Below, piece after piece: positions 1-64,000 of a stretch of 64,000 bases of DNA. The notes beneath the pieces are model-generated. The model saw nothing but the letters and a program-made list of their open reading frames with translations. It did no database searches and was not told the DNA's origin. How positions within the stretch are numbered: position 1 is the first letter of the stretch; each line of letters begins with the position of its first letter. The stretch spans positions 1 through 64,000 of the forward strand of contig JABCZO010000018.1 in the NCBI GenBank assembly GCA_013289615.1, in the 5' to 3' direction. Origin of the DNA: Gammaproteobacteria bacterium (GTDB taxonomy: Bacteria; Pseudomonadota; Gammaproteobacteria; Steroidobacterales; Steroidobacteraceae). The translations under genes and the position numbers were made by a program.

Positions 1-1
1 G

Positions 2-2143
2 CACGACGTGGTCGAGTACGCACGCCGGGAAAATATCCTGTGCCAGGGCCGTGGCTCGGCCGCCAATTCCGCGGTCTGCTACGCGCTCGGCATCACCGAG
101 ATCGATCCGGCGCGCATGCAGCTGCTGTTCGAGCGCTTCATCAGCCGCGAGCGCAACGAGCCGCCGGACATCGACGTCGACTTCGAGCACGAGCGGCGCG
201 AGGAGGTGGTGCAGTACATCTACCGCAAGTACGGCCGCGAGCGCGCCGCGCTGGCAGCGACGGTGATCTGCTACCGCACGCGCAGCGCGGTACGCGATGT
301 CGGCCGCGCGCTCGGTGTCACCGATAGCGATATCGACCGGCTGACGCGACTGCATGTGTGGTGGGATGAGCCGGGCGAGATCCAGCGCAAATTTGCCGCC
401 GATGAGCTGGGCATCGAACCCGCCCGGCTGTACCGGCTGATGCGGCTGGTGCGTGAACTGATCGGCTTCCCGCGCCACCTGTCGCAGCACGTCGGCGGCT
501 TCGTGATTTCCGGCGAGTCCCTGAGCACCCTGGTGCCGGTGGAGAACGCCGCCATGCCGGACCGTACCGTGATCCAGTGGGATAAGGACGATCTGGAGTC
601 GCTCGGCCTGCTCAAGGTCGATGTGCTCGCGCTCGGCATGCTGACGGCGATGCATCGATGCTTCGACCTGATCGAGGGCTATCGCGGCGCGAAGCTGCGC
701 ATGCAGGACATTCCGCCGAAGGATACCGCCACCTTCGACATGATCTGCCGCGCCGAGACCGTGGGCGTGTTTCAGATCGAATCGCGCGCGCAGATGAGCA
801 TGCTGCCGCGACTGCGGCCGCGAAATTTCTACGACCTGGTGATCGAAGTGGCGATCGTGCGGCCCGGTCCGATCCAGGGCGATATGGTGCATCCCTATCT
901 GCAGCGTCGCGAACATCCGGACAGCGTCAGCTACCCGAGCGAGGCGCTCAAAACCGTGCTGCAGAGAACGCTCGGCGTGCCCATCTTTCAGGAACAGGTG
1001 ATGCAGATCGCGGTGGTCGCCGCGAATTTCACACCCGGCGACGCCGATGGACTGCGCCGCGCGATGGCCGCCTGGAAACGCCGCGGCGGACTCGAGCCCT
1101 ACCGCGAACGCCTGTTGTCCGGCATGGCCAGCAATGGCTACCCGGCGGAATTCGCCGAGCAGATCTACAAGCAGATCCTGGGCTTCGGCGAATATGGTTT
1201 TCCCGAGTCCCATGCCGCCTCGTTCGCGCTGCTGACCTACATTTCCTGCTGGCTCAAGTGCCACGAACCGGCCGCCTTCGCCGCCGCCCTGATCAACAGC
1301 CAGCCGATGGGCTTCTACTCTCCGGCGCAGCTCACGCAGGATGTGCGCCGCAGCGGCGTGCCGGTGCTGCCGGTCGATGTGAGCATCAGCGATTGGGACT
1401 GCACGCTCGAGCCGCACGCCGGCGTGCCGCAGGAGCAGCCCGCGCTGCGTCTGGGATTGCGGCTGGTGCGCGGCCTGCCACGCGCCGATGCCGAGCGCCT
1501 GGTGGCCGAACGCGCGCAGCAACGCTTTGCCGACATCGATCAGCTGGCCGCGCGCGCGCAACTGTCGCGGCGCTCGATCCAGGCGCTGGCCGCCGCCGGC
1601 GCGCTCAGCGCCCTGAGCGCGCACCGCCATGACGCCAGCTGGCAGGCGCTGGGCGTGGAGCGGCTGCCCGGTCTGATCGCCGGCCTATCGGCCAGGGAAG
1701 CTGCGGCGACGCTGCCGGCACCGACCGAGAGCCAGAATATCCTGGCTGACTACCGCCACCTGGGCCTGACCACCGGCCGTCATCCGCTGGCGCTGCTGCG
1801 CCCGGGGCTCGCGCGCAGGGGCTTTCGCAGCAGCAGCGATCTGCAGCAGCTCGCCGATGGCAGCAGCGTGCGGGTCGGAGGCCTGGTGACGCACATGCAG
1901 CAACCGGCGACCGCCGCAGGCGTGGTGTTCGCATCGCTGGAGGATGAGACCGGCATCGTCAATATCATCCTGTGGCCGAAGCTATTCGCCGCGCAGCGCC
2001 GCTGCGCGCTCGAATCGAGCCTGCTGGTGGTCGAAGGCACGCTGCAGAGGCGCGATCGCGTCGCGCACGTGATCGCGCAGCGCCTGCACGATGGCTCGGC
2101 GTGGCTGCAAGGAATACGCCGCGACTCGCGCGATTTTCATTAA
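2..2143 (+). CDS. dnaE2: Error-prone DNA polymerase DnaE2, C-terminal part (5' end outside window)
   Basis: This is the 3' portion of a C-family (DnaE-type) DNA polymerase; the reading frame is open at the left edge, so the N-terminal PHP region is missing from view. The visible part begins in the palm domain ([17 protein letters not shown]). It carries the catalytic aspartates in [14 protein letters not shown], followed by the helix-hairpin-helix region, and ends with an OB fold ([10 protein letters not shown], then [11 protein letters not shown]). The lack of the long tau-binding tail of DnaE1 and the phrasing of the palm point to DnaE2, the damage-induced translesion polymerase that works with ImuA and ImuB. 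Those partners would lie to the left, outside the window. The stop is TAA at 2141-2143. Confidence 0.93.
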
Positions 2144-2261
2144 GCCATGTGTTATCGAATGCCGCAGATTGAACCCGTTGCTGATACTCGAGAGCGGCTG
2201 GTTTGCGGTAGCCTACGGACGCGGACCTGAGGTCGGTAGGCGTCAAGACGGCGGAGGCAAA

Positions 2262-2742
2262 ATGGTTGGCGGTTACGTGCACGGTTATGGCTCAAGAGAG
2301 AATCAGCTCCTTCAAGACCAGGCGTCCACACTGTCAGAGCTTTTGCATTCAGATACGACCTACCCGGACGGAAGCCTCGTATTGGAGGCCGGGTGCGGTG
2401 TCGGAGCGCAGACGGTTACCCTCGCGTCCAATAGCCCAAACGCGCTGGTAACCTCGATAGACGTGTCCGAGGCTTCCGTTGAGGAAACGAAGAGGGCTGT
2501 GCGTGCGGCCGCTGTTGGCAACGCAACTGTTTGCCGAGCAGATATCTTCGACTTACCCTCCCTTTCCCCAGAGGTCATTCGATCATGTTTTTGAGTGCTT
2601 CGTGCTCGAGCATTTGGATCATCCGATCGCGGCGTTGCAGGCGCTGAAACGTGTCCTGAAGCCTGATGGAACCATTACGGTATTCCACGTACTTCTACCC
2701 GCCTCAGTTGGCATAACTGAATTAGGATGTCGACCCAGATAG
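2262..2742 (+). pseudogene. SAM-dependent methyltransferase, frameshifted and truncated
   Basis: A class I methyltransferase begins at ATG 2262 and shows SAM motif I (VLEAGCGVGAQTVTLA) and the acidic end of strand 2 (SIDVSEAS). At about 2556-2562 the homology leaves the first frame, which stops at 2594, and continues in the +1 frame as PFPQRSFDHVFECFVLEHLD, then LKRVLKPDGTITV. One extra base in the C/T-rich run there would explain the shift. The second frame stops at 2742, giving about 160 codons, whereas members of this family are usually about 250-280 residues, so the C-terminal third is also missing. I read it as a decayed gene. A sequencing error could explain the shift but not the missing end. 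Confidence 0.75.
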
Positions 2743-2752
2743 AGGGGATTGC

Positions 2753-3463
2753 ATGACCGTCAGGCGTGGCAACTTGCTCGACAGGTATTTTTATTTCCTA
2801 ATGTCTTTCCCGATTACTGCCGTCGTCGCTTATGGATTCAGCCGTACGGTCGGAAAGAACTTGATTCATCCCGTCATACCTCGACCGTCTATCCTCTATT
2901 TGCATGCCGCCATCTTTACCGCCTGGCTTGGCTTTTTTCCCCTGCAATCCTTATTGGTCCGAACGCGAAACGTGAAATGGCACCGCCGGATCGGCCGGTT
3001 CGGTGCAGGCTTGGCCGCCACAATGCTCATGCTTGGCGTTACCACGGCCATCACCATGGCTCGATTCAATGCGGTTCAATTGCACCAGAGCGACACTGAT
3101 TTCGGTCTGATGATCCCGCTATTCGACATGCTTTGCTTCGGAAGTACGCTAGCCCTGGCTATCTACTGGCGCAAGAAGCCCGAATATCATCGCCGCCTGA
3201 TTTTCATCGCGACCTGCGCGCTCACCGCCGCAGGCTTCGGCCGCTTTCCTGAGTGGTGGCTGTTTCCCTCCGACTATTTCTATGCTGGCGTCGATATCCT
3301 AATTTTGTTTGGTGTGGCTCGTGACCTCATCGTCGATCGCCACATCCACCGAATCTACCTCTTCGCGCTACCACTGTTCATCGCTGGCCAGACCATCGTC
3401 ACCTACACATATATTCACCATCTCTCGTACTGGCAAGACATCTCCCACGCTATCCTTGGCTGA
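2753..3463 (+). CDS. Multi-pass membrane protein of unknown function
   Basis: The 236-residue product is strongly hydrophobic, with about six to seven predicted membrane helices, for example FLMSFPITAVVAYGF, LYLHAAIFTAWLGFFPL, LAATMLMLGVTTAI, MLCFGSTLALAIYW and YLFALPLFIAGQTIV. Histidines sit near helix ends (LYLHAAIF, WHRRIGRF, YHRRLIFIA), which recalls cytochrome b561-like or DUF2306-type membrane proteins, but I cannot assign a family. It starts 10 bp after the methyltransferase remnant and lies in the same less GC-rich patch, so it may have arrived in the same transfer. No enzymatic motif is visible. Confidence 0.7.
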   Translation: MTVRRGNLLDRYFYFLMSFPITAVVAYGFSRTVGKNLIHPVIPRPSILYLHAAIFTAWLGFFPLQSLLVRTRNVKWHRRIGRFGAGLAATMLMLGVTTAITMARFNAVQLHQSDTDFGLMIPLFDMLCFGSTLALAIYWRKKPEYHRRLIFIATCALTAAGFGRFPEWWLFPSDYFYAGVDILILFGVARDLIVDRHIHRIYLFALPLFIAGQTIVTYTYIHHLSYWQDISHAILG

Positions 3464-3515
3464 CGACTACGACTAACCTACTGACATCTGTGGCCAACAT
3501 TCTGCCTTCATAGCT

Positions 3516-3689
3516 TCACACGGACGGGCGAGCCACGGCGGCACGGTCCCGCAATATCGTCACAATCCACTCCACGAACGTGGCAACCAGGACAGGATAT
3601 GCTAAGAAAGGAAGCGGTTGGGACAAGGCTGCAATCTGCGCGCCTGCGAAGATACAGCAGGCCGTCGCCGCGAATAGGTGACAGAGCAT
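3516..3689 (-). CDS. Possible small membrane protein
   Basis: This 57-residue frame starts with ATG five bases after the stop of the MFS gene on the same strand. It has two hydrophobic stretches (LCHLFAATACCIFAGAQIAA and PFLAYPVLVATFVEWIVTIL) separated by a short polar link and followed by a basic tail. A GTG start at 3707, overlapping the MFS stop, is also possible. Its position as the last gene of a transporter unit and its membrane-like composition are the only support. I do not recognise a family, and it could be a chance frame. Confidence 0.35.
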   Translation of the reverse strand: MLCHLFAATACCIFAGAQIAALSQPLPFLAYPVLVATFVEWIVTILRDRAAVARPSV

Positions 3690-3693
3690 CGCA

Positions 3694-4950
3694 CTAGTTT
3701 CCGGCACGCTCGACCGTCACCGCGCCGGCATGATGCGGCCGGAACAGGCGCCATCGTTCCGCCAGCAGCACGAACAGCAGGCTCGACAGGCCGCAGGCGA
3801 ACGCGCCCGTGGCCAGCGGCAGCGTCGCGCCGTTGAAGCGCCGCCCGATCAGCGCGCCGACCACCGCGCCACCGAAGGTGGTGATGAATCCCTGCAGCGA
3901 GGCGCCGATGCCGGCCACCGAGCCGACCGGCTCCATCGCCATGGCACCGAAGTTCGACGCCGTCAGGCCGAGGCAGGCCATGGTCGTCGATTGCAGGATC
4001 ACGAACGTCCACAGGCTCTCCAGGCCGAGCCCCGCGATCAGAACGTGCAGTCCGGTAATGGTGATGAACACCAGCAGTCCGAGGTGCGAAATGATGCGCA
4101 TGCCGACGCGCTCGACGATCCTCGAATTCAGGAATGCGGTGACGCCCATAGACGATGCGCACAGCGCAAAGATGCCGGGCATCAGGGCTGGGCGCTGAAA
4201 TACGTCCTCGAAGATCTGCGGCACCATGCCGACGTACGCCAGGATGGATCCGAACATGACCGTCATCGCCAGCGTGTAGCACAGCGAGGTACGGTTGCCG
4301 AGCACCAGTGCGATTGCGTGCACGATGCGATCGCGGCTCAGGATCAGACGGTATTCCGGGTGCAGTGTCTCCGGCAGCCGCAGCAGCACCCACAGAAACA
4401 CCGCCGCGGCGAACACGCCGAAGATCAGGAACACGAATCGCCACGGCGCCAGCCACAGGATCAGCTGGCCGAGACTGGGAGCGAGCACCGGCACCGTCAG
4501 GAACACGATGAAGGTCAGCGACATGACGCGCGCCATGTAGCGCCCGGAGTAAAGATCGCGAATCACCGAGCGCGACACCACCACGCTGGCGGCGGCCAGG
4601 CCGTGAGCAAAGCGCCAGCCCAGCAGTGTGACGAAGCTGCTCGACAGGCCGGTCAGCACTGCGGCCAGCACGTAGACGGACAATCCAATGAGCAGCACCG
4701 GCCGCCTGCCGTAGCGGTCGGAGAACAATCCCCAGAACAGCTGTCCGCAGCCAACGCCTGCCAGGTAGGCGGTCACGATCCACTGGCTGTGATTCTCGTT
4801 GCGCAGGCCGAGCGCGGCGGCGATGGTAGGTAGCGCCGGCAACATGGTGTCCACGGCGATCGCCTGGGTCGCCATCAGGGCGGCCGCCAGGGCGACAAAT
4901 TCGCGGAATCCGAGGGCCTTCGATGCGGCGCCGGAGAAATCAGATTGCAT
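3694..4950 (-). CDS. Bcr/CflA-type MFS drug resistance transporter
   Basis: The 418-residue protein has 12 predicted membrane helices and belongs to the 12-helix drug:H+ antiporters. MFS motif A appears in the loop between helices 2 and 3 (GLFSDRYGRRPVLL). Helix 4 carries RFAHGLAAASVVVSRSVIRD, and helix 1 has an acidic residue followed by MLPALP, both typical of the Bcr/CflA branch. The predicted role is proton-driven export of small hydrophobic compounds across the inner membrane; the substrate cannot be read from sequence. The length is normal. It is transcribed away from the HDOD and chemotaxis genes' promoter and is followed closely by a possible small membrane protein. Confidence 0.9.
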   Translation of the reverse strand: MQSDFSGAASKALGFREFVALAAALMATQAIAVDTMLPALPTIAAALGLRNENHSQWIVTAYLAGVGCGQLFWGLFSDRYGRRPVLLIGLSVYVLAAVLTGLSSSFVTLLGWRFAHGLAAASVVVSRSVIRDLYSGRYMARVMSLTFIVFLTVPVLAPSLGQLILWLAPWRFVFLIFGVFAAAVFLWVLLRLPETLHPEYRLILSRDRIVHAIALVLGNRTSLCYTLAMTVMFGSILAYVGMVPQIFEDVFQRPALMPGIFALCASSMGVTAFLNSRIVERVGMRIISHLGLLVFITITGLHVLIAGLGLESLWTFVILQSTTMACLGLTASNFGAMAMEPVGSVAGIGASLQGFITTFGGAVVGALIGRRFNGATLPLATGAFACGLSSLLFVLLAERWRLFRPHHAGAVTVERAGN

Positions 4951-5020
4951 TGCCAGGCCATCCTACCCGAACGGCATGGCCGACTTTGGCGATTGCGGCA
5001 GCTGCCTGCCGGGGTGCGTG

Positions 5021-5926
5021 CTATTGCCCGAGGGCGCTACGCAGCGCCGCCAGCTCCTCGGCCGACTCGCCGACCAATTCCCGGCAGATATCGGCATCGA
5101 GGCCGAGGTGCACGGCCGCCTTACGGTCGGCGAGGCGGGTGCGAATGAGTTCCGGCGAATCCTTGCACATCGACAGCATGTCGGCGATTTCCAGCACGTC
5201 CGCCAGCGCGGCGCTGGTGCCGCGCAGCTCGCGCGCACTGTCCTCGTAGCTGCTGACCGCGTTGACGATCTCATCGGCCAGGAACCAGCTCTCGAGCAGC
5301 GCCTTGGCGATGTTGCCGTGCCAGTCGCGAACGATGCGCTGGTACATGGTCTGGTCGCCGAACAGCGCCGGATGGCGCATCGAGTGGGTGAGGATATAAA
5401 GCTTGCCGACCCCGTGCACCAGGCCGGTAAGCATCGCCATGTCCGGGTTGACTTTGTTCGCCCGCCGCGCTACCACGAAGCACAGCGATGCCACCAGCAC
5501 GCTGTGCTGCCAGAGCACGTTCAGGTGACGCTCGATGCCTGCGTACGCCTTGGCGCGGCGTAACTGCGCCATCGCAAAGCCGACCGCGGCCGCGCGCAGC
5601 GCATCGAACCCGAGGCGAGTGACCGCGGCGCGCAGTTCCGTCACCGGCTTACCGCCGGGATTGAGTGCAGCTGAGTTTGCCATCGACAGCACGCGGGTGG
5701 CGAGCATCGGCTCGGCACCGAGCACCCGCACCACGCGCTCCGAGCTGGCGCAGTCCTCCGACAGCACCTTCTGCACCCGCAGCGCGACGTCCGGAAAACT
5801 CGGCAACTCGATGGTGCTCGAGGACAGCTCGGTCGCCAGCTCGCGCACGAATTCGAACGCATCCATGCTGGCATCGCGCTGCATAGCCGTGTTCGGCGCC
5901 GGATCGGGATTGTGCGCGACCGTCAT
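5021..5926 (-). CDS. HDOD domain signalling protein
   Basis: The 301-residue protein consists of an HDOD domain, a metal-dependent-phosphohydrolase fold lacking full HD catalysis. The opening is typical (LPSFPDVALRVQKVLSE, then LATRVLSMANSAALNP), followed by AVTRLGFDALRAAAVGFAMA and a degenerate GLVHGVGKLYILTH where active HD enzymes have HDIGK. HDOD proteins usually act in signalling, often tied to c-di-GMP or motility. It lies 24 bp downstream of the MCP gene on the same strand and so probably sits at the end of the chemotaxis operon. There is no receiver or GGDEF domain, so its input is unclear. Confidence 0.85.
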   Translation of the reverse strand: MTVAHNPDPAPNTAMQRDASMDAFEFVRELATELSSSTIELPSFPDVALRVQKVLSEDCASSERVVRVLGAEPMLATRVLSMANSAALNPGGKPVTELRAAVTRLGFDALRAAAVGFAMAQLRRAKAYAGIERHLNVLWQHSVLVASLCFVVARRANKVNPDMAMLTGLVHGVGKLYILTHSMRHPALFGDQTMYQRIVRDWHGNIAKALLESWFLADEIVNAVSSYEDSARELRGTSAALADVLEIADMLSMCKDSPELIRTRLADRKAAVHLGLDADICRELVGESAEELAALRSALGQ

Positions 5927-5950
5927 GATTTCATCCCATGCGCGCCACTG

Positions 5951-8116
5951 CTAAAACTCGCTCCAATCGTTGCCCGCGCTCGAGCCGGCAGCTGGCTTTG
6001 CAGCGGCGGCCTTGGGAGCGGCGGCCTTGGACGGCGCCGGCGCCGGCGCCGGCACGCCCTTCGACCACGGACGCGCGGCGGTGCGACGCTCGGTGGTCAC
6101 CACCGGCTCGCGCTTCCTGGCGGCGGCCGCCGTCGCGACCGCGCTCGGCATGGCGATGAATTCCGCGCTGCCCGGCGCGCCGGTGTAGCCCTCGCGTAAT
6201 TTGAAGTAGGCCGTGAGCTGCGACAGCCGTGCGGCCTGATCGTTCATCGAGGCCGCCGCAGCGCTGGCCTCCTCCACCATGGCGGCATTCTGCTGCGTGC
6301 TCTCGTCCATCTGCAGCACGGCGCGGCTGATCTCTTCGGCGCTGGCGGCCTGTTCCTGGCTGGCGTTCGATATCTCGCCGACCACGTCGCTCACCTTCTT
6401 GACCGAAGCCACGATCTCGCCCAGGTGCTGTCCGGACTCGCTCACCAGGCGGCTGCCCTCGCCGACCTTGCTGACGCTGTCGTGGATGAGGTCCTTGATT
6501 TCCTTGGCGGCCGAGGCACTGCGCTGCGCGAGGCTGCGCACTTCACTGGCCACTACCGCAAACCCGCGGCCCTGATCCCCGGCGCGCGCGGCTTCCACCG
6601 CGGCGTTGAGCGCCAGCAGGTTGGTCTGGAATGCGATTTCATCGATCACCGAGATGATGTCGGCGATCTTCTTGCTGGCGACATCGATTGCGCCCATCGC
6701 GGCAACCGCGCGCTCGACGATCGAACCGCCCTGTTCCGCCTGATCGCGAGCTGCCTGCGCCAGCTTGTTCGCAAGCTTGGCGTTGTCGGCGTTCTGCTTC
6801 ACGGTCGAGGTCATTGCCTCCATCGAAGAGGTGGTCTCCTCAAGGTTCGCGGCCTGCTGCTCGGTACGCGCGGACAGGTCCGATGTGCCGGCGTTGATCT
6901 GGCGCGCCGCGGTCGCCACCGTCAGCGAGCTCTCCTTGACTCCGCTCAATACGCCGCTGAGCTTCCTCTGCATGATCTGCAGTGCCCGCATGGTGCGCGC
7001 CAGCTCGTCGCTGCCATGCACCGCAATGTCGTGGGTGTAGTCACCCTCGGCCAGGCGCGACACCACCGTCACCGCCTCGTTCATGCCGCCCACCGTGGTC
7101 CAGATCACCACGCCAACGCAACCAAGGCCGACCAGCAGTGCAGCGGCCACCAGCAGCAGCATGTGGTTGCGCGTGCCGCGCAGATCCTCAAGCCTGTACT
7201 GCAGACGCTTCTGCGCCGCCTGTTGCATCGAGGCATGCAGATTGCTGATCGCTGTAGTGAGCTGTGCGGCGTTCTTGACTACATCATCGAGCGGATCGCT
7301 GGTGCTGCCGCTGATGACGTTCTGGTGCACATACCTGCCGAAAGCCTCGAACGCGCTCCTGACCTGCGATACCGACTGCTCGGCCCCGGCGCGCACGGCG
7401 TCGCCGGCGCCGCCGCCTTCCGCCGCATGCCGGATGTCGGCGTCGATATCGTCGAGCGCACGCTGCGCCAGTACCTCGGTCCGGGTGATCTCCTGCATAT
7501 CGGCCATGGTCGACTTGCCGGCAGCGCCCACGCCGGCGGCACGCGAGCGCAGCTCGGTGAGGTAACTCTCGTAGTTGGGGATGCGCATGACCGCGGCATC
7601 GATGAAGAACGACCCGACCGAATCGCCGTCGAGCACCAGGCCGGAGGTGGTCGAGATGTAGTCGCGGTAATCGAGAATCTTCTGCCGCAGCTGGTTGTGC
7701 GCGCGAATGACGTCGGCGGTCGATGTGGACTTGATGCTGACGAGCGCGTTCCAGGAATACCTCACCTCGTTCCAGCGCCGCCCATCCTCACCCGCGGCAG
7801 CGCCGTAGTCATCGTTGGCACTGTCCTGCTGGGTCATGGCGCGCGTCACATCCGCGCTCGCCGCCTGCAGTTTCTCAGCCACGCCCTCGCCGGCCGCCGC
7901 CGCCGCGCTCCACACCTCGTGCATGCCAAGGGGCAACAGCATCAGCTCGAGTCCCTGGTAGCGGTGCAGACCCGCCAGCTCGCGCGCCGCTACCTTGATG
8001 TTGTTGTGCTTTTCGGACAGGAACAGCACGGTCAGCACGATCACCGGCACCATTGCCGCAATCGCGATGATCACCAGCTTGGTGGAGAAGTTCAGGCTGC
8101 GGATCCAACGGGTCAT
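5951..8116 (-). CDS. Methyl-accepting chemotaxis protein with C-terminal tether-like pentapeptide
   Basis: The 721-residue receptor has membrane helices at about residues 14-33 and 318-340, enclosing a helical periplasmic sensor of about 285 residues. A HAMP region follows, then the cytoplasmic signalling hairpin with the conserved tip ([32 protein letters not shown]). The last 80 residues are an Ala/Pro/Lys-rich linker ending in NDWSEF, which resembles the NWETF-type pentapeptide that binds CheR and CheB on enterobacterial receptors. The sensor contains no class I recognised, so the ligand is unknown. It lies downstream of cheB with a 153-bp gap, so it may also have its own promoter. Confidence 0.94.
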
Positions 8117-8269
8117 GGATGCATCTCCAACTGACAGTCAGGCGCGTCCGGCGTGAGAACTGCGTCACATTGCTGCCTGGCACGCGCCGCAAGCGCCGCA
8201 ATCCGGGCGATTCCTGAGCACGTTTTCGGCCGCGCAGCGCAAAACTTGATGCTGCGAGCGGGCATATGT

Positions 8270-9373
8270 TCAGCTTCCGGCGGCACGTCGCTCTTCCCGC
8301 GCGTCGCCCAGCCGCACCAGGCCTTCGGCGATCTGATCGATCGGCAGGATGCGATCGACTGCACCGAGCGCGACCGATGCGCCGGGCATGCCCCAGACCA
8401 CGCTGCTCTTTTCGTCCTGGGCGATCGTGAACGCGCCCCGATCGCGCATCTCCTTGAGCCCGCGGGCCCCGTCCGCCCCCATGCCGGTCAGAATCACCCC
8501 CACGGCGTTCTGGCCGACCTGCTCTGCCACCGAGCGGAACAGCACGTCGACGCTCGGGCGGTGGCGATTGATCGGTGCATCCTCTGACAGGCGGCAGCGA
8601 TAGCGCGCGCCGTCGTGTTGCACCAGCAGATGCCGGTCGCCGGGGGCGATATAGGCATGGCCCGGCATGATCAGCGCGCCGTCCTCGGCCTCCTGCACGG
8701 TAAGCTGCGAGCAGGCATTCAGGCGCGCTGCAAACGGCGCGCTGAAGGCCCTGGGGATGTGCTGACTGATCACGATGCCGGGTGCGTCCGGTGGCAGCCG
8801 CTCGAGCACCTGGCGGATCGCCTCGGTACCGCCGGTGGAAGCACCGATGGCAACGATCTGATCGGTGGTGCGAAAGCGTAGTTCCGGTCGGCTCCTGTAC
8901 GCACTGCCGGCCTGGTTCGGCGCCGGCGGCCGTTGAAACAGCGGCACTACCTTCGCCACCGCCGCCACCTTGACCTTGCCGATCAGTTCGGCGGCATAGG
9001 CTTCCAGGGCGTGGGCAACGTCGACCTTCGGCTTGGTGACAAAGTCGATGGCACCCAGTTCCAGCGCCGCCAGCGTGACGTCGGCGCCGCGCTCGGTCAG
9101 CGACGAGCACATGACCACCGGCATCGGTCGCAGCCGCATCAGATTGCGCAGGAACTGCAGTCCGTCCATGCGCGGCATCTCGACATCGAGCGTCAGCACG
9201 TCCGGATTCAGTGACTTTATCTTCTCGCGTGCGATGAAGGCATCGGGCGCGGTGCCGACGACCTGCAGCGCCTTGTCGGCCCCGAGAATCCTGGTGAGAA
9301 GGGCACGTACCAGCGCCGAATCGTCAATGATCAGCACCTTGATGCGCTTGCCGGTAGAGGTGTCGTGGTCCAT
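8270..9373 (-). CDS. cheB: Chemotaxis protein-glutamate methylesterase/glutamine deamidase CheB
   Basis: The 367-residue protein has a receiver domain ([14 protein letters not shown], phospho-accepting Asp in [13 protein letters not shown], Lys in VTKPKVD). A linker leads to the methylesterase domain with the catalytic Ser in [12 protein letters not shown], His in [12 protein letters not shown] and Asp in [10 protein letters not shown]. It removes methyl groups from MCPs and deamidates them during adaptation, and phosphorylation by CheA activates it. It follows cheD and cheR, its usual partners. A short N-terminal lead ([10 protein letters not shown]) precedes the receiver. Confidence 0.96.
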
Positions 9374-9399
9374 AGATATCTTCCTGTTATCTGTGGTTG

Positions 9400-10035
9400 T
9401 CAGAACAGTTCAATGTCGCCGCCGACCGGAGCGGCGTCGATATCGCGCATGTAGCGCGTCTCATCCGCGACCACGCGGCCATCGGTGCGCGCCAGACGCT
9501 TGACCTGGGCGCTTCCGGTCGCCGGGTTGTACAGCACCTTGCGTGGATACAGGCTGCCGAGATCCGCGCCGACCACCCTGAAGCCTTCAGCCTGCACGTA
9601 CTCCTTGACGAAGCGGATGTTGCGCGCGCCGACGTCGCTCAGCGAATCAAGCACCTTGCCGCCGCCGACCAGCTTGACCTCGAGATCGGCGCGCCGGCCG
9701 CCGAGCTTGAGAATCTCGTTGATCAGTCGCTCCATCGCGACGTTGCCGAAGCGCGTCGAGGCGCTGGCGGTGTTGCCCCAGGCGCTGGTGCCCTCCGAGC
9801 GATCCACCGGCAGCATGAAATGATTCATCCCGCCGATGCGCAGGCGACTGTCACGTACGCACGCCGAGACGCACGAGCCGAGCACGGTCCCGATCAGCTC
9901 GCCCGTGTTGGCGACGTAGTAATCCCCCGGATGCAGCGTCGCCACCACGGCGTCGAGCCGGGCGTCGAAGCGGCGCTGGATATGGCTGAACTGGCTCGAC
10001 GCCGGCGATGGCGCACGGGACGGCGAGCTCATCAT
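9400..10035 (-). CDS. cheD: Chemotaxis receptor glutamine deamidase CheD
   Basis: The 211-residue protein shows the CheD core: [20 protein letters not shown], the catalytic Cys in [11 protein letters not shown] and the catalytic His in GGMNHFMLP. CheD deamidates glutamines on MCPs and in many bacteria interacts with CheC-type phosphatases. The start ATG overlaps the cheR stop (ATGA), showing translational coupling. The C-terminus ends in GDIELF, similar to the tail of the coiled-coil gene upstream (GELEVF). The N-terminal 20 residues are Ser/Pro-rich and probably disordered. Confidence 0.95.
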
Positions 10036-10880
10036 GGCAACCTGCGGTGGATGGTGTCGCGCACCAACTGATACTGCGTGCTTACCTGCAGTAGCGACTC
10101 GGAATGTCCCAGGATCAGGTAATCGTGTGGACGCTGCAGCGCCGCCATGCGCGCGACGATCTGACGCTGGGTTTCGCGATCGAAATAAATCACGACATTG
10201 CGGCAGAAGATGATGTCGATCGGCCCCTTCATCGGCCAGTCATCCATCAGATTGAGCGTCTTGAAGTGCACCAGCTGCTTGAGCTCGTCGCGCACCATGA
10301 ACTGGCGTGCATCCTGGGCCGGTTCGAACCAGCGCAGCACTCGTTCCCGATCCATCGTCTCCAGCCGCTCGGCGCTGTAGAGCCCGGCGCGCGCGTGGCT
10401 CAGGACATTGGTGTCGATATCGGTCGCGAGGATCCGGATATCCCAGTGGCGCAGATGGCGCAACTGCTCAAGCAGCACCATCGCGATCGAATACGGCTCC
10501 TCTCCGGTCGAGCAGCCGGCGGACCAGATGCGCATGCGACGCCTGCCGCCGTTGCCGCGCTCGAGCGCCGGCAGCAGCTGCTGGGCCAGGAACTCGAAAT
10601 GATGGCGCTCGCGGAAGAACGATGTCAGGTGAGTGGTGATGGCATTGCAGAAATGCTGCAGCTCCTCGGCGTCGCCGGATTCAAGGCGCTGCAGATAGGC
10701 GCTGAAATCGCGCAGCTTGAGCGCACGCAGGCGCCGGCTCAGGCGGCCGTACACCAGCTCACGCTTGGATTGGGCGAGCGCGATGCCGAGGCGAGTGCGC
10801 ACCAGGCGGCGTATACGCTGGAAGTCGTCGTCAGACAGCGCGTATTCGCGAAGCAGCGTGCTGTCAGCCGCTCCGGCCAT
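10032..10880 (-). CDS. cheR: Chemotaxis protein methyltransferase CheR
   Basis: The product is 282 residues from the ATG at 10880, which has GGAGA eight bases upstream; a GTG at 10901 is an alternative. The N-terminal helical domain (LSDDDFQRIRRLVRTRLGIA) precedes the SAM-binding fold with WSAGCSTGEEPYSIAMV, ILATDIDTNVL and DIIFCRNVVIYFD. CheR transfers methyl groups from SAM to receptor glutamates in adaptation. It overlaps cheD by four bases. The receptor encoded downstream ends in a pentapeptide of the type that docks CheR. Confidence 0.96.
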   Translation of the reverse strand: MAGAADSTLLREYALSDDDFQRIRRLVRTRLGIALAQSKRELVYGRLSRRLRALKLRDFSAYLQRLESGDAEELQHFCNAITTHLTSFFRERHHFEFLAQQLLPALERGNGGRRRMRIWSAGCSTGEEPYSIAMVLLEQLRHLRHWDIRILATDIDTNVLSHARAGLYSAERLETMDRERVLRWFEPAQDARQFMVRDELKQLVHFKTLNLMDDWPMKGPIDIIFCRNVVIYFDRETQRQIVARMAALQRPHDYLILGHSESLLQVSTQYQLVRDTIHRRLP

Positions 10881-10913
10881 GGCATAATTCTCTCCGGCCA
10901 CGTCGGTCGGCTT

Positions 10914-11501
10914 TTAGAAGACTTCGAGTTCGCCGGGCGCAGCCGCCGCCCGCAGACCGGTCAGCGCCTTGAGCATCTGGTCGGCGCTCAGGCCGCGCAT
11001 CATGAAGTCGAACAGTACCCGCTCCTCGACCATGCTGTAGCGCGACCGTACCTGCTCCAGCATGGAGTTCCAGTCGGATCGTGCCGGATCCAGCGAACTG
11101 ACGGTGGAGTCCGACGGAATAGCCAGCCCGTCGCGCACGTGCGTCAGGCGCTGGATCAGCTTGTCGTAGAACTGCAGCGAGGTGACGGTGGCCTGCACGT
11201 GTGCATCGAGCTGCGCGGCCAGCTGCCGGATGCGCTCGCGCGCCTGCTGCACCTCAGCGGCGTTGCCAGACTCCAGCGCCTGCACTTGGGTCTCGAGATC
11301 GCGCGCGTCGGTCGCCACCGCGGTCACAGCGGTGGCGAGCTTGTCCACCCGCGCATCGCTCTCGCGAATTGCCGCATCGAGCTGCGCGGCTCCCAGTTCC
11401 AGAAATCGCCGCAGTTCGCCGGCGAACTTGACGTTGGCGCTGGCCGCGGCAGGATCGATTGCCGCAGGCGCGGCGCGCGCCGACTTATCCGGTGCACTCA
11501 C
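10914..11501 (-). CDS. Chemotaxis-cluster coiled-coil protein with CheZ-like D-x3-Q motif
   Basis: I chose the GTG at 11501 because it overlaps the stop of the STAS gene as GTGA; the longer open frame upstream runs through that gene. The 195-residue product is almost all helical, with heptad-rich stretches at about 25-105 (LRRFLELGAAQLDAAIRES; LETQVQALESG). It then has SLQFYDKLIQRLTHVRD at 108-124. In CheZ the phosphatase residues are Asp and Gln spaced D-x3-Q inside a helix; here D113 and Q117 keep that spacing after an aromatic pair. The tail ends in GELEVF. It could be a second, diverged CheY phosphatase or a structural partner of the array. The function is inferred only. Confidence 0.6.
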   Translation of the reverse strand: MSAPDKSARAAPAAIDPAAASANVKFAGELRRFLELGAAQLDAAIRESDARVDKLATAVTAVATDARDLETQVQALESGNAAEVQQARERIRQLAAQLDAHVQATVTSLQFYDKLIQRLTHVRDGLAIPSDSTVSSLDPARSDWNSMLEQVRSRYSMVEERVLFDFMMRGLSADQMLKALTGLRAAAAPGELEVF

Positions 11502-11974
11502 GGCAATATCTCGGCCGCTGCGGCCAGATGCTCGGCCAGGCCCAGGGCGCGTGCCGCGCCGGTGTTCAGGCGCTCGGCTCCGAGCAGTTTCAGCTTCAGG
11601 CCGCGGCGGCGCGCGCCCGCGGCCGCGGCCAGCAGCAATTGCAGGCCGGCGGTATCCACGCTCTCGAGCATCCCGGCATCGACCTCGGCCGAGCCGGCCG
11701 CAAACTGCGCCCGCAGCTGCGCCGCGCGCTCGCCAACCTCGCGTATCGACAACGACGCGCCGAGCGGCAGCGGACCGCCGGCGGCCGGTCCCACCGCCAG
11801 GACGTCGCACGCCTTGGGGGCGGGCGCACTGGCGATCGTGGCAGCGCCATTCAGCGGCGCGGCGGGCGCGCCCGCCGCGGCCGGCGGCGGCGCTGCGGCT
11901 CGGGCCGCGGAACGTGACCGGCGCGCGCGGCTGCCGCCAGAGGCTTGCTTCTTCGCCATGTGTTGTTTGCCCAT
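11498..11974 (-). CDS. STAS-domain protein in the chemotaxis operon
   Basis: The 158-residue protein starts at ATG 11974, overlapping the cheW stop as TAATG. The first 55 residues are a low-complexity Ala/Pro/Arg segment. The rest is a STAS fold (LSIREVGERAAQLRAQF, then SVDTAGLQLLLAAAAGARRR, LLGAERL and ALGLAEHL). The Ser-x-Asp-Thr-Ala-Gly turn matches the place where anti-sigma-factor antagonists are phosphorylated. No serine kinase partner is visible in this window. In this operon it may regulate CheW or CheA assembly, or may simply be a scaffold; both are inference. Confidence 0.75.
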   Translation of the reverse strand: MGKQHMAKKQASGGSRARRSRSAARAAAPPPAAAGAPAAPLNGAATIASAPAPKACDVLAVGPAAGGPLPLGASLSIREVGERAAQLRAQFAAGSAEVDAGMLESVDTAGLQLLLAAAAGARRRGLKLKLLGAERLNTGAARALGLAEHLAAAAEILP

Positions 11975-12489
11975 TACGCCGCTTTCGGCGCGCTCGCCGG
12001 ATCGGTCAGCGTGCGGTTGACCAGGTGAACCACGTCCAGCAACACCAGCATTCCGTCCCCGACCATCGCCAGCCCGCGCACAAAATCGGAGTCGATCGCC
12101 GAGCCGACTTCCGGCGGCGGGCGCAGATTGTCGGCGCTGATGTTGCAGACCTCGCAGACCGCATCGACCACTATGCCCGCGGTCAACTCGCCGCGCGCCG
12201 TGTCCACCTTGACCACGATCACTACCGTGGTGCGGCCGTATTCGGTCTCGCCCAACCCAAAGCGTCGCCGCAGGTCCAGGATCGGCACCACCGAGCCACG
12301 CAGGTTGATCACACCCTGCACGTGATCGGGTGAATGCGGCAGTCGGGTGGGACGCTCCCAGCCCTTGATCTCCTGCACCCGCAGGATCTCGACCCCGTAG
12401 GTCTGGCCCGCGAGCTGGAACGTCAGGTATTGCTCCGCGTGACTTGCGGGTACGGGCGTCGCGACGCTCTTGGCGGCTGTGGCATCCAT
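11974..12489 (-). CDS. cheW: Chemotaxis coupling protein CheW
   Basis: The 171-residue single-domain CheW links receptors to CheA. Landmarks are LTFQLAGQTYGVEILRVQE, LPHSPDHVQGVINLRGSVVP and LDLRRRFGLGETEY. A 15-residue N-terminal extension precedes the fold. It is ten bases downstream of the second cheY and overlaps the STAS gene, so the trio is probably co-translated. Confidence 0.95.
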   Translation of the reverse strand: MDATAAKSVATPVPASHAEQYLTFQLAGQTYGVEILRVQEIKGWERPTRLPHSPDHVQGVINLRGSVVPILDLRRRFGLGETEYGRTTVVIVVKVDTARGELTAGIVVDAVCEVCNISADNLRPPPEVGSAIDSDFVRGLAMVGDGMLVLLDVVHLVNRTLTDPASAPKAA

Positions 12490-12499
12490 GACTGATCCC

Positions 12500-12889
12500 T
12501 CAGCTGCTGCGCACGGCCGTCTGGTTGCCCAGCACGCGCTCGAGGGTAGCCAGTAGCTGGTCGGGATTGAACGGTTTCACCATCCAGCCGGTCGCGCCCG
12601 CCTGCTTGCCCTGTATCTTGCGGTCGGGGCTCGACTCGGTCGTCAGCAGCAGCAATGGCGTCAGGTGATAGTTCGGCAGCGTGCGTAGCTGCGCGATCAG
12701 GGTGATGCCATCCATGCGCGGCATGTTCACGTCGGTGAGCACCAGATCCACGCGATGTTTGCGGGCATATTCGAGTGCCTCGTCGCCGTCGGAGGCTTCG
12801 ATCACTTCGTAGCCTGCCGCCCGCAGGGTGACACCGACCATTTGCCGCATCGAAGCCGAATCGTCGACCGCGAGAATTGTCTTAGACAT
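12500..12889 (-). CDS. cheY: Single-domain response regulator (second CheY)
   Basis: The 129-residue receiver starts at ATG 12889 with GGTGGAG nine bases upstream; an in-frame GTG at 12904 is less likely. It has the acidic pair in ILAVDDSASMRQM, the phospho-accepting Asp in LVLTDVNMPRMDG, the switch Thr in LLLLTTESS and the Lys in WMVKPFNPDQL. It is distinct from the first cheY of the operon (GATGWMVKPF here against SGYVIKPF there). In multi-CheY systems such a copy may act as a phosphate sink or serve a second output. Which CheY binds the flagellar switch cannot be told from sequence alone. Confidence 0.93.
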   Translation of the reverse strand: MSKTILAVDDSASMRQMVGVTLRAAGYEVIEASDGDEALEYARKHRVDLVLTDVNMPRMDGITLIAQLRTLPNYHLTPLLLLTTESSPDRKIQGKQAGATGWMVKPFNPDQLLATLERVLGNQTAVRSS

Positions 12890-12968
12890 TTCCTGATGCT
12901 CCACCCGTCATTACGTCAAATCTGGGCCAGCCGCCCTTGAGCCCGCAGGCAGCGGCTGATACCCGGTG

Positions 12969-12996
12969 TATCGGCGCGCCAACGCAAGGATTAAAT
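12969..12996 (-). promoter_or_regulatory. Possible sigma-28 promoter before second cheY
   Basis: In the 183-bp gap between cheA and the second cheY the minus strand carries GCCGATAC (12968-12975), a seven-of-eight match to the FliA -10 element. A poor -35 candidate (TTAATCCT) lies 11 bases upstream. The -10 is persuasive and the -35 is not. If real, it would let cheY2, cheW and the rest be expressed apart from cheA. Confidence 0.35.
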
Positions 12997-13042
12997 CCGA
13001 TCCGGCGAGCTGGCCCTGGAATGCGTCGCACTTCACATTCTT

Positions 13043-13064
13043 GCGCCGCAGCGCGCTGCGGCGC
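13043..13064. terminator. Perfect 22-bp GC palindrome just after cheA
   Basis: The sequence forms a perfect palindrome that can fold into a nine-pair hairpin with a CGCG loop, beginning eight bases after the cheA stop in the direction of transcription. No T-run follows, so it is not a canonical intrinsic terminator. It may weaken read-through or protect the cheA message end. Confidence 0.4.
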
Positions 13065-13072
13065 CGTCGCCT

Positions 13073-15139
13073 TCAGGCCGCCAGCGACTCGGACACCGAG
13101 CGCGTCAGGCCCGCAATATCGAGTATCAGGGCCACCGAGCCGTCACCGAGGATAGTCGCGCCGGCGATGCCATCGACATGGCCGTAGTTCGCCTCCAGCG
13201 TCTTGACCACAACCTGCTGCTGCCCGAGCAACTCATCGACGCACAGCCCGACGCGCCTACCGTCGCCCTCCACCACCATGATCAGACCATTGCTGGGCTC
13301 GCGCTCGCGCCCGCAGCGCGCCTCGAACACCTTCTCCAGCCGTACCACCGGCAGGTATTCACCTCGGAACGACAGTACTTCACCGTGCCCGACCACGTGA
13401 TTGACCGAGGCGGTGCGCATCTGCAGCGATTCGACGATCGCGGTCAACGGTACGATGTACGACTCGTCGCCAACCGCCACGGTCTGGCCATCGACGATGG
13501 CCAGCGTCAGCGGCAGCGTGATGATGAAGCGCGATCCCTTGCCGGTCTCGGAGCGTACCTCGATGCTGCCGCCGAGCTCATCGACGTTGCGCTTCACCAC
13601 GTCCATGCCGACGCCGCGTCCCGAGATATCGGTTGCCTGGTCATGGGTGGAAAATCCTGCCAGGAATATCAGATTGTCGACCGCCTCGTCGCTGAGCTGC
13701 TCGTCGGAGCCGACCAGCCGACGCTCGCGTGCCTTGGCGAGGATGCGCTCGCGCTTGAGACCGCCGCCGTCGTCGCTGACCTCCACGGTGATGCTGCTGC
13801 CGCGGTGGTAGGCATGCAGATGCACCGTGCCGCGCGCATCCTTGCCGCTCGCCTGCCGCTGCTGCTGCGACTCGATGCCATGATCGATGCTGTTACGCAC
13901 CAGGTGCACCAGCGGATCGCCGATCTTTTCGAGCACGGTCTTGTCGAGTTCGGTCTCGCCGCCGGTCATCTTGAGCTCGACCTGCTTGCCGAGCCGCTGG
14001 CTAAGATCGCGCACCATGCGCGGGAAGCGGCTGAACACGAAACTGATCGGCACCATGCGCACGCGCATGACGCTCTCCTGCAGCTCGCGCACATTGCGCT
14101 CCAGCTGGGAAAGGCCGGAGCGCAACCGCTCGCCGGCGGCGCCGTCGAGCAGCGCGCCGAACTGTCCGAGCATCGACTGCGTGATCACCAGTTCGCCAAC
14201 GCGGTTCATCAGGTCGTCGATCTTTTCGATACTGACGCGGATTGAACTGGCGTCGCTGCCCTTGGCGGCGTCTCCGGCCTTGACCGCGCGCGGCTCCGCC
14301 TCTTCGGCGTGCGCAATCCCTGCCGGCCGCTCGATCGCCGCCGCCGCGCCGGCGGTATCAGCACTCGGGCCGGTGGGCACCGCCGCCGGCTCGGTCTCGA
14401 GCGCGCTCACCTCCAGCGTGCAGTCGCCCTCGGCCCAGTCGAACACCTCGACAATCGCCTGGCGCGTGGCTTCCGTGCGCAGCTGCAGCGTCCAGGACAG
14501 ATAGCAGTTCTCCGGGTCAAGCTCGTCGAAGGCCGGTAGTGCCGAGACGTCGGCGGTCACCTGCAGATCGCCCAGATCGCGCAGTTCGCGGAACATGCGC
14601 AGCGGGTCATTGCCACGGGCCAGCAGGTGCAGGAACGGCCGGAAGATGATTCGGTACAGCGTGCCGCGCACCGCCTCGGCGGCCGGCGCTGGCGTGGTGG
14701 CTGCGGCCGCAGCTGCTGCCGGCACCGCGGTGACGGCCGCGCTGTTACCCTTTTGTGCCACGGCGAGTTCCAGGTCGAACTGCAGGTCGGCGACGCGCTG
14801 CGCATCCACCGCCAGCCGGCCCTGTTGGGCGCGAAGCATCTCGCGCATCACATCGACCGAACGCAGCAGCAGGTCCGACAGCGCGCTCGTGACCTTCATG
14901 CGCTGGCCGCGCAGTTCGTCGAGCAGCGTCTCGAGCGTATGGGTAAACGAGGCGATCTCGCCGAAGCCGAAGGTCGCCGAGCCGCCCTTGATCGAATGCG
15001 CGACACGAAAGATGGTGTTGATCAGCTCCAGATCGGGCGTACCTGCATCCAGGCGCAGCAGCGCCTCCTCCATCTGCCCGATGGCCTCGAAGCTCTCCTC
15101 GTAGAAGGCATCATGAAATTGTGTCAAATCGATCGTCAT
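13073..15139 (-). CDS. cheA: Chemotaxis histidine kinase CheA
   Basis: The 688-residue kinase has an N-terminal Hpt domain with the phosphorylated His in FRVAHSIKGGSATFGF. A P2-like region (RIIFRPFLHLLARG) is flanked by Ala-rich linkers, followed by the dimerisation helices (IDDLMNRVGELVITQ). The ATPase domain has the N box in LVRNSIDHGIE and G boxes in VSDDGGGL and GRGVGMDVV, and a C-terminal CheW-like domain follows (LPLTAIVESLQM, GEYLPVVRLEKVF). CheA autophosphorylates in receptor arrays and passes phosphate to CheY and CheB. It lies three bases after cheZ. Confidence 0.97.
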   Translation of the reverse strand: MTIDLTQFHDAFYEESFEAIGQMEEALLRLDAGTPDLELINTIFRVAHSIKGGSATFGFGEIASFTHTLETLLDELRGQRMKVTSALSDLLLRSVDVMREMLRAQQGRLAVDAQRVADLQFDLELAVAQKGNSAAVTAVPAAAAAAATTPAPAAEAVRGTLYRIIFRPFLHLLARGNDPLRMFRELRDLGDLQVTADVSALPAFDELDPENCYLSWTLQLRTEATRQAIVEVFDWAEGDCTLEVSALETEPAAVPTGPSADTAGAAAAIERPAGIAHAEEAEPRAVKAGDAAKGSDASSIRVSIEKIDDLMNRVGELVITQSMLGQFGALLDGAAGERLRSGLSQLERNVRELQESVMRVRMVPISFVFSRFPRMVRDLSQRLGKQVELKMTGGETELDKTVLEKIGDPLVHLVRNSIDHGIESQQQRQASGKDARGTVHLHAYHRGSSITVEVSDDGGGLKRERILAKARERRLVGSDEQLSDEAVDNLIFLAGFSTHDQATDISGRGVGMDVVKRNVDELGGSIEVRSETGKGSRFIITLPLTLAIVDGQTVAVGDESYIVPLTAIVESLQMRTASVNHVVGHGEVLSFRGEYLPVVRLEKVFEARCGREREPSNGLIMVVEGDGRRVGLCVDELLGQQQVVVKTLEANYGHVDGIAGATILGDGSVALILDIAGLTRSVSESLAA

Positions 15140-15142
15140 GAT

Positions 15143-15841
15143 CTACACGCCCAGATCCGACAGCAGGGCATCGACGTCCTGCTGGCCGCTGACGGCGTGA
15201 CCGTGATCGATTCCGGGCACTACCGGACCGCGGCCGCCGGCCGTCGCGCCGCTACCCGGGCGAGCGTTTCGGTCAGCGTCCTGGCCGCTGATGCGCGCCA
15301 GGTCGCCCAACGCGGCCTCCAGTTCGTCCACCAGCGTCATCACGCCGCGGATGATCTGCCCGCTCAGGTCCTGGTAGCCCTGGGTCAGCAGCACCTCGGC
15401 AAGATTGCTGCGCACCGCCGCCATGCTGGTCCAGGTCTGCTTCAGGAACGCGGCGATCTGCGGCTGTAGCGGCTGCGATGCTCCGTCGGCTTGCTGCGCG
15501 ACGATCAGCCGTTCGGCCTCGTGCGCGGTGCGATCGGCGAGCGGGCAACATTGCTCGACCAGGTCCATGGTCCGGTGGGCGGCGGCGTCGGTCAGCCGCA
15601 GCACATGCGCCAACCGGTGGCGCGCATCCGGCACCTGGTGCTGCGCCAGATCGATCAGTTTGGAGTCGACCCGAAAGCGATCCAGTGCAGTCTGCAGGTC
15701 GGTTGCGATCCGTCGCACCCACTGGGTAACTTCGGCATTGCGCGCCTGGTCGAAGCCTGCCAGCGCGACGCCAAAGCCGCTGGAATCACCACCTTCCAGC
15801 GCCCGCGACATGGCGGTAACCCATGGGGCGTACTCGTTCAT
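15143..15841 (-). CDS. cheZ: CheY-phosphate phosphatase CheZ
   Basis: The 232-residue helical protein carries the CheZ active-site motif GYQDLSGQIIRGV with the Asp and Gln spaced D-x3-Q, preceded by long helices. Its C-terminal peptide QDVDALLSDLGV matches the CheY-binding tail, connected by a flexible Gly/Ala/Pro linker. It dephosphorylates CheY-P. The start ATG abuts the cheY stop, the usual cheY-cheZ arrangement. The presence of CheZ supports a beta- or gammaproteobacterial host. Confidence 0.95.
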   Translation of the reverse strand: MNEYAPWVTAMSRALEGGDSSGFGVALAGFDQARNAEVTQWVRRIATDLQTALDRFRVDSKLIDLAQHQVPDARHRLAHVLRLTDAAAHRTMDLVEQCCPLADRTAHEAERLIVAQQADGASQPLQPQIAAFLKQTWTSMAAVRSNLAEVLLTQGYQDLSGQIIRGVMTLVDELEAALGDLARISGQDADRNARPGSGATAGGRGPVVPGIDHGHAVSGQQDVDALLSDLGV

Positions 15842-16231
15842 TCACGCCGCCGCACGTGCCGCCAGAATCTTGTCGATCTTTTCCTTCAGCGTCGCCGCCG
15901 TAAACGGCTTGATGACATAACCGCTGACGCCGGCTTGCACCGCCTCGACGATCTGCTCGCGCTTGGCCTCGGCGGTCAGCATCAGCACCGGCATCTTGCC
16001 CAGCCGCGAGTCGGCACGCACGTTCTTGAGCAGGTCCAGGCCCGCCATGCCGGGCATGTTCCAGTCGGTGATGAGGAAATCGAAATTGCCTTGCTTGAGC
16101 AGCGGCAAGGCCGTATTGCCGTCATCGGCCTCGGTCACGTTGGCGTACCCCAGGTCGTGCAGCAGGTTCTTGATGATCCGGCGCATCGTGGAAAAGTCGT
16201 CGACCACGAGAAAATTCAAGTTCTGCTGCAC
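15842..16231 (-). CDS. cheY: Chemotaxis response regulator CheY
   Basis: The 129-residue receiver begins with GTG at 16231, with GGAG eight bases upstream. It has the CheY hallmarks: [18 protein letters not shown], phospho-Asp in [13 protein letters not shown], Thr in [12 protein letters not shown] and Lys in [15 protein letters not shown]. The match to flagellar-switch CheY is much closer than for the second copy. It is the first gene of the operon and is preceded by a good sigma-28 promoter. Confidence 0.97.
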
Positions 16232-16271
16232 TCGTGTTACTCCAAATCGTCGCGATCGGCTGCGACTCGAT

Positions 16272-16299
16272 CTATCGGCTTATATACCGGGAATCTTGA
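16272..16299 (-). promoter_or_regulatory. Sigma-28 (FliA) promoter of the chemotaxis operon
   Basis: On the minus strand TCAAG (16295-16299) is followed after 15 bases by GCCGATAG (16272-16279), a seven-of-eight match to the FliA -10 GCCGATAA. The element ends 40 bp before the cheY start. Late flagellar and chemotaxis genes are classically driven by this sigma factor, so position and sequence agree. Confidence 0.75.
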
Positions 16300-16399
16300 G
16301 GAAAGTCGTGGCCGCGGCCGGGTGACTTGGAGCCCTCGCGACGCGGTTCACATATTGCGCGGCATCGCGGCCGGCGCCGCCGAGCGCGCGCTGCGGCAA

Positions 16400-16643
16400 C
16401 TAGTTGCCGGCGCTTATGATCGTGCCGCCGTCGACGATCAGGTTCTGGCCGGTGACGAAGGCGCCGGCGCGGGACGCCCGCATCACCGCCGCGCCGGCAA
16501 TCTCATGCGGCTCGCCCGCCCGGCGCAACGGCATCAGCGCCAGGCGACGCGACAACTGCTCCGGATGATCAAGCAGCGGGCGGGCGAATTCCGTGGCAAT
16601 GAGTCCGGGTGAGATCGAATTCACACGTACGTTGGCCTCATCG
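16400..16643 (-). pseudogene. C-terminal remnant of a short-chain dehydrogenase
   Basis: The frame opens directly after the pgsA stop and reads ANVRVNSISPGLIATEF, then PLRRAGEPHEIAGAAVM and TGQNLIVDGG. This is the last third of a classical SDR oxidoreductase. The Rossmann glycine motif, the catalytic Ser and the Tyr-x3-Lys are all missing, and no start with a ribosome site exists. It looks like the tail of a gene whose front was deleted when the pgsA side was joined. Confidence 0.75.
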
Positions 16644-16645
16644 GC

Positions 16646-17221
16646 TCAAGGCTGGGCGGACAGGTGCGGCCAGGCATCGCGCAGGTAAAGACCCATCGAT
16701 ATCAGCGTCAGTGCCGCGGCGATCACCGTCAGCCAGATGCCGATCTGATAGACCGGCAGTCCGAACAGGTCGGCGCGAAATAGTAGCATCGTGACTCCGA
16801 CCATCTGCAGGATGGTCTTGTACTTGCCGATGCGCGACACGGCGACGGCGGTGCGCTGTCCGATGCCCGCCATCCATTCGCGCAGCGCCGAGATCGCGAT
16901 TTCACGGCCGATGATCACGGCCGCGGTCAGCACGATGATCGGGCGTGGATCACGGCTGACGATCAGCACCAGGGCGACCGCGACGATCAACTTATCGGCC
17001 ACCGGATCCAGAAAGGCACCCAGGCGGGTTGTCTGCCCCAGCCGGCGCGCCAGGTAGCCGTCGAGCGAATCGGTGATCGCGGCGGCAGCGAACAACAGGC
17101 CCGCGATCGGGTACGCCAGGCTCCAGTGATTCCTGGGACCGAACAGAAACAGCAGCACCACCAGCGGTATCGCCAGTATGCGCAGCCAGGTCAGGATATT
17201 GGGAAGGTTCCAGATCATCAT
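16646..17221 (-). CDS. pgsA: CDP-diacylglycerol-glycerol-3-phosphate 3-phosphatidyltransferase PgsA
   Basis: The 191-residue inner-membrane enzyme makes phosphatidylglycerol phosphate. The CDP-alcohol phosphotransferase signature is complete (DSLDGYLARR, then LGAFLDPVADK), followed by several membrane helices. The opening WNLPNILTWLRILAIP is typical. Its ATG overlaps the uvrC stop, a common proteobacterial pair. The length is normal. Confidence 0.96.
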   Translation of the reverse strand: MMIWNLPNILTWLRILAIPLVVLLFLFGPRNHWSLAYPIAGLLFAAAAITDSLDGYLARRLGQTTRLGAFLDPVADKLIVAVALVLIVSRDPRPIIVLTAAVIIGREIAISALREWMAGIGQRTAVAVSRIGKYKTILQMVGVTMLLFRADLFGLPVYQIGIWLTVIAAALTLISMGLYLRDAWPHLSAQP

Positions 17222-19041
17222 GCCCCCGGGTGCAGATGATCATAGATCGAACGCGCCATCGCCGCGCCAACGCCGGCGACTTTTTCCAGGTCCGCGACCC
17301 CGGCACGCAGCACCCCCTGCAGGCCGCCGAAATGCGTCAGGATCGCGCGCCGGCGCGCCGGACCGAGGCCCGGAACGGTCTCCAGGATTGACTCGCGGTA
17401 GCGGCGCGCGCGCCGCCGCCGGTGTCCCGTGATCGCGAAACGGTGGGCCTCATCGCGCACGCGCTGGATGAAATGCAGCGCCGCACTGTCGGCCTGCAGC
17501 ACGATCGCAATCGGCTCGCCGGGGCGAAACAGCCGCTCCTGGCCGGGCCGCCGGTCGGCCCCCTTGGCCACGCCGACCACTGCCAGGCCCGGACAGCCGG
17601 CCTCGGCCAGCGCGCTGACCGCGGCGTCCACCTGGCCCGCGCCGCCATCGATCAGCAGCAGGTCGGGTCGCGCTCGCTCGCCGCCGGCGATGCGGGCCCC
17701 GTGGCGCAGCAGCGCCTGATGCATGGCGCCGTAGTCGTCCCCGGGCGTGACACCCTCGATGTTGTAGCGCCGGTATTCATTCTTGCGCGCCCCTTCGGGC
17801 GTGAACAACACGCATGAAGCCACGGTACCCTCGCCTGCGGTATGGCTTACATCGAAGCACTCGACGCGCTCGGGCGGCCCTGGCAGATCAAGCACTCGCG
17901 CCAGCAGCTGCATGCCCTCGACCGCCAGCTCGGCGCGCAGCGAGCGCATGCGCAGCGCATTGCGCGCGTTGTCGAGCGCCAGTTCCAGCCACTGGCGCTT
18001 GAGGCCGCGTTGCGGCACGCGCAGCTCGAGCGACCTGCCGGCGGCGCGCTCGAGCGCCTGCGCCACCGGCTCGTGATCCGGCAGCTCGATGTTGATCAGG
18101 ACCTCTGGCGGCGCCGGCTCGCGGCTATAGTAGAGCAGCAGAAAGTCCGCCAGCGTGTCCGCCGGCTCGCTCAGGGCGCTGCCAGGGAAGTGACTGGCGG
18201 TACCGAGATTCTGGCCTTCGCGCACCGGTAGCACGCAGATCGCATACTGCCCGGGCTCCCCGACGATCGCGATCACGTCGGTATCGGCCTGGCGCTGCGC
18301 ATTGGCGATCTGTTGCGAGCGGATTTCCTGCAGCTCGCGCAGCTGATCGCGCAGTCGCGCGGCATCCTCGAACTTCAGTTCCCCCGCCGCTGCCTCCATG
18401 CGCTGCTGCAAATCGCCGATCACCTCGGCGTTGCGTCCTTCCAGCACTCCGATCGCCCCTTCGAGATCGCGCGCGTAGGCCTCGCGGTCGATCAGCCCCA
18501 CGCACGGCGCCGAGCAGCGGCCGATCTGGTGCTGCAGGCATGGTCGGCTGCGATTGGCGAAGAACGAATCGCGGCAGTTTCTTATCTTGAATACCTTCTG
18601 CAGGTGCTGCAGTACCTCCTTGACGGCGTGGGCGCTGGCGAATGGCCCGAACTGGCGGCTGTTGGGCTGGCGCGGGCCGCGGTAGAACACCAGCCGCGGA
18701 AATTCGTGGCCGGCCTGGCACAGGATGTACGGAAATGACTTGTCGTCTCGCAGCATGATGTTGTAGCGCGGCCGATGCGCCTTGATCAGGTTGCATTCCA
18801 GCAGCAAGGCTTCCTGCTCGCTGTTGACGACCGTTACCTCCACCCGCGCGATACGCCGCACCATCGCCACCACCTTCGGCGACAGATCATGATTGCTGAA
18901 ATAACTGCCGACCCGATCGCGCAGGCGCGCGGCCTTGCCGACGTACAGCAGTTCATCGTCGGCGGCGTACATGCGATACACCCCCGGACGCTGCGGCAGC
19001 GTCGCGACGTAGCTCTTAGGATCGAAGTCGGTGTCGCTCAT
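17218..19041 (-). CDS. uvrC: Excinuclease ABC subunit C (UvrC)
   Basis: The 607-residue nuclease makes both incisions in nucleotide excision repair. It shows the GIY-YIG domain (RPGVYRMYAADDELLYVGKA), a cysteine cluster (CLQHQIGRCSAPC), the UVR segment (LKFEDAARLRDQLRELQ), the RNase H-like second nuclease (CFDVSHTAGEGTVASCV, LLLIDGGAGQV) and a C-terminal helix-hairpin-helix pair (VPGLGPARRRAIL). It overlaps pgsA by four bases. Confidence 0.97.
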   Translation of the reverse strand: MSDTDFDPKSYVATLPQRPGVYRMYAADDELLYVGKAARLRDRVGSYFSNHDLSPKVVAMVRRIARVEVTVVNSEQEALLLECNLIKAHRPRYNIMLRDDKSFPYILCQAGHEFPRLVFYRGPRQPNSRQFGPFASAHAVKEVLQHLQKVFKIRNCRDSFFANRSRPCLQHQIGRCSAPCVGLIDREAYARDLEGAIGVLEGRNAEVIGDLQQRMEAAAGELKFEDAARLRDQLRELQEIRSQQIANAQRQADTDVIAIVGEPGQYAICVLPVREGQNLGTASHFPGSALSEPADTLADFLLLYYSREPAPPEVLINIELPDHEPVAQALERAAGRSLELRVPQRGLKRQWLELALDNARNALRMRSLRAELAVEGMQLLARVLDLPGPPERVECFDVSHTAGEGTVASCVLFTPEGARKNEYRRYNIEGVTPGDDYGAMHQALLRHGARIAGGERARPDLLLIDGGAGQVDAAVSALAEAGCPGLAVVGVAKGADRRPGQERLFRPGEPIAIVLQADSAALHFIQRVRDEAHRFAITGHRRRRARRYRESILETVPGLGPARRRAILTHFGGLQGVLRAGVADLEKVAGVGAAMARSIYDHLHPGA

Positions 19042-19062
19042 GGCGGCCGGGCGCCGAAGCGC

Positions 19063-19734
19063 TCATCCGGTGCCGCGCTGCGGATTCGACGCTGCGGGTT
19101 GTGATTCCTTGTAGGCGGCAAGCTCGGCGTCCGATGTCATGCTCAGTCCCAGATGGCGCAGGATACCGTCCTCGAGTCCATAGATCAGGCCGTGCACCGC
19201 CAGCGCCTGGGCGCGCCGCCAGGCGTCCTGGACCACGGTCGTCTCACCGACGTGCACGGTCTGCGCCAGCACGTGCAGTTCGCACAGGCGCCGCAGTTGC
19301 GCGTCGACCGGCCCGGCCGCCGCCAGCTCGGCGACGTGGCGGTGCCGCACGTCCTGCACATGTCGCAACCAGTTGTCGATCAGGCCGAGCTTCTGTTCGC
19401 GAAAGGCCGCGCTGACGCCGCCGCAGCCGTAATGACCGCAGACGATGATGTCGCGCACCTGCAGCACCTCGACCGCGTACTGGATCACCGACAGGCAGTT
19501 CAGGTCGCTGTGCACCACGACGTTGGCGACGTTTCGATGCACGAAGATTTCCCCGGGCAGCAGCCCCAGGATCTGATTGGCCGGGACGCGGCTGTCCGAA
19601 CAGCCGATCCACAGGTAACGCGGCAGCTGCTGGTGCGCGAGGCGGCTGAAGTACTGCGGATCGGAGCCAGTCAGGCTGCCGGCCCATTGGCGATTGCGCG
19701 CGAGCAGTGTGTCGAGGTCGTCGGTGCCGCTCAC
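19063..19734 (-). CDS. Beta-class carbonic anhydrase
   Basis: The 223-residue enzyme interconverts CO2 and bicarbonate. Zinc ligands are the Cys in GCSDSRVPANQI and the His and Cys in CGHYGCGGV; the Asp-Arg dyad follows the first Cys. I chose the GTG at 19734 because it overlaps the upstream DAHP synthase stop as GTGA; the open frame extends further only inside that gene. It resembles the Can/CynT branch, and the protein is cytosolic with no signal peptide. Coupled translation with an aromatic-pathway enzyme is unusual. Confidence 0.93.
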   Translation of the reverse strand: MSGTDDLDTLLARNRQWAGSLTGSDPQYFSRLAHQQLPRYLWIGCSDSRVPANQILGLLPGEIFVHRNVANVVVHSDLNCLSVIQYAVEVLQVRDIIVCGHYGCGGVSAAFREQKLGLIDNWLRHVQDVRHRHVAELAAAGPVDAQLRRLCELHVLAQTVHVGETTVVQDAWRRAQALAVHGLIYGLEDGILRHLGLSMTSDAELAAYKESQPAASNPQRGTG

Positions 19735-21086
19735 GGTTTCTGTTTGCTGCGCTCGGCGATCAGCATCGCCAGCTCCAGCGCCTGTTCGTAGTTCAGGCGC
19801 GGATCGACCTGTGAGCGATAGGTGCGCTGCAGGTCGGCATCGGTCAGCCCGCGCGCACCGCCGGTGCATTCGGTGACGTCCTCACCGGTGAGCTCGATGT
19901 GCGCACCGCCAAGGTAGGTACCCTGCTGAGCGTGGATGCGAAACGCCAGATCGAGCTCCTTGAGGATATTCTCGAAGCGGCGCGTCTTCAGGCCCCCGGT
20001 GCTGGTCTCGGTATTGCCATGCATCGGATCGCAGCACCACAGCACCGTGTGACCGGTGCGCCGCACCGCCTCGATTACCCGCGGCAGCGACTTTTCGATG
20101 TCCTTGGCGCCGAAGCGGTGAATCAGCGTCAGCCGCCCGGGCTGATTCTGCGGATTGAGCGTGGTTACAAGTTGCTGCAGCCACTGGTCGTCCATCGCCG
20201 CGCCGATCTTGACGCCGATCGGATTGGCGATGCCGCGGAAATATTCGACGTGCGCGCCGTCCACCTGCGCGGTGCGCATGCCGATCCAGGGCATGTGCGT
20301 AGACAGGTTGTACCAGTGGTTCTGGCGCGAGATGAAGCGCGTCTGCGCCTGTTCGTACAGCAGGTGCAGGCCTTCGTGGCTGGCGAAGAAATCCACCCGC
20401 GTCGCATCGTGCACCGCGCGGCCGGTGAGCGACTGGAAGAAATCCAGCGCATCGCCGATCGAGTCGGCAATGCGCTGGTAGGCCTCGCGCAGCTCAGCGT
20501 GGCGCACGAAGCCGAGATCCCAATATTCCGGATGATGCAGATCGGCAAATCCGCCATCGACCAGCGCGCGCACGAAGTTCAGTGTCAGCGCCGCGCGCTC
20601 GTAGCCGCGCAGCAGCAACTGCGGATCGGCACGGCGCGCCTCGGGCGTGAACTCCACCCGATTCACCAGGTCGCCGCGATAGGCCGGCAGCGTCACGCCG
20701 TCGCGCGTTTCCATGTCGGCCGAGCGCGGTTTGGCGTACTGGCCGGCCATGCGCCCGATGCGCACCACCGGCTTCTTCATGCCCGATAGCAGCACCAGGC
20801 TCATCTGCAGCAGCACCTTGAGCTGCTTGGCGATGCGGTCCGACTCGCAATCCGCAAAGCTCTCGGCGCAATCCCCGCCCTGCAGCAGGAAGCCTTCCGC
20901 GCGCTGCGCGGCGGCGAGCCGCTCGCGCAGATTCTCGATCTCCCACGAGACCACGATCGGTGGCAGCCGCGCCAGTTCGGCGACCACGCGACTCAGGGCC
21001 GTCGGGTCGTCGTAGAGCGGCTGTTGCGCGGCCTTGCGTGATTGCCAGCTCGCCGGATGCCAGGAGGTGCTGTCGGTGGATCGCAT
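19731..21086 (-). CDS. Class II 3-deoxy-7-phosphoheptulonate (DAHP) synthase
   Basis: The 451-residue protein is the plant-type (class II) enzyme that condenses phosphoenolpyruvate and erythrose 4-phosphate, the first step of the shikimate pathway. Typical blocks are GFLLQGGDCAESF, VRIGRMAGQYAKPRS, PHNVLKY-unrelated regions being absent, and the C-terminal block HTVLWCCDPMHGN, with metal ligands in the Cys, His and Glu/Asp blocks. The length is normal for the class. It starts 39 bp from the divergent saccharopine dehydrogenase-like gene. Confidence 0.94.
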   Translation of the reverse strand: MRSTDSTSWHPASWQSRKAAQQPLYDDPTALSRVVAELARLPPIVVSWEIENLRERLAAAQRAEGFLLQGGDCAESFADCESDRIAKQLKVLLQMSLVLLSGMKKPVVRIGRMAGQYAKPRSADMETRDGVTLPAYRGDLVNRVEFTPEARRADPQLLLRGYERAALTLNFVRALVDGGFADLHHPEYWDLGFVRHAELREAYQRIADSIGDALDFFQSLTGRAVHDATRVDFFASHEGLHLLYEQAQTRFISRQNHWYNLSTHMPWIGMRTAQVDGAHVEYFRGIANPIGVKIGAAMDDQWLQQLVTTLNPQNQPGRLTLIHRFGAKDIEKSLPRVIEAVRRTGHTVLWCCDPMHGNTETSTGGLKTRRFENILKELDLAFRIHAQQGTYLGGAHIELTGEDVTECTGGARGLTDADLQRTYRSQVDPRLNYEQALELAMLIAERSKQKP

Positions 21087-21091
21087 GCAGC

Positions 21092-21106
21092 AATGTTAAC
21101 ATGCAC
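21092..21106. promoter_or_regulatory. Near-palindrome in the DAHP synthase/LysDH-like divergent gap
   Basis: The 39-bp gap between two divergent starts contains ATGTTAACAT (21093-21102), a perfect 10-bp palindrome within a slightly longer imperfect one. A repressor site there could control both directions. The short length makes chance possible. Confidence 0.25.
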
Positions 21107-21125
21107 GCTTTAGCGGGGAATACGC

Positions 21126-22289
21126 ATGAACAAGGTGCTGATCCTGGGCGCCGGCAAGATCGGGGCGCTTATTTCAGGTCTGTTGGCCGAATCGGGTGCC
21201 TACCAGGTGCAGCTGGCCGATGTTGACGAGACCGCGGCGGCCGGTGTTGCGCGCGCCCATGGTTTGCCGAACATCCAGGCCGTTCGGCTCGATGCCACGG
21301 ATGCTGGCGCGCTGCGTTCCTACCTGATCGCGCACCCGGTACAGGCGGTGGTCTCGAGCCTGCCCTATCACTGCAATGCGTTGGTGGCGGGCGCGGCGCG
21401 AGAAGCCGGCATCCATTATTTCGACCTGACCGAGGACGTGGACGTCACGCGTCGCGTCAGCAGCCTGGCGCGTGGCGCTGCGGCGGCGTTCGTGCCGCAG
21501 TGCGGGCTGGCGCCGGGTTTCATCAGTATCGCCGGCGGTGAGCTGATCCGGCACTTCGACACGCTGCGCAGCGTGCGGCTGCGCGTCGGCGCGCTGCCGC
21601 AGCATCCGCACAACGTCCTGAAGTATTCGCTCACCTGGTCCACCGAAGGGCTCATCAACGAATACGGCAATCCCTGCGAGGCCATCGTCGACGGCCGCGC
21701 GGTGGAGGTGCGGCCGCTCGAGGGCATGGAGGAAATCGAGATCGACGGCACGCTGTACGAAGCCTTCAATACCTCCGGCGGGCTCGGATCGCTGGCGCAG
21801 AGCTTCGGCAGCAGCTGCGAGAGCATGGATTACAAGACCATCCGCTACCCGGGACACTGCGAGCAGATGCGGCTGCTGATGAATGACCTGAAACTCAATC
21901 AGGATCGCGGCACGCTCAAGCGCATCCTCGAGAATGCCGTGCCGCAGACGCTGCAGGACGTCGTGATCGTCTATGCCGCGGTGACCGGCCTGCAGAACGG
22001 CGAGCTGCGCGAGGAAAACTATGTCAGCAAGATCTACCCGCAGATCATCGCCGGACGGCTGTGGTCGGCGATTCAGGTGAGCACCGCCGCCGGCCTGTGC
22101 GCCGTACTCGACCTGGTTTTGACGCACCCGGAGCGCCGCCAGGGCCTGGTGACGCAGGAGTCGTTCCGCCTGCCCGATATCCTCGGCAATCGCTTCGGCC
22201 GCCACCTGGCCGCCGGCGGCAGCAAGGACATCTCCGGCGATGTAGTGGTGAGCGGTGCGCCGGGCCGGCAGCGCTCGCGCGCGGGTTGA
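21126..22289 (+). CDS. Saccharopine dehydrogenase-family oxidoreductase (lysine degradation)
   Basis: The 387-residue protein has an N-terminal NAD(P)-binding Rossmann fold (KVLILGAGKIGALISGLLAE) and the saccharopine dehydrogenase/reductase C-terminal domain (CGLAPGFISIAGGELIRHF, MDYKTIRYPGHCEQM). It belongs to the group that includes lysine 6-dehydrogenase and single-domain saccharopine dehydrogenases. The next gene, three bases downstream, encodes an aminoadipate-semialdehyde dehydrogenase-type enzyme. The likely joint task is conversion of lysine (or saccharopine) to 2-aminoadipate; no separate lysine-ketoglutarate reductase is visible. A GGGG ribosome site precedes the ATG. Confidence 0.88.
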   Translation: MNKVLILGAGKIGALISGLLAESGAYQVQLADVDETAAAGVARAHGLPNIQAVRLDATDAGALRSYLIAHPVQAVVSSLPYHCNALVAGAAREAGIHYFDLTEDVDVTRRVSSLARGAAAAFVPQCGLAPGFISIAGGELIRHFDTLRSVRLRVGALPQHPHNVLKYSLTWSTEGLINEYGNPCEAIVDGRAVEVRPLEGMEEIEIDGTLYEAFNTSGGLGSLAQSFGSSCESMDYKTIRYPGHCEQMRLLMNDLKLNQDRGTLKRILENAVPQTLQDVVIVYAAVTGLQNGELREENYVSKIYPQIIAGRLWSAIQVSTAAGLCAVLDLVLTHPERRQGLVTQESFRLPDILGNRFGRHLAAGGSKDISGDVVVSGAPGRQRSRAG

Positions 22290-22292
22290 GCC

Positions 22293-23801
22293 ATGGCCAG
22301 GTCCAACATCGGCGCACTGCTGAAGCATTTCGACCTGCCCTCGTCCGAGGCCGGCGCGTCGGCTGACGGGCTCGAAAGCTATAACCCCGCCGACGGCAGT
22401 TTGCTGAGCCGCGTGCACACCAGCGGCGCGGCCGGCTATAACACCGTCATGAGCCAGGCGGTGGCTGCCGCCCGCGCCTGGGCCGACGTGCCGGCGCCGC
22501 AGCGCGGCGATCTGGTGCGTCAGGTCGGCGATGCGCTGCGCCAGCACAAGCGCGAGCTGGCCGAACTGATCGCGCTCGAGAACGGCAAGATCATCGCCGA
22601 GGGCCTGGGCGAGGTGCAGGAGATGATCGACATGGCCGATCTGGCGATCGGTCAGTCGCGCATGCTCTATGGCCGCAGCATGCATTCCGAGCGCAGCCAA
22701 CACCGCATGTACGAGCAGTGGCATCCGCTTGGCGTGGTCGGCGTGATCACCGCCTTCAATTTTCCGGTCGCGGTGTGGTCGTGGAACGCGTTGCTCGCCG
22801 CGGTGTGCGGCAACGCCACGGTCTGGAAACCCTCGCCCAAGACGCCGCTGTGCGCGCTGGCGGTACAGCAGCTGTGCGATCGGGTCCTGAGGTGTCACGG
22901 CGCGCCGGCAATTTTTCAGCTGCTGATCGATCGTGGTGCTGAACTGGGGGCGCGGCTGGCGGCCGATCGGCGCGTCAACCTGCTGTCGTTCACCGGCTCT
23001 ACCGCGGTCGGGCGCCAGATCGCGCAGACCGTGGCGACGCGTCTCGGGCGCAGTCTGCTGGAACTGGGCGGCAACAATGCCATCATCGTCGACGAGACCG
23101 CCGACCTCGACCTCGCCGCGCGCGCGATCGTGTTCGGCGCACTCGGCACCGCCGGCCAGCGCTGCACCAGCACGCGCCGGGTGCTGGTCCACCGATCGCA
23201 ACTAACCGAGCTGCAACGCCGGCTGGTGCATGCCTACCGCCAGGTGCGCATCGGCGATCCGCTCGACCCGACCACGCTGGTCGGCCCGCTGATCGATCTG
23301 GATGCGGTGCGCGCCTTCGAGCGCGGCATTGCCAGCGCGCAGGCCGCCGGCGGCCAGCTGCTTGTGGGCGGCAAGACGCTGACGCGGGCCGGTCACTTCG
23401 TCGAACCGGCGATCGTGCTGGCACGCAATGACTGGGACATCGTGCAGCACGAGACCTTCGGGCCGATCCTGTACCTGATCGCGGTGGACTCGATCGACGA
23501 GGCCATCCGGCTGCAGAACGAGTCGGCCTATGGGTTGTCCTCGGGCCTGTTTACCCAGCGCCTCCAGCACGCCGAGCAATACTTAAGCCATCAGGGCAGC
23601 GACTGCGGCATCGCCAACGTCAACATCGGCACCTCGGGCGCCGAGATCGGCGGCGCCTTCGGCGGCGAGAAGGACACCGGTGGCGGCCGCGAGGCCGGCT
23701 CCGATGCCTGGAAGACCTACATGCGCCGCCAGACCAATACCGTCAACTGGAGCTCTGCGCTGCCCCTGGCGCAGGGCATCGAGTTCGACATCGCGCCGTG
23801 A
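22293..23801 (+). CDS. Aldehyde dehydrogenase, ALDH7 type (L-aminoadipate-semialdehyde dehydrogenase)
   Basis: The 502-residue NAD-dependent dehydrogenase has the catalytic Cys in GTAGQRCTSTRRV, the general-base Glu in LLELGGNNAIIV and the cofactor loop FTGSTAVGRQIAQ. The C-terminal NVNIGTSGAEIGGAFGGEK is characteristic of the ALDH7/antiquitin (AmaB) branch, which oxidises 2-aminoadipate 6-semialdehyde. The pairing with the upstream saccharopine dehydrogenase-like gene supports lysine catabolism. Confidence 0.93.
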   Translation: MARSNIGALLKHFDLPSSEAGASADGLESYNPADGSLLSRVHTSGAAGYNTVMSQAVAAARAWADVPAPQRGDLVRQVGDALRQHKRELAELIALENGKIIAEGLGEVQEMIDMADLAIGQSRMLYGRSMHSERSQHRMYEQWHPLGVVGVITAFNFPVAVWSWNALLAAVCGNATVWKPSPKTPLCALAVQQLCDRVLRCHGAPAIFQLLIDRGAELGARLAADRRVNLLSFTGSTAVGRQIAQTVATRLGRSLLELGGNNAIIVDETADLDLAARAIVFGALGTAGQRCTSTRRVLVHRSQLTELQRRLVHAYRQVRIGDPLDPTTLVGPLIDLDAVRAFERGIASAQAAGGQLLVGGKTLTRAGHFVEPAIVLARNDWDIVQHETFGPILYLIAVDSIDEAIRLQNESAYGLSSGLFTQRLQHAEQYLSHQGSDCGIANVNIGTSGAEIGGAFGGEKDTGGGREAGSDAWKTYMRRQTNTVNWSSALPLAQGIEFDIAP

Positions 23802-24102
23802 ATCTGATTTGGGTGCGTCTAAAGCGTACGACTGATTTTTTTCGAGGAACGCGGCGGCGGGCGGCTATTGCGCCACCCCCGCGTCCTGCGACGCATAGCT
23901 CAAGAAAATGGCTCTAGCCGCCTCTGTCATCGCCCTGTTGCCGTGCTGGGCGCGTCGGCGGGATGGCCGTCATCGCCCGGGGTCCTGAGTCTATCAATGC
24001 AGCCTTGTGGCTGCTCACCGAGAGCGCAGGGTGGCAACCGATCGCGCCATAGTTGTCGGCAACCGTCGAAATGCAAATAGAGAGGCAGCCGGGTCGCTGC
24101 GC
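23802..24102. other. Gene-free gap between convergent genes
   Basis: About 300 bp lie between the ALDH gene and the convergent sensor kinase. Small open frames here lack ribosome sites and protein-like composition. A six-pair hairpin with a TTGT loop (23999-24014) could act as a weak terminator; no T-run follows. I see nothing else. Confidence 0.5.
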
Positions 24103-25482
24103 CTATCGCCCCGGTAGGCGCAGCTCCACGCGCGCCCCGCCGAGCGCATCCGAGCTGTCGATGAGGAACTGCCCGCCGTACAGCGCCACGGTCTCGCGCA
24201 CCATCGCCAGACCCAGTCCGTGGCCGGGCACATGCTCGTCGGCGCGAACGCCGCGTTCGATGACGCGCGTGCGCAGTTCCTGCGGGATGCCCGGGCCATC
24301 GTCCTCCACCACGATCGACAGGCGTCGCGGCAGGCCGCGATCTGGATCGATGCGCGCCGTCACCAGCACGCGCGAGCGGCACCATTTACAGGCGTTGTCG
24401 ACCACGTTGCCCAGCAGTTCCAGGATATCGCCGCTGTCGCCGATGAAGCCCAGTTCCGGTGCCGCATCGATCTCGATGTGCAGATCCTTGCCCGCGTGCA
24501 CCTTCAGCAGTGCCGCGCGCAGATCGGTCAGCAGTCCCAGCAGCGGCACCGATGCCTGGCCGAGCGTGGCGCCGCCGCCGGCCGCAGCGCGCTTCAACTG
24601 GTGATCGACGATCTGCGCGATGCGGTCGATCTCGAGCTGGATGGCGGCCGCCGAGCGGCGCTCCTCGCTTTCGGCGCTGCCGAGACTGGCGCGGATCACG
24701 GCCAGCGGGGTCTTCAGGCTGTGCGCCAGATTGCCAAGCGTATCGCGGTAGCGCCGGATGCGATTGCGCTCGGATTCGAGCAGCGCGTTGAGGCCAGTGG
24801 CCACACCGGCGAGCTCGCGCGGATAGCCTTCGCCGAGCTGACTGGCGCCGCCGCTTTCCAACGCCGCGATCTCCTGTTCCAGGCGCCGCACCGGAGCGAG
24901 CGCGCGCCGCATCATCCACGCCATCGTTGCCAGCAGCACCAGGTCCAGTGCGCCGAACGTGCCGGCCATGCGCTGGCGGAACAGCCAGCGCTCGCGCATC
25001 TGTGACGCGGTGCTGTCGGCCGCGGTGAATACCAGCTTCTTGGACAGCCCCGCGCCGTAGGCCCACTGCAGTCCGCGGCTCAGCTCCGCGATGGTCGTCC
25101 CGTCCCGCGCGACCTGATAACGGAAATCCACTCCCCCGACCGGCAGCTTTGTGCCGAGCACCAGAGCGGTGCCGGCCAGCGACGGCGAACTCCACAGCAG
25201 CTTGCCGTTGTCGTCGCGCAATGCCGCGTACTGGCCCGATCCCGGCACATCCAGTCGCGACTCCGGGTCGAGCAGGTTGACCACCAGCTTGCCGTCGAAA
25301 TCCAGATCGACCGCAGTGATCAGCGCCACCACCTGCTCCTCGAGCCGGTCGCGCAATGCCGCAGTGCTCTGCTCACCGAATACGTAGTCGATGGCATAAG
25401 CGGTGAGCACGAAAAACAACAGCAGCGGCAACGCCACCGCGACCAGCAGTCTGCCTCTGACCGACGGCGGTCCGCGCATCAT
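24103..25482 (-). CDS. PhoQ-like sensor histidine kinase
   Basis: The 459-residue kinase has a first membrane helix at about 9-28, a periplasmic sensor of about 140 residues and a second helix near 175-195. A HAMP region follows, then the phosphorylated His in NLAHSLKTPLAVIRAS and an ATPase with VVDNACKWCRSRVLV, VVEDDGPGIP and GHGLGLAMVRE. The tight spacing to the response regulator upstream (16 bp) makes them a pair. The N box NACKW and the overall plan fit the PhoQ branch of Xanthomonadales-type systems. The signal (Mg2+, pH or peptides in relatives) is not determinable. Confidence 0.92.
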   Translation of the reverse strand: MMRGPPSVRGRLLVAVALPLLLFFVLTAYAIDYVFGEQSTAALRDRLEEQVVALITAVDLDFDGKLVVNLLDPESRLDVPGSGQYAALRDDNGKLLWSSPSLAGTALVLGTKLPVGGVDFRYQVARDGTTIAELSRGLQWAYGAGLSKKLVFTAADSTASQMRERWLFRQRMAGTFGALDLVLLATMAWMMRRALAPVRRLEQEIAALESGGASQLGEGYPRELAGVATGLNALLESERNRIRRYRDTLGNLAHSLKTPLAVIRASLGSAESEERRSAAAIQLEIDRIAQIVDHQLKRAAAGGGATLGQASVPLLGLLTDLRAALLKVHAGKDLHIEIDAAPELGFIGDSGDILELLGNVVDNACKWCRSRVLVTARIDPDRGLPRRLSIVVEDDGPGIPQELRTRVIERGVRADEHVPGHGLGLAMVRETVALYGGQFLIDSSDALGGARVELRLPGR

Positions 25483-25498
25483 CGGTCGGTGCCCGCGC

Positions 25499-26182
25499 TC
25501 AACCCGGCCGACGCGGCAGGCTCAGGCGATAGCCGCGACCGCGAAGAGTCTCGATCGGTTTGATGAGCTCGTCGGGATCGAGCTTGCGGCGCAGCCGGCC
25601 CACCAGTACTTCGACCACGTTGCTGTCGCGGTCGAAGTCCTGTTCATACAGCCGTTCGGTCAGCTCGCTCTTCGAGATTACCTCGCCGGCGCGCAGCATC
25701 AGATGTTCGAGAATGCGATATTCGAAGCTGGTCAGCTCCACCGCCGCGCCGCCCATCGTCACCGCCTGGCTACGCGTGTCGAGCTCGAGCGGCCCGCAGG
25801 CAAGCCTCGGGCTGGCCCAGCCGCCGGTGCGGCGCAGCAGCGCTGACAGCCGCGCCTGCACTTCGGCAAAATGAAATGGCTTGGCCACGTAGTCGTCGGC
25901 ACCGGCGCTCAGCCCCTCGACCTTGTCCTGCCAGCGGTCGCGCGCCGTGAGGACCAGCACGCCGTAGGTCTTACCGCGCGCGCGCAGCTGGCGTATCAGA
26001 TCGAACCCCGACAGCTTCGGCAGTCCCAGGTCGATGATCGCAACATCGATCGGATATTCGGTGGCCGCGTACAGCCCCTCTTCGCCATCAGCCGCCAGAT
26101 CGACGCTATAGCCGGCCGCCGACAGATCGGCTTTCAGTACCTCGCGGATCGCCACCTCGTCTTCCACCACCAGCACGCGCAC
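25499..26182 (-). CDS. PhoP-like OmpR-family response regulator
   Basis: The 227-residue regulator starts with GTG behind GAGGGG. The receiver domain (VLVVEDEVAIREVL, phospho-Asp in VAIIDLGLPKLSG, Lys in DDYVAKPFHFAEV) is joined to a winged-helix DNA-binding domain (LTSFEYRILEHLMLRAGEVI, SNVVEVLVGRLRRKLD). It partners the kinase immediately downstream. The PepSY gene 24 bp upstream belongs to the same unit. Confidence 0.94.
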   Translation of the reverse strand: MRVLVVEDEVAIREVLKADLSAAGYSVDLAADGEEGLYAATEYPIDVAIIDLGLPKLSGFDLIRQLRARGKTYGVLVLTARDRWQDKVEGLSAGADDYVAKPFHFAEVQARLSALLRRTGGWASPRLACGPLELDTRSQAVTMGGAAVELTSFEYRILEHLMLRAGEVISKSELTERLYEQDFDRDSNVVEVLVGRLRRKLDPDELIKPIETLRGRGYRLSLPRRPG

Positions 26183-26206
26183 TCACGACCCCTCGGTGCC
26201 ACGGAT

Positions 26207-26536
26207 TCAGGGCACTTCCATTCCGGTGCGCGCATCGAGGCGCACGATCCATACCTTACCGGCCGCCGACAGCAGCCGGAACACATACACGTGGCGGCCA
26301 TCCTGGTCGAGGAATTCGGCGCGCACCACGCGTGCACCATAGCGCTTCTGCACCAGCGCGACAGCCTGCTCACGCGACAGGTCGAGCTCGGCGCGCCCCT
26401 GCATCGGCGCAGGCGCCGGCGCGGTGTCGACCTTGGGGCTGGCGGCGCACAGGCCCGCGACCCCCAGGGCCACGCTGGCACAAAGCAGGCCCGACGCCAG
26501 CCCCACGAGCCCTGGTGTGGTCAAGTGCGCGCGCAT
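26207..26536 (-). CDS. Exported PepSY-domain protein
   Basis: The 109-residue protein has an N-terminal signal sequence (VGLASGLLCASVALGVAGLC) and one PepSY domain (LSREQAVALVQKRYGARVV, then YVFRLLSAAGKVWIVRLDAR). PepSY proteins next to phoPQ-type genes are common; they are thought to be periplasmic modulators or inhibitors. It is the first gene of the three-gene unit. A lipoprotein reading around the Cys near residue 29 is possible. Confidence 0.82.
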   Translation of the reverse strand: MRAHLTTPGLVGLASGLLCASVALGVAGLCAASPKVDTAPAPAPMQGRAELDLSREQAVALVQKRYGARVVRAEFLDQDGRHVYVFRLLSAAGKVWIVRLDARTGMEVP

Positions 26537-26619
26537 CGATCCATCGCCCCATGCGCCGTGAGCGCATCATAATGATGCCCGCGAGCCTAGGCGGTGCGCT
26601 GTGAACCGGGCCTGAATCG

Positions 26620-27420
26620 CTATTTGTCCTTTTTTGTCAGTGACTTGGCTTCATCCCAGAGCAGCTGCCACTGCGCCGCGTCGAGTGCGCGCAGCGAGCG
26701 CCGGTCGCGCTCGGCGAGCCGTTCCATGCATTCAAAGCGCTGTTCGAATTTCAGCGCTGCACGCCGTAGCGCATCCTCTGCGTCCACCTCCAGATGCCGT
26801 GCCCAATTGGCCACCGTGAACAGCAGATCGCCGATTTCATCCGCGACCTGCGTGCGCTCTCGCGCCGCCAGCGCAGCGTCGATCTCTGCGAGTTCCTCAT
26901 CGATCTTGGCGCGCACGCCGGCGGCGTCGCGCCAATCAAAGCCCACCCGGCGGGCGCGGCGGCCGAGCTTGGCGGCGCGTGCCAGCCCCGGTAGCGCGCG
27001 AGGTACATCCGACAGCACGCCATGCACACCGGCAGCCGCCCGTTCGCTCGCCTTCTGCGTTTCCCACGACACGTGCAATTGCGCCACGTCCACCGCCCTG
27101 GGCTCGGCGAACAGATGCGGATGGCGCCGGATCAGCTTGTCGCGAATCCCGCGCGCCACCGCGGCGAAATCGAAGCGGCCGGCCTCCTCGGCCATGCGCG
27201 CGTGAAACACCACCTGGAACAGCAGGTCGCCGAGCTCATCGCGCAGGCGATCCAGGTCGCCGCGTCCGATGGCGTCGGCAACCTCATAGGCCTCTTCGAT
27301 CGTGAACGGCGCGATGCTGGCAAAACTCTGCTCCCGATCCCACGGGCAGCCGGCGTGCGGATCGCGAAGGGTGCGCATCAGCGCCAGCAGCGCCTCGAGT
27401 TCGTCGCCGGCCTCGCTCAA
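26620..27420 (-). CDS. mazG: Nucleoside triphosphate pyrophosphohydrolase MazG
   Basis: The 266-residue enzyme hydrolyses nucleoside triphosphates to monophosphates. Two MazG domains are visible, each with an EExxE plus ExxD metal site: EEAYEVADAIGRG with DELGDLLFQVVFHA, and EELAEIDAALAA with DEIGDLLFTVANWA. The opening block CPWDREQSFASI is typical. Its ATG overlaps the stop of the Nudix gene on the same strand. Confidence 0.95.
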   Translation of the reverse strand: MSEAGDELEALLALMRTLRDPHAGCPWDREQSFASIAPFTIEEAYEVADAIGRGDLDRLRDELGDLLFQVVFHARMAEEAGRFDFAAVARGIRDKLIRRHPHLFAEPRAVDVAQLHVSWETQKASERAAAGVHGVLSDVPRALPGLARAAKLGRRARRVGFDWRDAAGVRAKIDEELAEIDAALAARERTQVADEIGDLLFTVANWARHLEVDAEDALRRAALKFEQRFECMERLAERDRRSLRALDAAQWQLLWDEAKSLTKKDK

Positions 27421-28091
27421 GTGGCTTCCTCGCCGAAGCGATCGCGCAGATGCGCCAGGATGCCGGCGGTCGCGCCCCAGATATTGTGGTGGCCGAAGGA
27501 CAGTTCCCAGGTTTCGACTTCGACCCCGCGGATGCTGCGCCGGACGACGCGGTAGCTGTCCGCGGCCAGCGCGATCGCCAGCGGCAGTTCGAACACTTCC
27601 GCCACCTCGGTGCCATCGGGCGTGAGCGTCAGCCCGGGCTGCAGCAACGCCACCACCGGCGTGATGCGATAACCGGTCTGGACCACGTGGTCGGGCAGGA
27701 ATCCGATCGGCTCGATCGCCGAGGCCGCAATGCCGATCTCCTCCCCGGTCTCGCGCATTGCGGCGGCCGCGATATCGGCGTCATAGGACTCGAGCCGGCC
27801 GCCCGGAAAACTGATCTGGCCCGCATGCCGCCGCAGGTGGCTCGCCCGCACGGTCATCAGCAGCGCCGGTGAGTTGCTGCGGTTGATGATTGGCACCAGC
27901 ACGGCCGCGGCTTTCAGCGACTCCGGCCAGCCCTCGCGCAGGCGCGCGCGCACCGCGGCGGACTCCTGCACCAGTCCGGCCGCCCGGCAGTGCTCGAGGC
28001 GATGATCGGGGGTGCTCAGCAGGCGGCGGCGCAGGCGCGCGCGCCAGTCGGCAGGCAGCTCAGTCGCCACTGCCGGCGCCGATGCAGCCAT
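27417..28091 (-). CDS. Nudix hydrolase, CoA pyrophosphatase (NudL) type
   Basis: I chose ATG 28091 because CAGGAGAACC precedes it; the open frame upstream runs into fumC. The 224-residue product carries the NudL-type signature (LRRHAGQISFPGGRLE, then AAMRETGEEIGI). In that family the enzyme cleaves CoA to phosphopantetheine and 3',5'-ADP. The preceding UPF0035-type segment with SFPGG is the discriminating feature. It overlaps mazG by four bases. Confidence 0.9.
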   Translation of the reverse strand: MAASAPAVATELPADWRARLRRRLLSTPDHRLEHCRAAGLVQESAAVRARLREGWPESLKAAAVLVPIINRSNSPALLMTVRASHLRRHAGQISFPGGRLESYDADIAAAAMRETGEEIGIAASAIEPIGFLPDHVVQTGYRITPVVALLQPGLTLTPDGTEVAEVFELPLAIALAADSYRVVRRSIRGVEVETWELSFGHHNIWGATAGILAHLRDRFGEEAT

Positions 28092-28113
28092 GGTTCTCCT
28101 GCCCCATCGAAGC

Positions 28114-29532
<1,419 letters not shown>

Positions 29533-29610
29533 GATTGGTGTGGCTCCGGCACGCTACGGCCAATGCGTTATCATGGCTAGTCTAGCATTTCGATGATTCG
29601 CGGCATCTTC

Positions 29611-30993
29611 ATGGACCCTTCAGCTCTGACTGCGCTCTCGCCCGTGGATGGCCGCTACGCCGTCACGGCCGCGCCGCTGCGCGAATACTTTTCCGAAGCC
29701 GCGCTGATCCGCGAGCGCATCCGTATCGAGGCGCTGTGGTTCAGGCAGCTCGTCACCCCGCAGCTGCGGCTGCTCGCCGGCGACCTGCCCGCGACGGTAC
29801 ACCAGCGCATCGCCGCGCTGGCGCTCGATCCCGGGCCCGACGCGCCGGCCGGCGTCAAGGCGATCGAGCGTCGCATCAACCACGATGTCAAGGCGGTCGA
29901 GTATTTCGTGCGCGATGAGCTGGCTGCCGCCGGCGCCGGCGTCGCTGCGCTCGAGCTGGTGCACTTCGGCTGCACCTCGGAGGACATCAATAACCTCAGC
30001 TATGCGCGTCTGCTCAAGGGCGCACGCGACACGGTGTTGCTGCCCGAGCTGAGTTCGCTGGTCGCGCTGCTGCGCGTGCTGGCGAGAACACACGCCGAGC
30101 TGCCGATGCTCGCGCGCACTCACGGCCAGAGCGCAACTCCCACCACCTTCGGCAAGGAGATGGCGAACGTGGGTGCCCGCCTCAGGCGTGCGCAGCGCCG
30201 TCTGCAAGCGATCGAGATCCTCGCCAAGTGGAATGGCGCGGTCGGCAACTACAATGCCCATCACAGTGCCCGCCCCGACCTCGACTGGATCGCGCTCAGT
30301 CGCGAGTTCGTCGTTTCACAGCAGCTGAGCTGGAATCCTTACAGCACCCAGATCGAACCGCACGACTGGATCGCCGAGTACTGCGACGCCTGCGCCGCGA
30401 TCAATGTGATTCTGATCGATCTGTGTCGCGACCTCTGGGGCTACGTGTCGCTCGGCTATCTGCGCCAGCGTGCGGTGCCCGGGGAAGTCGGCTCCTCGAC
30501 CATGCCACACAAGGTCAATCCGATCGATTTCGAAAACGCCGAGGGCAACTTCGGCATGGCGAATGCGATGCTGCGATTCTTCTCCGACAAACTGCCGATC
30601 TCGCGCTGGCAGCGCGACCTCACCGACTCGACCGTGCTGCGCAATCTCGGCGTCGCGCTGGCTCATGGCCTGGTCGGATGCAAGGCGCTGCAGCGTGGCC
30701 TGGCGAAGATCAATCCCGATGCGGCGCGCATGGCACAGGATCTGGACGGGGCATATGAAACCCTCGCCGAAGCGATCCAGAGTGTGCTGCGGGCCGCCGG
30801 CGTCGCCAACGGCTATGAGCTGCTTAAGGATTTCACCCGCGGCCAGAGCATCGACGCCGCAGGCCTGCGGGAATTTGTCGCGACGCTGCCGCTGCCAGAG
30901 GGCGAGCGCAGCCGTCTGGCGGCCATGGCACCGCCGCAATACCTGGGTCTTGCAGCCACCCTGGCGCGTCGCTTCGCCGACGAAGCCGAATGA
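29611..30993 (+). CDS. purB: Adenylosuccinate lyase PurB
   Basis: From the ATG at 29611 the product is 460 residues; an upstream in-frame ATG at 29593 adds six. It cleaves SAICAR and adenylosuccinate in purine synthesis. Landmarks are LTALSPVDGRYA, HFGCTSEDINNLSYA, MLARTHGQSATPTTFGKEMA and the loop GSSTMPHKVNPIDFENAEGN. This is the long proteobacterial PurB type. In E. coli it neighbours mnmA, nudJ and phoPQ; those neighbours also occur here in altered order. Confidence 0.96.
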   Translation: MDPSALTALSPVDGRYAVTAAPLREYFSEAALIRERIRIEALWFRQLVTPQLRLLAGDLPATVHQRIAALALDPGPDAPAGVKAIERRINHDVKAVEYFVRDELAAAGAGVAALELVHFGCTSEDINNLSYARLLKGARDTVLLPELSSLVALLRVLARTHAELPMLARTHGQSATPTTFGKEMANVGARLRRAQRRLQAIEILAKWNGAVGNYNAHHSARPDLDWIALSREFVVSQQLSWNPYSTQIEPHDWIAEYCDACAAINVILIDLCRDLWGYVSLGYLRQRAVPGEVGSSTMPHKVNPIDFENAEGNFGMANAMLRFFSDKLPISRWQRDLTDSTVLRNLGVALAHGLVGCKALQRGLAKINPDAARMAQDLDGAYETLAEAIQSVLRAAGVANGYELLKDFTRGQSIDAAGLREFVATLPLPEGERSRLAAMAPPQYLGLAATLARRFADEAE

Positions 30994-31159
30994 CATAGTC
31001 GATTACATAATCCAATTATTGTCGGATTAGCGCCCGATCCGATAGTCGGCTCACACAGCGCAGCCGTACAAATGTGACCTGGTTGGCGATCGATCCCCGG
31101 TCTCGTCTCTACCATCGTGTTGCGAAAGCTCATAAAGCTTAATCAACGCAGGCGAGCGA

Positions 31160-31750
31160 GTGACTGGCACCAGGGAAAACCGCGCGACGACCTCGGCGCG
31201 TCTGTCGAGCTTCGGGCTCGAAGACGGCCCGATGACGACCGCCGTGCTCGCCGAACGGCGGCCGGTGAGCGAGACCCTGCACGTCCTGAGCACCTTCGAC
31301 GAAGTTCGCGCAGCCACCGAAACGGTTGCCGCCAGCGGCCAGCGCCTGATTTCGATCATGACCCCGGACCTGGAGCCGGAGATCTACGACCAGGCCGCGC
31401 TGCTCGAGGTCATCAAGCGCTTCGTGCTCGGCCACAGCTTTGCCAAGGTGCGGGTGCTGATGCGCGACCAGGCGCGGCTTAGCAATGGCGCCAACCGCTT
31501 CATCGCGATGGCGCACCGGCTCACCAGCTATCTGGAGATCCGGATCCGCGCGCCGCAATATCGTGAACTCACCGCCGCCTACTGCATCGCCGACGACCGC
31601 GCGATCGTCTATCGCTTGCGTGCCGATCGCGCCGAGGGCATCGCCGGCTTCAACAATCCCCCGATCGCGCGCCAGTACCTGCAGGAATTCGATGCCGTGT
31701 GGCAGGCGAGCATGATCGAAGAGCGCGAGGTCCGGGTCGCCCGCAGCTGA
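31160..31750 (+). CDS. Conserved protein resembling the C-terminal domain fused to some GNAT acetyltransferases
   Basis: The 196-residue frame starts with GTG; an ATG at 31232 would remove 24 residues of poorly conserved lead. The core reads ISIMTPDLEPEIYDQAALLE, then VRVLMRDQARLSNGANRFIA, LEIRIRAPQYRELTAAYCIA and GFNNPPIARQYLQEFDAVW. It has a PLD-like alpha/beta pattern without the HKD motif. I recall this module in gammaproteobacteria as a stand-alone gene or attached to acetyltransferases, but no activity is known to me. It precedes nudJ. Confidence 0.6.
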   Translation: MTGTRENRATTSARLSSFGLEDGPMTTAVLAERRPVSETLHVLSTFDEVRAATETVAASGQRLISIMTPDLEPEIYDQAALLEVIKRFVLGHSFAKVRVLMRDQARLSNGANRFIAMAHRLTSYLEIRIRAPQYRELTAAYCIADDRAIVYRLRADRAEGIAGFNNPPIARQYLQEFDAVWQASMIEEREVRVARS

Positions 31751-31806
31751 GCGGCTTTCTGCTGCGGCGCCTGCCCACCAGCGCGTGGCGCGCGCTATCC
31801 TGCGCC

Positions 31807-32271
31807 ATGGTCTGGAAACCCGATGTCACCGTTGCCGCCATCATCGAGCGCAGCGGCCGCTTCCTGCTGGTCGAGGAGCGCATCCGCGGCCGCCTGGTAC
31901 TGAACCAGCCAGCCGGCCATCTCGAGGACGGTGAGGCGCTGCTCGACGCGGTGATTCGCGAGACGCTGGAGGAAACCGCCTGGCAGTTCACCCCCGAGGC
32001 GCTGTTGGGCGTCTACCAGTGGCGCAGTGCTCGCGGTCACACCACGTTGCGATTTGCTTTCACCGGCACCGTCCAGGGCTACGATGCGGACCGACCGCTC
32101 GATCCGCCGATCGTAACGACGCACTGGCTGGCACGCGAAGAGATCGCGCAGCGCGCAGCGCGGCTGCGCACGCCGATGGTACTTCGCTGCGTCGAGGATT
32201 ACCTTGCCGGGCGGCGTCTGCCGCTCGAGGTGCTGGCCGCGCAGTCCGACGATCCGAGGCTGTCATGGTAG
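31807..32271 (+). CDS. nudJ: Nudix hydrolase, NudJ-type (thiamine pyrophosphate/nucleotide phosphatase)
   Basis: From ATG 31807 the product is 154 residues, the normal NudJ length. The opening WKPDVTVAAIIERSGRFLLV and the Nudix box GHLEDGEALLDAVIRETLEE fit NudJ (YmfB), including the LNQPAGHLE segment. The box ends EETAW, so the usual final glycine is replaced by Ala. In E. coli nudJ lies directly before mnmA; here about 15.6 kb of other genes separate them. Confidence 0.88.
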   Translation: MVWKPDVTVAAIIERSGRFLLVEERIRGRLVLNQPAGHLEDGEALLDAVIRETLEETAWQFTPEALLGVYQWRSARGHTTLRFAFTGTVQGYDADRPLDPPIVTTHWLAREEIAQRAARLRTPMVLRCVEDYLAGRRLPLEVLAAQSDDPRLSW

Positions 32272-32331
32272 AGTCCCGGAGCGTGATTCCGGCCGTGCCC
32301 ACCTTTGCCAATCGCCGCGAGGGGCTCTGCA

Positions 32332-33141
32332 ATGAAACCCTGGATTCAAATTCTGGCATGCACCGCGTGCCTCGCCTCCGCCGCAGCCGTCGCAGCCGGC
32401 AGGCAGCCGATCTCCCTCGATGAGGCTCTTGCGGTCATCAAGTCGCACCGCTTCGTCGATCTCACGCACGACTTCGCGCCCGGCATCCCGCATTGGAAGG
32501 GCGCGAGCGACGAGCGGGTCACGACGCTCTATACGGTCGAGAAGGATGGCTTTCACATCGACGAGTTCTGCCACGTCGGACAGTGGGGCACCCACATCGA
32601 CCCACCGGCACACTTTCACGCCGGCCTGCGCTCGGTGGATCAGATCGACCCGAGCGAAATGGTACTTCCGCTGGTGGTACTCGACGTCCACGATAAGGTT
32701 GCCAGCAATCCGGACTACGTCCTGTCGCTCGAGGACGTGCGTGCCTGGGAGCGGCGGCACGGCCGCATTCCGCAGGGTGCCTTCGTCGCGATGCGCACCG
32801 ACTGGTCGAAGCGCTGGCCCGATGATGCGGCACTGGCGAACCGCGACGCCGCCGGCGTGTACCACTATCCGGGCTGGAGCCTGGAGGTGCTGAAACTTCT
32901 CTACGAGCAGCGCGGCATCACCGCCTCAGGCCATGAAACAACCGACACCGACCCCGGGCTTTCGACCACCAGGGACGACTACTCACTCGAGTCGTACATC
33001 CTTCAAACGAACCACTACCAGATCGAATTGCTGGCAAACCTCGACCAGCTTCCCGAGGCCGGCGGCATCGTCGTCGTCAGTTTCCCGAAGCCGCGCAACG
33101 GCTCGGGCTTTCCGGCCCGCGTGATCGCGATCGTGCCATGA
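32332..33141 (+). CDS. Exported cyclase-family (kynurenine formamidase-like) hydrolase
   Basis: From ATG 32332 (GGGG upstream) the product is 269 residues with a cleavable signal peptide (LACTACLASAAAVAAG). The cyclase fold shows the metal-binding motif GQWGTHIDPPAHFH, with FVDLTHDFAPGIPHWKG before it and a further His/Glu block (ASGHETTDTDPG). Relatives include arylformamidase KynB and cyclic-amide hydrolases, but most are cytosolic, so periplasmic location is a distinguishing point. The next gene overlaps by four bases (ATGA). The substrate is unknown. Confidence 0.85.
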   Translation: MKPWIQILACTACLASAAAVAAGRQPISLDEALAVIKSHRFVDLTHDFAPGIPHWKGASDERVTTLYTVEKDGFHIDEFCHVGQWGTHIDPPAHFHAGLRSVDQIDPSEMVLPLVVLDVHDKVASNPDYVLSLEDVRAWERRHGRIPQGAFVAMRTDWSKRWPDDAALANRDAAGVYHYPGWSLEVLKLLYEQRGITASGHETTDTDPGLSTTRDDYSLESYILQTNHYQIELLANLDQLPEAGGIVVVSFPKPRNGSGFPARVIAIVP

Positions 33142-33533
33142 GCGCGCCGCGTGAACCGATCGAGTACGCGCAGGCCTCACCCGAGGTGCGTGCCGTCTAC
33201 GATGACATCATGGCGACTCGCGGCGCCGACTGGGTCAACAACTTCTGGAAGGTGCTGGCGCACGATCCGCCGACGCTGCGGCGCATCTGGGCGAACATTA
33301 AGGCAGTCATGGGCCCGGGGGCGCTCGACCCGCTGACCAAGGAGCTGCTGTATACCGCGGTAAGCGCCTCCAACGGCTGCCACTACTGCATCGCCTCGCA
33401 CAGCGCGGCGGCCCGCGCCAAGGGCATGAGCGAGGCGCAGTACTGGGAGCTGCTGGCGATTGTCGGGCTTGCGAACGAGACCAACCGGCTCGTGACCGCG
33501 CTCGGCGTGCCGGTGGACGAGCGCTTCCAGTAG
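33138..33533 (+). CDS. Carboxymuconolactone decarboxylase/AhpD-family protein
   Basis: The 131-residue protein has the AhpD-like core with the redox pair in SNGCHYCIASHSAAAR. Such proteins act as peroxide-defence partners (AhpD) or, in other branches, as lactone decarboxylases; the CxxC and following His favour a redox role. No signal peptide is seen. It is translationally coupled to the exported cyclase-family enzyme. Confidence 0.85.
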   Translation: MSAPREPIEYAQASPEVRAVYDDIMATRGADWVNNFWKVLAHDPPTLRRIWANIKAVMGPGALDPLTKELLYTAVSASNGCHYCIASHSAAARAKGMSEAQYWELLAIVGLANETNRLVTALGVPVDERFQ

Positions 33534-33554
33534 CCGCTGCGCGCGCGTGACTGC

Positions 33555-34868
33555 CTAGGGCTTGAGTGCGGACGGCCGTTTCACGATCACGCCGCCCTTG
33601 ACGACGAACACGACGTTCTTGAGCGTGCCGATGTCGGTGAGTGGATTGCCGGGCACGGCGATGATGTCCGCAAGGTAGCCCGGCTTCAGCAATCCGATCT
33701 GGTGCTCCCACCCCAGCAGCTTCGCGCCGGTCAGCAGATCCGCCTGCAGCACCGCGAGCGGGGTCATGCCGCCCTGAACCATCAGCTCGAACTCGCGCGC
33801 CTGCGTGCCATGCGCAAATGGTCCCACGTCCGAACCGACCGCCAGCGGGATGCCTGCGGCAACCTGGCGCTTGAACTCCCTGACCTTGTAGTTGTAAATC
33901 TCGGTTGCCACCCGGTTCTGCTCCGGCGTTGGCGAGTGCGTCGAGAAGTACTCGTAGATGGTCAGCGTCGGGACCGCCGGGATATGGCGCTCCTTCATCA
34001 AACGCATGGTGTCGTCGCTGAGCTGCAGCGCATGCTCGACCGAGGCGACACCGGCCTCGACCGCGTAACCCGTGCCCGGCTCCCCGGTCGCATGTACGGC
34101 GACGACGGTGCCGAGCCGGGCTGCTTCGTCGACCGCGGCCCTGAGCTGCGCGGTGGTGTACTGATACGGCGTATGCAGCGTGCCGTCGCGCATCTCATCC
34201 GGTCCGGTTTGATAAATCTTCACGAAGTCGGAGCCTTCCTTGTGCTGGGCGCGAATCACGCCGACGAGCTCGTCGGCGCTGTTCGCATAGGTGGCGTTTG
34301 ACAGCACGTGCTGCGCCGGGTTGAAGGCGATCGCATCCTCGTGACCCCCGAGGATGTCGATCGCGTTGCCGCTGATCCGCAGCCGCGGCCCCTGGAACAA
34401 CCCCTGGTCGATGGCATCGCGCAGCGCCGTGTCGGCCGAGCCCGCGCCCTCGGTGCCCAGGTCGCGTTCGGCCGTGAAGCCTGCCATCAGATCGTCGCGC
34501 GCCGCGAGCAGGGCGAGGAGCGTTCGCTTTGGCACCGATTCCTGCACGGTCTGCAGATCCTCGGCCCCCGGGTGCAGAAACAGGTGCACGTGCGCATCGA
34601 TGAGGCCGGGCAGCAGGGTCGCCTCTCCGAGGTCCACGGATTCAGCGCCAGCGGGGTGCCGGACCGAGGCACCGGCCGCAACGATGCGCTCGCCGTCGAC
34701 CAGCACCTCAGCCGGGGAGATCACTTTGCCAGAGTCGATTTCGATCAGGTGCGCGGCGCGAATGATCAAAGGATGGTGTGCGAGGGAGGAGTCGGCGAGC
34801 GCGAAATTCCCGCAGCACGCGATGATCAGCCCGAACGCTCGCCCCGCCGTCTTGAATTTTCGCGACAT
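33555..34868 (-). CDS. Exported metal-dependent amidohydrolase (imidazolonepropionase/prolidase-like)
   Basis: From ATG 34868 the product is 437 residues with a signal sequence (FGLIIACCGNFALA). It has the amidohydrolase barrel with the metal pair HxH in LLPGLIDAHVHLFLHPG, His in VVAVHATGEPG and SVEHALQLSD, and the catalytic Asp in PLAVGSDVGPFAHG. Close relatives are annotated as imidazolonepropionase-like or Xaa-Pro dipeptidase-like enzymes of the envelope, often adjacent to TonB receptors as here. The substrate could be a cyclic amide or dipeptide. It is divergent from the TonB receptor. Confidence 0.87.
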   Translation of the reverse strand: MSRKFKTAGRAFGLIIACCGNFALADSSLAHHPLIIRAAHLIEIDSGKVISPAEVLVDGERIVAAGASVRHPAGAESVDLGEATLLPGLIDAHVHLFLHPGAEDLQTVQESVPKRTLLALLAARDDLMAGFTAERDLGTEGAGSADTALRDAIDQGLFQGPRLRISGNAIDILGGHEDAIAFNPAQHVLSNATYANSADELVGVIRAQHKEGSDFVKIYQTGPDEMRDGTLHTPYQYTTAQLRAAVDEAARLGTVVAVHATGEPGTGYAVEAGVASVEHALQLSDDTMRLMKERHIPAVPTLTIYEYFSTHSPTPEQNRVATEIYNYKVREFKRQVAAGIPLAVGSDVGPFAHGTQAREFELMVQGGMTPLAVLQADLLTGAKLLGWEHQIGLLKPGYLADIIAVPGNPLTDIGTLKNVVFVVKGGVIVKRPSALKP

Positions 34869-35141
34869 GATTGTCTCCGCACGCACTGGATGCTGCAGTG
34901 TGACGGATCGAGGCAGGCAGTTGCCAGTGCCTGCCCGGTGATCGCGGCCACCAGCGTTGCTTGGCAACCACAAGAGAGCGCACACGCGCAAATGCACTGA
35001 TCGAGTGCCTTCAGTGTCACCGATGCACCGTGACGATACCGACGAAATACTCGCGTCGACCAGAGCGCTTCTAGCACTGCAAGACTGCTATATTTGATGC
35101 ATCGCAAGTTCTTTCAATCCATCGCAGGGGAGGCGGTGATC
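34869..35141. other. Divergent promoter region, amidohydrolase / TonB receptor
   Basis: This 273-bp gap separates two divergent starts in the amine block and must hold both promoters. I see a strong ribosome site (GGGGAGG) before the receptor start but no clear sigma-70 boxes or operator. Confidence 0.5.
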
Positions 35142-37589
35142 ATGAGAACGAGATTCCGTTATTCGACGTCCGCGCGTACCTGCGTGAATCCTGTTGGTCA
35201 TTCAAGACAGTCGTCGTTGCATGCTGGCGTGCGCGTCGCCATCGTGTGGGGATCGGGTTTGATATCGGCGTTCTATCTTGCGCCGCGCGCGCACGCGGAT
35301 CTGCCCACCACTGCCCCCGACCTGGGTGGGCTCACCGAGGTCGTCGTCACCGCCGAGAAATTCAAGTCGACGATTCAGGAAACGCCGATCAGCATGTCAG
35401 CGCTGAGCTCCAGCCAGCTCGAAGCGCAGGGCATCACAAATGTCGAGGACATCGCGCGCGACGTTCCGGGCCTATCGATGCGCTCGGCCGGACCGGGCCT
35501 CACCGAATACGACGCACGCGGCCTGGCCTCGAACGGCGGCGCGGCGCCGACCGTCGGCTTTTATCTCGACGAGATCCCGCTGTCACCGCCCGCACTGTCG
35601 CAGTCCGGCAAGGTCGTGATCGACCCGGATCTGTACGACATCGATCGCGTCGAAGTGCTGCGCGGCCCGCAGGGCACGCTGTACGGCTCGGGCTCGATGG
35701 GCGGCACGGTCAAGGTCATCACAAAGCAGCCGAAACTCAACCAGTTCGAGGGTTCGGCGCAGGCCACGGTGTCGGATACCGAGGGCGGCGGCGCCAACGG
35801 CAACGTCAGTGCGATGCTCAACCTGCCGCTGGGCGACAAGTTCGCGCTGCGTATCGTCGGCAGCGACCTGTACCGCAGCGGCTGGATCAATCTGATCGCC
35901 GTCAATGTGCCGAACGCCGCGACCACGCTGAAGACGCCGAACCAAACGCCGGTCTATGACGCGCCGGTTACGAGCGTGATCCCGCGGGCCAACGCCGAGC
36001 ACATGCGGGACGGACGCGTGACGCTGCTGTTCCAGCCCAACGAGGATCTATCGATCACCGCGATGGCCTTGGACCAGCGCCTGTCGATGGGTGGCTACGA
36101 CCTGCTGGATTCGAGCCCGACCAGCGCGGCACCCGGTAAGGTATACAACGCGCACTACGAGGTGTTCCCACTGCGCGAATATCTGAATGACGACGTGCAG
36201 ATATACGGCCTGACGATCAATGCCAACGTCGGCTTCGCCGACCTGACCAGCGCGACATCGTACTTCACGCGGCTCAATCACCAGGCGCAGGACGCGTCCG
36301 AGTCGCTGTATTACTCGAACGTGTTGAACGGCGTGCCGCAGGCGCCGCTCGCACCCAATCTGTACCACGAGGTCGACCCGTCGCACCAGTTCAGCCAGGA
36401 ACTGCGCCTGACCTCGCACGATATCGGCGCGCTGCACTGGGTGGCGGGTGCGTTCTGGAGCAGCCTGAAATCGATCTGGAACGAGATCAGTAACAGCCCG
36501 CTGAACGCGACGCCGACTATTCCCGACGGCTCGTACTTCACCTCCTGGAATCCGTACTGGGTGCGGCAGACGGCGCTGTTTGCGGACGGCTCGTACAAGT
36601 TCGACGATCATTGGAAGCTCGCCGCGGGCGTACGCTGGTACACCTACAAGAGCGAGCAGCACGAGTTCTCGTGGGGCCTCGATGCCCCCTACCCGAACCA
36701 GGCGGTCACCCCGACCCAGGTCACGCGCGCCTCGGACAGCGGCTTCAACCCGCGCGTGAACCTGTCCTACGAGCCCACGCGCGACCTGAACCTGTACACG
36801 ACCATATCCAAGGGCTTCCGGCCGGGCGGTGCGAACCAGATTCTGCCGAGCGGCCCGCCGATCAACTGCCAGCCCGGCGTGCTCTCCTTCAGTCCCGACG
36901 AAGCCTGGAACTACGAGGTCGGCGAGAAAGCGAAGCTGCTCGACAATCGGCTGACGATCAACGGCGACGTCTACTACATCCGCTGGCTGGGCGTGCAGCA
37001 GGTGATCACGCTACCTTGCGGCTACCAGTACTACAACAACGCCGGCGACGGCCGCGCCTACGGCCCGGAGCTCGAGATCAACGCCAAGCTCGCCCCGGCC
37101 TGGACCATGTCGGTGGGCGGCGCGTACACCGACTCGAAGATCACCTCGCCCAACGCCTCGTTTCAGAACTACCTGTCGACAGTGGCATCCACCCCGAACG
37201 GCGTTACGCGGCCGTGTCCGGTGACCGGCAGCTGCACGGTGCCGATCCTGAACGTGCCGAAGGAGACCGCAAGTGCATCGCTCGCCTATACGACCGAGGT
37301 CTTCGCCACCTACCAGCTCACGGCGCGCGTCGACGATTCCTTCGTCGGTCCGGCGACCGACGTCGCCTACTTCTTCGGCTACCGTCTGCCCTCATACAAC
37401 ATCGCCAATCTGCACGTGATCCTCGATCATGGTCCGTGGTCGGTTATCGGCTTCGTAACCAATTTCACCAACAAGGTGGCGCTGATCACCGCGAACAACA
37501 CCAGTTTCCAGTTCAACATCCCGCAGACCGTGCGCTACTCGACCAATCAGCCGCGCACCTACGGCATGCAGGCCAACGTCAAGTTCTGA
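35142..37589 (+). CDS. TonB-dependent outer-membrane receptor
   Basis: From ATG 35142, nine bases after GGGGAGG, the product is 815 residues. A long leader ends in a signal peptide (VAIVWGSGLISAF, then PRAHA). The TonB-box-like EVVVTAEK precedes the plug domain (ISMSALSSSQLEAQGITNVE, VEVLRGPQGTLYGSGSMGGT). The 22-strand barrel ends in the usual aromatic residue (GMQANVKF). The type resembles Sphingomonas/Xanthomonas receptors for plant or xenobiotic compounds rather than ferric siderophores. It lies 39 bp upstream of the amine dehydrogenase heavy chain on the same strand, linking uptake to oxidation. Confidence 0.94.
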   Translation: MRTRFRYSTSARTCVNPVGHSRQSSLHAGVRVAIVWGSGLISAFYLAPRAHADLPTTAPDLGGLTEVVVTAEKFKSTIQETPISMSALSSSQLEAQGITNVEDIARDVPGLSMRSAGPGLTEYDARGLASNGGAAPTVGFYLDEIPLSPPALSQSGKVVIDPDLYDIDRVEVLRGPQGTLYGSGSMGGTVKVITKQPKLNQFEGSAQATVSDTEGGGANGNVSAMLNLPLGDKFALRIVGSDLYRSGWINLIAVNVPNAATTLKTPNQTPVYDAPVTSVIPRANAEHMRDGRVTLLFQPNEDLSITAMALDQRLSMGGYDLLDSSPTSAAPGKVYNAHYEVFPLREYLNDDVQIYGLTINANVGFADLTSATSYFTRLNHQAQDASESLYYSNVLNGVPQAPLAPNLYHEVDPSHQFSQELRLTSHDIGALHWVAGAFWSSLKSIWNEISNSPLNATPTIPDGSYFTSWNPYWVRQTALFADGSYKFDDHWKLAAGVRWYTYKSEQHEFSWGLDAPYPNQAVTPTQVTRASDSGFNPRVNLSYEPTRDLNLYTTISKGFRPGGANQILPSGPPINCQPGVLSFSPDEAWNYEVGEKAKLLDNRLTINGDVYYIRWLGVQQVITLPCGYQYYNNAGDGRAYGPELEINAKLAPAWTMSVGGAYTDSKITSPNASFQNYLSTVASTPNGVTRPCPVTGSCTVPILNVPKETASASLAYTTEVFATYQLTARVDDSFVGPATDVAYFFGYRLPSYNIANLHVILDHGPWSVIGFVTNFTNKVALITANNTSFQFNIPQTVRYSTNQPRTYGMQANVKF

Positions 37590-37628
37590 TGCTCGCGCCG
37601 GTGCACGAGCAACTGTAGGAGTGGACCG

Positions 37629-38816
37629 ATGCGGGGGTGGTTTGCCGGCATGTCGGCCGCGGGTGTCGCCGCGGGCGCACTCGTGCTCGCGCTGCCGGCG
37701 TTTGGCGCTGACCCGGACGATCTGGCCGCGGACGCGAAGCTGCAGCTCGCCGAGTCGCACGTCACTGCGACGCTGACGCCGACGCATGCGCGGCGCCTGT
37801 TCGTCCTCGATGTCGCGTTTCCGGCAGCCGAGGCGGCCAGGACCTACGTTCTGGACGGCGCCACCGGCCGCATCGAGGGCATGTTCAACCAGGCGTACTG
37901 GCCGAACTTCGCGGTGTCGCCTGACGGCAGCGAGCTCTATGCCGTCGATTCCTACTGGGAGAAGCACACGCGCGGCAAGCGCAGCGACTACATCGTGGTG
38001 CGCGACGCGCGTACGCTGCAGGTCAGCGAGGACATCCCGCTGCCGGCCGGGCGGCTGCTGATCGTCTCGAAAAAGTACGATTTCGACGTGACGCCCGATG
38101 GGCGCTATGGGCTGACCTACAATCTTGCCCCGCAGACCACGGTGACGGTCACCGACCTCAAGGCGCGCAAGAGCATCGGCACGATCGGCATCCCGGGCTG
38201 TGGCCTCATCTTCGCGCAGGCCGCGAGCCGATTCTCCTCGCTGTGTGCCGATGGCGCGATCGCCACCGTGACTTTCGACGAGTCCGCCAATGGCACGATC
38301 AGGCGCACCGCGAACGTGTTCGATGCGAAGAACGACCCGGCGTTCGAGCACTCCGGGTGGGACAAGCACCATCAGATGCTCTACCTCGTGACCTACCATG
38401 GCAAGGTGGTGCCGGTGGACCTGGCGGGCGAGCAGGCGGTCGCGGGCCCCAGCTGGTGGCTGACCGACGAGGCGGAGCGCCGCGCCGGCTGGCGGCCGGG
38501 CGGCTGGCAGGTGTGTCACTTCCATTCCTCGAAACGCCGGCTGTATGTGCTGATGCACCGTGGTGGCGACTGGACGCACAAGAATTCGGGCACCGAGGTG
38601 TGGGAGTTCGAAGCCACGACTGGCAGGCGCGTCCAGCGCGTGCGGCTGCCCGAGCCGGCACAATCGATCGCGGTGTCGCAGGACGACGATGCCCTGCTGT
38701 ACGCGATCGGCGACAGCTACCGGATCTACGCGTTGGGGCTTGCGACCGGTAAACTGCTCTATAAGACCAGGCCGCTCGGCTTCACGCCGCAGCTCCTGAC
38801 CGTGTGGGGTGACTGA
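37629..38816 (+). CDS. mauB: TTQ amine dehydrogenase heavy chain (MauB/AauB-like)
   Basis: The 395-residue protein has a signal peptide (GVAAGALVLALPAFGA) and is a seven-bladed beta-propeller: YWPNFAVSPDGSELYAVD, FDVTPDGRYGLTYNL, then the family hallmark GGWQVCHFHSSKRRLYVLMH with GTEVWEFEATTGRRVQRV. Heavy chains of methylamine and aralkylamine dehydrogenases form alpha2beta2 periplasmic complexes with the TTQ light chain. Whether this is the MADH or the AADH branch cannot be decided by eye. GGAG precedes the ATG. MauE, MauD and the light chain follow in the canonical order. Confidence 0.9.
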   Translation: MRGWFAGMSAAGVAAGALVLALPAFGADPDDLAADAKLQLAESHVTATLTPTHARRLFVLDVAFPAAEAARTYVLDGATGRIEGMFNQAYWPNFAVSPDGSELYAVDSYWEKHTRGKRSDYIVVRDARTLQVSEDIPLPAGRLLIVSKKYDFDVTPDGRYGLTYNLAPQTTVTVTDLKARKSIGTIGIPGCGLIFAQAASRFSSLCADGAIATVTFDESANGTIRRTANVFDAKNDPAFEHSGWDKHHQMLYLVTYHGKVVPVDLAGEQAVAGPSWWLTDEAERRAGWRPGGWQVCHFHSSKRRLYVLMHRGGDWTHKNSGTEVWEFEATTGRRVQRVRLPEPAQSIAVSQDDDALLYAIGDSYRIYALGLATGKLLYKTRPLGFTPQLLTVWGD

Positions 38817-38817
38817 G

Positions 38818-39378
38818 ATGCTCGATACGCTGCCACACCTGACGCTCGCGCTCGCACTGGCGGTGCTGTTCGCGGCCTCGGCTGTGCACAAACTTCGAGC
38901 GCGCGAGCAGTGGCCGGCCATTGTGCGCCAGTACCGGCTGCTGCCCGACGTGCTGGTCGCGCCGATGGCCGCCCTGTTGCCCCTCGCCGAGGCGCTAGCG
39001 GCGGCCGCTCTGCTCTGGCCGCGCACACGTGCGGTGGGCGCGCTCACCGCCGCGGCGCTGCTGCTCGCCTATACGTGCGCGCTGGCGATCAACCTGCGCC
39101 GTGGCCGCGCGTCGATCGACTGCGGCTGCTTTGCGTCGCGACGGCGCCACGGCATCGCACCGTGGATGGTGGGCCGCAACCTGGTGCTCGCGGCCCTGGC
39201 GCTCGCACTGCAGATGCCCACCGACGGGCGTGCGCTCGGCGCGGCCGAGTGCGGCCTCGCACTGGCCTTCGTCGTGACGTTTGCGTTCCTGTACCCGGTG
39301 CTGGAGATCGTGCTGCAGCCAGCGCCGCCGAGCTTCGACGACAACCTGCGCGCCAGCCGGGCGCGGCTCGGCCTGTAG
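38818..39378 (+). CDS. mauE: MauE, membrane protein for amine dehydrogenase maturation
   Basis: The 186-residue integral membrane protein has four to five hydrophobic helices and the family's cysteine pair in SIDCGCFASRRR. The ATG overlaps the end of the heavy chain region (stop at 38814-38816, start two bases later). In Paracoccus MauE and MauD are needed for disulfide formation and stability of the light chain. The C-terminal region is slightly longer than I expect and ends in a basic tail. Confidence 0.88.
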   Translation: MLDTLPHLTLALALAVLFAASAVHKLRAREQWPAIVRQYRLLPDVLVAPMAALLPLAEALAAAALLWPRTRAVGALTAAALLLAYTCALAINLRRGRASIDCGCFASRRRHGIAPWMVGRNLVLAALALALQMPTDGRALGAAECGLALAFVVTFAFLYPVLEIVLQPAPPSFDDNLRASRARLGL

Positions 39379-39387
39379 GTCACGGTC

Positions 39388-40014
39388 ATGGCGAGCGCAC
39401 TGCCCTACGTCATTGCGATCCAGATCGTGATCTCGCTGGCACTGGCGGTGCTGGTATTTGCGCTCGCGCGCCAGGTCGGCGTGCTGCACGAGCGCATTGC
39501 CCCGATGGGGGCCATGACCAGCGACCACGGCCCGGCGGTCGGCGAGCTCGCACCGCCGCTCAGCATGGTCACGCTCGCCGGCGAGCGCATCGAGATCGGC
39601 GGCCCGAGCGCGCTGGCGCGCAGCCGGCTGCTGCTGTTCGTGTCGGCGTCGTGCCCGGTGTGCAAGAAGCTGCTGCCGATCGCCCGATCGTTCGCGAGCG
39701 CCGAGCGCCTGCAGGTCGTGCTGGTTGGGGACGATGAGCCCGCCGGGCAACGCGCGATGATCGAGCAGTTCCAGCTCGAGCAGCTGCCGTACGTCAATTC
39801 GCCGCAGGTCGGCATGGCATATCAGGTCGGTAAGCTGCCGTATGCGGTACTGATCGACGCGCAGGGAGTCATCCGCGCCAAGGGTCTGGTCAACAGTCGC
39901 GAACACCTCGAAAGCCTGATCGTCGCCGAGGAGAGCGGCTTCGGCACGATCCAGGCCTATCTCGCCGCGCGGCGGATCGCCGGCCGCGATCAGAGCGAGG
40001 TCAGGCACACATGA
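39388..40014 (+). CDS. mauD: MauD, thioredoxin-like maturation protein
   Basis: The 208-residue protein has an N-terminal membrane anchor (VIAIQIVISLALAVLVFALA) and a periplasmic thioredoxin-like domain with the redox motif in LLFVSASCPVCKKLLP. The cis-proline region is VGKLPYAVLIDAQG. MauD is thought to guide disulfide formation in the cysteine-rich light chain, which the gene overlaps by four bases. Confidence 0.9.
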   Translation: MASALPYVIAIQIVISLALAVLVFALARQVGVLHERIAPMGAMTSDHGPAVGELAPPLSMVTLAGERIEIGGPSALARSRLLLFVSASCPVCKKLLPIARSFASAERLQVVLVGDDEPAGQRAMIEQFQLEQLPYVNSPQVGMAYQVGKLPYAVLIDAQGVIRAKGLVNSREHLESLIVAEESGFGTIQAYLAARRIAGRDQSEVRHT

Positions 40015-40577
40015 CGCCGATCTCCAGCACCCGGTTCGACCGCCTGATCGAGGCGTTCACGCGCGGGGCGGCGCAGCGCAGCTCGCGCCGCGGCTTCCTG
40101 TCGCAGTGCGGGCTGTGGCTGATCGCCGCCTCGGCGCTGCCGCTGCTGCCGGTCGCGCGCCGCGCGCAGGCCGGCGAACAACCGGCCGGCAAGCCGGTGC
40201 GCAAGTTCGCCTCTGCGTTTGCCAACCTGGCCCAGACCAGCGATTCGACGCGCTGCAACTACTGGCGCTACTGTGCGAGCGACGGCTACCTGTGCGCGTG
40301 TTGCGGCGGTGGACCGAACACCTGTCCGCCCGGCACCTCGCCGTCGCCGACATCGTGGATCGGCTCGTGCATCAATCCGGACGATGGCAAGACCTACCTG
40401 ATCGCGTACCGCGACTGTTGCGGCCAGGACTCGTGCGGCCGATGCTTGTGTCTCGGCCAGGAAGGCGACATGCCTTCATACCGGCCGCAGGTCAATAACG
40501 ATATCGTCTGGTGCTTCGGCGCCTCGAGCATGGTCTACCACTGCTCGAGCGCGGGCCTCGTCGGCCTCGCGGAATAG
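40011..40577 (+). CDS. mauA: TTQ amine dehydrogenase light chain (MauA/AauA-like)
   Basis: The 188-residue precursor has a twin-arginine signal (SSRRGFLSQCGLWLIAASA). Aligned by eye with the Paracoccus light chain, W116 and W167 match TTQ-forming Trp57 and Trp108 (51 apart in both), D135 matches catalytic Asp76 (AYRDCCG) and D91 matches Asp32. All 12 cysteines of the six disulfides are present (C178 shifted by a two-residue gap). Two further cysteines, C98 and C142, sit where the Paracoccus protein has serines. The enzyme would deaminate a primary amine to an aldehyde and pass electrons to a c-type cytochrome. No mauG, needed for TTQ synthesis in Paracoccus, is nearby. Confidence 0.95.
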   Translation: MTPISSTRFDRLIEAFTRGAAQRSSRRGFLSQCGLWLIAASALPLLPVARRAQAGEQPAGKPVRKFASAFANLAQTSDSTRCNYWRYCASDGYLCACCGGGPNTCPPGTSPSPTSWIGSCINPDDGKTYLIAYRDCCGQDSCGRCLCLGQEGDMPSYRPQVNNDIVWCFGASSMVYHCSSAGLVGLAE

Positions 40578-40586
40578 GAGCCTCGC

Positions 40587-41144
40587 GTGCGACGGCGGCA
40601 ACGGGCGGGAAGCGTGCCGGGGACGCTCGCGAGCGCGCTGGCGCTGTCGATCGCGCTTTCGAGCATCAGCGGCAGCGGCCGGGCTGCCCCGCCGGCCAGC
40701 AACGTACCTGACAGCGTGACGCGCCGCTCGGGCCTTACGCTCGCGCCGATGCCGCGCGCGGCGCAGCTCTACGCCACCAACTGCCAGGGCTGCCACGGCG
40801 AGCTCGGCAGTTCCGCGGCCGAGATGCCGACACTTGCCGGGCGCGTCGGATATTTCACCCGCATCCCGGAAGGCCGTCGTTACCTGGTGCAGGTGCCGAA
40901 CGTTGCCCTCAACGCGAACTCCGATGCCGACATCGCCGCGGTGCTCAACTGGCTGCTCGCGACCTATAGCCGCGCGCAGTTGCCGCCGGACTTCAAGCCG
41001 TACACGGCCAGCGAGGTCGGCGAGCTGCGCCAGGCGCGCATCGACGTCGCGGCGACCCGGCGACGCGTCATCGATGCGCTCGTGGCCGCCGGCCAGGTTC
41101 CGTCAGCCGATGCGCTCGCCCTGCCGCACATTGTGCTCTACTGA
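40587..41144 (+). CDS. Monohaem c-type cytochrome, amine dehydrogenase cluster
   Basis: The 185-residue protein starts with GTG behind GGAG. It has a signal peptide (LASALALSIALSSISGSG) and one haem site at residues 66-70 (CQGCH) followed by EMPTLAGRVGYF. With only one CxxCH it is not the dihaem MauG. It resembles short cytochromes placed beside aralkylamine dehydrogenase genes, and the probable role is to accept electrons from the light chain. Confidence 0.85.
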   Translation: MRRRQRAGSVPGTLASALALSIALSSISGSGRAAPPASNVPDSVTRRSGLTLAPMPRAAQLYATNCQGCHGELGSSAAEMPTLAGRVGYFTRIPEGRRYLVQVPNVALNANSDADIAAVLNWLLATYSRAQLPPDFKPYTASEVGELRQARIDVAATRRRVIDALVAAGQVPSADALALPHIVLY

Positions 41145-41163
41145 GCGCCTCGAGACTGCGTCC

Positions 41164-41496
41164 GTGCCCGCCATCACCCGAGGATTGCTCGTCTGCTTAG
41201 CCTCAGTGCTGCCGGCGGGCGCGCTCGCGGCGCCCGACCGCGTCGCCCTGGGTGGCGAGAAGTATGTCCAGTGCGCCGCCTGCCACGGCGCGGACGGGCG
41301 TTCGACCGTGATCCCGCAGTACCCGAAGATCGGCGGCCAGTCGGGGCCGTACGTCGTCAACGCGCTCAAGGCGTACCGCGACGGCCGGCGCCAGGGGACT
41401 TACGCGGCCGTCATGGCGGCGGTCGCAAAGCCGCTGACCGATGATGAGATCGAGAACCTCGCGGCCTACATCGAGTCGCTCGACACCGTAAAATGA
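41164..41496 (+). CDS. Small c-type cytochrome (class I)
   Basis: From GTG 41164 the product is 110 residues, with a signal peptide (LLVCLASVLPAGALA) and a haem site CAACH at 37-41. The body is that of a c4/c5-like domain (YPKIGGQSGPYVVNALKAYR) with the axial Met probably in YAAVMAAVAKPLTDDEIENL. It is likely the second electron carrier between amine dehydrogenase and an oxidase. The start is uncertain because no clear ribosome site is present. Confidence 0.8.
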   Translation: MPAITRGLLVCLASVLPAGALAAPDRVALGGEKYVQCAACHGADGRSTVIPQYPKIGGQSGPYVVNALKAYRDGRRQGTYAAVMAAVAKPLTDDEIENLAAYIESLDTVK

Positions 41497-41519
41497 CATC
41501 GGCGGAGGCAGCAACGACC

Positions 41520-41912
41520 ATGGCGAAACTCATTCACTCGATGATTCGCGTGCTCGATCTCGAGCGCTCGGCCCGGTTCTATCGACAGGGCTTCGGCCTC
41601 GAGGAGTCGCACCGCCTCGAGTTCCCGACCTTCAAGCTTCTGTACCTGCGCGATGCGGACAGCGGCTGCGAGATCGAGCTCACCTGGAACCAGAGCCAGG
41701 CCGAGCCGTACACGCACGGCACCGGCTACGGCCACGTGGCCTTCTGCGTCGACGATATTGCCGCGCACCGCGACATGATGCAGCGCCTCGGTTACGCACC
41801 CGGTGACATCAAGTCGCTGGCCGCGCCCAATGGGTCGGCGCGCTTCTATTTCGTCACCGATCCCGACGGCTACAAGATCGAAGTACTCGAGCGCGCCGGC
41901 CACTACGTCTGA
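41520..41912 (+). CDS. VOC-family (glyoxalase I-like) protein
   Basis: From ATG 41520, 11 bases after GGAGG, the product is 130 residues; an ATG at 41493 overlapping the cytochrome stop is an alternative. The fold is the glyoxalase I type: HSMIRVLDLERSARFYRQGF, then GYGHVAFCVDDI and VTDPDGYKIEVLER with metal-ligand positions His, Glu, His, Glu. Lactoylglutathione lyase or aldehyde detoxification is plausible given the aldehyde-forming enzyme upstream. Its 3' end overlaps the convergent permease by ten bases. Confidence 0.83.
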   Translation: MAKLIHSMIRVLDLERSARFYRQGFGLEESHRLEFPTFKLLYLRDADSGCEIELTWNQSQAEPYTHGTGYGHVAFCVDDIAAHRDMMQRLGYAPGDIKSLAAPNGSARFYFVTDPDGYKIEVLERAGHYV

Positions 41913-43309
41913 TCGCGCGGCTCGCCGGACGGCATCGGCGACGCCCGGCTGTACTCCGGCAACGGAGCTGCCGCGAGCGCCGGTCGCAGCCGGATGAGCA
42001 GCAGCGCGCTCGCAACCCATGCGAGCGTGACGTACGGCCACAGGTTGTTCGGGAACTGCGGCACCGGGTAAACGTTGCAATAGAGCACCCACAACAGCAG
42101 CAGTGGTCCGAGCGCGCAGGTGGCCGCCCACCAGCGCCGGCCCTCACGCCGGGCCTCGATCACCTCGGCACCACCGACACCGATATAGATGAGGAGCAGC
42201 GACAGCGCGCCAGTGGTGCTGGTGTAGCTGTAGTAGTTTCCGGCGCCGGCGAACGGCGCCCACAGCAGGAACGGCACGATGATCAGCAGCGCGGTGACGG
42301 CGATGGCTGGCGCAGGCGTGCCATGGACCGGATGCACTTCGGCAAGCCGGCGCCACAGTCCCACGCGGCCGAGCGCGTACAGCACGCGCCCGCCGGCGGC
42401 GATCGCCCCGATGGCACCCGAAAAGCACGTGGTCGCGGCCGCAAGATCCAGTGCGATCGACAGGCGCGCGGACACGTAGCGCCGCGACAGCACGTCGAGC
42501 GGTGCCTCGGAATTGGCGAGCTCGCGCATCCCCTGCGGCCCGAATCCAACGACCTCGCAGTAAGAGACGAAGGTGAAGAACACTGCGCACAGCAGTACCG
42601 CACCGATGAGGGCCACCGGAATCGCGCGCCGCGGGTTGATGGTCTCCTCGCCGAGCGTGGCCGCACCCTCGAAGCCGGCGAACGACAGCATGCTGAACAC
42701 CATCCCGAAGCCGAGGCCGACCCAGCCGTTGAAGGCCCGGGCCGGGCGGAAGCTCTCCGCCAGCCGTTCGCTGCCCGGGTGGACCTTGCGCAGGATCGCG
42801 ATGCACAGAAAAATGATCGCGACCATCGCCAGCGCCTCGAGCGCCAGCATCACGCGGCCGGCGAGCCGCATGTCCTGGTAGGCGAGCCGCCACGCGAGCA
42901 GCAGTGCCACCACGCCAATCACCAGCCACGAGCCGCCACCGCCGCCGATCCCGAGGTCCTTGAAGGCGGCCATCGTGAAGCTGCCGACCAGCGCGGCGAA
43001 GCCGGTGCCGAAGCCCAGATAGGTGAGCAGCAGCGCCCAGCCGGCGACGAATCCCGCCCGGCTGCCGAAGGTGTGCGTGATGTAAGCGTAGGCCGAGCCC
43101 GCGTGCGCGACGCGATGCGTGAACGCCATGAACGACAACGCGATCAGCACGGTTGCCGCCGCGGCGATCACGAATGCCAGCGGCGCGGCCGCCCCGGCGG
43201 CGCCCACGACCAGCGTGATATTGAAGGCCGCGGTGACGGTAGGCGCGACCACAGCCAGGGAAAGCCCCAGGGCCTCGAGCAGAGTGAGGCGCTTGATCAG
43301 TACAGCCAT
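41903..43309 (-). CDS. APC-family amino acid/amine permease
   Basis: From ATG 43309 the product is 468 residues with 12 predicted helices. The APC signature is present in helix 1 (LGLSLAVVAPTVTAAFNITL) and helix 6 (SMLSFAGFEGAATLGEETIN). It would import an amino acid, polyamine or other amine with protons. It sits between the TTQ dehydrogenase operon and the aminotransferase gene on the minus strand and may be co-transcribed with the latter (59 bp apart). Confidence 0.88.
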   Translation of the reverse strand: MAVLIKRLTLLEALGLSLAVVAPTVTAAFNITLVVGAAGAAAPLAFVIAAAATVLIALSFMAFTHRVAHAGSAYAYITHTFGSRAGFVAGWALLLTYLGFGTGFAALVGSFTMAAFKDLGIGGGGGSWLVIGVVALLLAWRLAYQDMRLAGRVMLALEALAMVAIIFLCIAILRKVHPGSERLAESFRPARAFNGWVGLGFGMVFSMLSFAGFEGAATLGEETINPRRAIPVALIGAVLLCAVFFTFVSYCEVVGFGPQGMRELANSEAPLDVLSRRYVSARLSIALDLAAATTCFSGAIGAIAAGGRVLYALGRVGLWRRLAEVHPVHGTPAPAIAVTALLIIVPFLLWAPFAGAGNYYSYTSTTGALSLLLIYIGVGGAEVIEARREGRRWWAATCALGPLLLLWVLYCNVYPVPQFPNNLWPYVTLAWVASALLLIRLRPALAAAPLPEYSRASPMPSGEPRDQT

Positions 43310-43368
43310 CGATCCTTGCTGCCGACCGCGCCCCAATGCGGTGGCGGTATCTCACTGAAAATCATAGC

Positions 43369-44730
43369 TCACCACATCATGAACGGCGCCACGTCCGCAT
43401 CCGCAACCAGGCCGCGGCCGACATCGGTCAGCGCCTGATCGATGATCGCGACCCCGTGTTCAGCCTCGGCCTCGGTCAGCGTCAGGGGCGGTGTGAGCTC
43501 GAGCACGTTGCCGCGCAGGCCGACATAGAACAGCACGGCACCGAGCTGCCAGGCCCGATAGATGACCTTGGCGGTGGTCGCCACCGGGACTGGTTCGCGC
43601 GTGGCCCGATCGCTTACCAGCTCGATGCCGATCGCCAGTCCCCGACCGCGCACCTCGCCGATCATCGGTTGCCGTGGGGCGAGTGCGCGCAGTGCGCCGG
43701 CGAGCGCCTGACCGACACGGGCGGCGCGCTCGCTTAGGTCCTCGGCGGCGATCGTGCGCAGCACGGCCAGGCCGGCCGCGGTCGCGACTGGATTGCCGGC
43801 CGTGGTCTGCAGCGCGAACGCGGGTGCGTGGTCCATGATCGCGCGCGGGCCGATCAACGCCGACAGCGGCAGGCCGCCGCCGAGTCCCTTGCCGAACACC
43901 ACCAGATCCGGTTCCAGTGCCTCGTGCTCGAAGCAGTGCAACCGGCCGCTGCGCGCCAGGCCGGCCTTGACTTCATCGACGATGACCTGGATGCCGTGGC
44001 GGCGGCAGCGCTGCTGTACGGCGGCGAGAAAACCCTTGGGCGGCACGATGACGCCGGCGTCCGACATCAACGGCTCGATGAAGATAGCGGCCACCTGGTG
44101 CGGCGGACAGCTGGTTGCGAACTGGTAGTCCAGCAGCTTCAGCACCTCTTCCGCACTGAAGCTGGGTCGGTACGGATCCGGGTACGGCAGCAGCACCAGT
44201 CCCGCGCGTGGCAGCGTGTGCGTCATCGCCGTATGCCCGCTGACACTCATCGAACCGCTCAGATTGCCGTGGTAGGAGCCGATGAACGAGATGAAGCGCG
44301 AGCGGCCGGTGGCCGCCTGCACCACGCGCAGCGCGCAGTCGTTCGCATCCGAGCCGGAGTGGCCGAACCAGACCCGGCGCTCGCCCTCACCCGGTGTGAT
44401 CGCAAGCAGCCGCTCGGCCAGCGCCACCGCGTTCTCGTTTGGAAACGCCAGCAGGCTCGCCCCCGCCATGCTCGCGGTCGCAGCGTTGACCGCGGCCGCG
44501 ATCGCCGGATGGCTGTAGCCCAGGATCGCCGGTCCGAAGGAAGCCGACAAGTCGAGCAGCTCGCGGCCGCCTTCCTCGATCAGCCGGTTGCCGCGCCCAC
44601 CGATGAGGCTCAGCGGCGAGAAGCGCAGGCGGCCGATGCTGGCGATGACCTGCGCGTCGCGCTCGCGCAGCGTCGCAACGGGCGGGCGATGGCTGGTCGC
44701 CGGCGGGCGAGTGGCGTTATCGGCGCACAT
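43369..44730 (-). CDS. Class III (omega-amino) aminotransferase
   Basis: From ATG 44730 with AGGAG upstream the product is 453 residues. PLP-binding Lys is in LVVFGKGLGGGLPLSALIG; other marks are GPAILGYSHPAI, WFGHSGSDANDCALR, IGSYHGNLSGSMSVSG and VIVDEVKAGLARSG. Substrates in this class include 4-aminobutyrate, diamines, beta-alanine and amino sugars. Its context favours an amine-derived amino acid. It is divergent from the first isochorismatase-family gene across 190 bp. Confidence 0.9.
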   Translation of the reverse strand: MCADNATRPPATSHRPPVATLRERDAQVIASIGRLRFSPLSLIGGRGNRLIEEGGRELLDLSASFGPAILGYSHPAIAAAVNAATASMAGASLLAFPNENAVALAERLLAITPGEGERRVWFGHSGSDANDCALRVVQAATGRSRFISFIGSYHGNLSGSMSVSGHTAMTHTLPRAGLVLLPYPDPYRPSFSAEEVLKLLDYQFATSCPPHQVAAIFIEPLMSDAGVIVPPKGFLAAVQQRCRRHGIQVIVDEVKAGLARSGRLHCFEHEALEPDLVVFGKGLGGGLPLSALIGPRAIMDHAPAFALQTTAGNPVATAAGLAVLRTIAAEDLSERAARVGQALAGALRALAPRQPMIGEVRGRGLAIGIELVSDRATREPVPVATTAKVIYRAWQLGAVLFYVGLRGNVLELTPPLTLTEAEAEHGVAIIDQALTDVGRGLVADADVAPFMMW

Positions 44731-44920
44731 GGACGCGCTCCTCGCGACTGATCGTGACGGGCATCGGGGCGGTGATTGCGACCGCGCGCCACGAGCATAC
44801 GGGCTCCCATCGGCAGCTGCACTCTCCAACCCGATGCACTGCTACCATCGCCAGCCAATCGACCGATCGAGCGCGCCCGCCCGCGTGGCCGCCGCCGGTC
44901 GTGTGCTGGAGGCGGCGACG

Positions 44921-45628
44921 ATGACCACTGACGCACCCCTGTCCTGGAAGCGTGCCCACCGCTCGCTCTACTATGCGCTGGCACCGGAGCCCGCCGATCC
45001 GGTGCTCGAGCGCGGCAAGCTCGCGCTGCTCGTCATCGACGTGCAGAACGTCTACCTGAAGCGGCCCGATCCGGCGACGCTCGATGCGCCAGCGCGGGCC
45101 GCCTACGACGCCTGGACGCCATTTCACGAGCGCATGCACGGCATCGTGATCCCGGCCATCCAGGCGCTGCAGGCACGCTTCCGCGCTGACGGCCACGAGG
45201 TACTGTTCGCGCGCATCGCCTGCCACACCCGCGACGGCCGTGACCGCTCGCTCAGCCAGAAGCTGCCGGGTTGGAACAACCTGCTGCTGCCAAAGGACGA
45301 ATGGGAATCGCAGATCGTGCCGGCCCTCGCCCCGCGAGGCGATGAGATCGTGGTCACGAAGACCACCGACAGTGCGCTGACCGGCACCAACCTGCGGCTC
45401 ATCCTGTCTAACCTCGGCATCGCGCATGTGGTGTGCTGCGGGATCTTTACCGATCAGTGCATATCCTCGACGGTGCGCAGCCTCGCCGACGAGAGCTTTC
45501 AGGCCATCGTGGTCGAGGACGCCTGCGCCGCCGGATCCGACGCGCTGCATCGGCTGGAGCTGGAGATCATCAACATGATCTACTGCCAGGTGATGCGCAA
45601 GGATGACCTGCTCGGCTACCTGCCCTAG
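44921..45628 (+). CDS. Isochorismatase-family amidohydrolase 1
   Basis: From ATG 44921 (GGAGG eight bases upstream) the product is 235 residues. The cysteine hydrolase triad is visible: Asp in LLVIDVQNVYL, Lys in EIVVTKTTDSALTGTNL and Cys in CCGIFTDQCISSTVRSLAD. Members with Cys hydrolyse amides, such as N-carbamoylsarcosine, ureidoacrylate or nicotinamide. It is similar in plan to the convergent gene at 45674-46330, so they are likely paralogues acting on related amides. Confidence 0.87.
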   Translation: MTTDAPLSWKRAHRSLYYALAPEPADPVLERGKLALLVIDVQNVYLKRPDPATLDAPARAAYDAWTPFHERMHGIVIPAIQALQARFRADGHEVLFARIACHTRDGRDRSLSQKLPGWNNLLLPKDEWESQIVPALAPRGDEIVVTKTTDSALTGTNLRLILSNLGIAHVVCCGIFTDQCISSTVRSLADESFQAIVVEDACAAGSDALHRLELEIINMIYCQVMRKDDLLGYLP

Positions 45629-45647
45629 AAACCGGCCGGGCGGGCGG

Positions 45648-45668
45648 GCGCCGCAGCCGCAGCGGCGC
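45648..45668. terminator. Hairpin between convergent isochorismatase genes
   Basis: A seven-pair GC stem (GCGCCGC/GCGGCGC) with a seven-base loop lies in the 45-bp gap between convergent genes, where a bidirectional terminator is expected. There is no T-run. Confidence 0.4.
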
Positions 45669-45673
45669 GCTAG

Positions 45674-46330
45674 TCAATGCGGCGACAGGCGCGCTATCTC
45701 GTCCAGGATCTCGCGGGTCGAACGCTGCCGGCAGTAGCCGCTGTTGTTGCGTAGCGACCATTCGTGCCGCTCGGCTGACAGCGTGAGGCAGGCGTCCGTG
45801 GGCACGGTCACCAGATACCCGAGGTCGCAGGCATCGCGTACCGTCGAATCGACGCACTGGTCGGTCAGGCAGCCGGCAACGATCAGGTAGCGCGTGCCGA
45901 GATTGCGCAGCACGTAGTCGATGTTGGTAGAGATGAACACCGACGAGGAAGTCTTCGCGAACATGATCTCGTCGCCGGCCGGCGCCAGCGCGTCCACCAC
46001 CCTGGCATCGTACGAGCCCTTCGGTACGTTGAAACCGGTGATCTTGTAGTCGAGCGAGCGATCGCGCCCGTCGGCCGTGAGGCTCTCGATCACGGTGTAG
46101 GTGACTTCGATGTGTGCGCGCCGGCAGGCCTGCTGCAGCCGCACCATGTTCGGCAGCGCGCTGTCCTGAAAGACGCGAAAGAAGTACCCATAGCGCTCAT
46201 CGCGGGTCGCGGCGTCGAGTTGCGCGTACTCACCACCGGCCGGCAGGCAGTTGTAGTTCTGTACGTCCACGAATAGCAGCGCGGTGTGCGCCGGCTCGAT
46301 CTCGACTTCACGGCTCAAGGCATTACTCAT
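45674..46330 (-). CDS. Isochorismatase-family amidohydrolase 2
   Basis: From ATG 46330 (AAGGA upstream) the product is 218 residues. The triad is Asp in LLFVDVQNYNCL, Lys in EIMFAKTSSSVFISTNI and Cys in VAGCLTDQCVDSTVRDA. The lead and C-terminal RNNSGYCRQRSTREIL differ from paralogue 1. It follows the glutamine-synthetase-like gene by 28 bp on the same strand, suggesting that a ligase and an amidohydrolase act in one pathway. Confidence 0.87.
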   Translation of the reverse strand: MSNALSREVEIEPAHTALLFVDVQNYNCLPAGGEYAQLDAATRDERYGYFFRVFQDSALPNMVRLQQACRRAHIEVTYTVIESLTADGRDRSLDYKITGFNVPKGSYDARVVDALAPAGDEIMFAKTSSSVFISTNIDYVLRNLGTRYLIVAGCLTDQCVDSTVRDACDLGYLVTVPTDACLTLSAERHEWSLRNNSGYCRQRSTREILDEIARLSPH

Positions 46331-46358
46331 GGCTGTCCTTATGGAGACCGCGCTGCGC

Positions 46359-47621
46359 TCAATAGACTTCGGCGTAGCGGCGGCAAATCTCGCTCTCGTC
46401 GAGGGACTCAAGTGCCTGGTATTCGGCGCGCTTGAACAGCAGGTAGCCGGCCAGCAACTCAGCGCCGAACCAGTCCGTGGCCAGCGGTGTCTGCTGCAGC
46501 AGGGCCAGCGCCTGCGCCAGACTGCCCGGCAGCGCGCGGCGGCTGTTCGGGTCGATTTCGCGCCGGGCCCGGATACCGTCCACACCCGCCTGCACCACGG
46601 CTGCCAGCGCCAGGTACGGATTCGCGGTGGCGTCGCATACGCGGAACTCGACGTTGAATTGGCTGGCGTGCTGCGTCGGGTCGACGCCGTTCAGCGGTGC
46701 GACTCGAACAGCCGCGGCGCGATCGGCGCTGCCGATATCGGCGTGAACCGGTGCCCAGCGGTTCGGCCGCAGGCGGTAATAGGAGGCGACCGATGCGGCG
46801 GTCACTGCACAAAGGGCGGGCAGGTGGTGCAGGATCCCGGCGACGAAGTGGCGGCCGACGTCGGACATCTGCCATGGGCGCTGCGGATCGAACAGCACCG
46901 GATGCCCGTCGGCGTCGAGGAAGCTGAAGTGAATATGGGTACCGTTGCCGACGCCGTTGGGATCTGCGATCGGGGCGAAACTCACGGCCTGGCCGAAGCG
47001 GTAGGCGACGGCCCGGACCAGTTCACGCGTGATAACCGCCTCGTCGGCCGCCCGCAGCCCGATCGCCGGCGCGGTCGTGACTTCGAACTGGCGTGGGCCA
47101 TACTCGGCGAGGAACGAGTCGGGCACCACACCGGCCTGGCGCAGCGCGCCGAGCAGCACCTCGCCGAACAATCCCTGGCGCCTCAATCCCTCGAGTTCGT
47201 ACGGGCGCCAGGGATGCGCCGGCACCCCGTCGTAGGTGAACTCCTGCTCGAAGGTCGCATACAGCTGCAGACCGCTCTCGCGCCGCAGCGCCTCGAGCGC
47301 ACGGCGCAGCACCTGGCGTGGACAGAAGTTCCACGGCTCGCCGTCCGCGGTCCGGAGGTCCGCGATGAAGAAGTACTCGCTGGCACTGGCCTCGAACGGC
47401 ACCAATACGCGCGCAGCCGGGTCGGGCATCAGGAATACTTCGCCCACGGTTCCAAAGGTCGTCACCTGGATCGGGCCGAACGCCCCCAAGTAGAGGTTGG
47501 TCGGCGCCTTGCCGATCCCTCGCTGCAGCTTCACCGGCAGGTCCGCGGCCGGGAAGCTCTTGCCGCGAAAGTGAGCCGACAGGTCGCTGGTACCGACGAA
47601 GACGATCGGCTCGCGTTGCAT
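46359..47621 (-). CDS. Glutamine-synthetase-like ligase (gamma-glutamyl-amine synthetase type)
   Basis: From ATG 47621 the product is 420 residues; a GTG at 47645 is possible. The GS catalytic fold is clear: LYATFEQEFTY (metal Glu), GNGTHIHFSFLD (GxGxHxH metal/ATP loop), SYYRLRPNRWAP and NVEFRVCDATANPYLALAAV. It is shorter than GlnA, lacks the adenylylation-type tyrosine loop and begins VFVGTSDLSAHFRGKSFPA, a start seen in GS-like paralogues that join glutamate (or another acid) to amines. Ammonia or amine assimilation in the block is inferred; the substrate is unknown. Confidence 0.8.
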   Translation of the reverse strand: MQREPIVFVGTSDLSAHFRGKSFPAADLPVKLQRGIGKAPTNLYLGAFGPIQVTTFGTVGEVFLMPDPAARVLVPFEASASEYFFIADLRTADGEPWNFCPRQVLRRALEALRRESGLQLYATFEQEFTYDGVPAHPWRPYELEGLRRQGLFGEVLLGALRQAGVVPDSFLAEYGPRQFEVTTAPAIGLRAADEAVITRELVRAVAYRFGQAVSFAPIADPNGVGNGTHIHFSFLDADGHPVLFDPQRPWQMSDVGRHFVAGILHHLPALCAVTAASVASYYRLRPNRWAPVHADIGSADRAAAVRVAPLNGVDPTQHASQFNVEFRVCDATANPYLALAAVVQAGVDGIRARREIDPNSRRALPGSLAQALALLQQTPLATDWFGAELLAGYLLFKRAEYQALESLDESEICRRYAEVY

Positions 47622-47861
47622 CGAGGATGCGCCGGTGAGTATCACGGGACGGCCACCGGCAGATGGCGGTGCTGCGGCACCAGAACGCGCGCCTCTGACA
47701 TGAGTAAGCCTTCGATTACGGCCACGTCGGCCCGGCGGCTAGTGTCTCAGTCAAACTCAGACTCTGCCAGTCGTCGATAAGGCTTGCCTTGCGCCCGATC
47801 TTCGATCCCGACGGCGCGGCGCCAGCCGCCAAACCCATCCCGCTGCCATTACAATAGCTCG

Positions 47862-49085
47862 ATGAACAAGCGCTTGCCCGTGGCAGAGCATCGCCCCGCG
47901 AGGACGCCGACTGGCCAGCGCGTCATCGTCGGCTTGTCCGGCGGCGTGGACTCGGCGGTTGCTGCGCTGCTGTTGCGCGATGCCGGCTACGACGTGCAGG
48001 GCCTATTCATGAGCAACTGGGATGAGGACGACGACTACTGCACCACGGCCCGGGACTACCAGGATGCGCGCACGGTGGCTGCCGACCTGGGCATCGTTCT
48101 GCATCGGGTGAATTTTGCCGATCAATATCGTGCACAGGTGTTTGTCCACTTCCTGGCCGAATACCGCGCCGGCCGCACCCCGAATCCGGACGTGCTGTGC
48201 AATCGCGAGATCAAGTTCGGACTGTGCCTGGACTATGCCCTGCGGCTCGGCGCGCAGCTGTTCGCCACCGGCCACTACGCGCGGCGCGTAGCGCTCGAGG
48301 ACGGGCCGGCACTTTATCAGGCGCGCGATCAGGGCAAGGATCAGTCCTACTTCCTGCACTCGGTCGCACGCGAGCGTTTTGCGCGCGTGCTGTTCCCGCT
48401 CGGGGAACTGTTGAAGCAACAGGTGCGCGAACTGGCGCGCAGCCGCGGCCTGCCGGTGCACGACAAGCCCGACAGCACCGGCATCTGCTTCATCGGCGAG
48501 CGGCCGTTCGCGCAGTTTCTGGGCCGCTACCTGCCGGCCGCGCCCGGACCGATCGAATCGCTCGACGGACGGGCGCTGGGACAGCATCGCGGCCTGGCGT
48601 TCTATACGCTCGGTCAGCGCGCCGGGCTTGCGATCGGCGGGGCGCGCGGCTGCGCGCAGGAGCCCTGGTATGTCGCGCACAAAGACCGCGAGCGTAACGC
48701 ATTGATCGTGGTGCAGAGGCATGAGCAGCATCGGTTCGAGGCCGGCGCGGTGGCCACCGGGCCGCTCAACTGGCTGTGTGCCCCGCGCGCCGGCAGCTTT
48801 GATGCCGCCGTAAGGCTGCGTTACCGCCAATCCGAACAGTCGGCAAGCATCTCGATTCGCCCCGATGGCAGCGCCTGGATCGAGTTCGAGACGCCGCAGC
48901 GCGCGGCAACCCCCGGCCAGTTCGCGGTGCTGTACCAGCAGGGACGATGCCTGGGCGGTGCCGTGGTCGAACAGGCTCACCTTAAAACCGAGCATAAGGT
49001 CAGTACAACGCGGCATGACGAAGCGCCCGGTGCGAACTCGTCATACCTGCCGGCGCAAGCGCCCGATATAATTCGCGGGTTTTGA
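47862..49085 (+). CDS. mnmA: tRNA-specific 2-thiouridylase MnmA
   Basis: From ATG 47862 the product is 407 residues. It thiolates uridine 34 of tRNA Lys, Glu and Gln. The ATP pyrophosphatase loop is [20 protein letters not shown]; catalytic cysteines are in [14 protein letters not shown] and [12 protein letters not shown]. The usual end (CLGGAVVEQ) is followed by about 30 additional residues (HLKTEHKVS and on) before the stop at 49085. Its expected neighbour nudJ is 15.6 kb away across the amine block. Confidence 0.94.
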
Positions 49086-49123
49086 CGTGCCGCCGATGCG
49101 GCGCGACGGCAGCCGGAGGCACC

Positions 49124-51817
49124 ATGACGGATAGTTTCAAAGCGCGCACAACTCTCAAGTCGGGCGCGGAGTCTTATGAGATCTGGAGTTTGCCGGCGCT
49201 GGGCGCGGAAAAAGTCGCGCGCCTGCCGTATTCGCTCAAGATCCTGCTCGAGAATCTGCTGCGCTTCGAAGACGGCACCAATGTCACGCGCGCCGACGTC
49301 GAGGCGCTGCTGAACTGGAATCCGAAGGCGGCCCCCTCGTACGAGATCTCGTTCACGCCCGCGCGCGTGATCATGCAGGACTTCACCGGCGTGCCGGCGA
49401 TCGTGGATCTGGCGGCGATGCGCGAAGCGATGACGCGCCTCGGCGGCAACGCCGACGAAATCAACCCGCTGGCGCCGGCCGAGCTGGTCATCGACCATTC
49501 GGTGCAGGTGGACAGCTACGGCAGCGCGCATTCGCTGGCCGACAACAATCGCATCGAGTTCGAGCGCAACGGCGAGCGTTACGCCTTCCTGCGTTGGGGC
49601 CAGTCGGCGTTTCGCAATTTCAAGGTGGTGCCGCCCAACACCGGCATCGTGCACCAGGTCAATCTCGAGTACCTCGGGCGCGTGGTATTCGAGAACCGCA
49701 GCGCCGGTACGCGCCAGGCCTACCCCGACACGCTGGTCGGCACCGATTCCCACACCACCATGATCAACGGCCTCGGCGTACTTGGATGGGGCGTCGGCGG
49801 CATCGAGGCGGAAGCGGCCATGCTCGGCCAGCCCGTCACCATGCTGATCCCGCAGGTCATCGGTTTCAAAATGACCGGCAGCCTGACGCCGGGCGCGACC
49901 GCAACCGATCTGGTGCTGACCGTCACCGAGAAACTGCGCAAGCACGGCGTGGTGGACAAATTCGTCGAATTCTTCGGTGATGGCCTGGCAAACCTGCCGC
50001 TGGCCGATCGCGCCACGATCGGCAACATGTCGCCCGAGTTCGGCAGCACCTGTGCGATCTTTCCGATCGACGAGGAAACCCTGCGCTACCTGCGCCTGTC
50101 GGGTCGGCCGGCGGCGCTGATTCAGCTGGTCGAGGATTACGCGCGCGCTCAGGGCATGTGGCGTATCAACGGGGCCAGGCCCGCCGACTATACCGACGTG
50201 CTCGAGCTGGACCTGCGCAGCGTCGAGCCAAGCCTCGCCGGCCCCAGCCGGCCGCAGGACCGGGTACCGCTGCGCATCGCCAAGGAGACCTACCGCAAGC
50301 ATCACGCGCGCATGGCCGAGGAGCGCAGCCGCAAGAATCCGGCTGCCGGCGGCACCGCGCCGGTCAGTGTCGACGGCAGGTCGTTCGAGCTGCGCGATGG
50401 GGCGGTGCTGATCGCTGCGATCACCAGTTGCACCAACACCTCCAACCCCTATGTACTGATCGCCGCCGGACTGCTGGCGCGTAACGCCCGGCACCTGGGT
50501 CTGAACTCCAAGCCCTGGGTCAAGACCAGCCTCGCGCCCGGTTCGCGCGTGGTCACCGACTATCTGGAGAAAGCCGGACTGCTGGAACCGCTCGCCACTG
50601 TGGGCTTCAACCTGGTCGGCTACGGCTGTACCACCTGCATCGGCAATTCCGGTCCGCTCAAGCCCGAAATCTCCGCCGGCGTGAAAGCCGGCGACATCAT
50701 CGGCTGCTCGGTGCTGTCCGGAAACCGTAACTTCGACGGCCGCGTGCACCCGGAAGTCAAGATGAACTTCCTTGCCTCACCGCCGCTGGTGGTCGCCTAC
50801 GCGCTCGCCGGCTCACTCGATGTGGACCTCAACAACGAGCCGCTCGGCACTGCTGCCGACGGCAAGCCGGTGTACCTGCGCGACATCTGGCCGGCACCGG
50901 CCGAAGTGGCCGACTACGTGCTGCGCAATATCAATTCCGACATGTTTCGCCGCAGCTACGGCAGCGTGTTCACCGGCGATGAGCGCTGGCAGGCAATCGC
51001 GGTGCCCGCGGGCAAGATCTACGCCTGGGATCCAAAGTCCACCTACGTCAAGAATCCGCCCTACTTCGACGGCATGACGATGCGGCCCGCGGCGGTGGGC
51101 GCGATTGCCGGTGCACGGGCGCTCGCCTTGCTGGGCGATTCGGTGACCACCGACCATATCTCGCCGGCCGGCAACATCGCCAAGGCCAGTCCGGCGGCGC
51201 GCTACCTGATGGAACAGGGCGTGCAGCCGGGCGACTTCAATCAGTACGGTGCGCGCCGCGGCAACCACGAGGTGATGATGCGCGGTACCTTCGCCAACAT
51301 CCGGCTGCGCAATCTGCTGCTGCCCGGCACCGAGGGCGGGATCACGGAGTATCTGCCGAGCGGTGAGCAGCTGAGCATCTACGACGCGGCGATGCGCTAC
51401 AAGGCGGATCGCACGCCGCTAATCATCATCGCAGGCAAGGAATACGGCACCGGCTCCTCGCGCGACTGGGCCGCCAAGGGCACCATGCTGCTGGGCGTGC
51501 GCGCCGTGATTGCCGAGAGCTTCGAGCGCATCCACCGCTCCAACCTGATCGGCATGGGCGTGCTGCCGCTGCAGTTCATCGACGGCCGCAGCGCACAGTC
51601 GCTCGGGTTGACCGGCCGCGAGAGTTACGAGATCACCGGCTTCAACGGCGCCGACGCCCGCAGCGCCATCGTGGTCGCAACGCCTGCCAGCGGCAGCCCG
51701 ATCCGTTTCGAGGTGCGCGTGCGCATCGATACGCCCAAGGAGCGCGAGTATTTTCGTCACGGCGGCATCCTGCCGTTCGTGCTGCGCCAGCTCGCCGGCC
51801 AGAGCCGCGCCGCCTGA
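49124..51817 (+). CDS. acnA: Aconitate hydratase AcnA
   Basis: From ATG 49124 (GGAGG just upstream) the product is 897 residues. It converts citrate to isocitrate through a [4Fe-4S] cluster, whose ligands are the Cys in [10 protein letters not shown] and the pair in [14 protein letters not shown]. Other marks are [20 protein letters not shown], and the swivel domain [20 protein letters not shown]. The length fits the AcnA/IRP1 type. It follows mnmA after 38 bp. Confidence 0.97.
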
Positions 51818-51840
51818 AGCCGTCGCCTGAAGCGCGCGCC

Positions 51841-52509
51841 TTGAATAGCGGCAGCCTGGCGGTATTCGATCTCGACGGCACCATCACGCGGCGGGACACC
51901 TTCGGCCCGTTTCTATGGGGCTTTCTGTGGCGCCGTCCGTGGCGGCTGGCGCGTGTGCTGCTGGTGCTGCCCGCGGCAGTGGGCTTCGTGTTCAATCGCG
52001 ATCGCGGCGCGCTGAAGGGCGCGCTGATTCACGCCCTGCTCGGCGGCGTGCAGCGCGCCAGCCTTAGCCGCTGGGCCGAGCGCTTCGTCGCCGAACTGCT
52101 CAGCGACGGCCTGTACGCTGAAGCACTGGCTGCGATCGCGATGCACCGCGCGCGTGGCGATCGGCTGCTGATGATGTCGGCCAGCACCGACCTGTATGTA
52201 CCGCACATTGGCCGGGCGCTTGGGTTTGATGAAATCATCTGCACCGAGGTGCGCTGGCGTGCGGACGGGCGGCTCGACGGCCGCCTGGCGAGCGCCAACT
52301 GCCGCGGCGAGGAGAAACGCCGCTGCCTGGCGGCGCTGATCGCGCGTGACGCCCCCGGCCGCGTCTACGCCTACGGCGACAGCCGTGCCGATCTGGCCCA
52401 CATGCAATTGGTGCAGGAGGCGTACCTGGTCAATGCCTCGCCGCGCCTTGTTGAGCGGCAGGCTCCTCAGGTGCAGGCGATTCACTGGCATCAGTCCGGT
52501 GGCATCTGA
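51841..52509 (+). CDS. HAD-IB family phosphatase
   Basis: The 222-residue protein starts with TTG 23 bases after acnA; no better start exists. HAD motifs are [15 protein letters not shown] (motif I), [16 protein letters not shown] (II) and [16 protein letters not shown] (IV). Three residues of cap helix insertion near [17 protein letters not shown] suggest membrane association. The family includes SerB-like phosphatases and phosphatidylglycerophosphatase-type enzymes, and no substrate can be set. Confidence 0.88.
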
Positions 52510-52583
52510 AATGCCGCAGGATTCTCAAATACCCGTGATGAACCTGCGGTATCGGGACAGGTATCTGGCGCGCTTTCCGCTCG

Positions 52584-53012
52584 TCACCCTGCACGTAGCG
52601 GTTTCGCCGCGTCTCGATACAGCCAGGCGACGATCGTCCCGAGTATTACCAGCAGAACCCCGTCGCAGACGATCTGCCTGATGACCACCTCCCCTGGCAT
52701 CGGCTGCACCACGAAGTAGATTGTGTAAGTTGGCACGACCGTGAGCAGTGCGACCGCAAAACCAAAGCGCACGCCCTGTGCCATCCACGGCTTCGCCTCG
52801 ACGCCGCGCGCATAGATCCAAACGAACGCGCCGGACAGGATCACATGGGCCAGTATCATCAGGGGAAAGTATCTCTGTTGGTCGCCCTCTGGCCGGAACA
52901 GGTTGGTCAGTTGCATGTAGTCGGAACGCAGCAGTACGCCGTGTACGACAAAGCCGCCCAGAAACCAGGCGACGAAAAGCACTGACCAAGCGATGGCGAA
53001 CTTCTTGTTCAT
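52584..53012 (-). CDS. Small four-helix membrane protein, unknown
   Basis: From ATG 53012, behind a GAGG site, the product is 142 residues with four predicted membrane helices (IAWSVLFVAWFLGGFVVHG, FPLMILAHVILSGAFVWIYA, RFGFAVALLTVVPTYTIYF, VCDGVLLVILGTIVAWL). I do not recognise the family. No catalytic motif is visible. It is isolated between the HAD gene and the TIR operon. Confidence 0.7.
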   Translation of the reverse strand: MNKKFAIAWSVLFVAWFLGGFVVHGVLLRSDYMQLTNLFRPEGDQQRYFPLMILAHVILSGAFVWIYARGVEAKPWMAQGVRFGFAVALLTVVPTYTIYFVVQPMPGEVVIRQIVCDGVLLVILGTIVAWLYRDAAKPLRAG

Positions 53013-53218
53013 GGTCTCTGCCTCGGTTTGCAGGGAGCGGCGCAAGGGGGCGGAAATCACAGCCTGCACAAAAGCATACGCCGGCGCCCCTGCAGTGCAA
53101 CCCCATTGCTTCGACCAGCCAGATCCCGCGCGCGCTGCGGGCCGGTCGCTGCATTGACGTGCGCGCTTGCCACAGCTCGGGTTCATGGATGCCAGGTGCG
53201 TTGGCAACACGTGCCGCA
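53013..53218. other. Gene-free gap with a tryptophan dioxygenase 3'-end fragment
   Basis: No gene is seen in these 206 bp. Positions 53144-53181 match 57293-57330, the 3' end of the tryptophan 2,3-dioxygenase gene, at 31 of 38 bases by my count. The minus strand reads PELWQARTSM where the intact gene ends PELWEARTSM; the stop TAG is CAG here. Confidence 0.6.
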
Positions 53219-55294
53219 TTATTCCGGCAACCCCAGCTTCTTGAGGAGTGCCGCATAGCGCGCATCAGTGCGCAGCGTGGCGAGCAGCGGGTCGATTTTG
53301 AGATCAGACAGACCGTCATCATGCTGTGCGTAGGCGCGCTGCAACCATTCAAATGCCCGGTCCTTCTCGCCGCGCCAGGCATACACCTCGGCGATTTGGT
53401 AGGCCGAATTCTGCGAGTATTTGGCGGCTAATTCGTCCAGTGCCTGCTGCGACCCCTTGGCTTGACCCAGCGCGTGTTCGGCCATCGCAATGCCGCACAG
53501 TCTTATGGGTTCGAAGCTGAGCGCGCGAAACAGCGTGAGTGCCTCCTGCGAATGGCCTTCCAGCAGGTCGAGTCTGCCCAGGCCATAGGACATCGGGATC
53601 GCTTCCGGATTGAGCTCCAGCGCGCGGCTGATCGCCTCACGGGCCGCCGCGAGCTGCCCGCTGGCCGCAAGGTAGGTGCCGAGATTGTCCCAGGGCCAAC
53701 CCGACAGCGGGTCCAGCTCGATCGCCTTCTTCGCCGCCGCAATGGCTTGTGGCAGGCGGCCCATGCGGCCCAATAGCGATCCATACAGGCCCTGAGCCGT
53801 GCTGTCAGCGGGATCGAGCGCCAGCGCCTTCTCGAAATCCGCCTGCGCTGCACTCCAGTCCCACGAGTGCGTGGAGCGCAGGAAGCCGCGTGCCACATAC
53901 CCGTCAGGCAGATCCGGCGCCAGCGCAACAGCCCGTTCCGCGCTCGCTATGGCAGCCTGCATCGCCGCAGGATCGCCGGTCATTTCGCCGACGTAGAACT
54001 CGGCGTGGGCCAGCCCGGCATAGGCGGCGGCGTAATTGGGATCCAGCGCGATCGCTTTGCCGAAGGCCTGCAACCCAGCGCGAAGCCCCTCCTCGTTGCC
54101 TCGATTTACCGAACTCTTCCCCAGCAGAAACTGGTTATAGGCCTCGGTATTGCTGGTGCGGTGGGCATTGGCGACCTGCTGGGCCGGCAGCAGCTTGGCC
54201 TTCAGCGCCTCCACCACGGCGGCCGCGATCTCGTCCTGCACTTTGAAAATATCTTGGAAATCCCGGTCGAAGGATTTCGACCAGAGGTGATAGCCGTTGT
54301 CCGCACGGATGAGCTGCGCCGTTACCCTGATGGTGTTGCCGGCTTTGCGCACGCTTCCTTCCAGGACATGGCTGACGCCAAGCGCCTTCGCGATGTCGGC
54401 GATCGTGGACTGCTTGCCCTTGAAGTAGAACGAGGAGGTGCGGGCCGGCACGTGCAGGTCCTGCACCTGCGCCAGCAGGTCGATGAGCTCGTCAGACAAG
54501 CCGTCGGAAAAATACTCCTGATCCTTCTTCTCACTCATGTCCACGAACGGCAGGACCGCGACCGACTTGTCGGAGATCGCGGCGATGGGGGCGGCTGCAG
54601 AGGTTACTGCTGCAATAGGATGCTCGCTGGTGGCGTGCCGCGACAGCCAGAACCTGTCGACGCCGAAGTACGCCAGTGCCACCGCCATCAACGCGCCCAC
54701 CGCGACCAGTGAACGGCTCAGGCGCTGACTCGTGTGGCCGCTGCCGGGGAGCTGTGGGGAAAGGCCGGCTACCGGCTTTGGTGCGTCAGCGGAATGGCCG
54801 GGCTCCCCAGTTGATGCCGGCGCCAGTAGGCGCTGCACCGCATCGACGAGTTTGAGCACTGCGCGGTCGACACCCACGGCGCTCGCATCGAGCCAGTGCG
54901 AGGTGTTGAGAAAGTACTCGAGAGCCGCCGGCATCGGCGCAGCGTCGATCCGCAACGAGACAACGGGGTGGCGTTTCGAACTCGCGCGTTCCACCTCTCT
55001 GAGCACGTGAGGAGAGCCAGCGGCGTGCTTCGACAGGATGAGCACGATCAATGCGGCAGCATCAATCGCGCGAACGATCGCATCGGCATAGAACTCGCCG
55101 GGCACCACGTCGCGCGGTGCCACCCAGCAGGTCATGCCTTCGCGTTCCAGGGCTGCACAGACAGCCTCAGCGACCGCGCTGTCCTGCGAGGCGTAGCTTA
55201 TGAAAACCTCGGGCGCGGCGGGGCGAGTGCGCAGCGCCGCCGGGGCGGCGCCCGCAGCCCTGTTCTCGCCGTCACGTTCGGCCATAAAGACCAT
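53219..55294 (-). CDS. TIR-domain, membrane-anchored TPR protein
   Basis: The 691-residue protein begins with a TIR domain (28-150: EVFISYASQDSAVAEAVCAA, CWVAPRDVVPGEFYADAIV, SKHAAGSPHVLREVERAS) in which E100 is at the place of the catalytic Glu of NAD-cleaving TIRs. After a Pro-rich linker comes one membrane helix (194-213). A TolB-N/FlgO-like domain follows (243-370: VAVLPFVDMSEKKDQEYFSD, ADNGYHLWSKSFDRDFQDI), then about six TPR repeats (385-690). It lies 21 bp after the TPR gene upstream, and ATG 55285 is an alternative start. Such receptor-like TIR-TPR proteins occur in Xanthomonadales-type genomes without known function; it could be a signalling or defence protein. Confidence 0.83.
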   Translation of the reverse strand: MVFMAERDGENRAAGAAPAALRTRPAAPEVFISYASQDSAVAEAVCAALEREGMTCWVAPRDVVPGEFYADAIVRAIDAAALIVLILSKHAAGSPHVLREVERASSKRHPVVSLRIDAAPMPAALEYFLNTSHWLDASAVGVDRAVLKLVDAVQRLLAPASTGEPGHSADAPKPVAGLSPQLPGSGHTSQRLSRSLVAVGALMAVALAYFGVDRFWLSRHATSEHPIAAVTSAAAPIAAISDKSVAVLPFVDMSEKKDQEYFSDGLSDELIDLLAQVQDLHVPARTSSFYFKGKQSTIADIAKALGVSHVLEGSVRKAGNTIRVTAQLIRADNGYHLWSKSFDRDFQDIFKVQDEIAAAVVEALKAKLLPAQQVANAHRTSNTEAYNQFLLGKSSVNRGNEEGLRAGLQAFGKAIALDPNYAAAYAGLAHAEFYVGEMTGDPAAMQAAIASAERAVALAPDLPDGYVARGFLRSTHSWDWSAAQADFEKALALDPADSTAQGLYGSLLGRMGRLPQAIAAAKKAIELDPLSGWPWDNLGTYLAASGQLAAAREAISRALELNPEAIPMSYGLGRLDLLEGHSQEALTLFRALSFEPIRLCGIAMAEHALGQAKGSQQALDELAAKYSQNSAYQIAEVYAWRGEKDRAFEWLQRAYAQHDDGLSDLKIDPLLATLRTDARYAALLKKLGLPE

Positions 55295-55315
55295 CCCCGG
55301 CTACCCGTTCGCCAA

Positions 55316-57157
55316 TCAAGACTTCTGCTTCGCCAATGCCTCGCGCGCTTGCTTGAGCTGCTTCCAATCGGGCGCATACTCGAGCGCCGCGTTGTATTTC
55401 ACCAGCGCCTCTTTAGTATGGCCTTGCTTCACGAGCACATCGCCCCATGCTTTGAGCGGATCAGCCCAATGAGGCCCGCGTTGGTTCGCGGCCTTGAGCT
55501 TCGCTTCGGCGGCTGCGACATCTGCATGCTTCGCCAGCGCCACACCCCAGGAGTAATACGCCGCCGGCAGATCCGGCGCGAGCGCCACCGCTTCGGCGTA
55601 CGCCTTCTGCGCGCCCGGCCAGTCGCCGCGAGCATCGAGGATGTCAGCGCGAAATCGATAGCAGTCGACGAATGCGCCAGCGGCCTTCAGAACCGCGTCG
55701 GCCTTGGCCGGATTCCCCGCCGCCTCTTCGGCCGGCGCGATCCAGCAGTTGTAGCCGGGATTGTTCGAGGACACGGCGGGGTCGGCGTAAGCCACGCCGA
55801 ACGCCTCCATCTGCATCGCGGCGCTGGAGACATCGCCGGCCTCGGCCGCCAGTCGGCCGCGCACGAAGTGAGTCGTCGCGGCTATGCTCGGATCATGCGG
55901 GTCGTCCCTGGTCGTCTTGAGCGCAAGATCGGCGGCCTCTGAATCGTGCAGTCGAGACTGGATGTCGGCGATCGATGGTCCGACCGCCCCGGTACTGGTC
56001 CCCGCACCGGCGTTCGCTTCGGCATCGGCCACGACCGCACCCAACCACGCCTGCAGGTTCCAGGTGAGGTAGTCCCAGTTTTGGTAGTCAAACTCGCGCG
56101 CTCGGCCCGGTCGGCCCCCGGCGGCCGTGCGCATGTCCTCGCCGGCCCGCCACGCCCCCTCCTCGTCACCCAGGAGCATGAGATCGTTCTGGATGTTGGT
56201 ATGGGCGGTCCAGAGGTCCGGTTGGAGCTTTACCGACGCGCGGAACAGTGACAGCGCCTCGCTGGGCGAGCCGCCGGTGCTCTGCAGGGCGATCGCCCAG
56301 ATATTGAGGAGCCTGGGCCGCTCGGCGGGATCAGCGCTCGCAACCGCACCCCGGCAGAACGCAATCGCCTCCTCGTTGCGCTCGACGTTGCTGAGATAGG
56401 TGGCCCAGCGCGCGGGTTGCGATTGAGAGTACACGTACTCGGCCGCCTCGACCGTGAGCTTCTTGAGCTCTGATGTCGACCCGGTGAAGGTCTTTGGCGC
56501 GACGCCATTGCCGCGCACGGTGAGCGCAAGGCCGGCCGTCGGGGTCTCAATCAGGTTGCCGTCAATGTGCACGTCATGCCCGAACCGCTCTCTGAGGAGA
56601 CGGGAGATCTCACCGATCGAAATGCCCGCCTCCGGCACGTCCAACTTGAGATTGCTGGTCCATGCGCCGGAGAGGCCGCGGGCAGCAGAACTGCTGCGGG
56701 TGGCATCCTGCAGATGACTGAGTTCGTCGAGAACTGCGCCCGCGATCACCTTGCCGGTAAGGCCTTGAGCGGCAAGTGCGGGCGGCGCGTCAAACGGCTC
56801 GATGACCACGCGGCGTGAGCTGACGGCGTCGCGGATCATGATTGCGACGCCAATTCCGACGACGGTCGCGGCGAGAGCGACGAAGATCTGGAACCCGGTG
56901 CGCAGCCGAGTGCCCAGAAGGCGCGGGCCCCATTCCTGCTTGAAGTATTCGTGTTCCGCTTCGACCGACTTGCGCTGGGCCTTCACCAGCTGGGTCTGCT
57001 CGCGAAAAAACGCCGCAGTCTCGGCTGCCACTTCCGGGCTTTGGGTCCCGATATTAGCGGCCACCGCCGCTGCGAACGCCTCAGAACCGCTCTTGGTCGA
57101 GCCAGCCTTCTCCTCCGCCTCGCGGTCGATTATCCCGCCGAGCAACCCTTCAGCCAT
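55316..57157 (-). CDS. Membrane-anchored TPR protein, partner of the TIR gene
   Basis: The 613-residue protein has a cytoplasmic N-terminal helical part (1-85, including a charged coiled segment at 55-75). A membrane helix spans about 89-108, followed by a TolB-N-like region (VVIEPFDAPPALAAQGLTG, LRERFGHDVHIDGNLIETP) and TPR repeats from about 270 (ARWATYLSNVERNEEAIAFC) to the C-terminus. It has no TIR domain but the same helix-TolB-like-TPR plan as its neighbour, so the two may assemble across the membrane. It is the first gene of the two-gene unit. Confidence 0.75.
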   Translation of the reverse strand: MAEGLLGGIIDREAEEKAGSTKSGSEAFAAAVAANIGTQSPEVAAETAAFFREQTQLVKAQRKSVEAEHEYFKQEWGPRLLGTRLRTGFQIFVALAATVVGIGVAIMIRDAVSSRRVVIEPFDAPPALAAQGLTGKVIAGAVLDELSHLQDATRSSSAARGLSGAWTSNLKLDVPEAGISIGEISRLLRERFGHDVHIDGNLIETPTAGLALTVRGNGVAPKTFTGSTSELKKLTVEAAEYVYSQSQPARWATYLSNVERNEEAIAFCRGAVASADPAERPRLLNIWAIALQSTGGSPSEALSLFRASVKLQPDLWTAHTNIQNDLMLLGDEEGAWRAGEDMRTAAGGRPGRAREFDYQNWDYLTWNLQAWLGAVVADAEANAGAGTSTGAVGPSIADIQSRLHDSEAADLALKTTRDDPHDPSIAATTHFVRGRLAAEAGDVSSAAMQMEAFGVAYADPAVSSNNPGYNCWIAPAEEAAGNPAKADAVLKAAGAFVDCYRFRADILDARGDWPGAQKAYAEAVALAPDLPAAYYSWGVALAKHADVAAAEAKLKAANQRGPHWADPLKAWGDVLVKQGHTKEALVKYNAALEYAPDWKQLKQAREALAKQKS

Positions 57158-57297
57158 CTCGATCTCCGTTCGAGGCCTCGGCCATGTTCACGGATGCTGC
57201 GTATATTGGCAACAGATGTGCGGCTGGTGCTCCCTGAACGTCTGCATGCGGGCAGGGATTTCGGTGCGGCGGCTGCGCCGCGCGCAGCGGCTGGTCG
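57158..57297. other. Gap upstream of the TPR/TIR operon
   Basis: This 140-bp gap separates the TPR gene start from the end of the tryptophan dioxygenase gene on the same strand and should hold the operon promoter. No clear boxes are visible. Confidence 0.4.
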
Positions 57298-58194
57298 CTA
57301 CATCGATGTGCGCGCTTCCCAAAGTTCTGGAAACAATCGCAACCGCAGCGCCTTCGCAAGATAGCTGACGCCGGCGGTGCCGCCGGTGCCCGGCTTGTAG
57401 CCGATGATGCGCTCCACGGTCTTCATGTGCTGGAAGCGCCACACCTGGAATCGATGATCGAGATCGACCAGGCGCTCGGCGAGCTCGTACAGATCCCAAT
57501 CCTTGACCGCATTGTGATAGACCCCAAGCCAGGCCCCGGTCACCTGCTTGGAAGGCAGGTACGGCTGGCTGAAATCGCGTACTAGCGATGTCGCCGGCAC
57601 GCCGTAACCGCGCTGCGACAGCAGCCGCAGTACTTCGTCGTACAGGCTGGGTGCCGCCAGGGCGCGCGCCAGCACCGCGTACGCCTCGGGATCGCGCCGG
57701 TGCACCTCGATGACGTCCGCGTGCTTGTTGCCAAGCGTGAACTCGAGCAGGCGGTACTGCACCGACTGGAAGCCCGATGAGCGTCCGAGAAGATTTCGGA
57801 ACGAGGAATAATCCGCCGGCGTCATGGTCGACAGGACTTCCCACACCGCCAGCAGCTGCGCCTGCACACGGCCGACGCGATCGAGCATCTTGAAGGACGG
57901 ATCCAGATCGTCGCGCCGCACGCACGCGATCACCGCCTGCAGCTCGTGCAGCATCAGCCGCATCCACAGCTCGGAGACCTGGTGCACGATGATGAACAGC
58001 ATTTCATCGTGCTCGGTGGACAACGGCTTCTGCGCGTCGAGCAATCGATCGAGCCGCAGGTACTCGCTATAGGACAGCGAGCTGCCCAGATCCCAGTGCA
58101 CTGCCTCATCCGACAGATCGACGCGGGTGGCGTCATGCGCCGTTGCCGCAGGCGACTCGCCGTTCGGATCGGGTAGCGACGGCGGCTCGCTCAA
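57298..58194 (-). CDS. kynA: Tryptophan 2,3-dioxygenase KynA
   Basis: The first step of the kynurenine pathway, L-tryptophan to N-formylkynurenine, uses this haem enzyme. I place the start at TTG 58194, which overlaps the stop of the metallopeptidase gene as TTGA and gives 298 residues; GTG 58206 is also possible. The open frame further upstream lies in that gene. Landmarks are SLSYSEYLRLDRLLDAQKPL, HDEMLFIIVHQVSELWMRLM (substrate-binding region), the axial His in LVDLDHRFQVWRFQHMKTVE and GYKPGTGGTAGVSYLAKAL. No kynB or kynU is adjacent. Confidence 0.94.
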   Translation of the reverse strand: MSEPPSLPDPNGESPAATAHDATRVDLSDEAVHWDLGSSLSYSEYLRLDRLLDAQKPLSTEHDEMLFIIVHQVSELWMRLMLHELQAVIACVRRDDLDPSFKMLDRVGRVQAQLLAVWEVLSTMTPADYSSFRNLLGRSSGFQSVQYRLLEFTLGNKHADVIEVHRRDPEAYAVLARALAAPSLYDEVLRLLSQRGYGVPATSLVRDFSQPYLPSKQVTGAWLGVYHNAVKDWDLYELAERLVDLDHRFQVWRFQHMKTVERIIGYKPGTGGTAGVSYLAKALRLRLFPELWEARTSM

Positions 58195-58940
58195 CTGAAT
58201 ATCCACGACGGCACCCGCGACCAGCTTTGCAGCAGCTGACGATCCAGCGCTTTCCAGTCCGGTTCGTGGCGGGCGACTTCGGCCCAGAAGCGAGCCGAAT
58301 GATTCATATGCCGCAGGTGTGACAGCTCGTGGATCATCAGGTAGCGCAGTACCTCGGGACGCTGGAACAACAGGCACGCATTCAGGCTGATCGTGGCACG
58401 GCGCGAACAGCTGCCCCAGCGCGAGCGCTGGCAGCGCACCTGCAGCCGGCCGGGCTGCACCGCCATGCTCGCGGCCAGTGCCCGCAACGGTCCTTCGAAG
58501 CGCAAGCGCGCGCGTTCGATCAGCCAGTTGGTCAGCAGGCGCCGCAATCGGTACTGGTCGTCAAGCAGGCCGCTGATCTGCAGCTCATCGGCCGAGATTT
58601 CGCGCAGGCGGATGCGACCGGCGCCCGGTTTCGTGCTGCAGTGCCATTGTTCGCCGATCGCCGTCAACGACAGCACCTCAGGAGGTAGCGGCCAGTGCAG
58701 CGCCGGCGCCGTGCGCCGCCGCTGGCGCTCGATCCACTCGCGATGCTCGCTGACGAACTCGCTCACCCGCCGCGGCGGCGTGCGCGGCGGCACCACGATC
58801 TCGACTCCGCCGTTACGGAAAACGCGCACGCTCAGGCGCCGCGCACGGGCACTCTGGCGCACTGCCCAGCCGTGCTCACTGCGATCGACGTCCCAGAGTT
58901 GCAACTGTCGCAACATACGCTTGGGCAGGCGGTCATGCAC
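58191..58940 (-). CDS. YgjP/DUF45-type zinc metallopeptidase
   Basis: The 249-residue protein starts with GTG; ATG 58916 is an alternative. The zinc motif HELSHLRHMNHSARFW holds HExxH plus the downstream His, and RWGSCSRRATISLNACL precedes it, as in the YgjP family. Members are cytosolic, SprT-like proteases of uncertain target. It overlaps kynA by four bases and is divergent from tatD. Confidence 0.86.
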   Translation of the reverse strand: MHDRLPKRMLRQLQLWDVDRSEHGWAVRQSARARRLSVRVFRNGGVEIVVPPRTPPRRVSEFVSEHREWIERQRRRTAPALHWPLPPEVLSLTAIGEQWHCSTKPGAGRIRLREISADELQISGLLDDQYRLRRLLTNWLIERARLRFEGPLRALAASMAVQPGRLQVRCQRSRWGSCSRRATISLNACLLFQRPEVLRYLMIHELSHLRHMNHSARFWAEVARHEPDWKALDRQLLQSWSRVPSWIFS

Positions 58941-58985
58941 CGCGCGATCATATCAGGCAACGCCATCCCGCATTACAGTAGCGCC

Positions 58986-59786
58986 ATGCATTGGATCGAC
59001 GTCGGCGCCAACCTGACCCACGATAGTTTTGACCGCGACCGGCCCGCGGTGATCGAGCGGGCGCGCGCCCATCGGGTGCAGCAGATGATTGTCACCGGCG
59101 CAAGCGTGGCGGGCAGTGTCGCGGCCATTGAACTCGCCCGCTCCCATCCCGGTATGCTGTTCGCCACCGCGGGGGTTCATCCGCATCACGCCGCGCAGCT
59201 TGGCGCCGCGGATCTGCCGGTACTGCGCCAGCTGCTGACGCAGCCGGAGGTGGTTGCCGCCGGGGAGTGCGGACTGGACTACTACCGCGACCTGTCGCCG
59301 CGCCAGGCACAGCTGCGCGCGTTCGAATGGCAGCTGCGGCTGGCTGCCGACACCGGCAAGCCGGTGTTCTTGCATCAGCGCGACGCGCACCAGGATTTCC
59401 TGGCGGTACTGCGTGAGCATCGGCACAAGCTCAAGGCGGCGCTGGCCCATTGTTTTACCGCCGGCGAACGCGAACTGGAGGACTACCTGGCGCTCGAGCT
59501 GTCGATCGGCATCACCGGCTGGCTGTGCGACGAGCGCCGTGGCGAGCATCTGCGCGACCTGCTGCCGCGCATTCCTGCCGGTCGTCTGATGCTCGAGACC
59601 GATGCACCGTATCTGTTGCCGCGCGATCTGCGTCCCAGACCAAAATCGCGCCGCAATGAGCCGATGTACCTGCCGCACGTGGCCGCCGCGCTCGCCGCAG
59701 CGCGCGGGGAGAGCCTGGAACAGTGCGCGGCGTACACCTGTGCGAACGCGCGGGCATTCTTCGCGCTGCCGACGCCTCGCAGTTAG
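58986..59786 (+). CDS. tatD: TatD-family 3'-5' DNA exonuclease/hydrolase
   Basis: From ATG 58986 the product is 266 residues. Metal ligands are in WIDVGANLTHDSF (the first HxH is replaced by D-x-G-x-N), GVHPHHAAQLG, AGECGLDYYRDLS, FLHQRDAHQDF, LAHCFTAGE and LETDAPYLLPRDL. This arrangement matches TatD proper, which acts in DNA repair and DNA degradation, rather than YcfH/YjjV. A strong hairpin follows. Confidence 0.92.
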   Translation: MHWIDVGANLTHDSFDRDRPAVIERARAHRVQQMIVTGASVAGSVAAIELARSHPGMLFATAGVHPHHAAQLGAADLPVLRQLLTQPEVVAAGECGLDYYRDLSPRQAQLRAFEWQLRLAADTGKPVFLHQRDAHQDFLAVLREHRHKLKAALAHCFTAGERELEDYLALELSIGITGWLCDERRGEHLRDLLPRIPAGRLMLETDAPYLLPRDLRPRPKSRRNEPMYLPHVAAALAAARGESLEQCAAYTCANARAFFALPTPRS

Positions 59787-59788
59787 CG

Positions 59789-59820
59789 GCGGCCGGCGCG
59801 GCACTGCCCGCGCCGGCCGC
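59789..59820. terminator. Strong hairpin between convergent tatD and hsp20
   Basis: A perfect 13-pair GC stem with a six-base loop starts three bases after the tatD stop and lies between convergent genes. It probably serves as a bidirectional terminator although no T-run follows. Confidence 0.7.
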
Positions 59821-59850
59821 TACCTGCCGTTGGCGAGCTACGGCGGATGC

Positions 59851-60258
59851 TCAGGGCCCTTGCACCTCGATCTTTCGCGGCCGCAGCGCCGCGCGCTTAG
59901 GGATTTGCACCGTTAGCACTCCGTCCTTCAGATTCGCCTGAATCTTCTCGGTATCCAGCTCCCGGCTCAGAACGAAACTGCGCCGGTATACCGCGGCCCG
60001 GACATCGGCGTGCAGCGCCTCGGCCTTCTCCGGCAAGTCGAACTGCACGCTCCCCTGCACCACCAACGTGGTGCCATCGACGCGCACGTCGAGCCGGTCT
60101 TTGGACACCCCCGGCATATCGGCAGTCAGCACCAGACTGTCGCTATTCTCGAATATGTCCACCGGCGCACGGATTGCCGATTCGCTCGCGCGTGCGCGCT
60201 GTTGCGGCGTCGCGATCGCCGATTCCCGGCCGGCGACCTGTGTATTGTTTGTGGCCAT
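59851..60258 (-). CDS. Small heat shock protein Hsp20 (second gene)
   Basis: The 135-residue chaperone has an alpha-crystallin domain from about 35 (SLVLTADMPGVSKDRLDVRV) to the I-x-I-like end (GVLTVQIPKRAALRPRKIEV). A good GGAGG lies upstream. It follows the first hsp20 by 16 bp and should be made from the same heat-shock promoter. The short N-terminus suggests the A2-like bacterial class. Confidence 0.92.
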   Translation of the reverse strand: MATNNTQVAGRESAIATPQQRARASESAIRAPVDIFENSDSLVLTADMPGVSKDRLDVRVDGTTLVVQGSVQFDLPEKAEALHADVRAAVYRRSFVLSRELDTEKIQANLKDGVLTVQIPKRAALRPRKIEVQGP

Positions 60259-60274
60259 GATCTGATACCTCCGT

Positions 60275-60721
60275 TCAATGAATTTCGATCTGGCGCGGTT
60301 TTGCCGATTCGCGTCGATGCAGCTTTATCTGAACGATGCCGTCACGATAGGTCGCAGTGACGCGCTCGGCGTCCACATCCTCACCCAAGCTTATGGCGCG
60401 GCGGAAATCACCGGCGAATCGTTCCTGACGGTAGTAGGTAGATTTGTCGTCGACGTCGATCTGCCGTTGCCCCGATATCGTGAGCAGACCCTGCTGAATC
60501 GACACATCGAGCTTTTTAGGATCGAGTCCTGGTGCAAACAGGAACACCTGAACCTCCTCGGCAGTCTGGATGACGTTGATGGCCGGGAACGAGCCGCGCG
60601 GCAAAGACCTGATTCCGCCCGAGGAAAACGGTCCGTCCCCGAGCATTTCGTCCATTTCCTGCTGCAGGCGCCAGAACTCGTCGAGCAGCGAATTTTGTGA
60701 ACTCGTGAACCTACCAAACAT
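60275..60721 (-). CDS. Small heat shock protein Hsp20 (first gene)
   Basis: From ATG 60721, five bases after AAAGGAGGT, the product is 148 residues. It has an N-terminal helix region (LLDEFWRLQQEMDEMLG), the alpha-crystallin core (EVQVFLFAPGLDPKKLDVSI, FRRAISLGEDVDAERVTATY) and the C-terminal GIVQIKLHRRES. It prevents aggregation of unfolded proteins. It is the first gene of a two-gene heat shock unit. Confidence 0.93.
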   Translation of the reverse strand: MFGRFTSSQNSLLDEFWRLQQEMDEMLGDGPFSSGGIRSLPRGSFPAINVIQTAEEVQVFLFAPGLDPKKLDVSIQQGLLTISGQRQIDVDDKSTYYRQERFAGDFRRAISLGEDVDAERVTATYRDGIVQIKLHRRESAKPRQIEIH

Positions 60722-60766
60722 GTCGCACCTCCTTTCAGTCGGTTGAGCCACCCGAACAACGGCTAC

Positions 60767-60793
60767 GGTAGGGGCGCCTCGGCCAACTTCAAG
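60767..60793 (-). promoter_or_regulatory. Sigma-32 heat-shock promoter of the hsp20 pair
   Basis: On the minus strand CCCCCTTGAA contains the -35 CTTGAA (60788-60793); 13 bases later comes CCCCTACC (60767-60774), close to the -10 CCCCATnT. Both elements and the spacing agree with RpoH promoters, and a heat-shock gene starts 45 bp downstream. Confidence 0.8.
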
Positions 60794-60904
60794 GGGGACA
60801 AGCGATGGCTATCGCGTGGATCGCCCCAGGCCGTAAGCAATTGATTGAATTGCCGGACAGACTCGCCTATTCAAAGCTCGACGGCACTCCGTTACCGCTG
60901 CCCG

Positions 60905-61360
60905 TCACGGCGCTACGCGCCTGGCGCTCCAGGTGTAGTAGTCGCGCGGCACCTCGCCGCCATGTCCGGCGAAGGCATGGCCGTTGACGTCCTGCGGCAG
61001 CGCTTGGCCTTCGATCTGATTGCCATGCGCCAGCCCCGAAAACAGGATTCGATAGGCCGGCGGACCTGGAAAATCCACCGCGAACGACAGCTTCGCTCCC
61101 ACTACCGAGCCGGACAGCGGCGCCGTGACTCGCGGGGTGCGAAAACTGCCGCTCAGCGTGTGGCCACTGGGCTGAAACAGCACGGTTGCCTGCTCGGTGC
61201 CGATCCGCCCCCGCCAGGAAAGCTGCCACTGGCCTGCAACAGCGGAATCCGCATGTCCACAGCCGGCCATTGCCGCCAGCACCGCGCCCGCGCTCAGCCG
61301 GCCGTATCGAGCGACGCGACGGCTAATGCGCCGGCTGGGCTGGCCAGAAATGAAACGCAT
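60905..61360 (-). CDS. Putative small lipoprotein
   Basis: The 151-residue product has a positively charged n-region, a hydrophobic stretch (LSAGAVLAAMA) and a lipobox-like MAGC at about residue 34, so it is probably lipid-anchored. The rest is beta-rich (WQLSWRGRIGTEQATVLFQ, HTLSGSFRTPRVTAPLSG). Its ATG is 38 bases inside the end of the phosphoesterase gene, suggesting co-translation. Function unknown. Confidence 0.6.
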   Translation of the reverse strand: MRFISGQPSRRISRRVARYGRLSAGAVLAAMAGCGHADSAVAGQWQLSWRGRIGTEQATVLFQPSGHTLSGSFRTPRVTAPLSGSVVGAKLSFAVDFPGPPAYRILFSGLAHGNQIEGQALPQDVNGHAFAGHGGEVPRDYYTWSARRVAP

Positions 61361-63278
61361 CCCAAAGATCTGTCAGCGCGGGACTGTTGGTTGGCGCATA
61401 GGGATTGTCGCGCCGGGTCTTGGGATTGGGAAAGTTGTCGCGGCTGCGTGCGCTGATCGGTTTGAGATGCCAGTTGCGCTCGATGAATTTGATGATCGAC
61501 ACGTGATCGGCGTAGCCGTGATTGACCAGACCACCCTCGGTGTAGGCCGACACGATCAGCAGCGGGATACGCGGGCCGTCGCCGAAGAAGTCGAGCGGCT
61601 GGATGTAGCCGGAATCGTAATAGCCGCCGCCCTCATCGAAAGTCACGAACATCGCCGTATCGCGCCATAACTTCGGATGCCCTCGCATCTGGTCGATGAT
61701 CTTTTTCAGGAAGCCCTCGAACAGGTCCAGCTTGGAGGACGCCGGGTGACCGTCCACGAACATGCTGGGCTTGACGATCGACACGGCCGGCAGGTTCTCA
61801 TCGGCGATGTCCTGGTAGAACACATCGGTATCGTGAATATGCGCCTGGCGCAGCGCCGGGTTGCTCATGATGTCGGTCGCATACTGGAACGGATTGCAGA
61901 CGTGGCAGTAGGCATCGTAGGGATTGGAGCCCGCCGGATCGGTCCGGTAGATGTTCCAGTCACCGCCAAAGTAGCTGAACGAAATATCGGCCTGCATCAG
62001 CACATCGCCGATGTGGCGCACCGAGCTTGGCGGAATGGTGTACGGGGATTGCTTGCTCGCCAGCGTGCCATCGGCGTTGAACCCGGGGTTGTAGTTGTTC
62101 AGCAGGTAGTAGTGCTTCGGTTCGCAGCGCGGATTGATCGGCCGCGGCAGCGACTCGAGATAGGCCACCACCGCCGGCACGCCCGGCTGGCGCAGGTCCG
62201 CGCAGGCGCTGTAGCTGCCGCCGGCATAGCCGTCCTCGTCGTACCAGTTGTCGGTGCCGGGCTGCGGATCGGGATTCTCGATCTGGTTGGCGGGAGGCGT
62301 GGCCGGATGACCGTGTCCGTCGCTATACCAGATGGCGTCGGCAAAGCCGAACATGATGTGATTGGCGCCGGTGCCGCCCAGCACCGACTGGTGCATGTTG
62401 TCGCTGAGCGTGTAGCGGTCGGCGAGTTCCTTCAGATAGGGAGCGTCACCCTGCTGCATGTTATAGAACTCGAGCGCTGTCGAGCCCTCGCCGGTGGCGA
62501 TATTGGTCATCGGTAGCGGCTGCGACTTGCCGTTGCCGCCAGGTCCGACGCTCACCTCCACCCACGCAAACAGGTCGTTGCGACAGCCGCTCGGATTGGC
62601 CGCGGTCGCATGTTCCACGTTGCAATCGAGCTGCTGCCACATCTGGTAGAAGCGATGCACCGGGCTGGCCGCGTAGTCGTCGTACTTGACCGAGGGGGTG
62701 AGCTGAAACGAGCCCGGACCCAGATTCTCGTAGTTGGCAATGCGGGTGTCGATCACATCGGCCGGCAGCCCGGTGGCCCCCGTGAGCAGGAACCCATAGT
62801 AGTCGCTCGGCAGGTCGTGCTCGGCGGCCGTGGCCGCCGCCAGTGTCGCAAACGGCGCCGGCTTGGTGTCGCTGGCGCCAGTGGGTGCCTCGTGCGTGCC
62901 GGGTGGCGGAATATTGACGTAGGCAAAGGCCCTGGCAGGACTGATCGCGTAGCGGCGTGTGTCGGTGGCGGCACGCTGCGCGGAGGCCGCGTGGTTGCGC
63001 CCAGGCGTGCCGTCGGCGCTGATGATGCCGCGCGACAGCAGATTCGCTACCTGCTGTCCGGAACGCGGTACATAGGTCGCAAACACGTGATCGAAGCTGC
63101 GATTCTCGCCGATGATCACGATCACATGCCTGATCGGCGAGGCCGTGTCCTTATCGTGCAGACCGCGCCCGCCGTGCCTGTCGTCGGCGGTCCCGGCGGC
63201 CGGCTGCGCGCGGATCGGCGCCATCGCCGGCAGCGATAGCGCAAGCGCAATCGCCGCGACCACGGCTTTGCGCCGCAT
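61323..63278 (-). CDS. Exported phosphoesterase (phospholipase C/acid phosphatase AcpA family)
   Basis: The 651-residue protein has a signal peptide (VVAAIALALSLPAMAPIRA) and the PF04185-type phosphoesterase domain: IRHVIVIIGENRSFDHVFAT near the start, AVSIVKPSMFVDGHPAS, FVTFDEGGGYYDSGY and LLIVSAYTEGGLVNHGYADH. Metal and phosphate contacts are in these blocks. The family includes phospholipase C and AcpA-like acid phosphatases, secreted or periplasmic. It sits 2 bp after the NERD gene. Confidence 0.88.
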   Translation of the reverse strand: MRRKAVVAAIALALSLPAMAPIRAQPAAGTADDRHGGRGLHDKDTASPIRHVIVIIGENRSFDHVFATYVPRSGQQVANLLSRGIISADGTPGRNHAASAQRAATDTRRYAISPARAFAYVNIPPPGTHEAPTGASDTKPAPFATLAAATAAEHDLPSDYYGFLLTGATGLPADVIDTRIANYENLGPGSFQLTPSVKYDDYAASPVHRFYQMWQQLDCNVEHATAANPSGCRNDLFAWVEVSVGPGGNGKSQPLPMTNIATGEGSTALEFYNMQQGDAPYLKELADRYTLSDNMHQSVLGGTGANHIMFGFADAIWYSDGHGHPATPPANQIENPDPQPGTDNWYDEDGYAGGSYSACADLRQPGVPAVVAYLESLPRPINPRCEPKHYYLLNNYNPGFNADGTLASKQSPYTIPPSSVRHIGDVLMQADISFSYFGGDWNIYRTDPAGSNPYDAYCHVCNPFQYATDIMSNPALRQAHIHDTDVFYQDIADENLPAVSIVKPSMFVDGHPASSKLDLFEGFLKKIIDQMRGHPKLWRDTAMFVTFDEGGGYYDSGYIQPLDFFGDGPRIPLLIVSAYTEGGLVNHGYADHVSIIKFIERNWHLKPISARSRDNFPNPKTRRDNPYAPTNSPALTDLWDAFHFWPAQPAH

Positions 63279-63279
63279 G

Positions 63280-63891
63280 CTAGATCGCCGCCTTCGGCGA
63301 GGCGAGCTTGCTGGGGGTCACCGACTTCTCGATCAGCCGCCACGAGGGCATCCAGCGCTCGAGCAAGCCGCTCATGGCCTGTCGGTCCGATGCCGGGAAT
63401 TCCGCCGGCAGTGAATCGAGCATCAGAGTGTGATGCGGCAGCCCCTTGGGAAATTGGCCGCTGGAGGTGAATACCGCGCGTCCCTCGATCGGCACCTCCG
63501 GCGCCAGCGCGCGCACCGCGGCGATGCGATCGTACAGTCCGGTCTGCGGATTCGGAAATGTATAGCGCAGTGCGCGATGCATCACGGTCCACTCGGTCAT
63601 CTGATCGCCGCCGAAGATATTGCCTTCAATATCGCGCAGATCGATCACCACCAGGCCGCGCGCCGTCAGCAGCAGGAAATCCACGTGCAGCGTGCTGCCC
63701 TGGCCGTCAGGCACCAGCACATTGCGCAGGTACTCGTAGCCGCAGGCGGTGACCGCCAGTGCACGCGCCGCGCGCATGCGCCGGCGCCGATCCCAGCGCC
63801 ACAGCAGGAACAGCCCCGCGAGCAATGCGGCCGCACCGACCACGGTGGCATCGAGGTCCAGATTCAGAAGAATGGGTGGCAGCGAGTCCAT
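63280..63891 (-). CDS. Membrane-anchored NERD-domain protein
   Basis: The 203-residue protein has a short N-terminal membrane segment (AAALLAGLFLLWRW) and a nuclease-related (NERD) domain: YLRNVLVPDGQGSTLHVDFL, then ARGLVVIDLRDIEGNIFGG. The acidic residue and Q/E-x-K-like signature are only partly kept (DLRD where active enzymes have ExK), so nuclease activity is doubtful. Confidence 0.75.
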   Translation of the reverse strand: MDSLPPILLNLDLDATVVGAAALLAGLFLLWRWDRRRRMRAARALAVTACGYEYLRNVLVPDGQGSTLHVDFLLLTARGLVVIDLRDIEGNIFGGDQMTEWTVMHRALRYTFPNPQTGLYDRIAAVRALAPEVPIEGRAVFTSSGQFPKGLPHHTLMLDSLPAEFPASDRQAMSGLLERWMPSWRLIEKSVTPSKLASPKAAI

Positions 63892-63894
63892 GGG

Positions 63895-64000
63895 CTATAG
63901 CGTGCTACTCAGGGCATCGAGCGTAGCCTCGATCTCGGTACAGCTCGAGGGCCGATCGAACAGACGCGCCAGATTCTGCGGCATAGTCAGCGTGGCGCCA
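63895..64000 (-). CDS. C-terminal end of an unidentified gene (continues outside window)
   Basis: The minus-strand frame is open from the right edge and ends at TAG 63897-63895, coding for about 34 residues (TMPQNLARLFDRPSSC, then EIEATLDAL). It ends three bases before the NERD gene start. There is too little to recognise. Confidence 0.5.
   Translation of the reverse strand, partial: GATLTMPQNLARLFDRPSSCTEIEATLDALSSTL

Follow-up and report, generated by a model that had tools for sequence, protein, structure and literature searches.

A one-haem cytochrome without the axial-methionine loop as a candidate for MauG-free TTQ formation in bacterial amine dehydrogenase loci

Described TTQ systems and the operon of the window

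In Paracoccus, TTQ is finished by the di-haem enzyme MauG, which pairs a five-coordinate with a six-coordinate haem and is thought to need both haems and a tryptophan between them. In the same mau system, MauE and MauD help to form the disulphides of the light chain. The mau locus of Paracoccus denitrificans (L132) comprises mauF, B, E, D and A, the amicyanin gene, mauJ, mauG, napG/mauM and napH/mauN. Clusters for aromatic amine dehydrogenases are known to be devoid of mauG, and how these enzymes acquire TTQ without MauG has, to our knowledge, been an open question since their gene cluster was sequenced. The annotated aau locus on a Pseudomonas plasmid (L133) carries aauB, mauE, mauD, aauA and two genes for cytochrome c-552.

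A stretch of 64,000 nucleotides from a Gammaproteobacteria bacterium (GCA_013289615.1, contig JABCZO010000018.1, positions 1 to 64,000), referred to as the window, was analyzed. It encodes an amine dehydrogenase heavy chain (B), a MauE-like protein (E), MauD (D) and a TTQ light chain (A), followed by two small cytochromes, denoted C1 and C2 (Table 1). The gene order B-E-D-A given in the initial annotation was recovered, as were the overlaps of B with E and of D with A, while E and D, also taken to overlap, are 9 bases apart. As proposed there, the last gene of the operon encodes a VOC protein, which might handle the aldehyde product and is GloA-like (NF050074, 127.5 bits, below the NCBIfam cut-off of 165). 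The gene of a TonB-dependent receptor on the same strand is separated by 39 bases from the heavy chain gene downstream of it and possibly belongs to the amine dehydrogenase unit. None of the stop-to-stop ORFs of at least 60 aa in the window contained two CxxCH motifs, and one motif each was present in two ORFs of more than 80 aa, i.e., the two neighboring cytochromes; both observations agree with the initial annotation. A second light chain with an adjoining heavy chain had gone unnoticed there and was found on another contig of the same genome (C20).

Table 1. Features of the amine dehydrogenase operon and its upstream neighbor (positions in the window).
Feature	Position	Strand	Evidence
TonB-dependent receptor	35094..37589	+	PF00593 116.6 bits; PF07715 74.5 bits
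Amine dehydrogenase heavy chain (B)	37629..38816	+	PF06433 211 bits, over cut-off
MauE-like membrane protein (E)	38809..39378	+	PF07291 99.7 bits
MauD thioredoxin-like protein (D)	39388..40014	+	TIGR02661 219 bits, cut-off 188.6
TTQ light chain (A)	40011..40577	+	PF02975 168.3 bits, over cut-off; TIGR02659 204.8 bits, cut-off 196.85
Codon of light-chain W116 (TTQ tryptophan)	40356..40358	+	Trp in 152/152 light chains
Codon of light-chain W167 (TTQ tryptophan)	40509..40511	+	Trp in 152/152 light chains
C1, one-haem c-552-type cytochrome without axial-methionine loop, candidate TTQ maturase	40587..41144	+	
C1 CxxCH haem-binding motif	40782..40796	+	Sequence; both Cys and His invariant in alignment A3
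C1 shortened R62-N86 segment	40875..40949	+	c-552 has about 18 more residues there, including the axial Met
C1 invariant Pro69 codon	40896-40898	+	
C2, small one-haem cytochrome c	41164..41496	+	PF00034 42.6 bits; GTG start (41164) assigned by eye
VOC/glyoxalase-like protein	41493..41912	+	PF00903 54.1 bits
Some of the related loci also have similar TonB-dependent receptor ORFs nearby.

We take W116 and W167 of the light chain to be the TTQ tryptophans, and D91 and D135 to be catalytic residues. All four align with the solved MADH and AADH light chains (3c75, 2i0r, 2agl), which bears out the initial annotation. Both tryptophans and D135 were conserved in all 152 distinct light chains and D91 in 148 of them, with a distinct light chain being defined by its first 95 mature residues (the 153 distinct light chains include the fragment L207, which is not one of the 111 loci described below). 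A degenerate light chain was ruled out, since the TTQ residues are kept. The leader of the window light chain carries a twin-arginine motif (by eye). With PF06433 and PF02975 chains, two TTQ tryptophans and the catalytic aspartate, the predicted product matches the TTQ amine dehydrogenases (MADH/AADH superfamily).

The window and the P. denitrificans locus have the heavy chain, MauE, MauD and the TTQ light chain in common, arranged identically. However, mauF, mauC, mauJ, mauG, mauM and mauN have no match in it, and C1 and C2 are present instead. With the mau-type model TIGR02658, the heavy chain reached 220.8 bits, below the cut-off of 454.45, and its closest solved relatives were MADH heavy chains, followed by those of AADH. 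As in the Pseudomonas aau locus, the BEDA genes are followed by two small cytochromes without mauG, and the second cytochrome of the aau locus is a C1. The order in the window is C1 then C2, whereas it is C2b then C1 in the aau locus, and a VOC gene follows in the window. In a tree of heavy and light chains (built from 123 out of 146 distinct light chains available at that stage), which replaced a light-chain-only tree, the window fell into a 65-row group (support 99) with MauG-type MADH loci, including that of P. denitrificans. The aau locus, the sole one with annotated aauA/aauB, was placed outside this group. Thus, the operon is no plain aralkylamine-type cluster.

Occurrence of C1 and MauG across loci and genomes

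The profile PF03150 (CCP_MauG) had no match in the genome of the window (74 contigs, rated 82.93% complete), and it found Paracoccus MauG as a control with 153.5 bits. A mauG gene just outside the window was rejected on this basis for the assembly searched, at its rated completeness of 82.93%. Among 95 genomes with a light chain, 38 had no CCP_MauG match (11 of 22, 16 of 49 and 11 of 24 in three sets), and some CCP_MauG protein was present in 57. For the set of 49, 50 of the best 80 loci were chosen and 49 genomes were searched (without that of L126); the genome of L052 was added in a later set. The genomes without a match include G204 and G313, which consist of a single contig rated 100% complete, as well as G027 and G045, also rated 100%. 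Gaps in MAGs as the mere cause of missing MauG were thereby ruled out. The initial annotation had left it that mauG is elsewhere or that another enzyme acts; the second option is better supported by these genomes.

C1 was found in all 95 searched genomes carrying a PF02975 light chain (22 + 73), including all 38 without CCP_MauG. Since weak cytochrome matches occurred in many genomes (75 of 98 at E ≤ 0.001), only strong matches (E ≤ 1e-12) were counted. Such a match was present in 0 of 76 relatives without a light chain, where the best value was 8.5e-8, and C1 was thus not an artefact of a broad profile. These searches were based on the C1 family alignment A3 (46 sequences), and at most 40 candidates per genome were scored in the 22-genome set and the relatives, and at most 55 in the 73-genome set.

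At the level of loci, 111 distinct light-chain loci with flanks of at least 2.5 kb on both sides were compared, a span beyond which a more distant mauG could be missed. C1 without mauG was observed in 102 loci, mauG without C1 in 6, neither in 3 and both in none. The three loci with neither gene (L052, L053 and L120) have C1 elsewhere in their genomes. Thus, the absence of MauG, initially regarded as an anomaly of this operon, is the norm. In the flanking stretches examined, no match to mauG, mauF or mauJ was obtained near any C1 locus. The contig scan covered the best 80 matches for the window among those listed, which is a biased sample, and evenly drawn samples yielded fewer loci. Loci were counted from stop-to-stop ORFs with thresholds chosen by us (80 bits for C1, 1e-5 for phmmer). 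The C1 HMM applied to the loci had been trained on 109 sequences from the loci as far as L165, and a match of these sequences is therefore given by construction.

One genome (G808) possesses both a C1-type and a MauG-type locus. The MauG-type loci, which number only 6 distinct ones, lie on one side of a single branch of the heavy and light chain tree, and their exclusion of C1 may therefore reflect one swap. With the A3 profile, C1 was detected in 0 of 8 MauG-type records, all of which are plasmids rather than whole genomes. C1 is also absent from the MauG clusters that have no mauC match (L134 and L251). Therefore, C1 tracks the lack of MauG, not that of amicyanin.

C1 and its shortened segment

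C1 of the window has 185 aa and a single CxxCH motif. PF03150 did not match the C1 family, members of which were matched only by Cytochrom_C and Cytochrome_CBB3. C1 may share its function with MauG and the bacterial di-haem cytochrome c peroxidases, but it differs from these proteins with two CxxCH motifs and a PF03150 domain. It resembles c-552-type cytochromes in its CxxCH motif and in sequence and fold: cytochrome c-552 of Thermus thermophilus was the best match of both the profile and the predicted structure of C1 (pLDDT 90.2; model without haem). However, the axial-methionine loop of this type is missing. The C1 profile matched the PDB profile of Thermus c-552 in two pieces, which flank the stretch missing in C1. 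In the column of the axial Met, a gap was present in 59 of 60 non-redundant C1 sequences, with the second cytochrome of L077 as the single exception, and Met was present in 26 of 26 C2b sequences. C2b, the tandem neighbor at the second locus of the window genome, aligns through the stretch that C1 is missing. The measured span was 24 in fifteen C1 sequences (by eye), and a loop check covered 141 loci, 7 of them judged by eye; these seven all show the short stretch. In L062, the haem motif is out of the frame of the short stretch, and in L080, the contig ends just past it.

Conserved Arg, Asn and Glu residues of C1 are common to ordinary c-552, and Pro69 is the one invariant residue that is clearly C1's own. 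An argument for a peroxidase based on a distal arginine was dropped, since this arginine is also found in Thermus c-552. A tree of C1 and C2b had two label changes and contained too few columns for a single origin to be demonstrated. Because the axial-methionine loop is missing, the haem of C1 should be five-coordinate, as judged from its sequence. PMC10635480 describes a five-coordinate haem for the C14A/M69A double mutant of Thermus c-552 and ascribes it to the loss of Met69. PMC6405878 speaks of a 6c haem and a 5c pocket in MauG, and notes a proline, Pro107, in its open haem pocket.

Proposed route to TTQ and alternative explanations

These features make C1 a concrete candidate for MauG-free TTQ formation, and there are structural grounds for suspecting a catalytic role. 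We hypothesize that C1 finishes TTQ in the place of MauG, and we consider the chances of this to be about even. MauE and MauD would assist disulphide formation in the light chain, as in the mau system, and C1 would complete TTQ. The open haem iron of C1 would react with peroxide or O2 to give a high-valent state, and high-valent C1 would withdraw electrons from the tryptophans of the light chain docked to it. The steps thus carried out by C1 would be the second hydroxylation, the cross-link and the oxidation to the quinone, for which MauG uses two haems. C2, with a Met ahead of its C-terminal helix (by eye), is likely an electron carrier and would carry electrons away from the mature dehydrogenase. 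A periplasmic TTQ amine dehydrogenase as the product of the operon is part of this explanation, which as a whole may equally well hold or fail. The single haem of C1, as compared to the two of MauG, is a point against it as the maturase. If C1 does make TTQ, a single haem would be enough where MauG uses two, and the loss of one loop would have turned a common electron carrier into an oxidising enzyme. It is conceivable, with slightly less confidence, that in most TTQ-bearing bacteria TTQ is made by such a small one-haem c-552 derivative, which became peroxidase-like after loss of the axial-methionine loop, and that the route via MauG is the less common variant, belonging to a single branch of the enzyme family.

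Alternatively, C1 may take up electrons from the mature dehydrogenase, either as its acceptor or as a first relay, with TTQ being finished by an unlinked enzyme other than CCP_MauG or by the dehydrogenase itself. We regard this, the main rival, as rather unlikely. C1 is related to an electron carrier, c-552, and in 131 of 134 loci its haem motif follows the light chain at a distance of 0-1500 bases, a place where mau clusters often carry amicyanin. Between -6 and +5 kb, 48 of 98 C1 loci contain no other same-strand one-haem ORF, such an ORF carries an MP motif in only 32 of 98, and blue-copper motifs, by a crude pattern, occurred near just 3 of 98. Due to this scarcity, C1 could be the local acceptor in many loci. 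On the other hand, azurin is known to accept electrons from aromatic amine dehydrogenase (PMC10890351, PMC9547800). A role as acceptor also fits poorly with the almost general loss of the axial-Met loop, with the 54 of 98 loci that have a C2-like cytochrome match within 6 kb, irrespective of strand, and with the lack of C1 in both MauG clusters that show no mauC match.

A split MauG, in which C1 supplies the open haem and a Met-bearing neighbor cytochrome the six-coordinate one, would mirror the haem pair of MauG itself, and a gene for a Met-bearing cytochrome adjoins C1 in the window and on C20. It is improbable in view of the 48 loci without another same-strand one-haem ORF nearby. A genuine mauG in the unassembled portion of the window genome, or an ordinary bacterial cytochrome c peroxidase that is encoded elsewhere and acts on the light chain, would be compatible with the rated completeness of this genome and with the CCP_MauG proteins of the 57 genomes. 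The 38 genomes without any such protein, among them the four rated 100% complete, and the flanks of the C1 loci without mauG, mauF or mauJ matches make this highly improbable. Finally, the light chain might form no TTQ, being inactive or working without it. There is very little likelihood of this, as both tryptophans and D135 are invariant, and in 92 of 98 C1 loci the light chain has B, E and D matches next to it.

The operon in the window and a second TTQ locus

The initial annotation had assigned a heavy chain, MauE, MauD and a light chain to the operon; all four were matched by family models. As it had also claimed, no protein with two CxxCH motifs was present among the window ORFs of at least 60 aa. 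C1 and C2 denote the first and second one-haem cytochromes.

Genes of the TTQ amine dehydrogenase operon
Feature	Position in window	Remarks
TTQ amine dehydrogenase heavy chain	37629-38816	confirmed by family models
MauE	38809-39378	confirmed by family models
MauD	39388-40014	confirmed by family models
TTQ light chain	40011-40577	confirmed by family models
C1	40587-41144	downstream of light chain
C2	41164-41496	downstream of C1; GTG start picked by eye
VOC protein	41493-41912	downstream of C2

Contig C20 of the same assembly harbors another TTQ locus (L003:5032-14088; also L001). One strand encodes a heavy chain, a light chain, the c-552-like, Met-bearing cytochrome C2b, a C1 homologue and a TonB receptor. 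The opposite strand carries an FAD oxidoreductase (DAO), a TauE-like protein, MauE (by Pfam) and a MauD-like ORF (by phmmer).

Distribution of C1 and MauG

C1 accompanies the light chain where MauG, the di-haem enzyme finishing TTQ in Paracoccus, does not. With a profile of 46 C1 proteins (A3), strong matches (E <= 1e-12) were obtained in 22 of 22 relatives with a light chain and in none of the 76 without one, where the best value was 8.5e-8 (98 relatives searched). All 73 additional light-chain genomes gave strong matches as well. The 153 distinct light chains were derived partly from the best 80 contig matches to the window, and 111 of them had at least 2.5 kb on each side. Among these 111 loci, 102 carried C1 without mauG, six carried mauG, mauF and mauJ without C1, three carried neither C1 nor mauG, and none carried both. 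In the three with neither (L052, L053 and L120), only a heavy chain adjoins the light chain, and the genomes carry C1 elsewhere. Locus L008 is likewise a satellite, with heavy and light chain, no E, D or C1 alongside, and C1 elsewhere in the genome. In 131 of 134 loci, the C1 haem motif lay downstream of the light chain, at a distance of 0-1500 bases.

Three evenly drawn samples contributed 32 genomes with a full light chain, the window's own not counted (11, 14 counting the sample centre G117 and also G098, which was known before, and 7 new); weak light-chain fragments in G362, G387 and G674 were left out. C1 adjoins a light chain in 31 of the 32, and in the remaining one the contig stops 30 bases past the light chain (L292). 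Among the loci fetched from these genomes, a mauG cluster was found in G808 only, which has one C1-type and one MauG-type locus. At L295 (genome G932, 1.7 Mb), light chain and C1 occur with no heavy chain, MauE or MauD match within 6 kb. On a Sphaerotilus plasmid (L226), C2b and C1 stand next to a partial light-chain match, with no heavy chain, E or D match; this locus looks like a decaying cluster. In the Asaia platycodi draft (L062), the CxxCH part is not in frame with the C1 reading frame, owing either to an error in the draft or to a gene that is broken.

The genome-wide MauG search and the heavy- and light-chain tree that the initial annotation had suggested were both carried out. No match to CCP_MauG (PF03150) was obtained in the window's own assembly (74 contigs, 82.93% complete); the same model matched Paracoccus MauG with 153.5 bits. 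Of 95 genomes encoding a TTQ light chain, 38 gave no PF03150 match, and the remaining 57 carry one or more proteins of this family. It was absent from 11 of 22 light-chain relatives (window's own genome counted), 16 of 49 named genomes drawn from the best 80 contig matches to the window, and 11 of 24 further light-chain genomes. The 38 include G204 and G313, single contigs rated 100% complete, and the isolates Novosphingobium fuchskuhlense (L098) and N. nitrogenifigens (L117).

In the tree (123 loci, 489 columns, quick search), which is unrooted and gives no direction for a C1/MauG swap, the window falls with the six MauG-type loci in a 65-row group (support 99). Both L133, the annotated aauA/aauB locus of a Pseudomonas plasmid, and the C20 copy lie outside it. 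The MauG-type loci form one side of a single branch (support 100), and three betaproteobacterial C1 loci are the window's nearest rows (support 98). The exclusion between C1 and MauG counts as about one evolutionary event.

Sequence of C1 and its possible role

The best solved relatives of the A3 profile were entries for cytochrome c-552 of Thermus thermophilus. With 2fwl the profile aligned in two pieces, skipping residues 52-72 of that chain, where the profile has three positions, whereas C2b aligned across the stretch missing from C1, Met included. When 60 C1 (from 67 non-redundant) and 26 C2b sequences were aligned jointly, the Met column held Met in 26/26 C2b and a gap in 59/60 C1, the exception being the additional cytochrome of L077; there were 18 such columns. 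The spacing from a conserved Arg to a conserved Asn was 24-25 residues in C1 versus 41-43 in C2b (C1, 152 by script and 15 by eye of 196 ORFs; C2b-like, 12 of 78 ORFs). No conserved Met was found in C1, no column exceeding 33 Met among 92 non-redundant sequences. Within the shortened stretch, Met reached 15/152 at one loop position, and the two positions next to the Asn in the last helix had Met in 36/152 and 30/152. A C1 model predicted from A3 (mean pLDDT 90.2, pTM 0.83) again retrieved Thermus c-552 as top Foldseek matches (E 3.6e-4). Judging from these alignments, the loss that defines C1 would take away the sixth haem ligand. In excerpts of PMC10635480, a five-coordinate haem in the Thermus c-552 C14A/M69A double mutant is attributed to loss of Met69. 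The open haem pocket of MauG retains Gln103 and Pro107, according to excerpts of PMC6405878; speculatively, Pro69, invariant in C1 and located within the shortened stretch, might play a part like that of the pocket proline.

C1 may do the job of MauG, in which case TTQ would be finished by C1. This is the simplest account of the pairing of C1 with light chains that lack MauG and of the apparent loss of the sixth haem ligand, and we consider its chances about even. Its strongest rival casts C1 as the electron acceptor of the dehydrogenase, as might be expected from the 48 of 98 C1 loci with no other same-strand one-haem ORF nearby; a second such ORF with an MP motif occurs in only 32 of the 98, and a blue-copper motif near 3. 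However, excerpts of PMC10890351 and PMC9547800 describe azurin as an acceptor of aromatic amine dehydrogenase (AADH), 54 of the 98 have a C2-like match no more than 6 kb away, both strands counted, and L134 and L251, the two MauG clusters without a mauC match, lack C1 too.

Among titles and abstract openings in the mainly open-access literature covered, no paper tied TTQ formation to a cytochrome with one haem. According to a 2001 report, the aau cluster of Alcaligenes faecalis (aauBEDA with orf-2, which encodes a one-haem cytochrome) has no mauF, mauG, mauL, mauM or mauN. AADH was reportedly also produced in recombinant form in Paracoccus using aauBEDA and orf-2.

Light-chain residues and neighboring genes

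The alignment of the window light chain with methylamine dehydrogenase (MADH) and AADH light chains spans the mature part. W116, W167 and D135, presumably the TTQ and catalytic residues as named in MADH work, were conserved in 152/152 distinct light chains; the initial proposal that the TTQ tryptophans are retained held, as it did for D135 among the catalytic aspartates. In window numbering, Cys98 and Cys142 were each present in 132/141 C1-type versus 1/6 MauG-type light chains, and residue 179 (Ser in the window) was Thr in 6/6 MauG-type and Ser in 108/141 C1-type.

L026, L058, L115, L116 and L118 have, close to the light chain, a gene similar to that of the window VOC protein; as a guess, this protein might be tied to a dicarbonyl product, e.g., methylglyoxal. 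The adjoining region (41903-47645), perhaps for amine use, encodes an amino acid permease, a class III aminotransferase, two isochorismatase-family proteins and a glutamine-synthetase-like protein.
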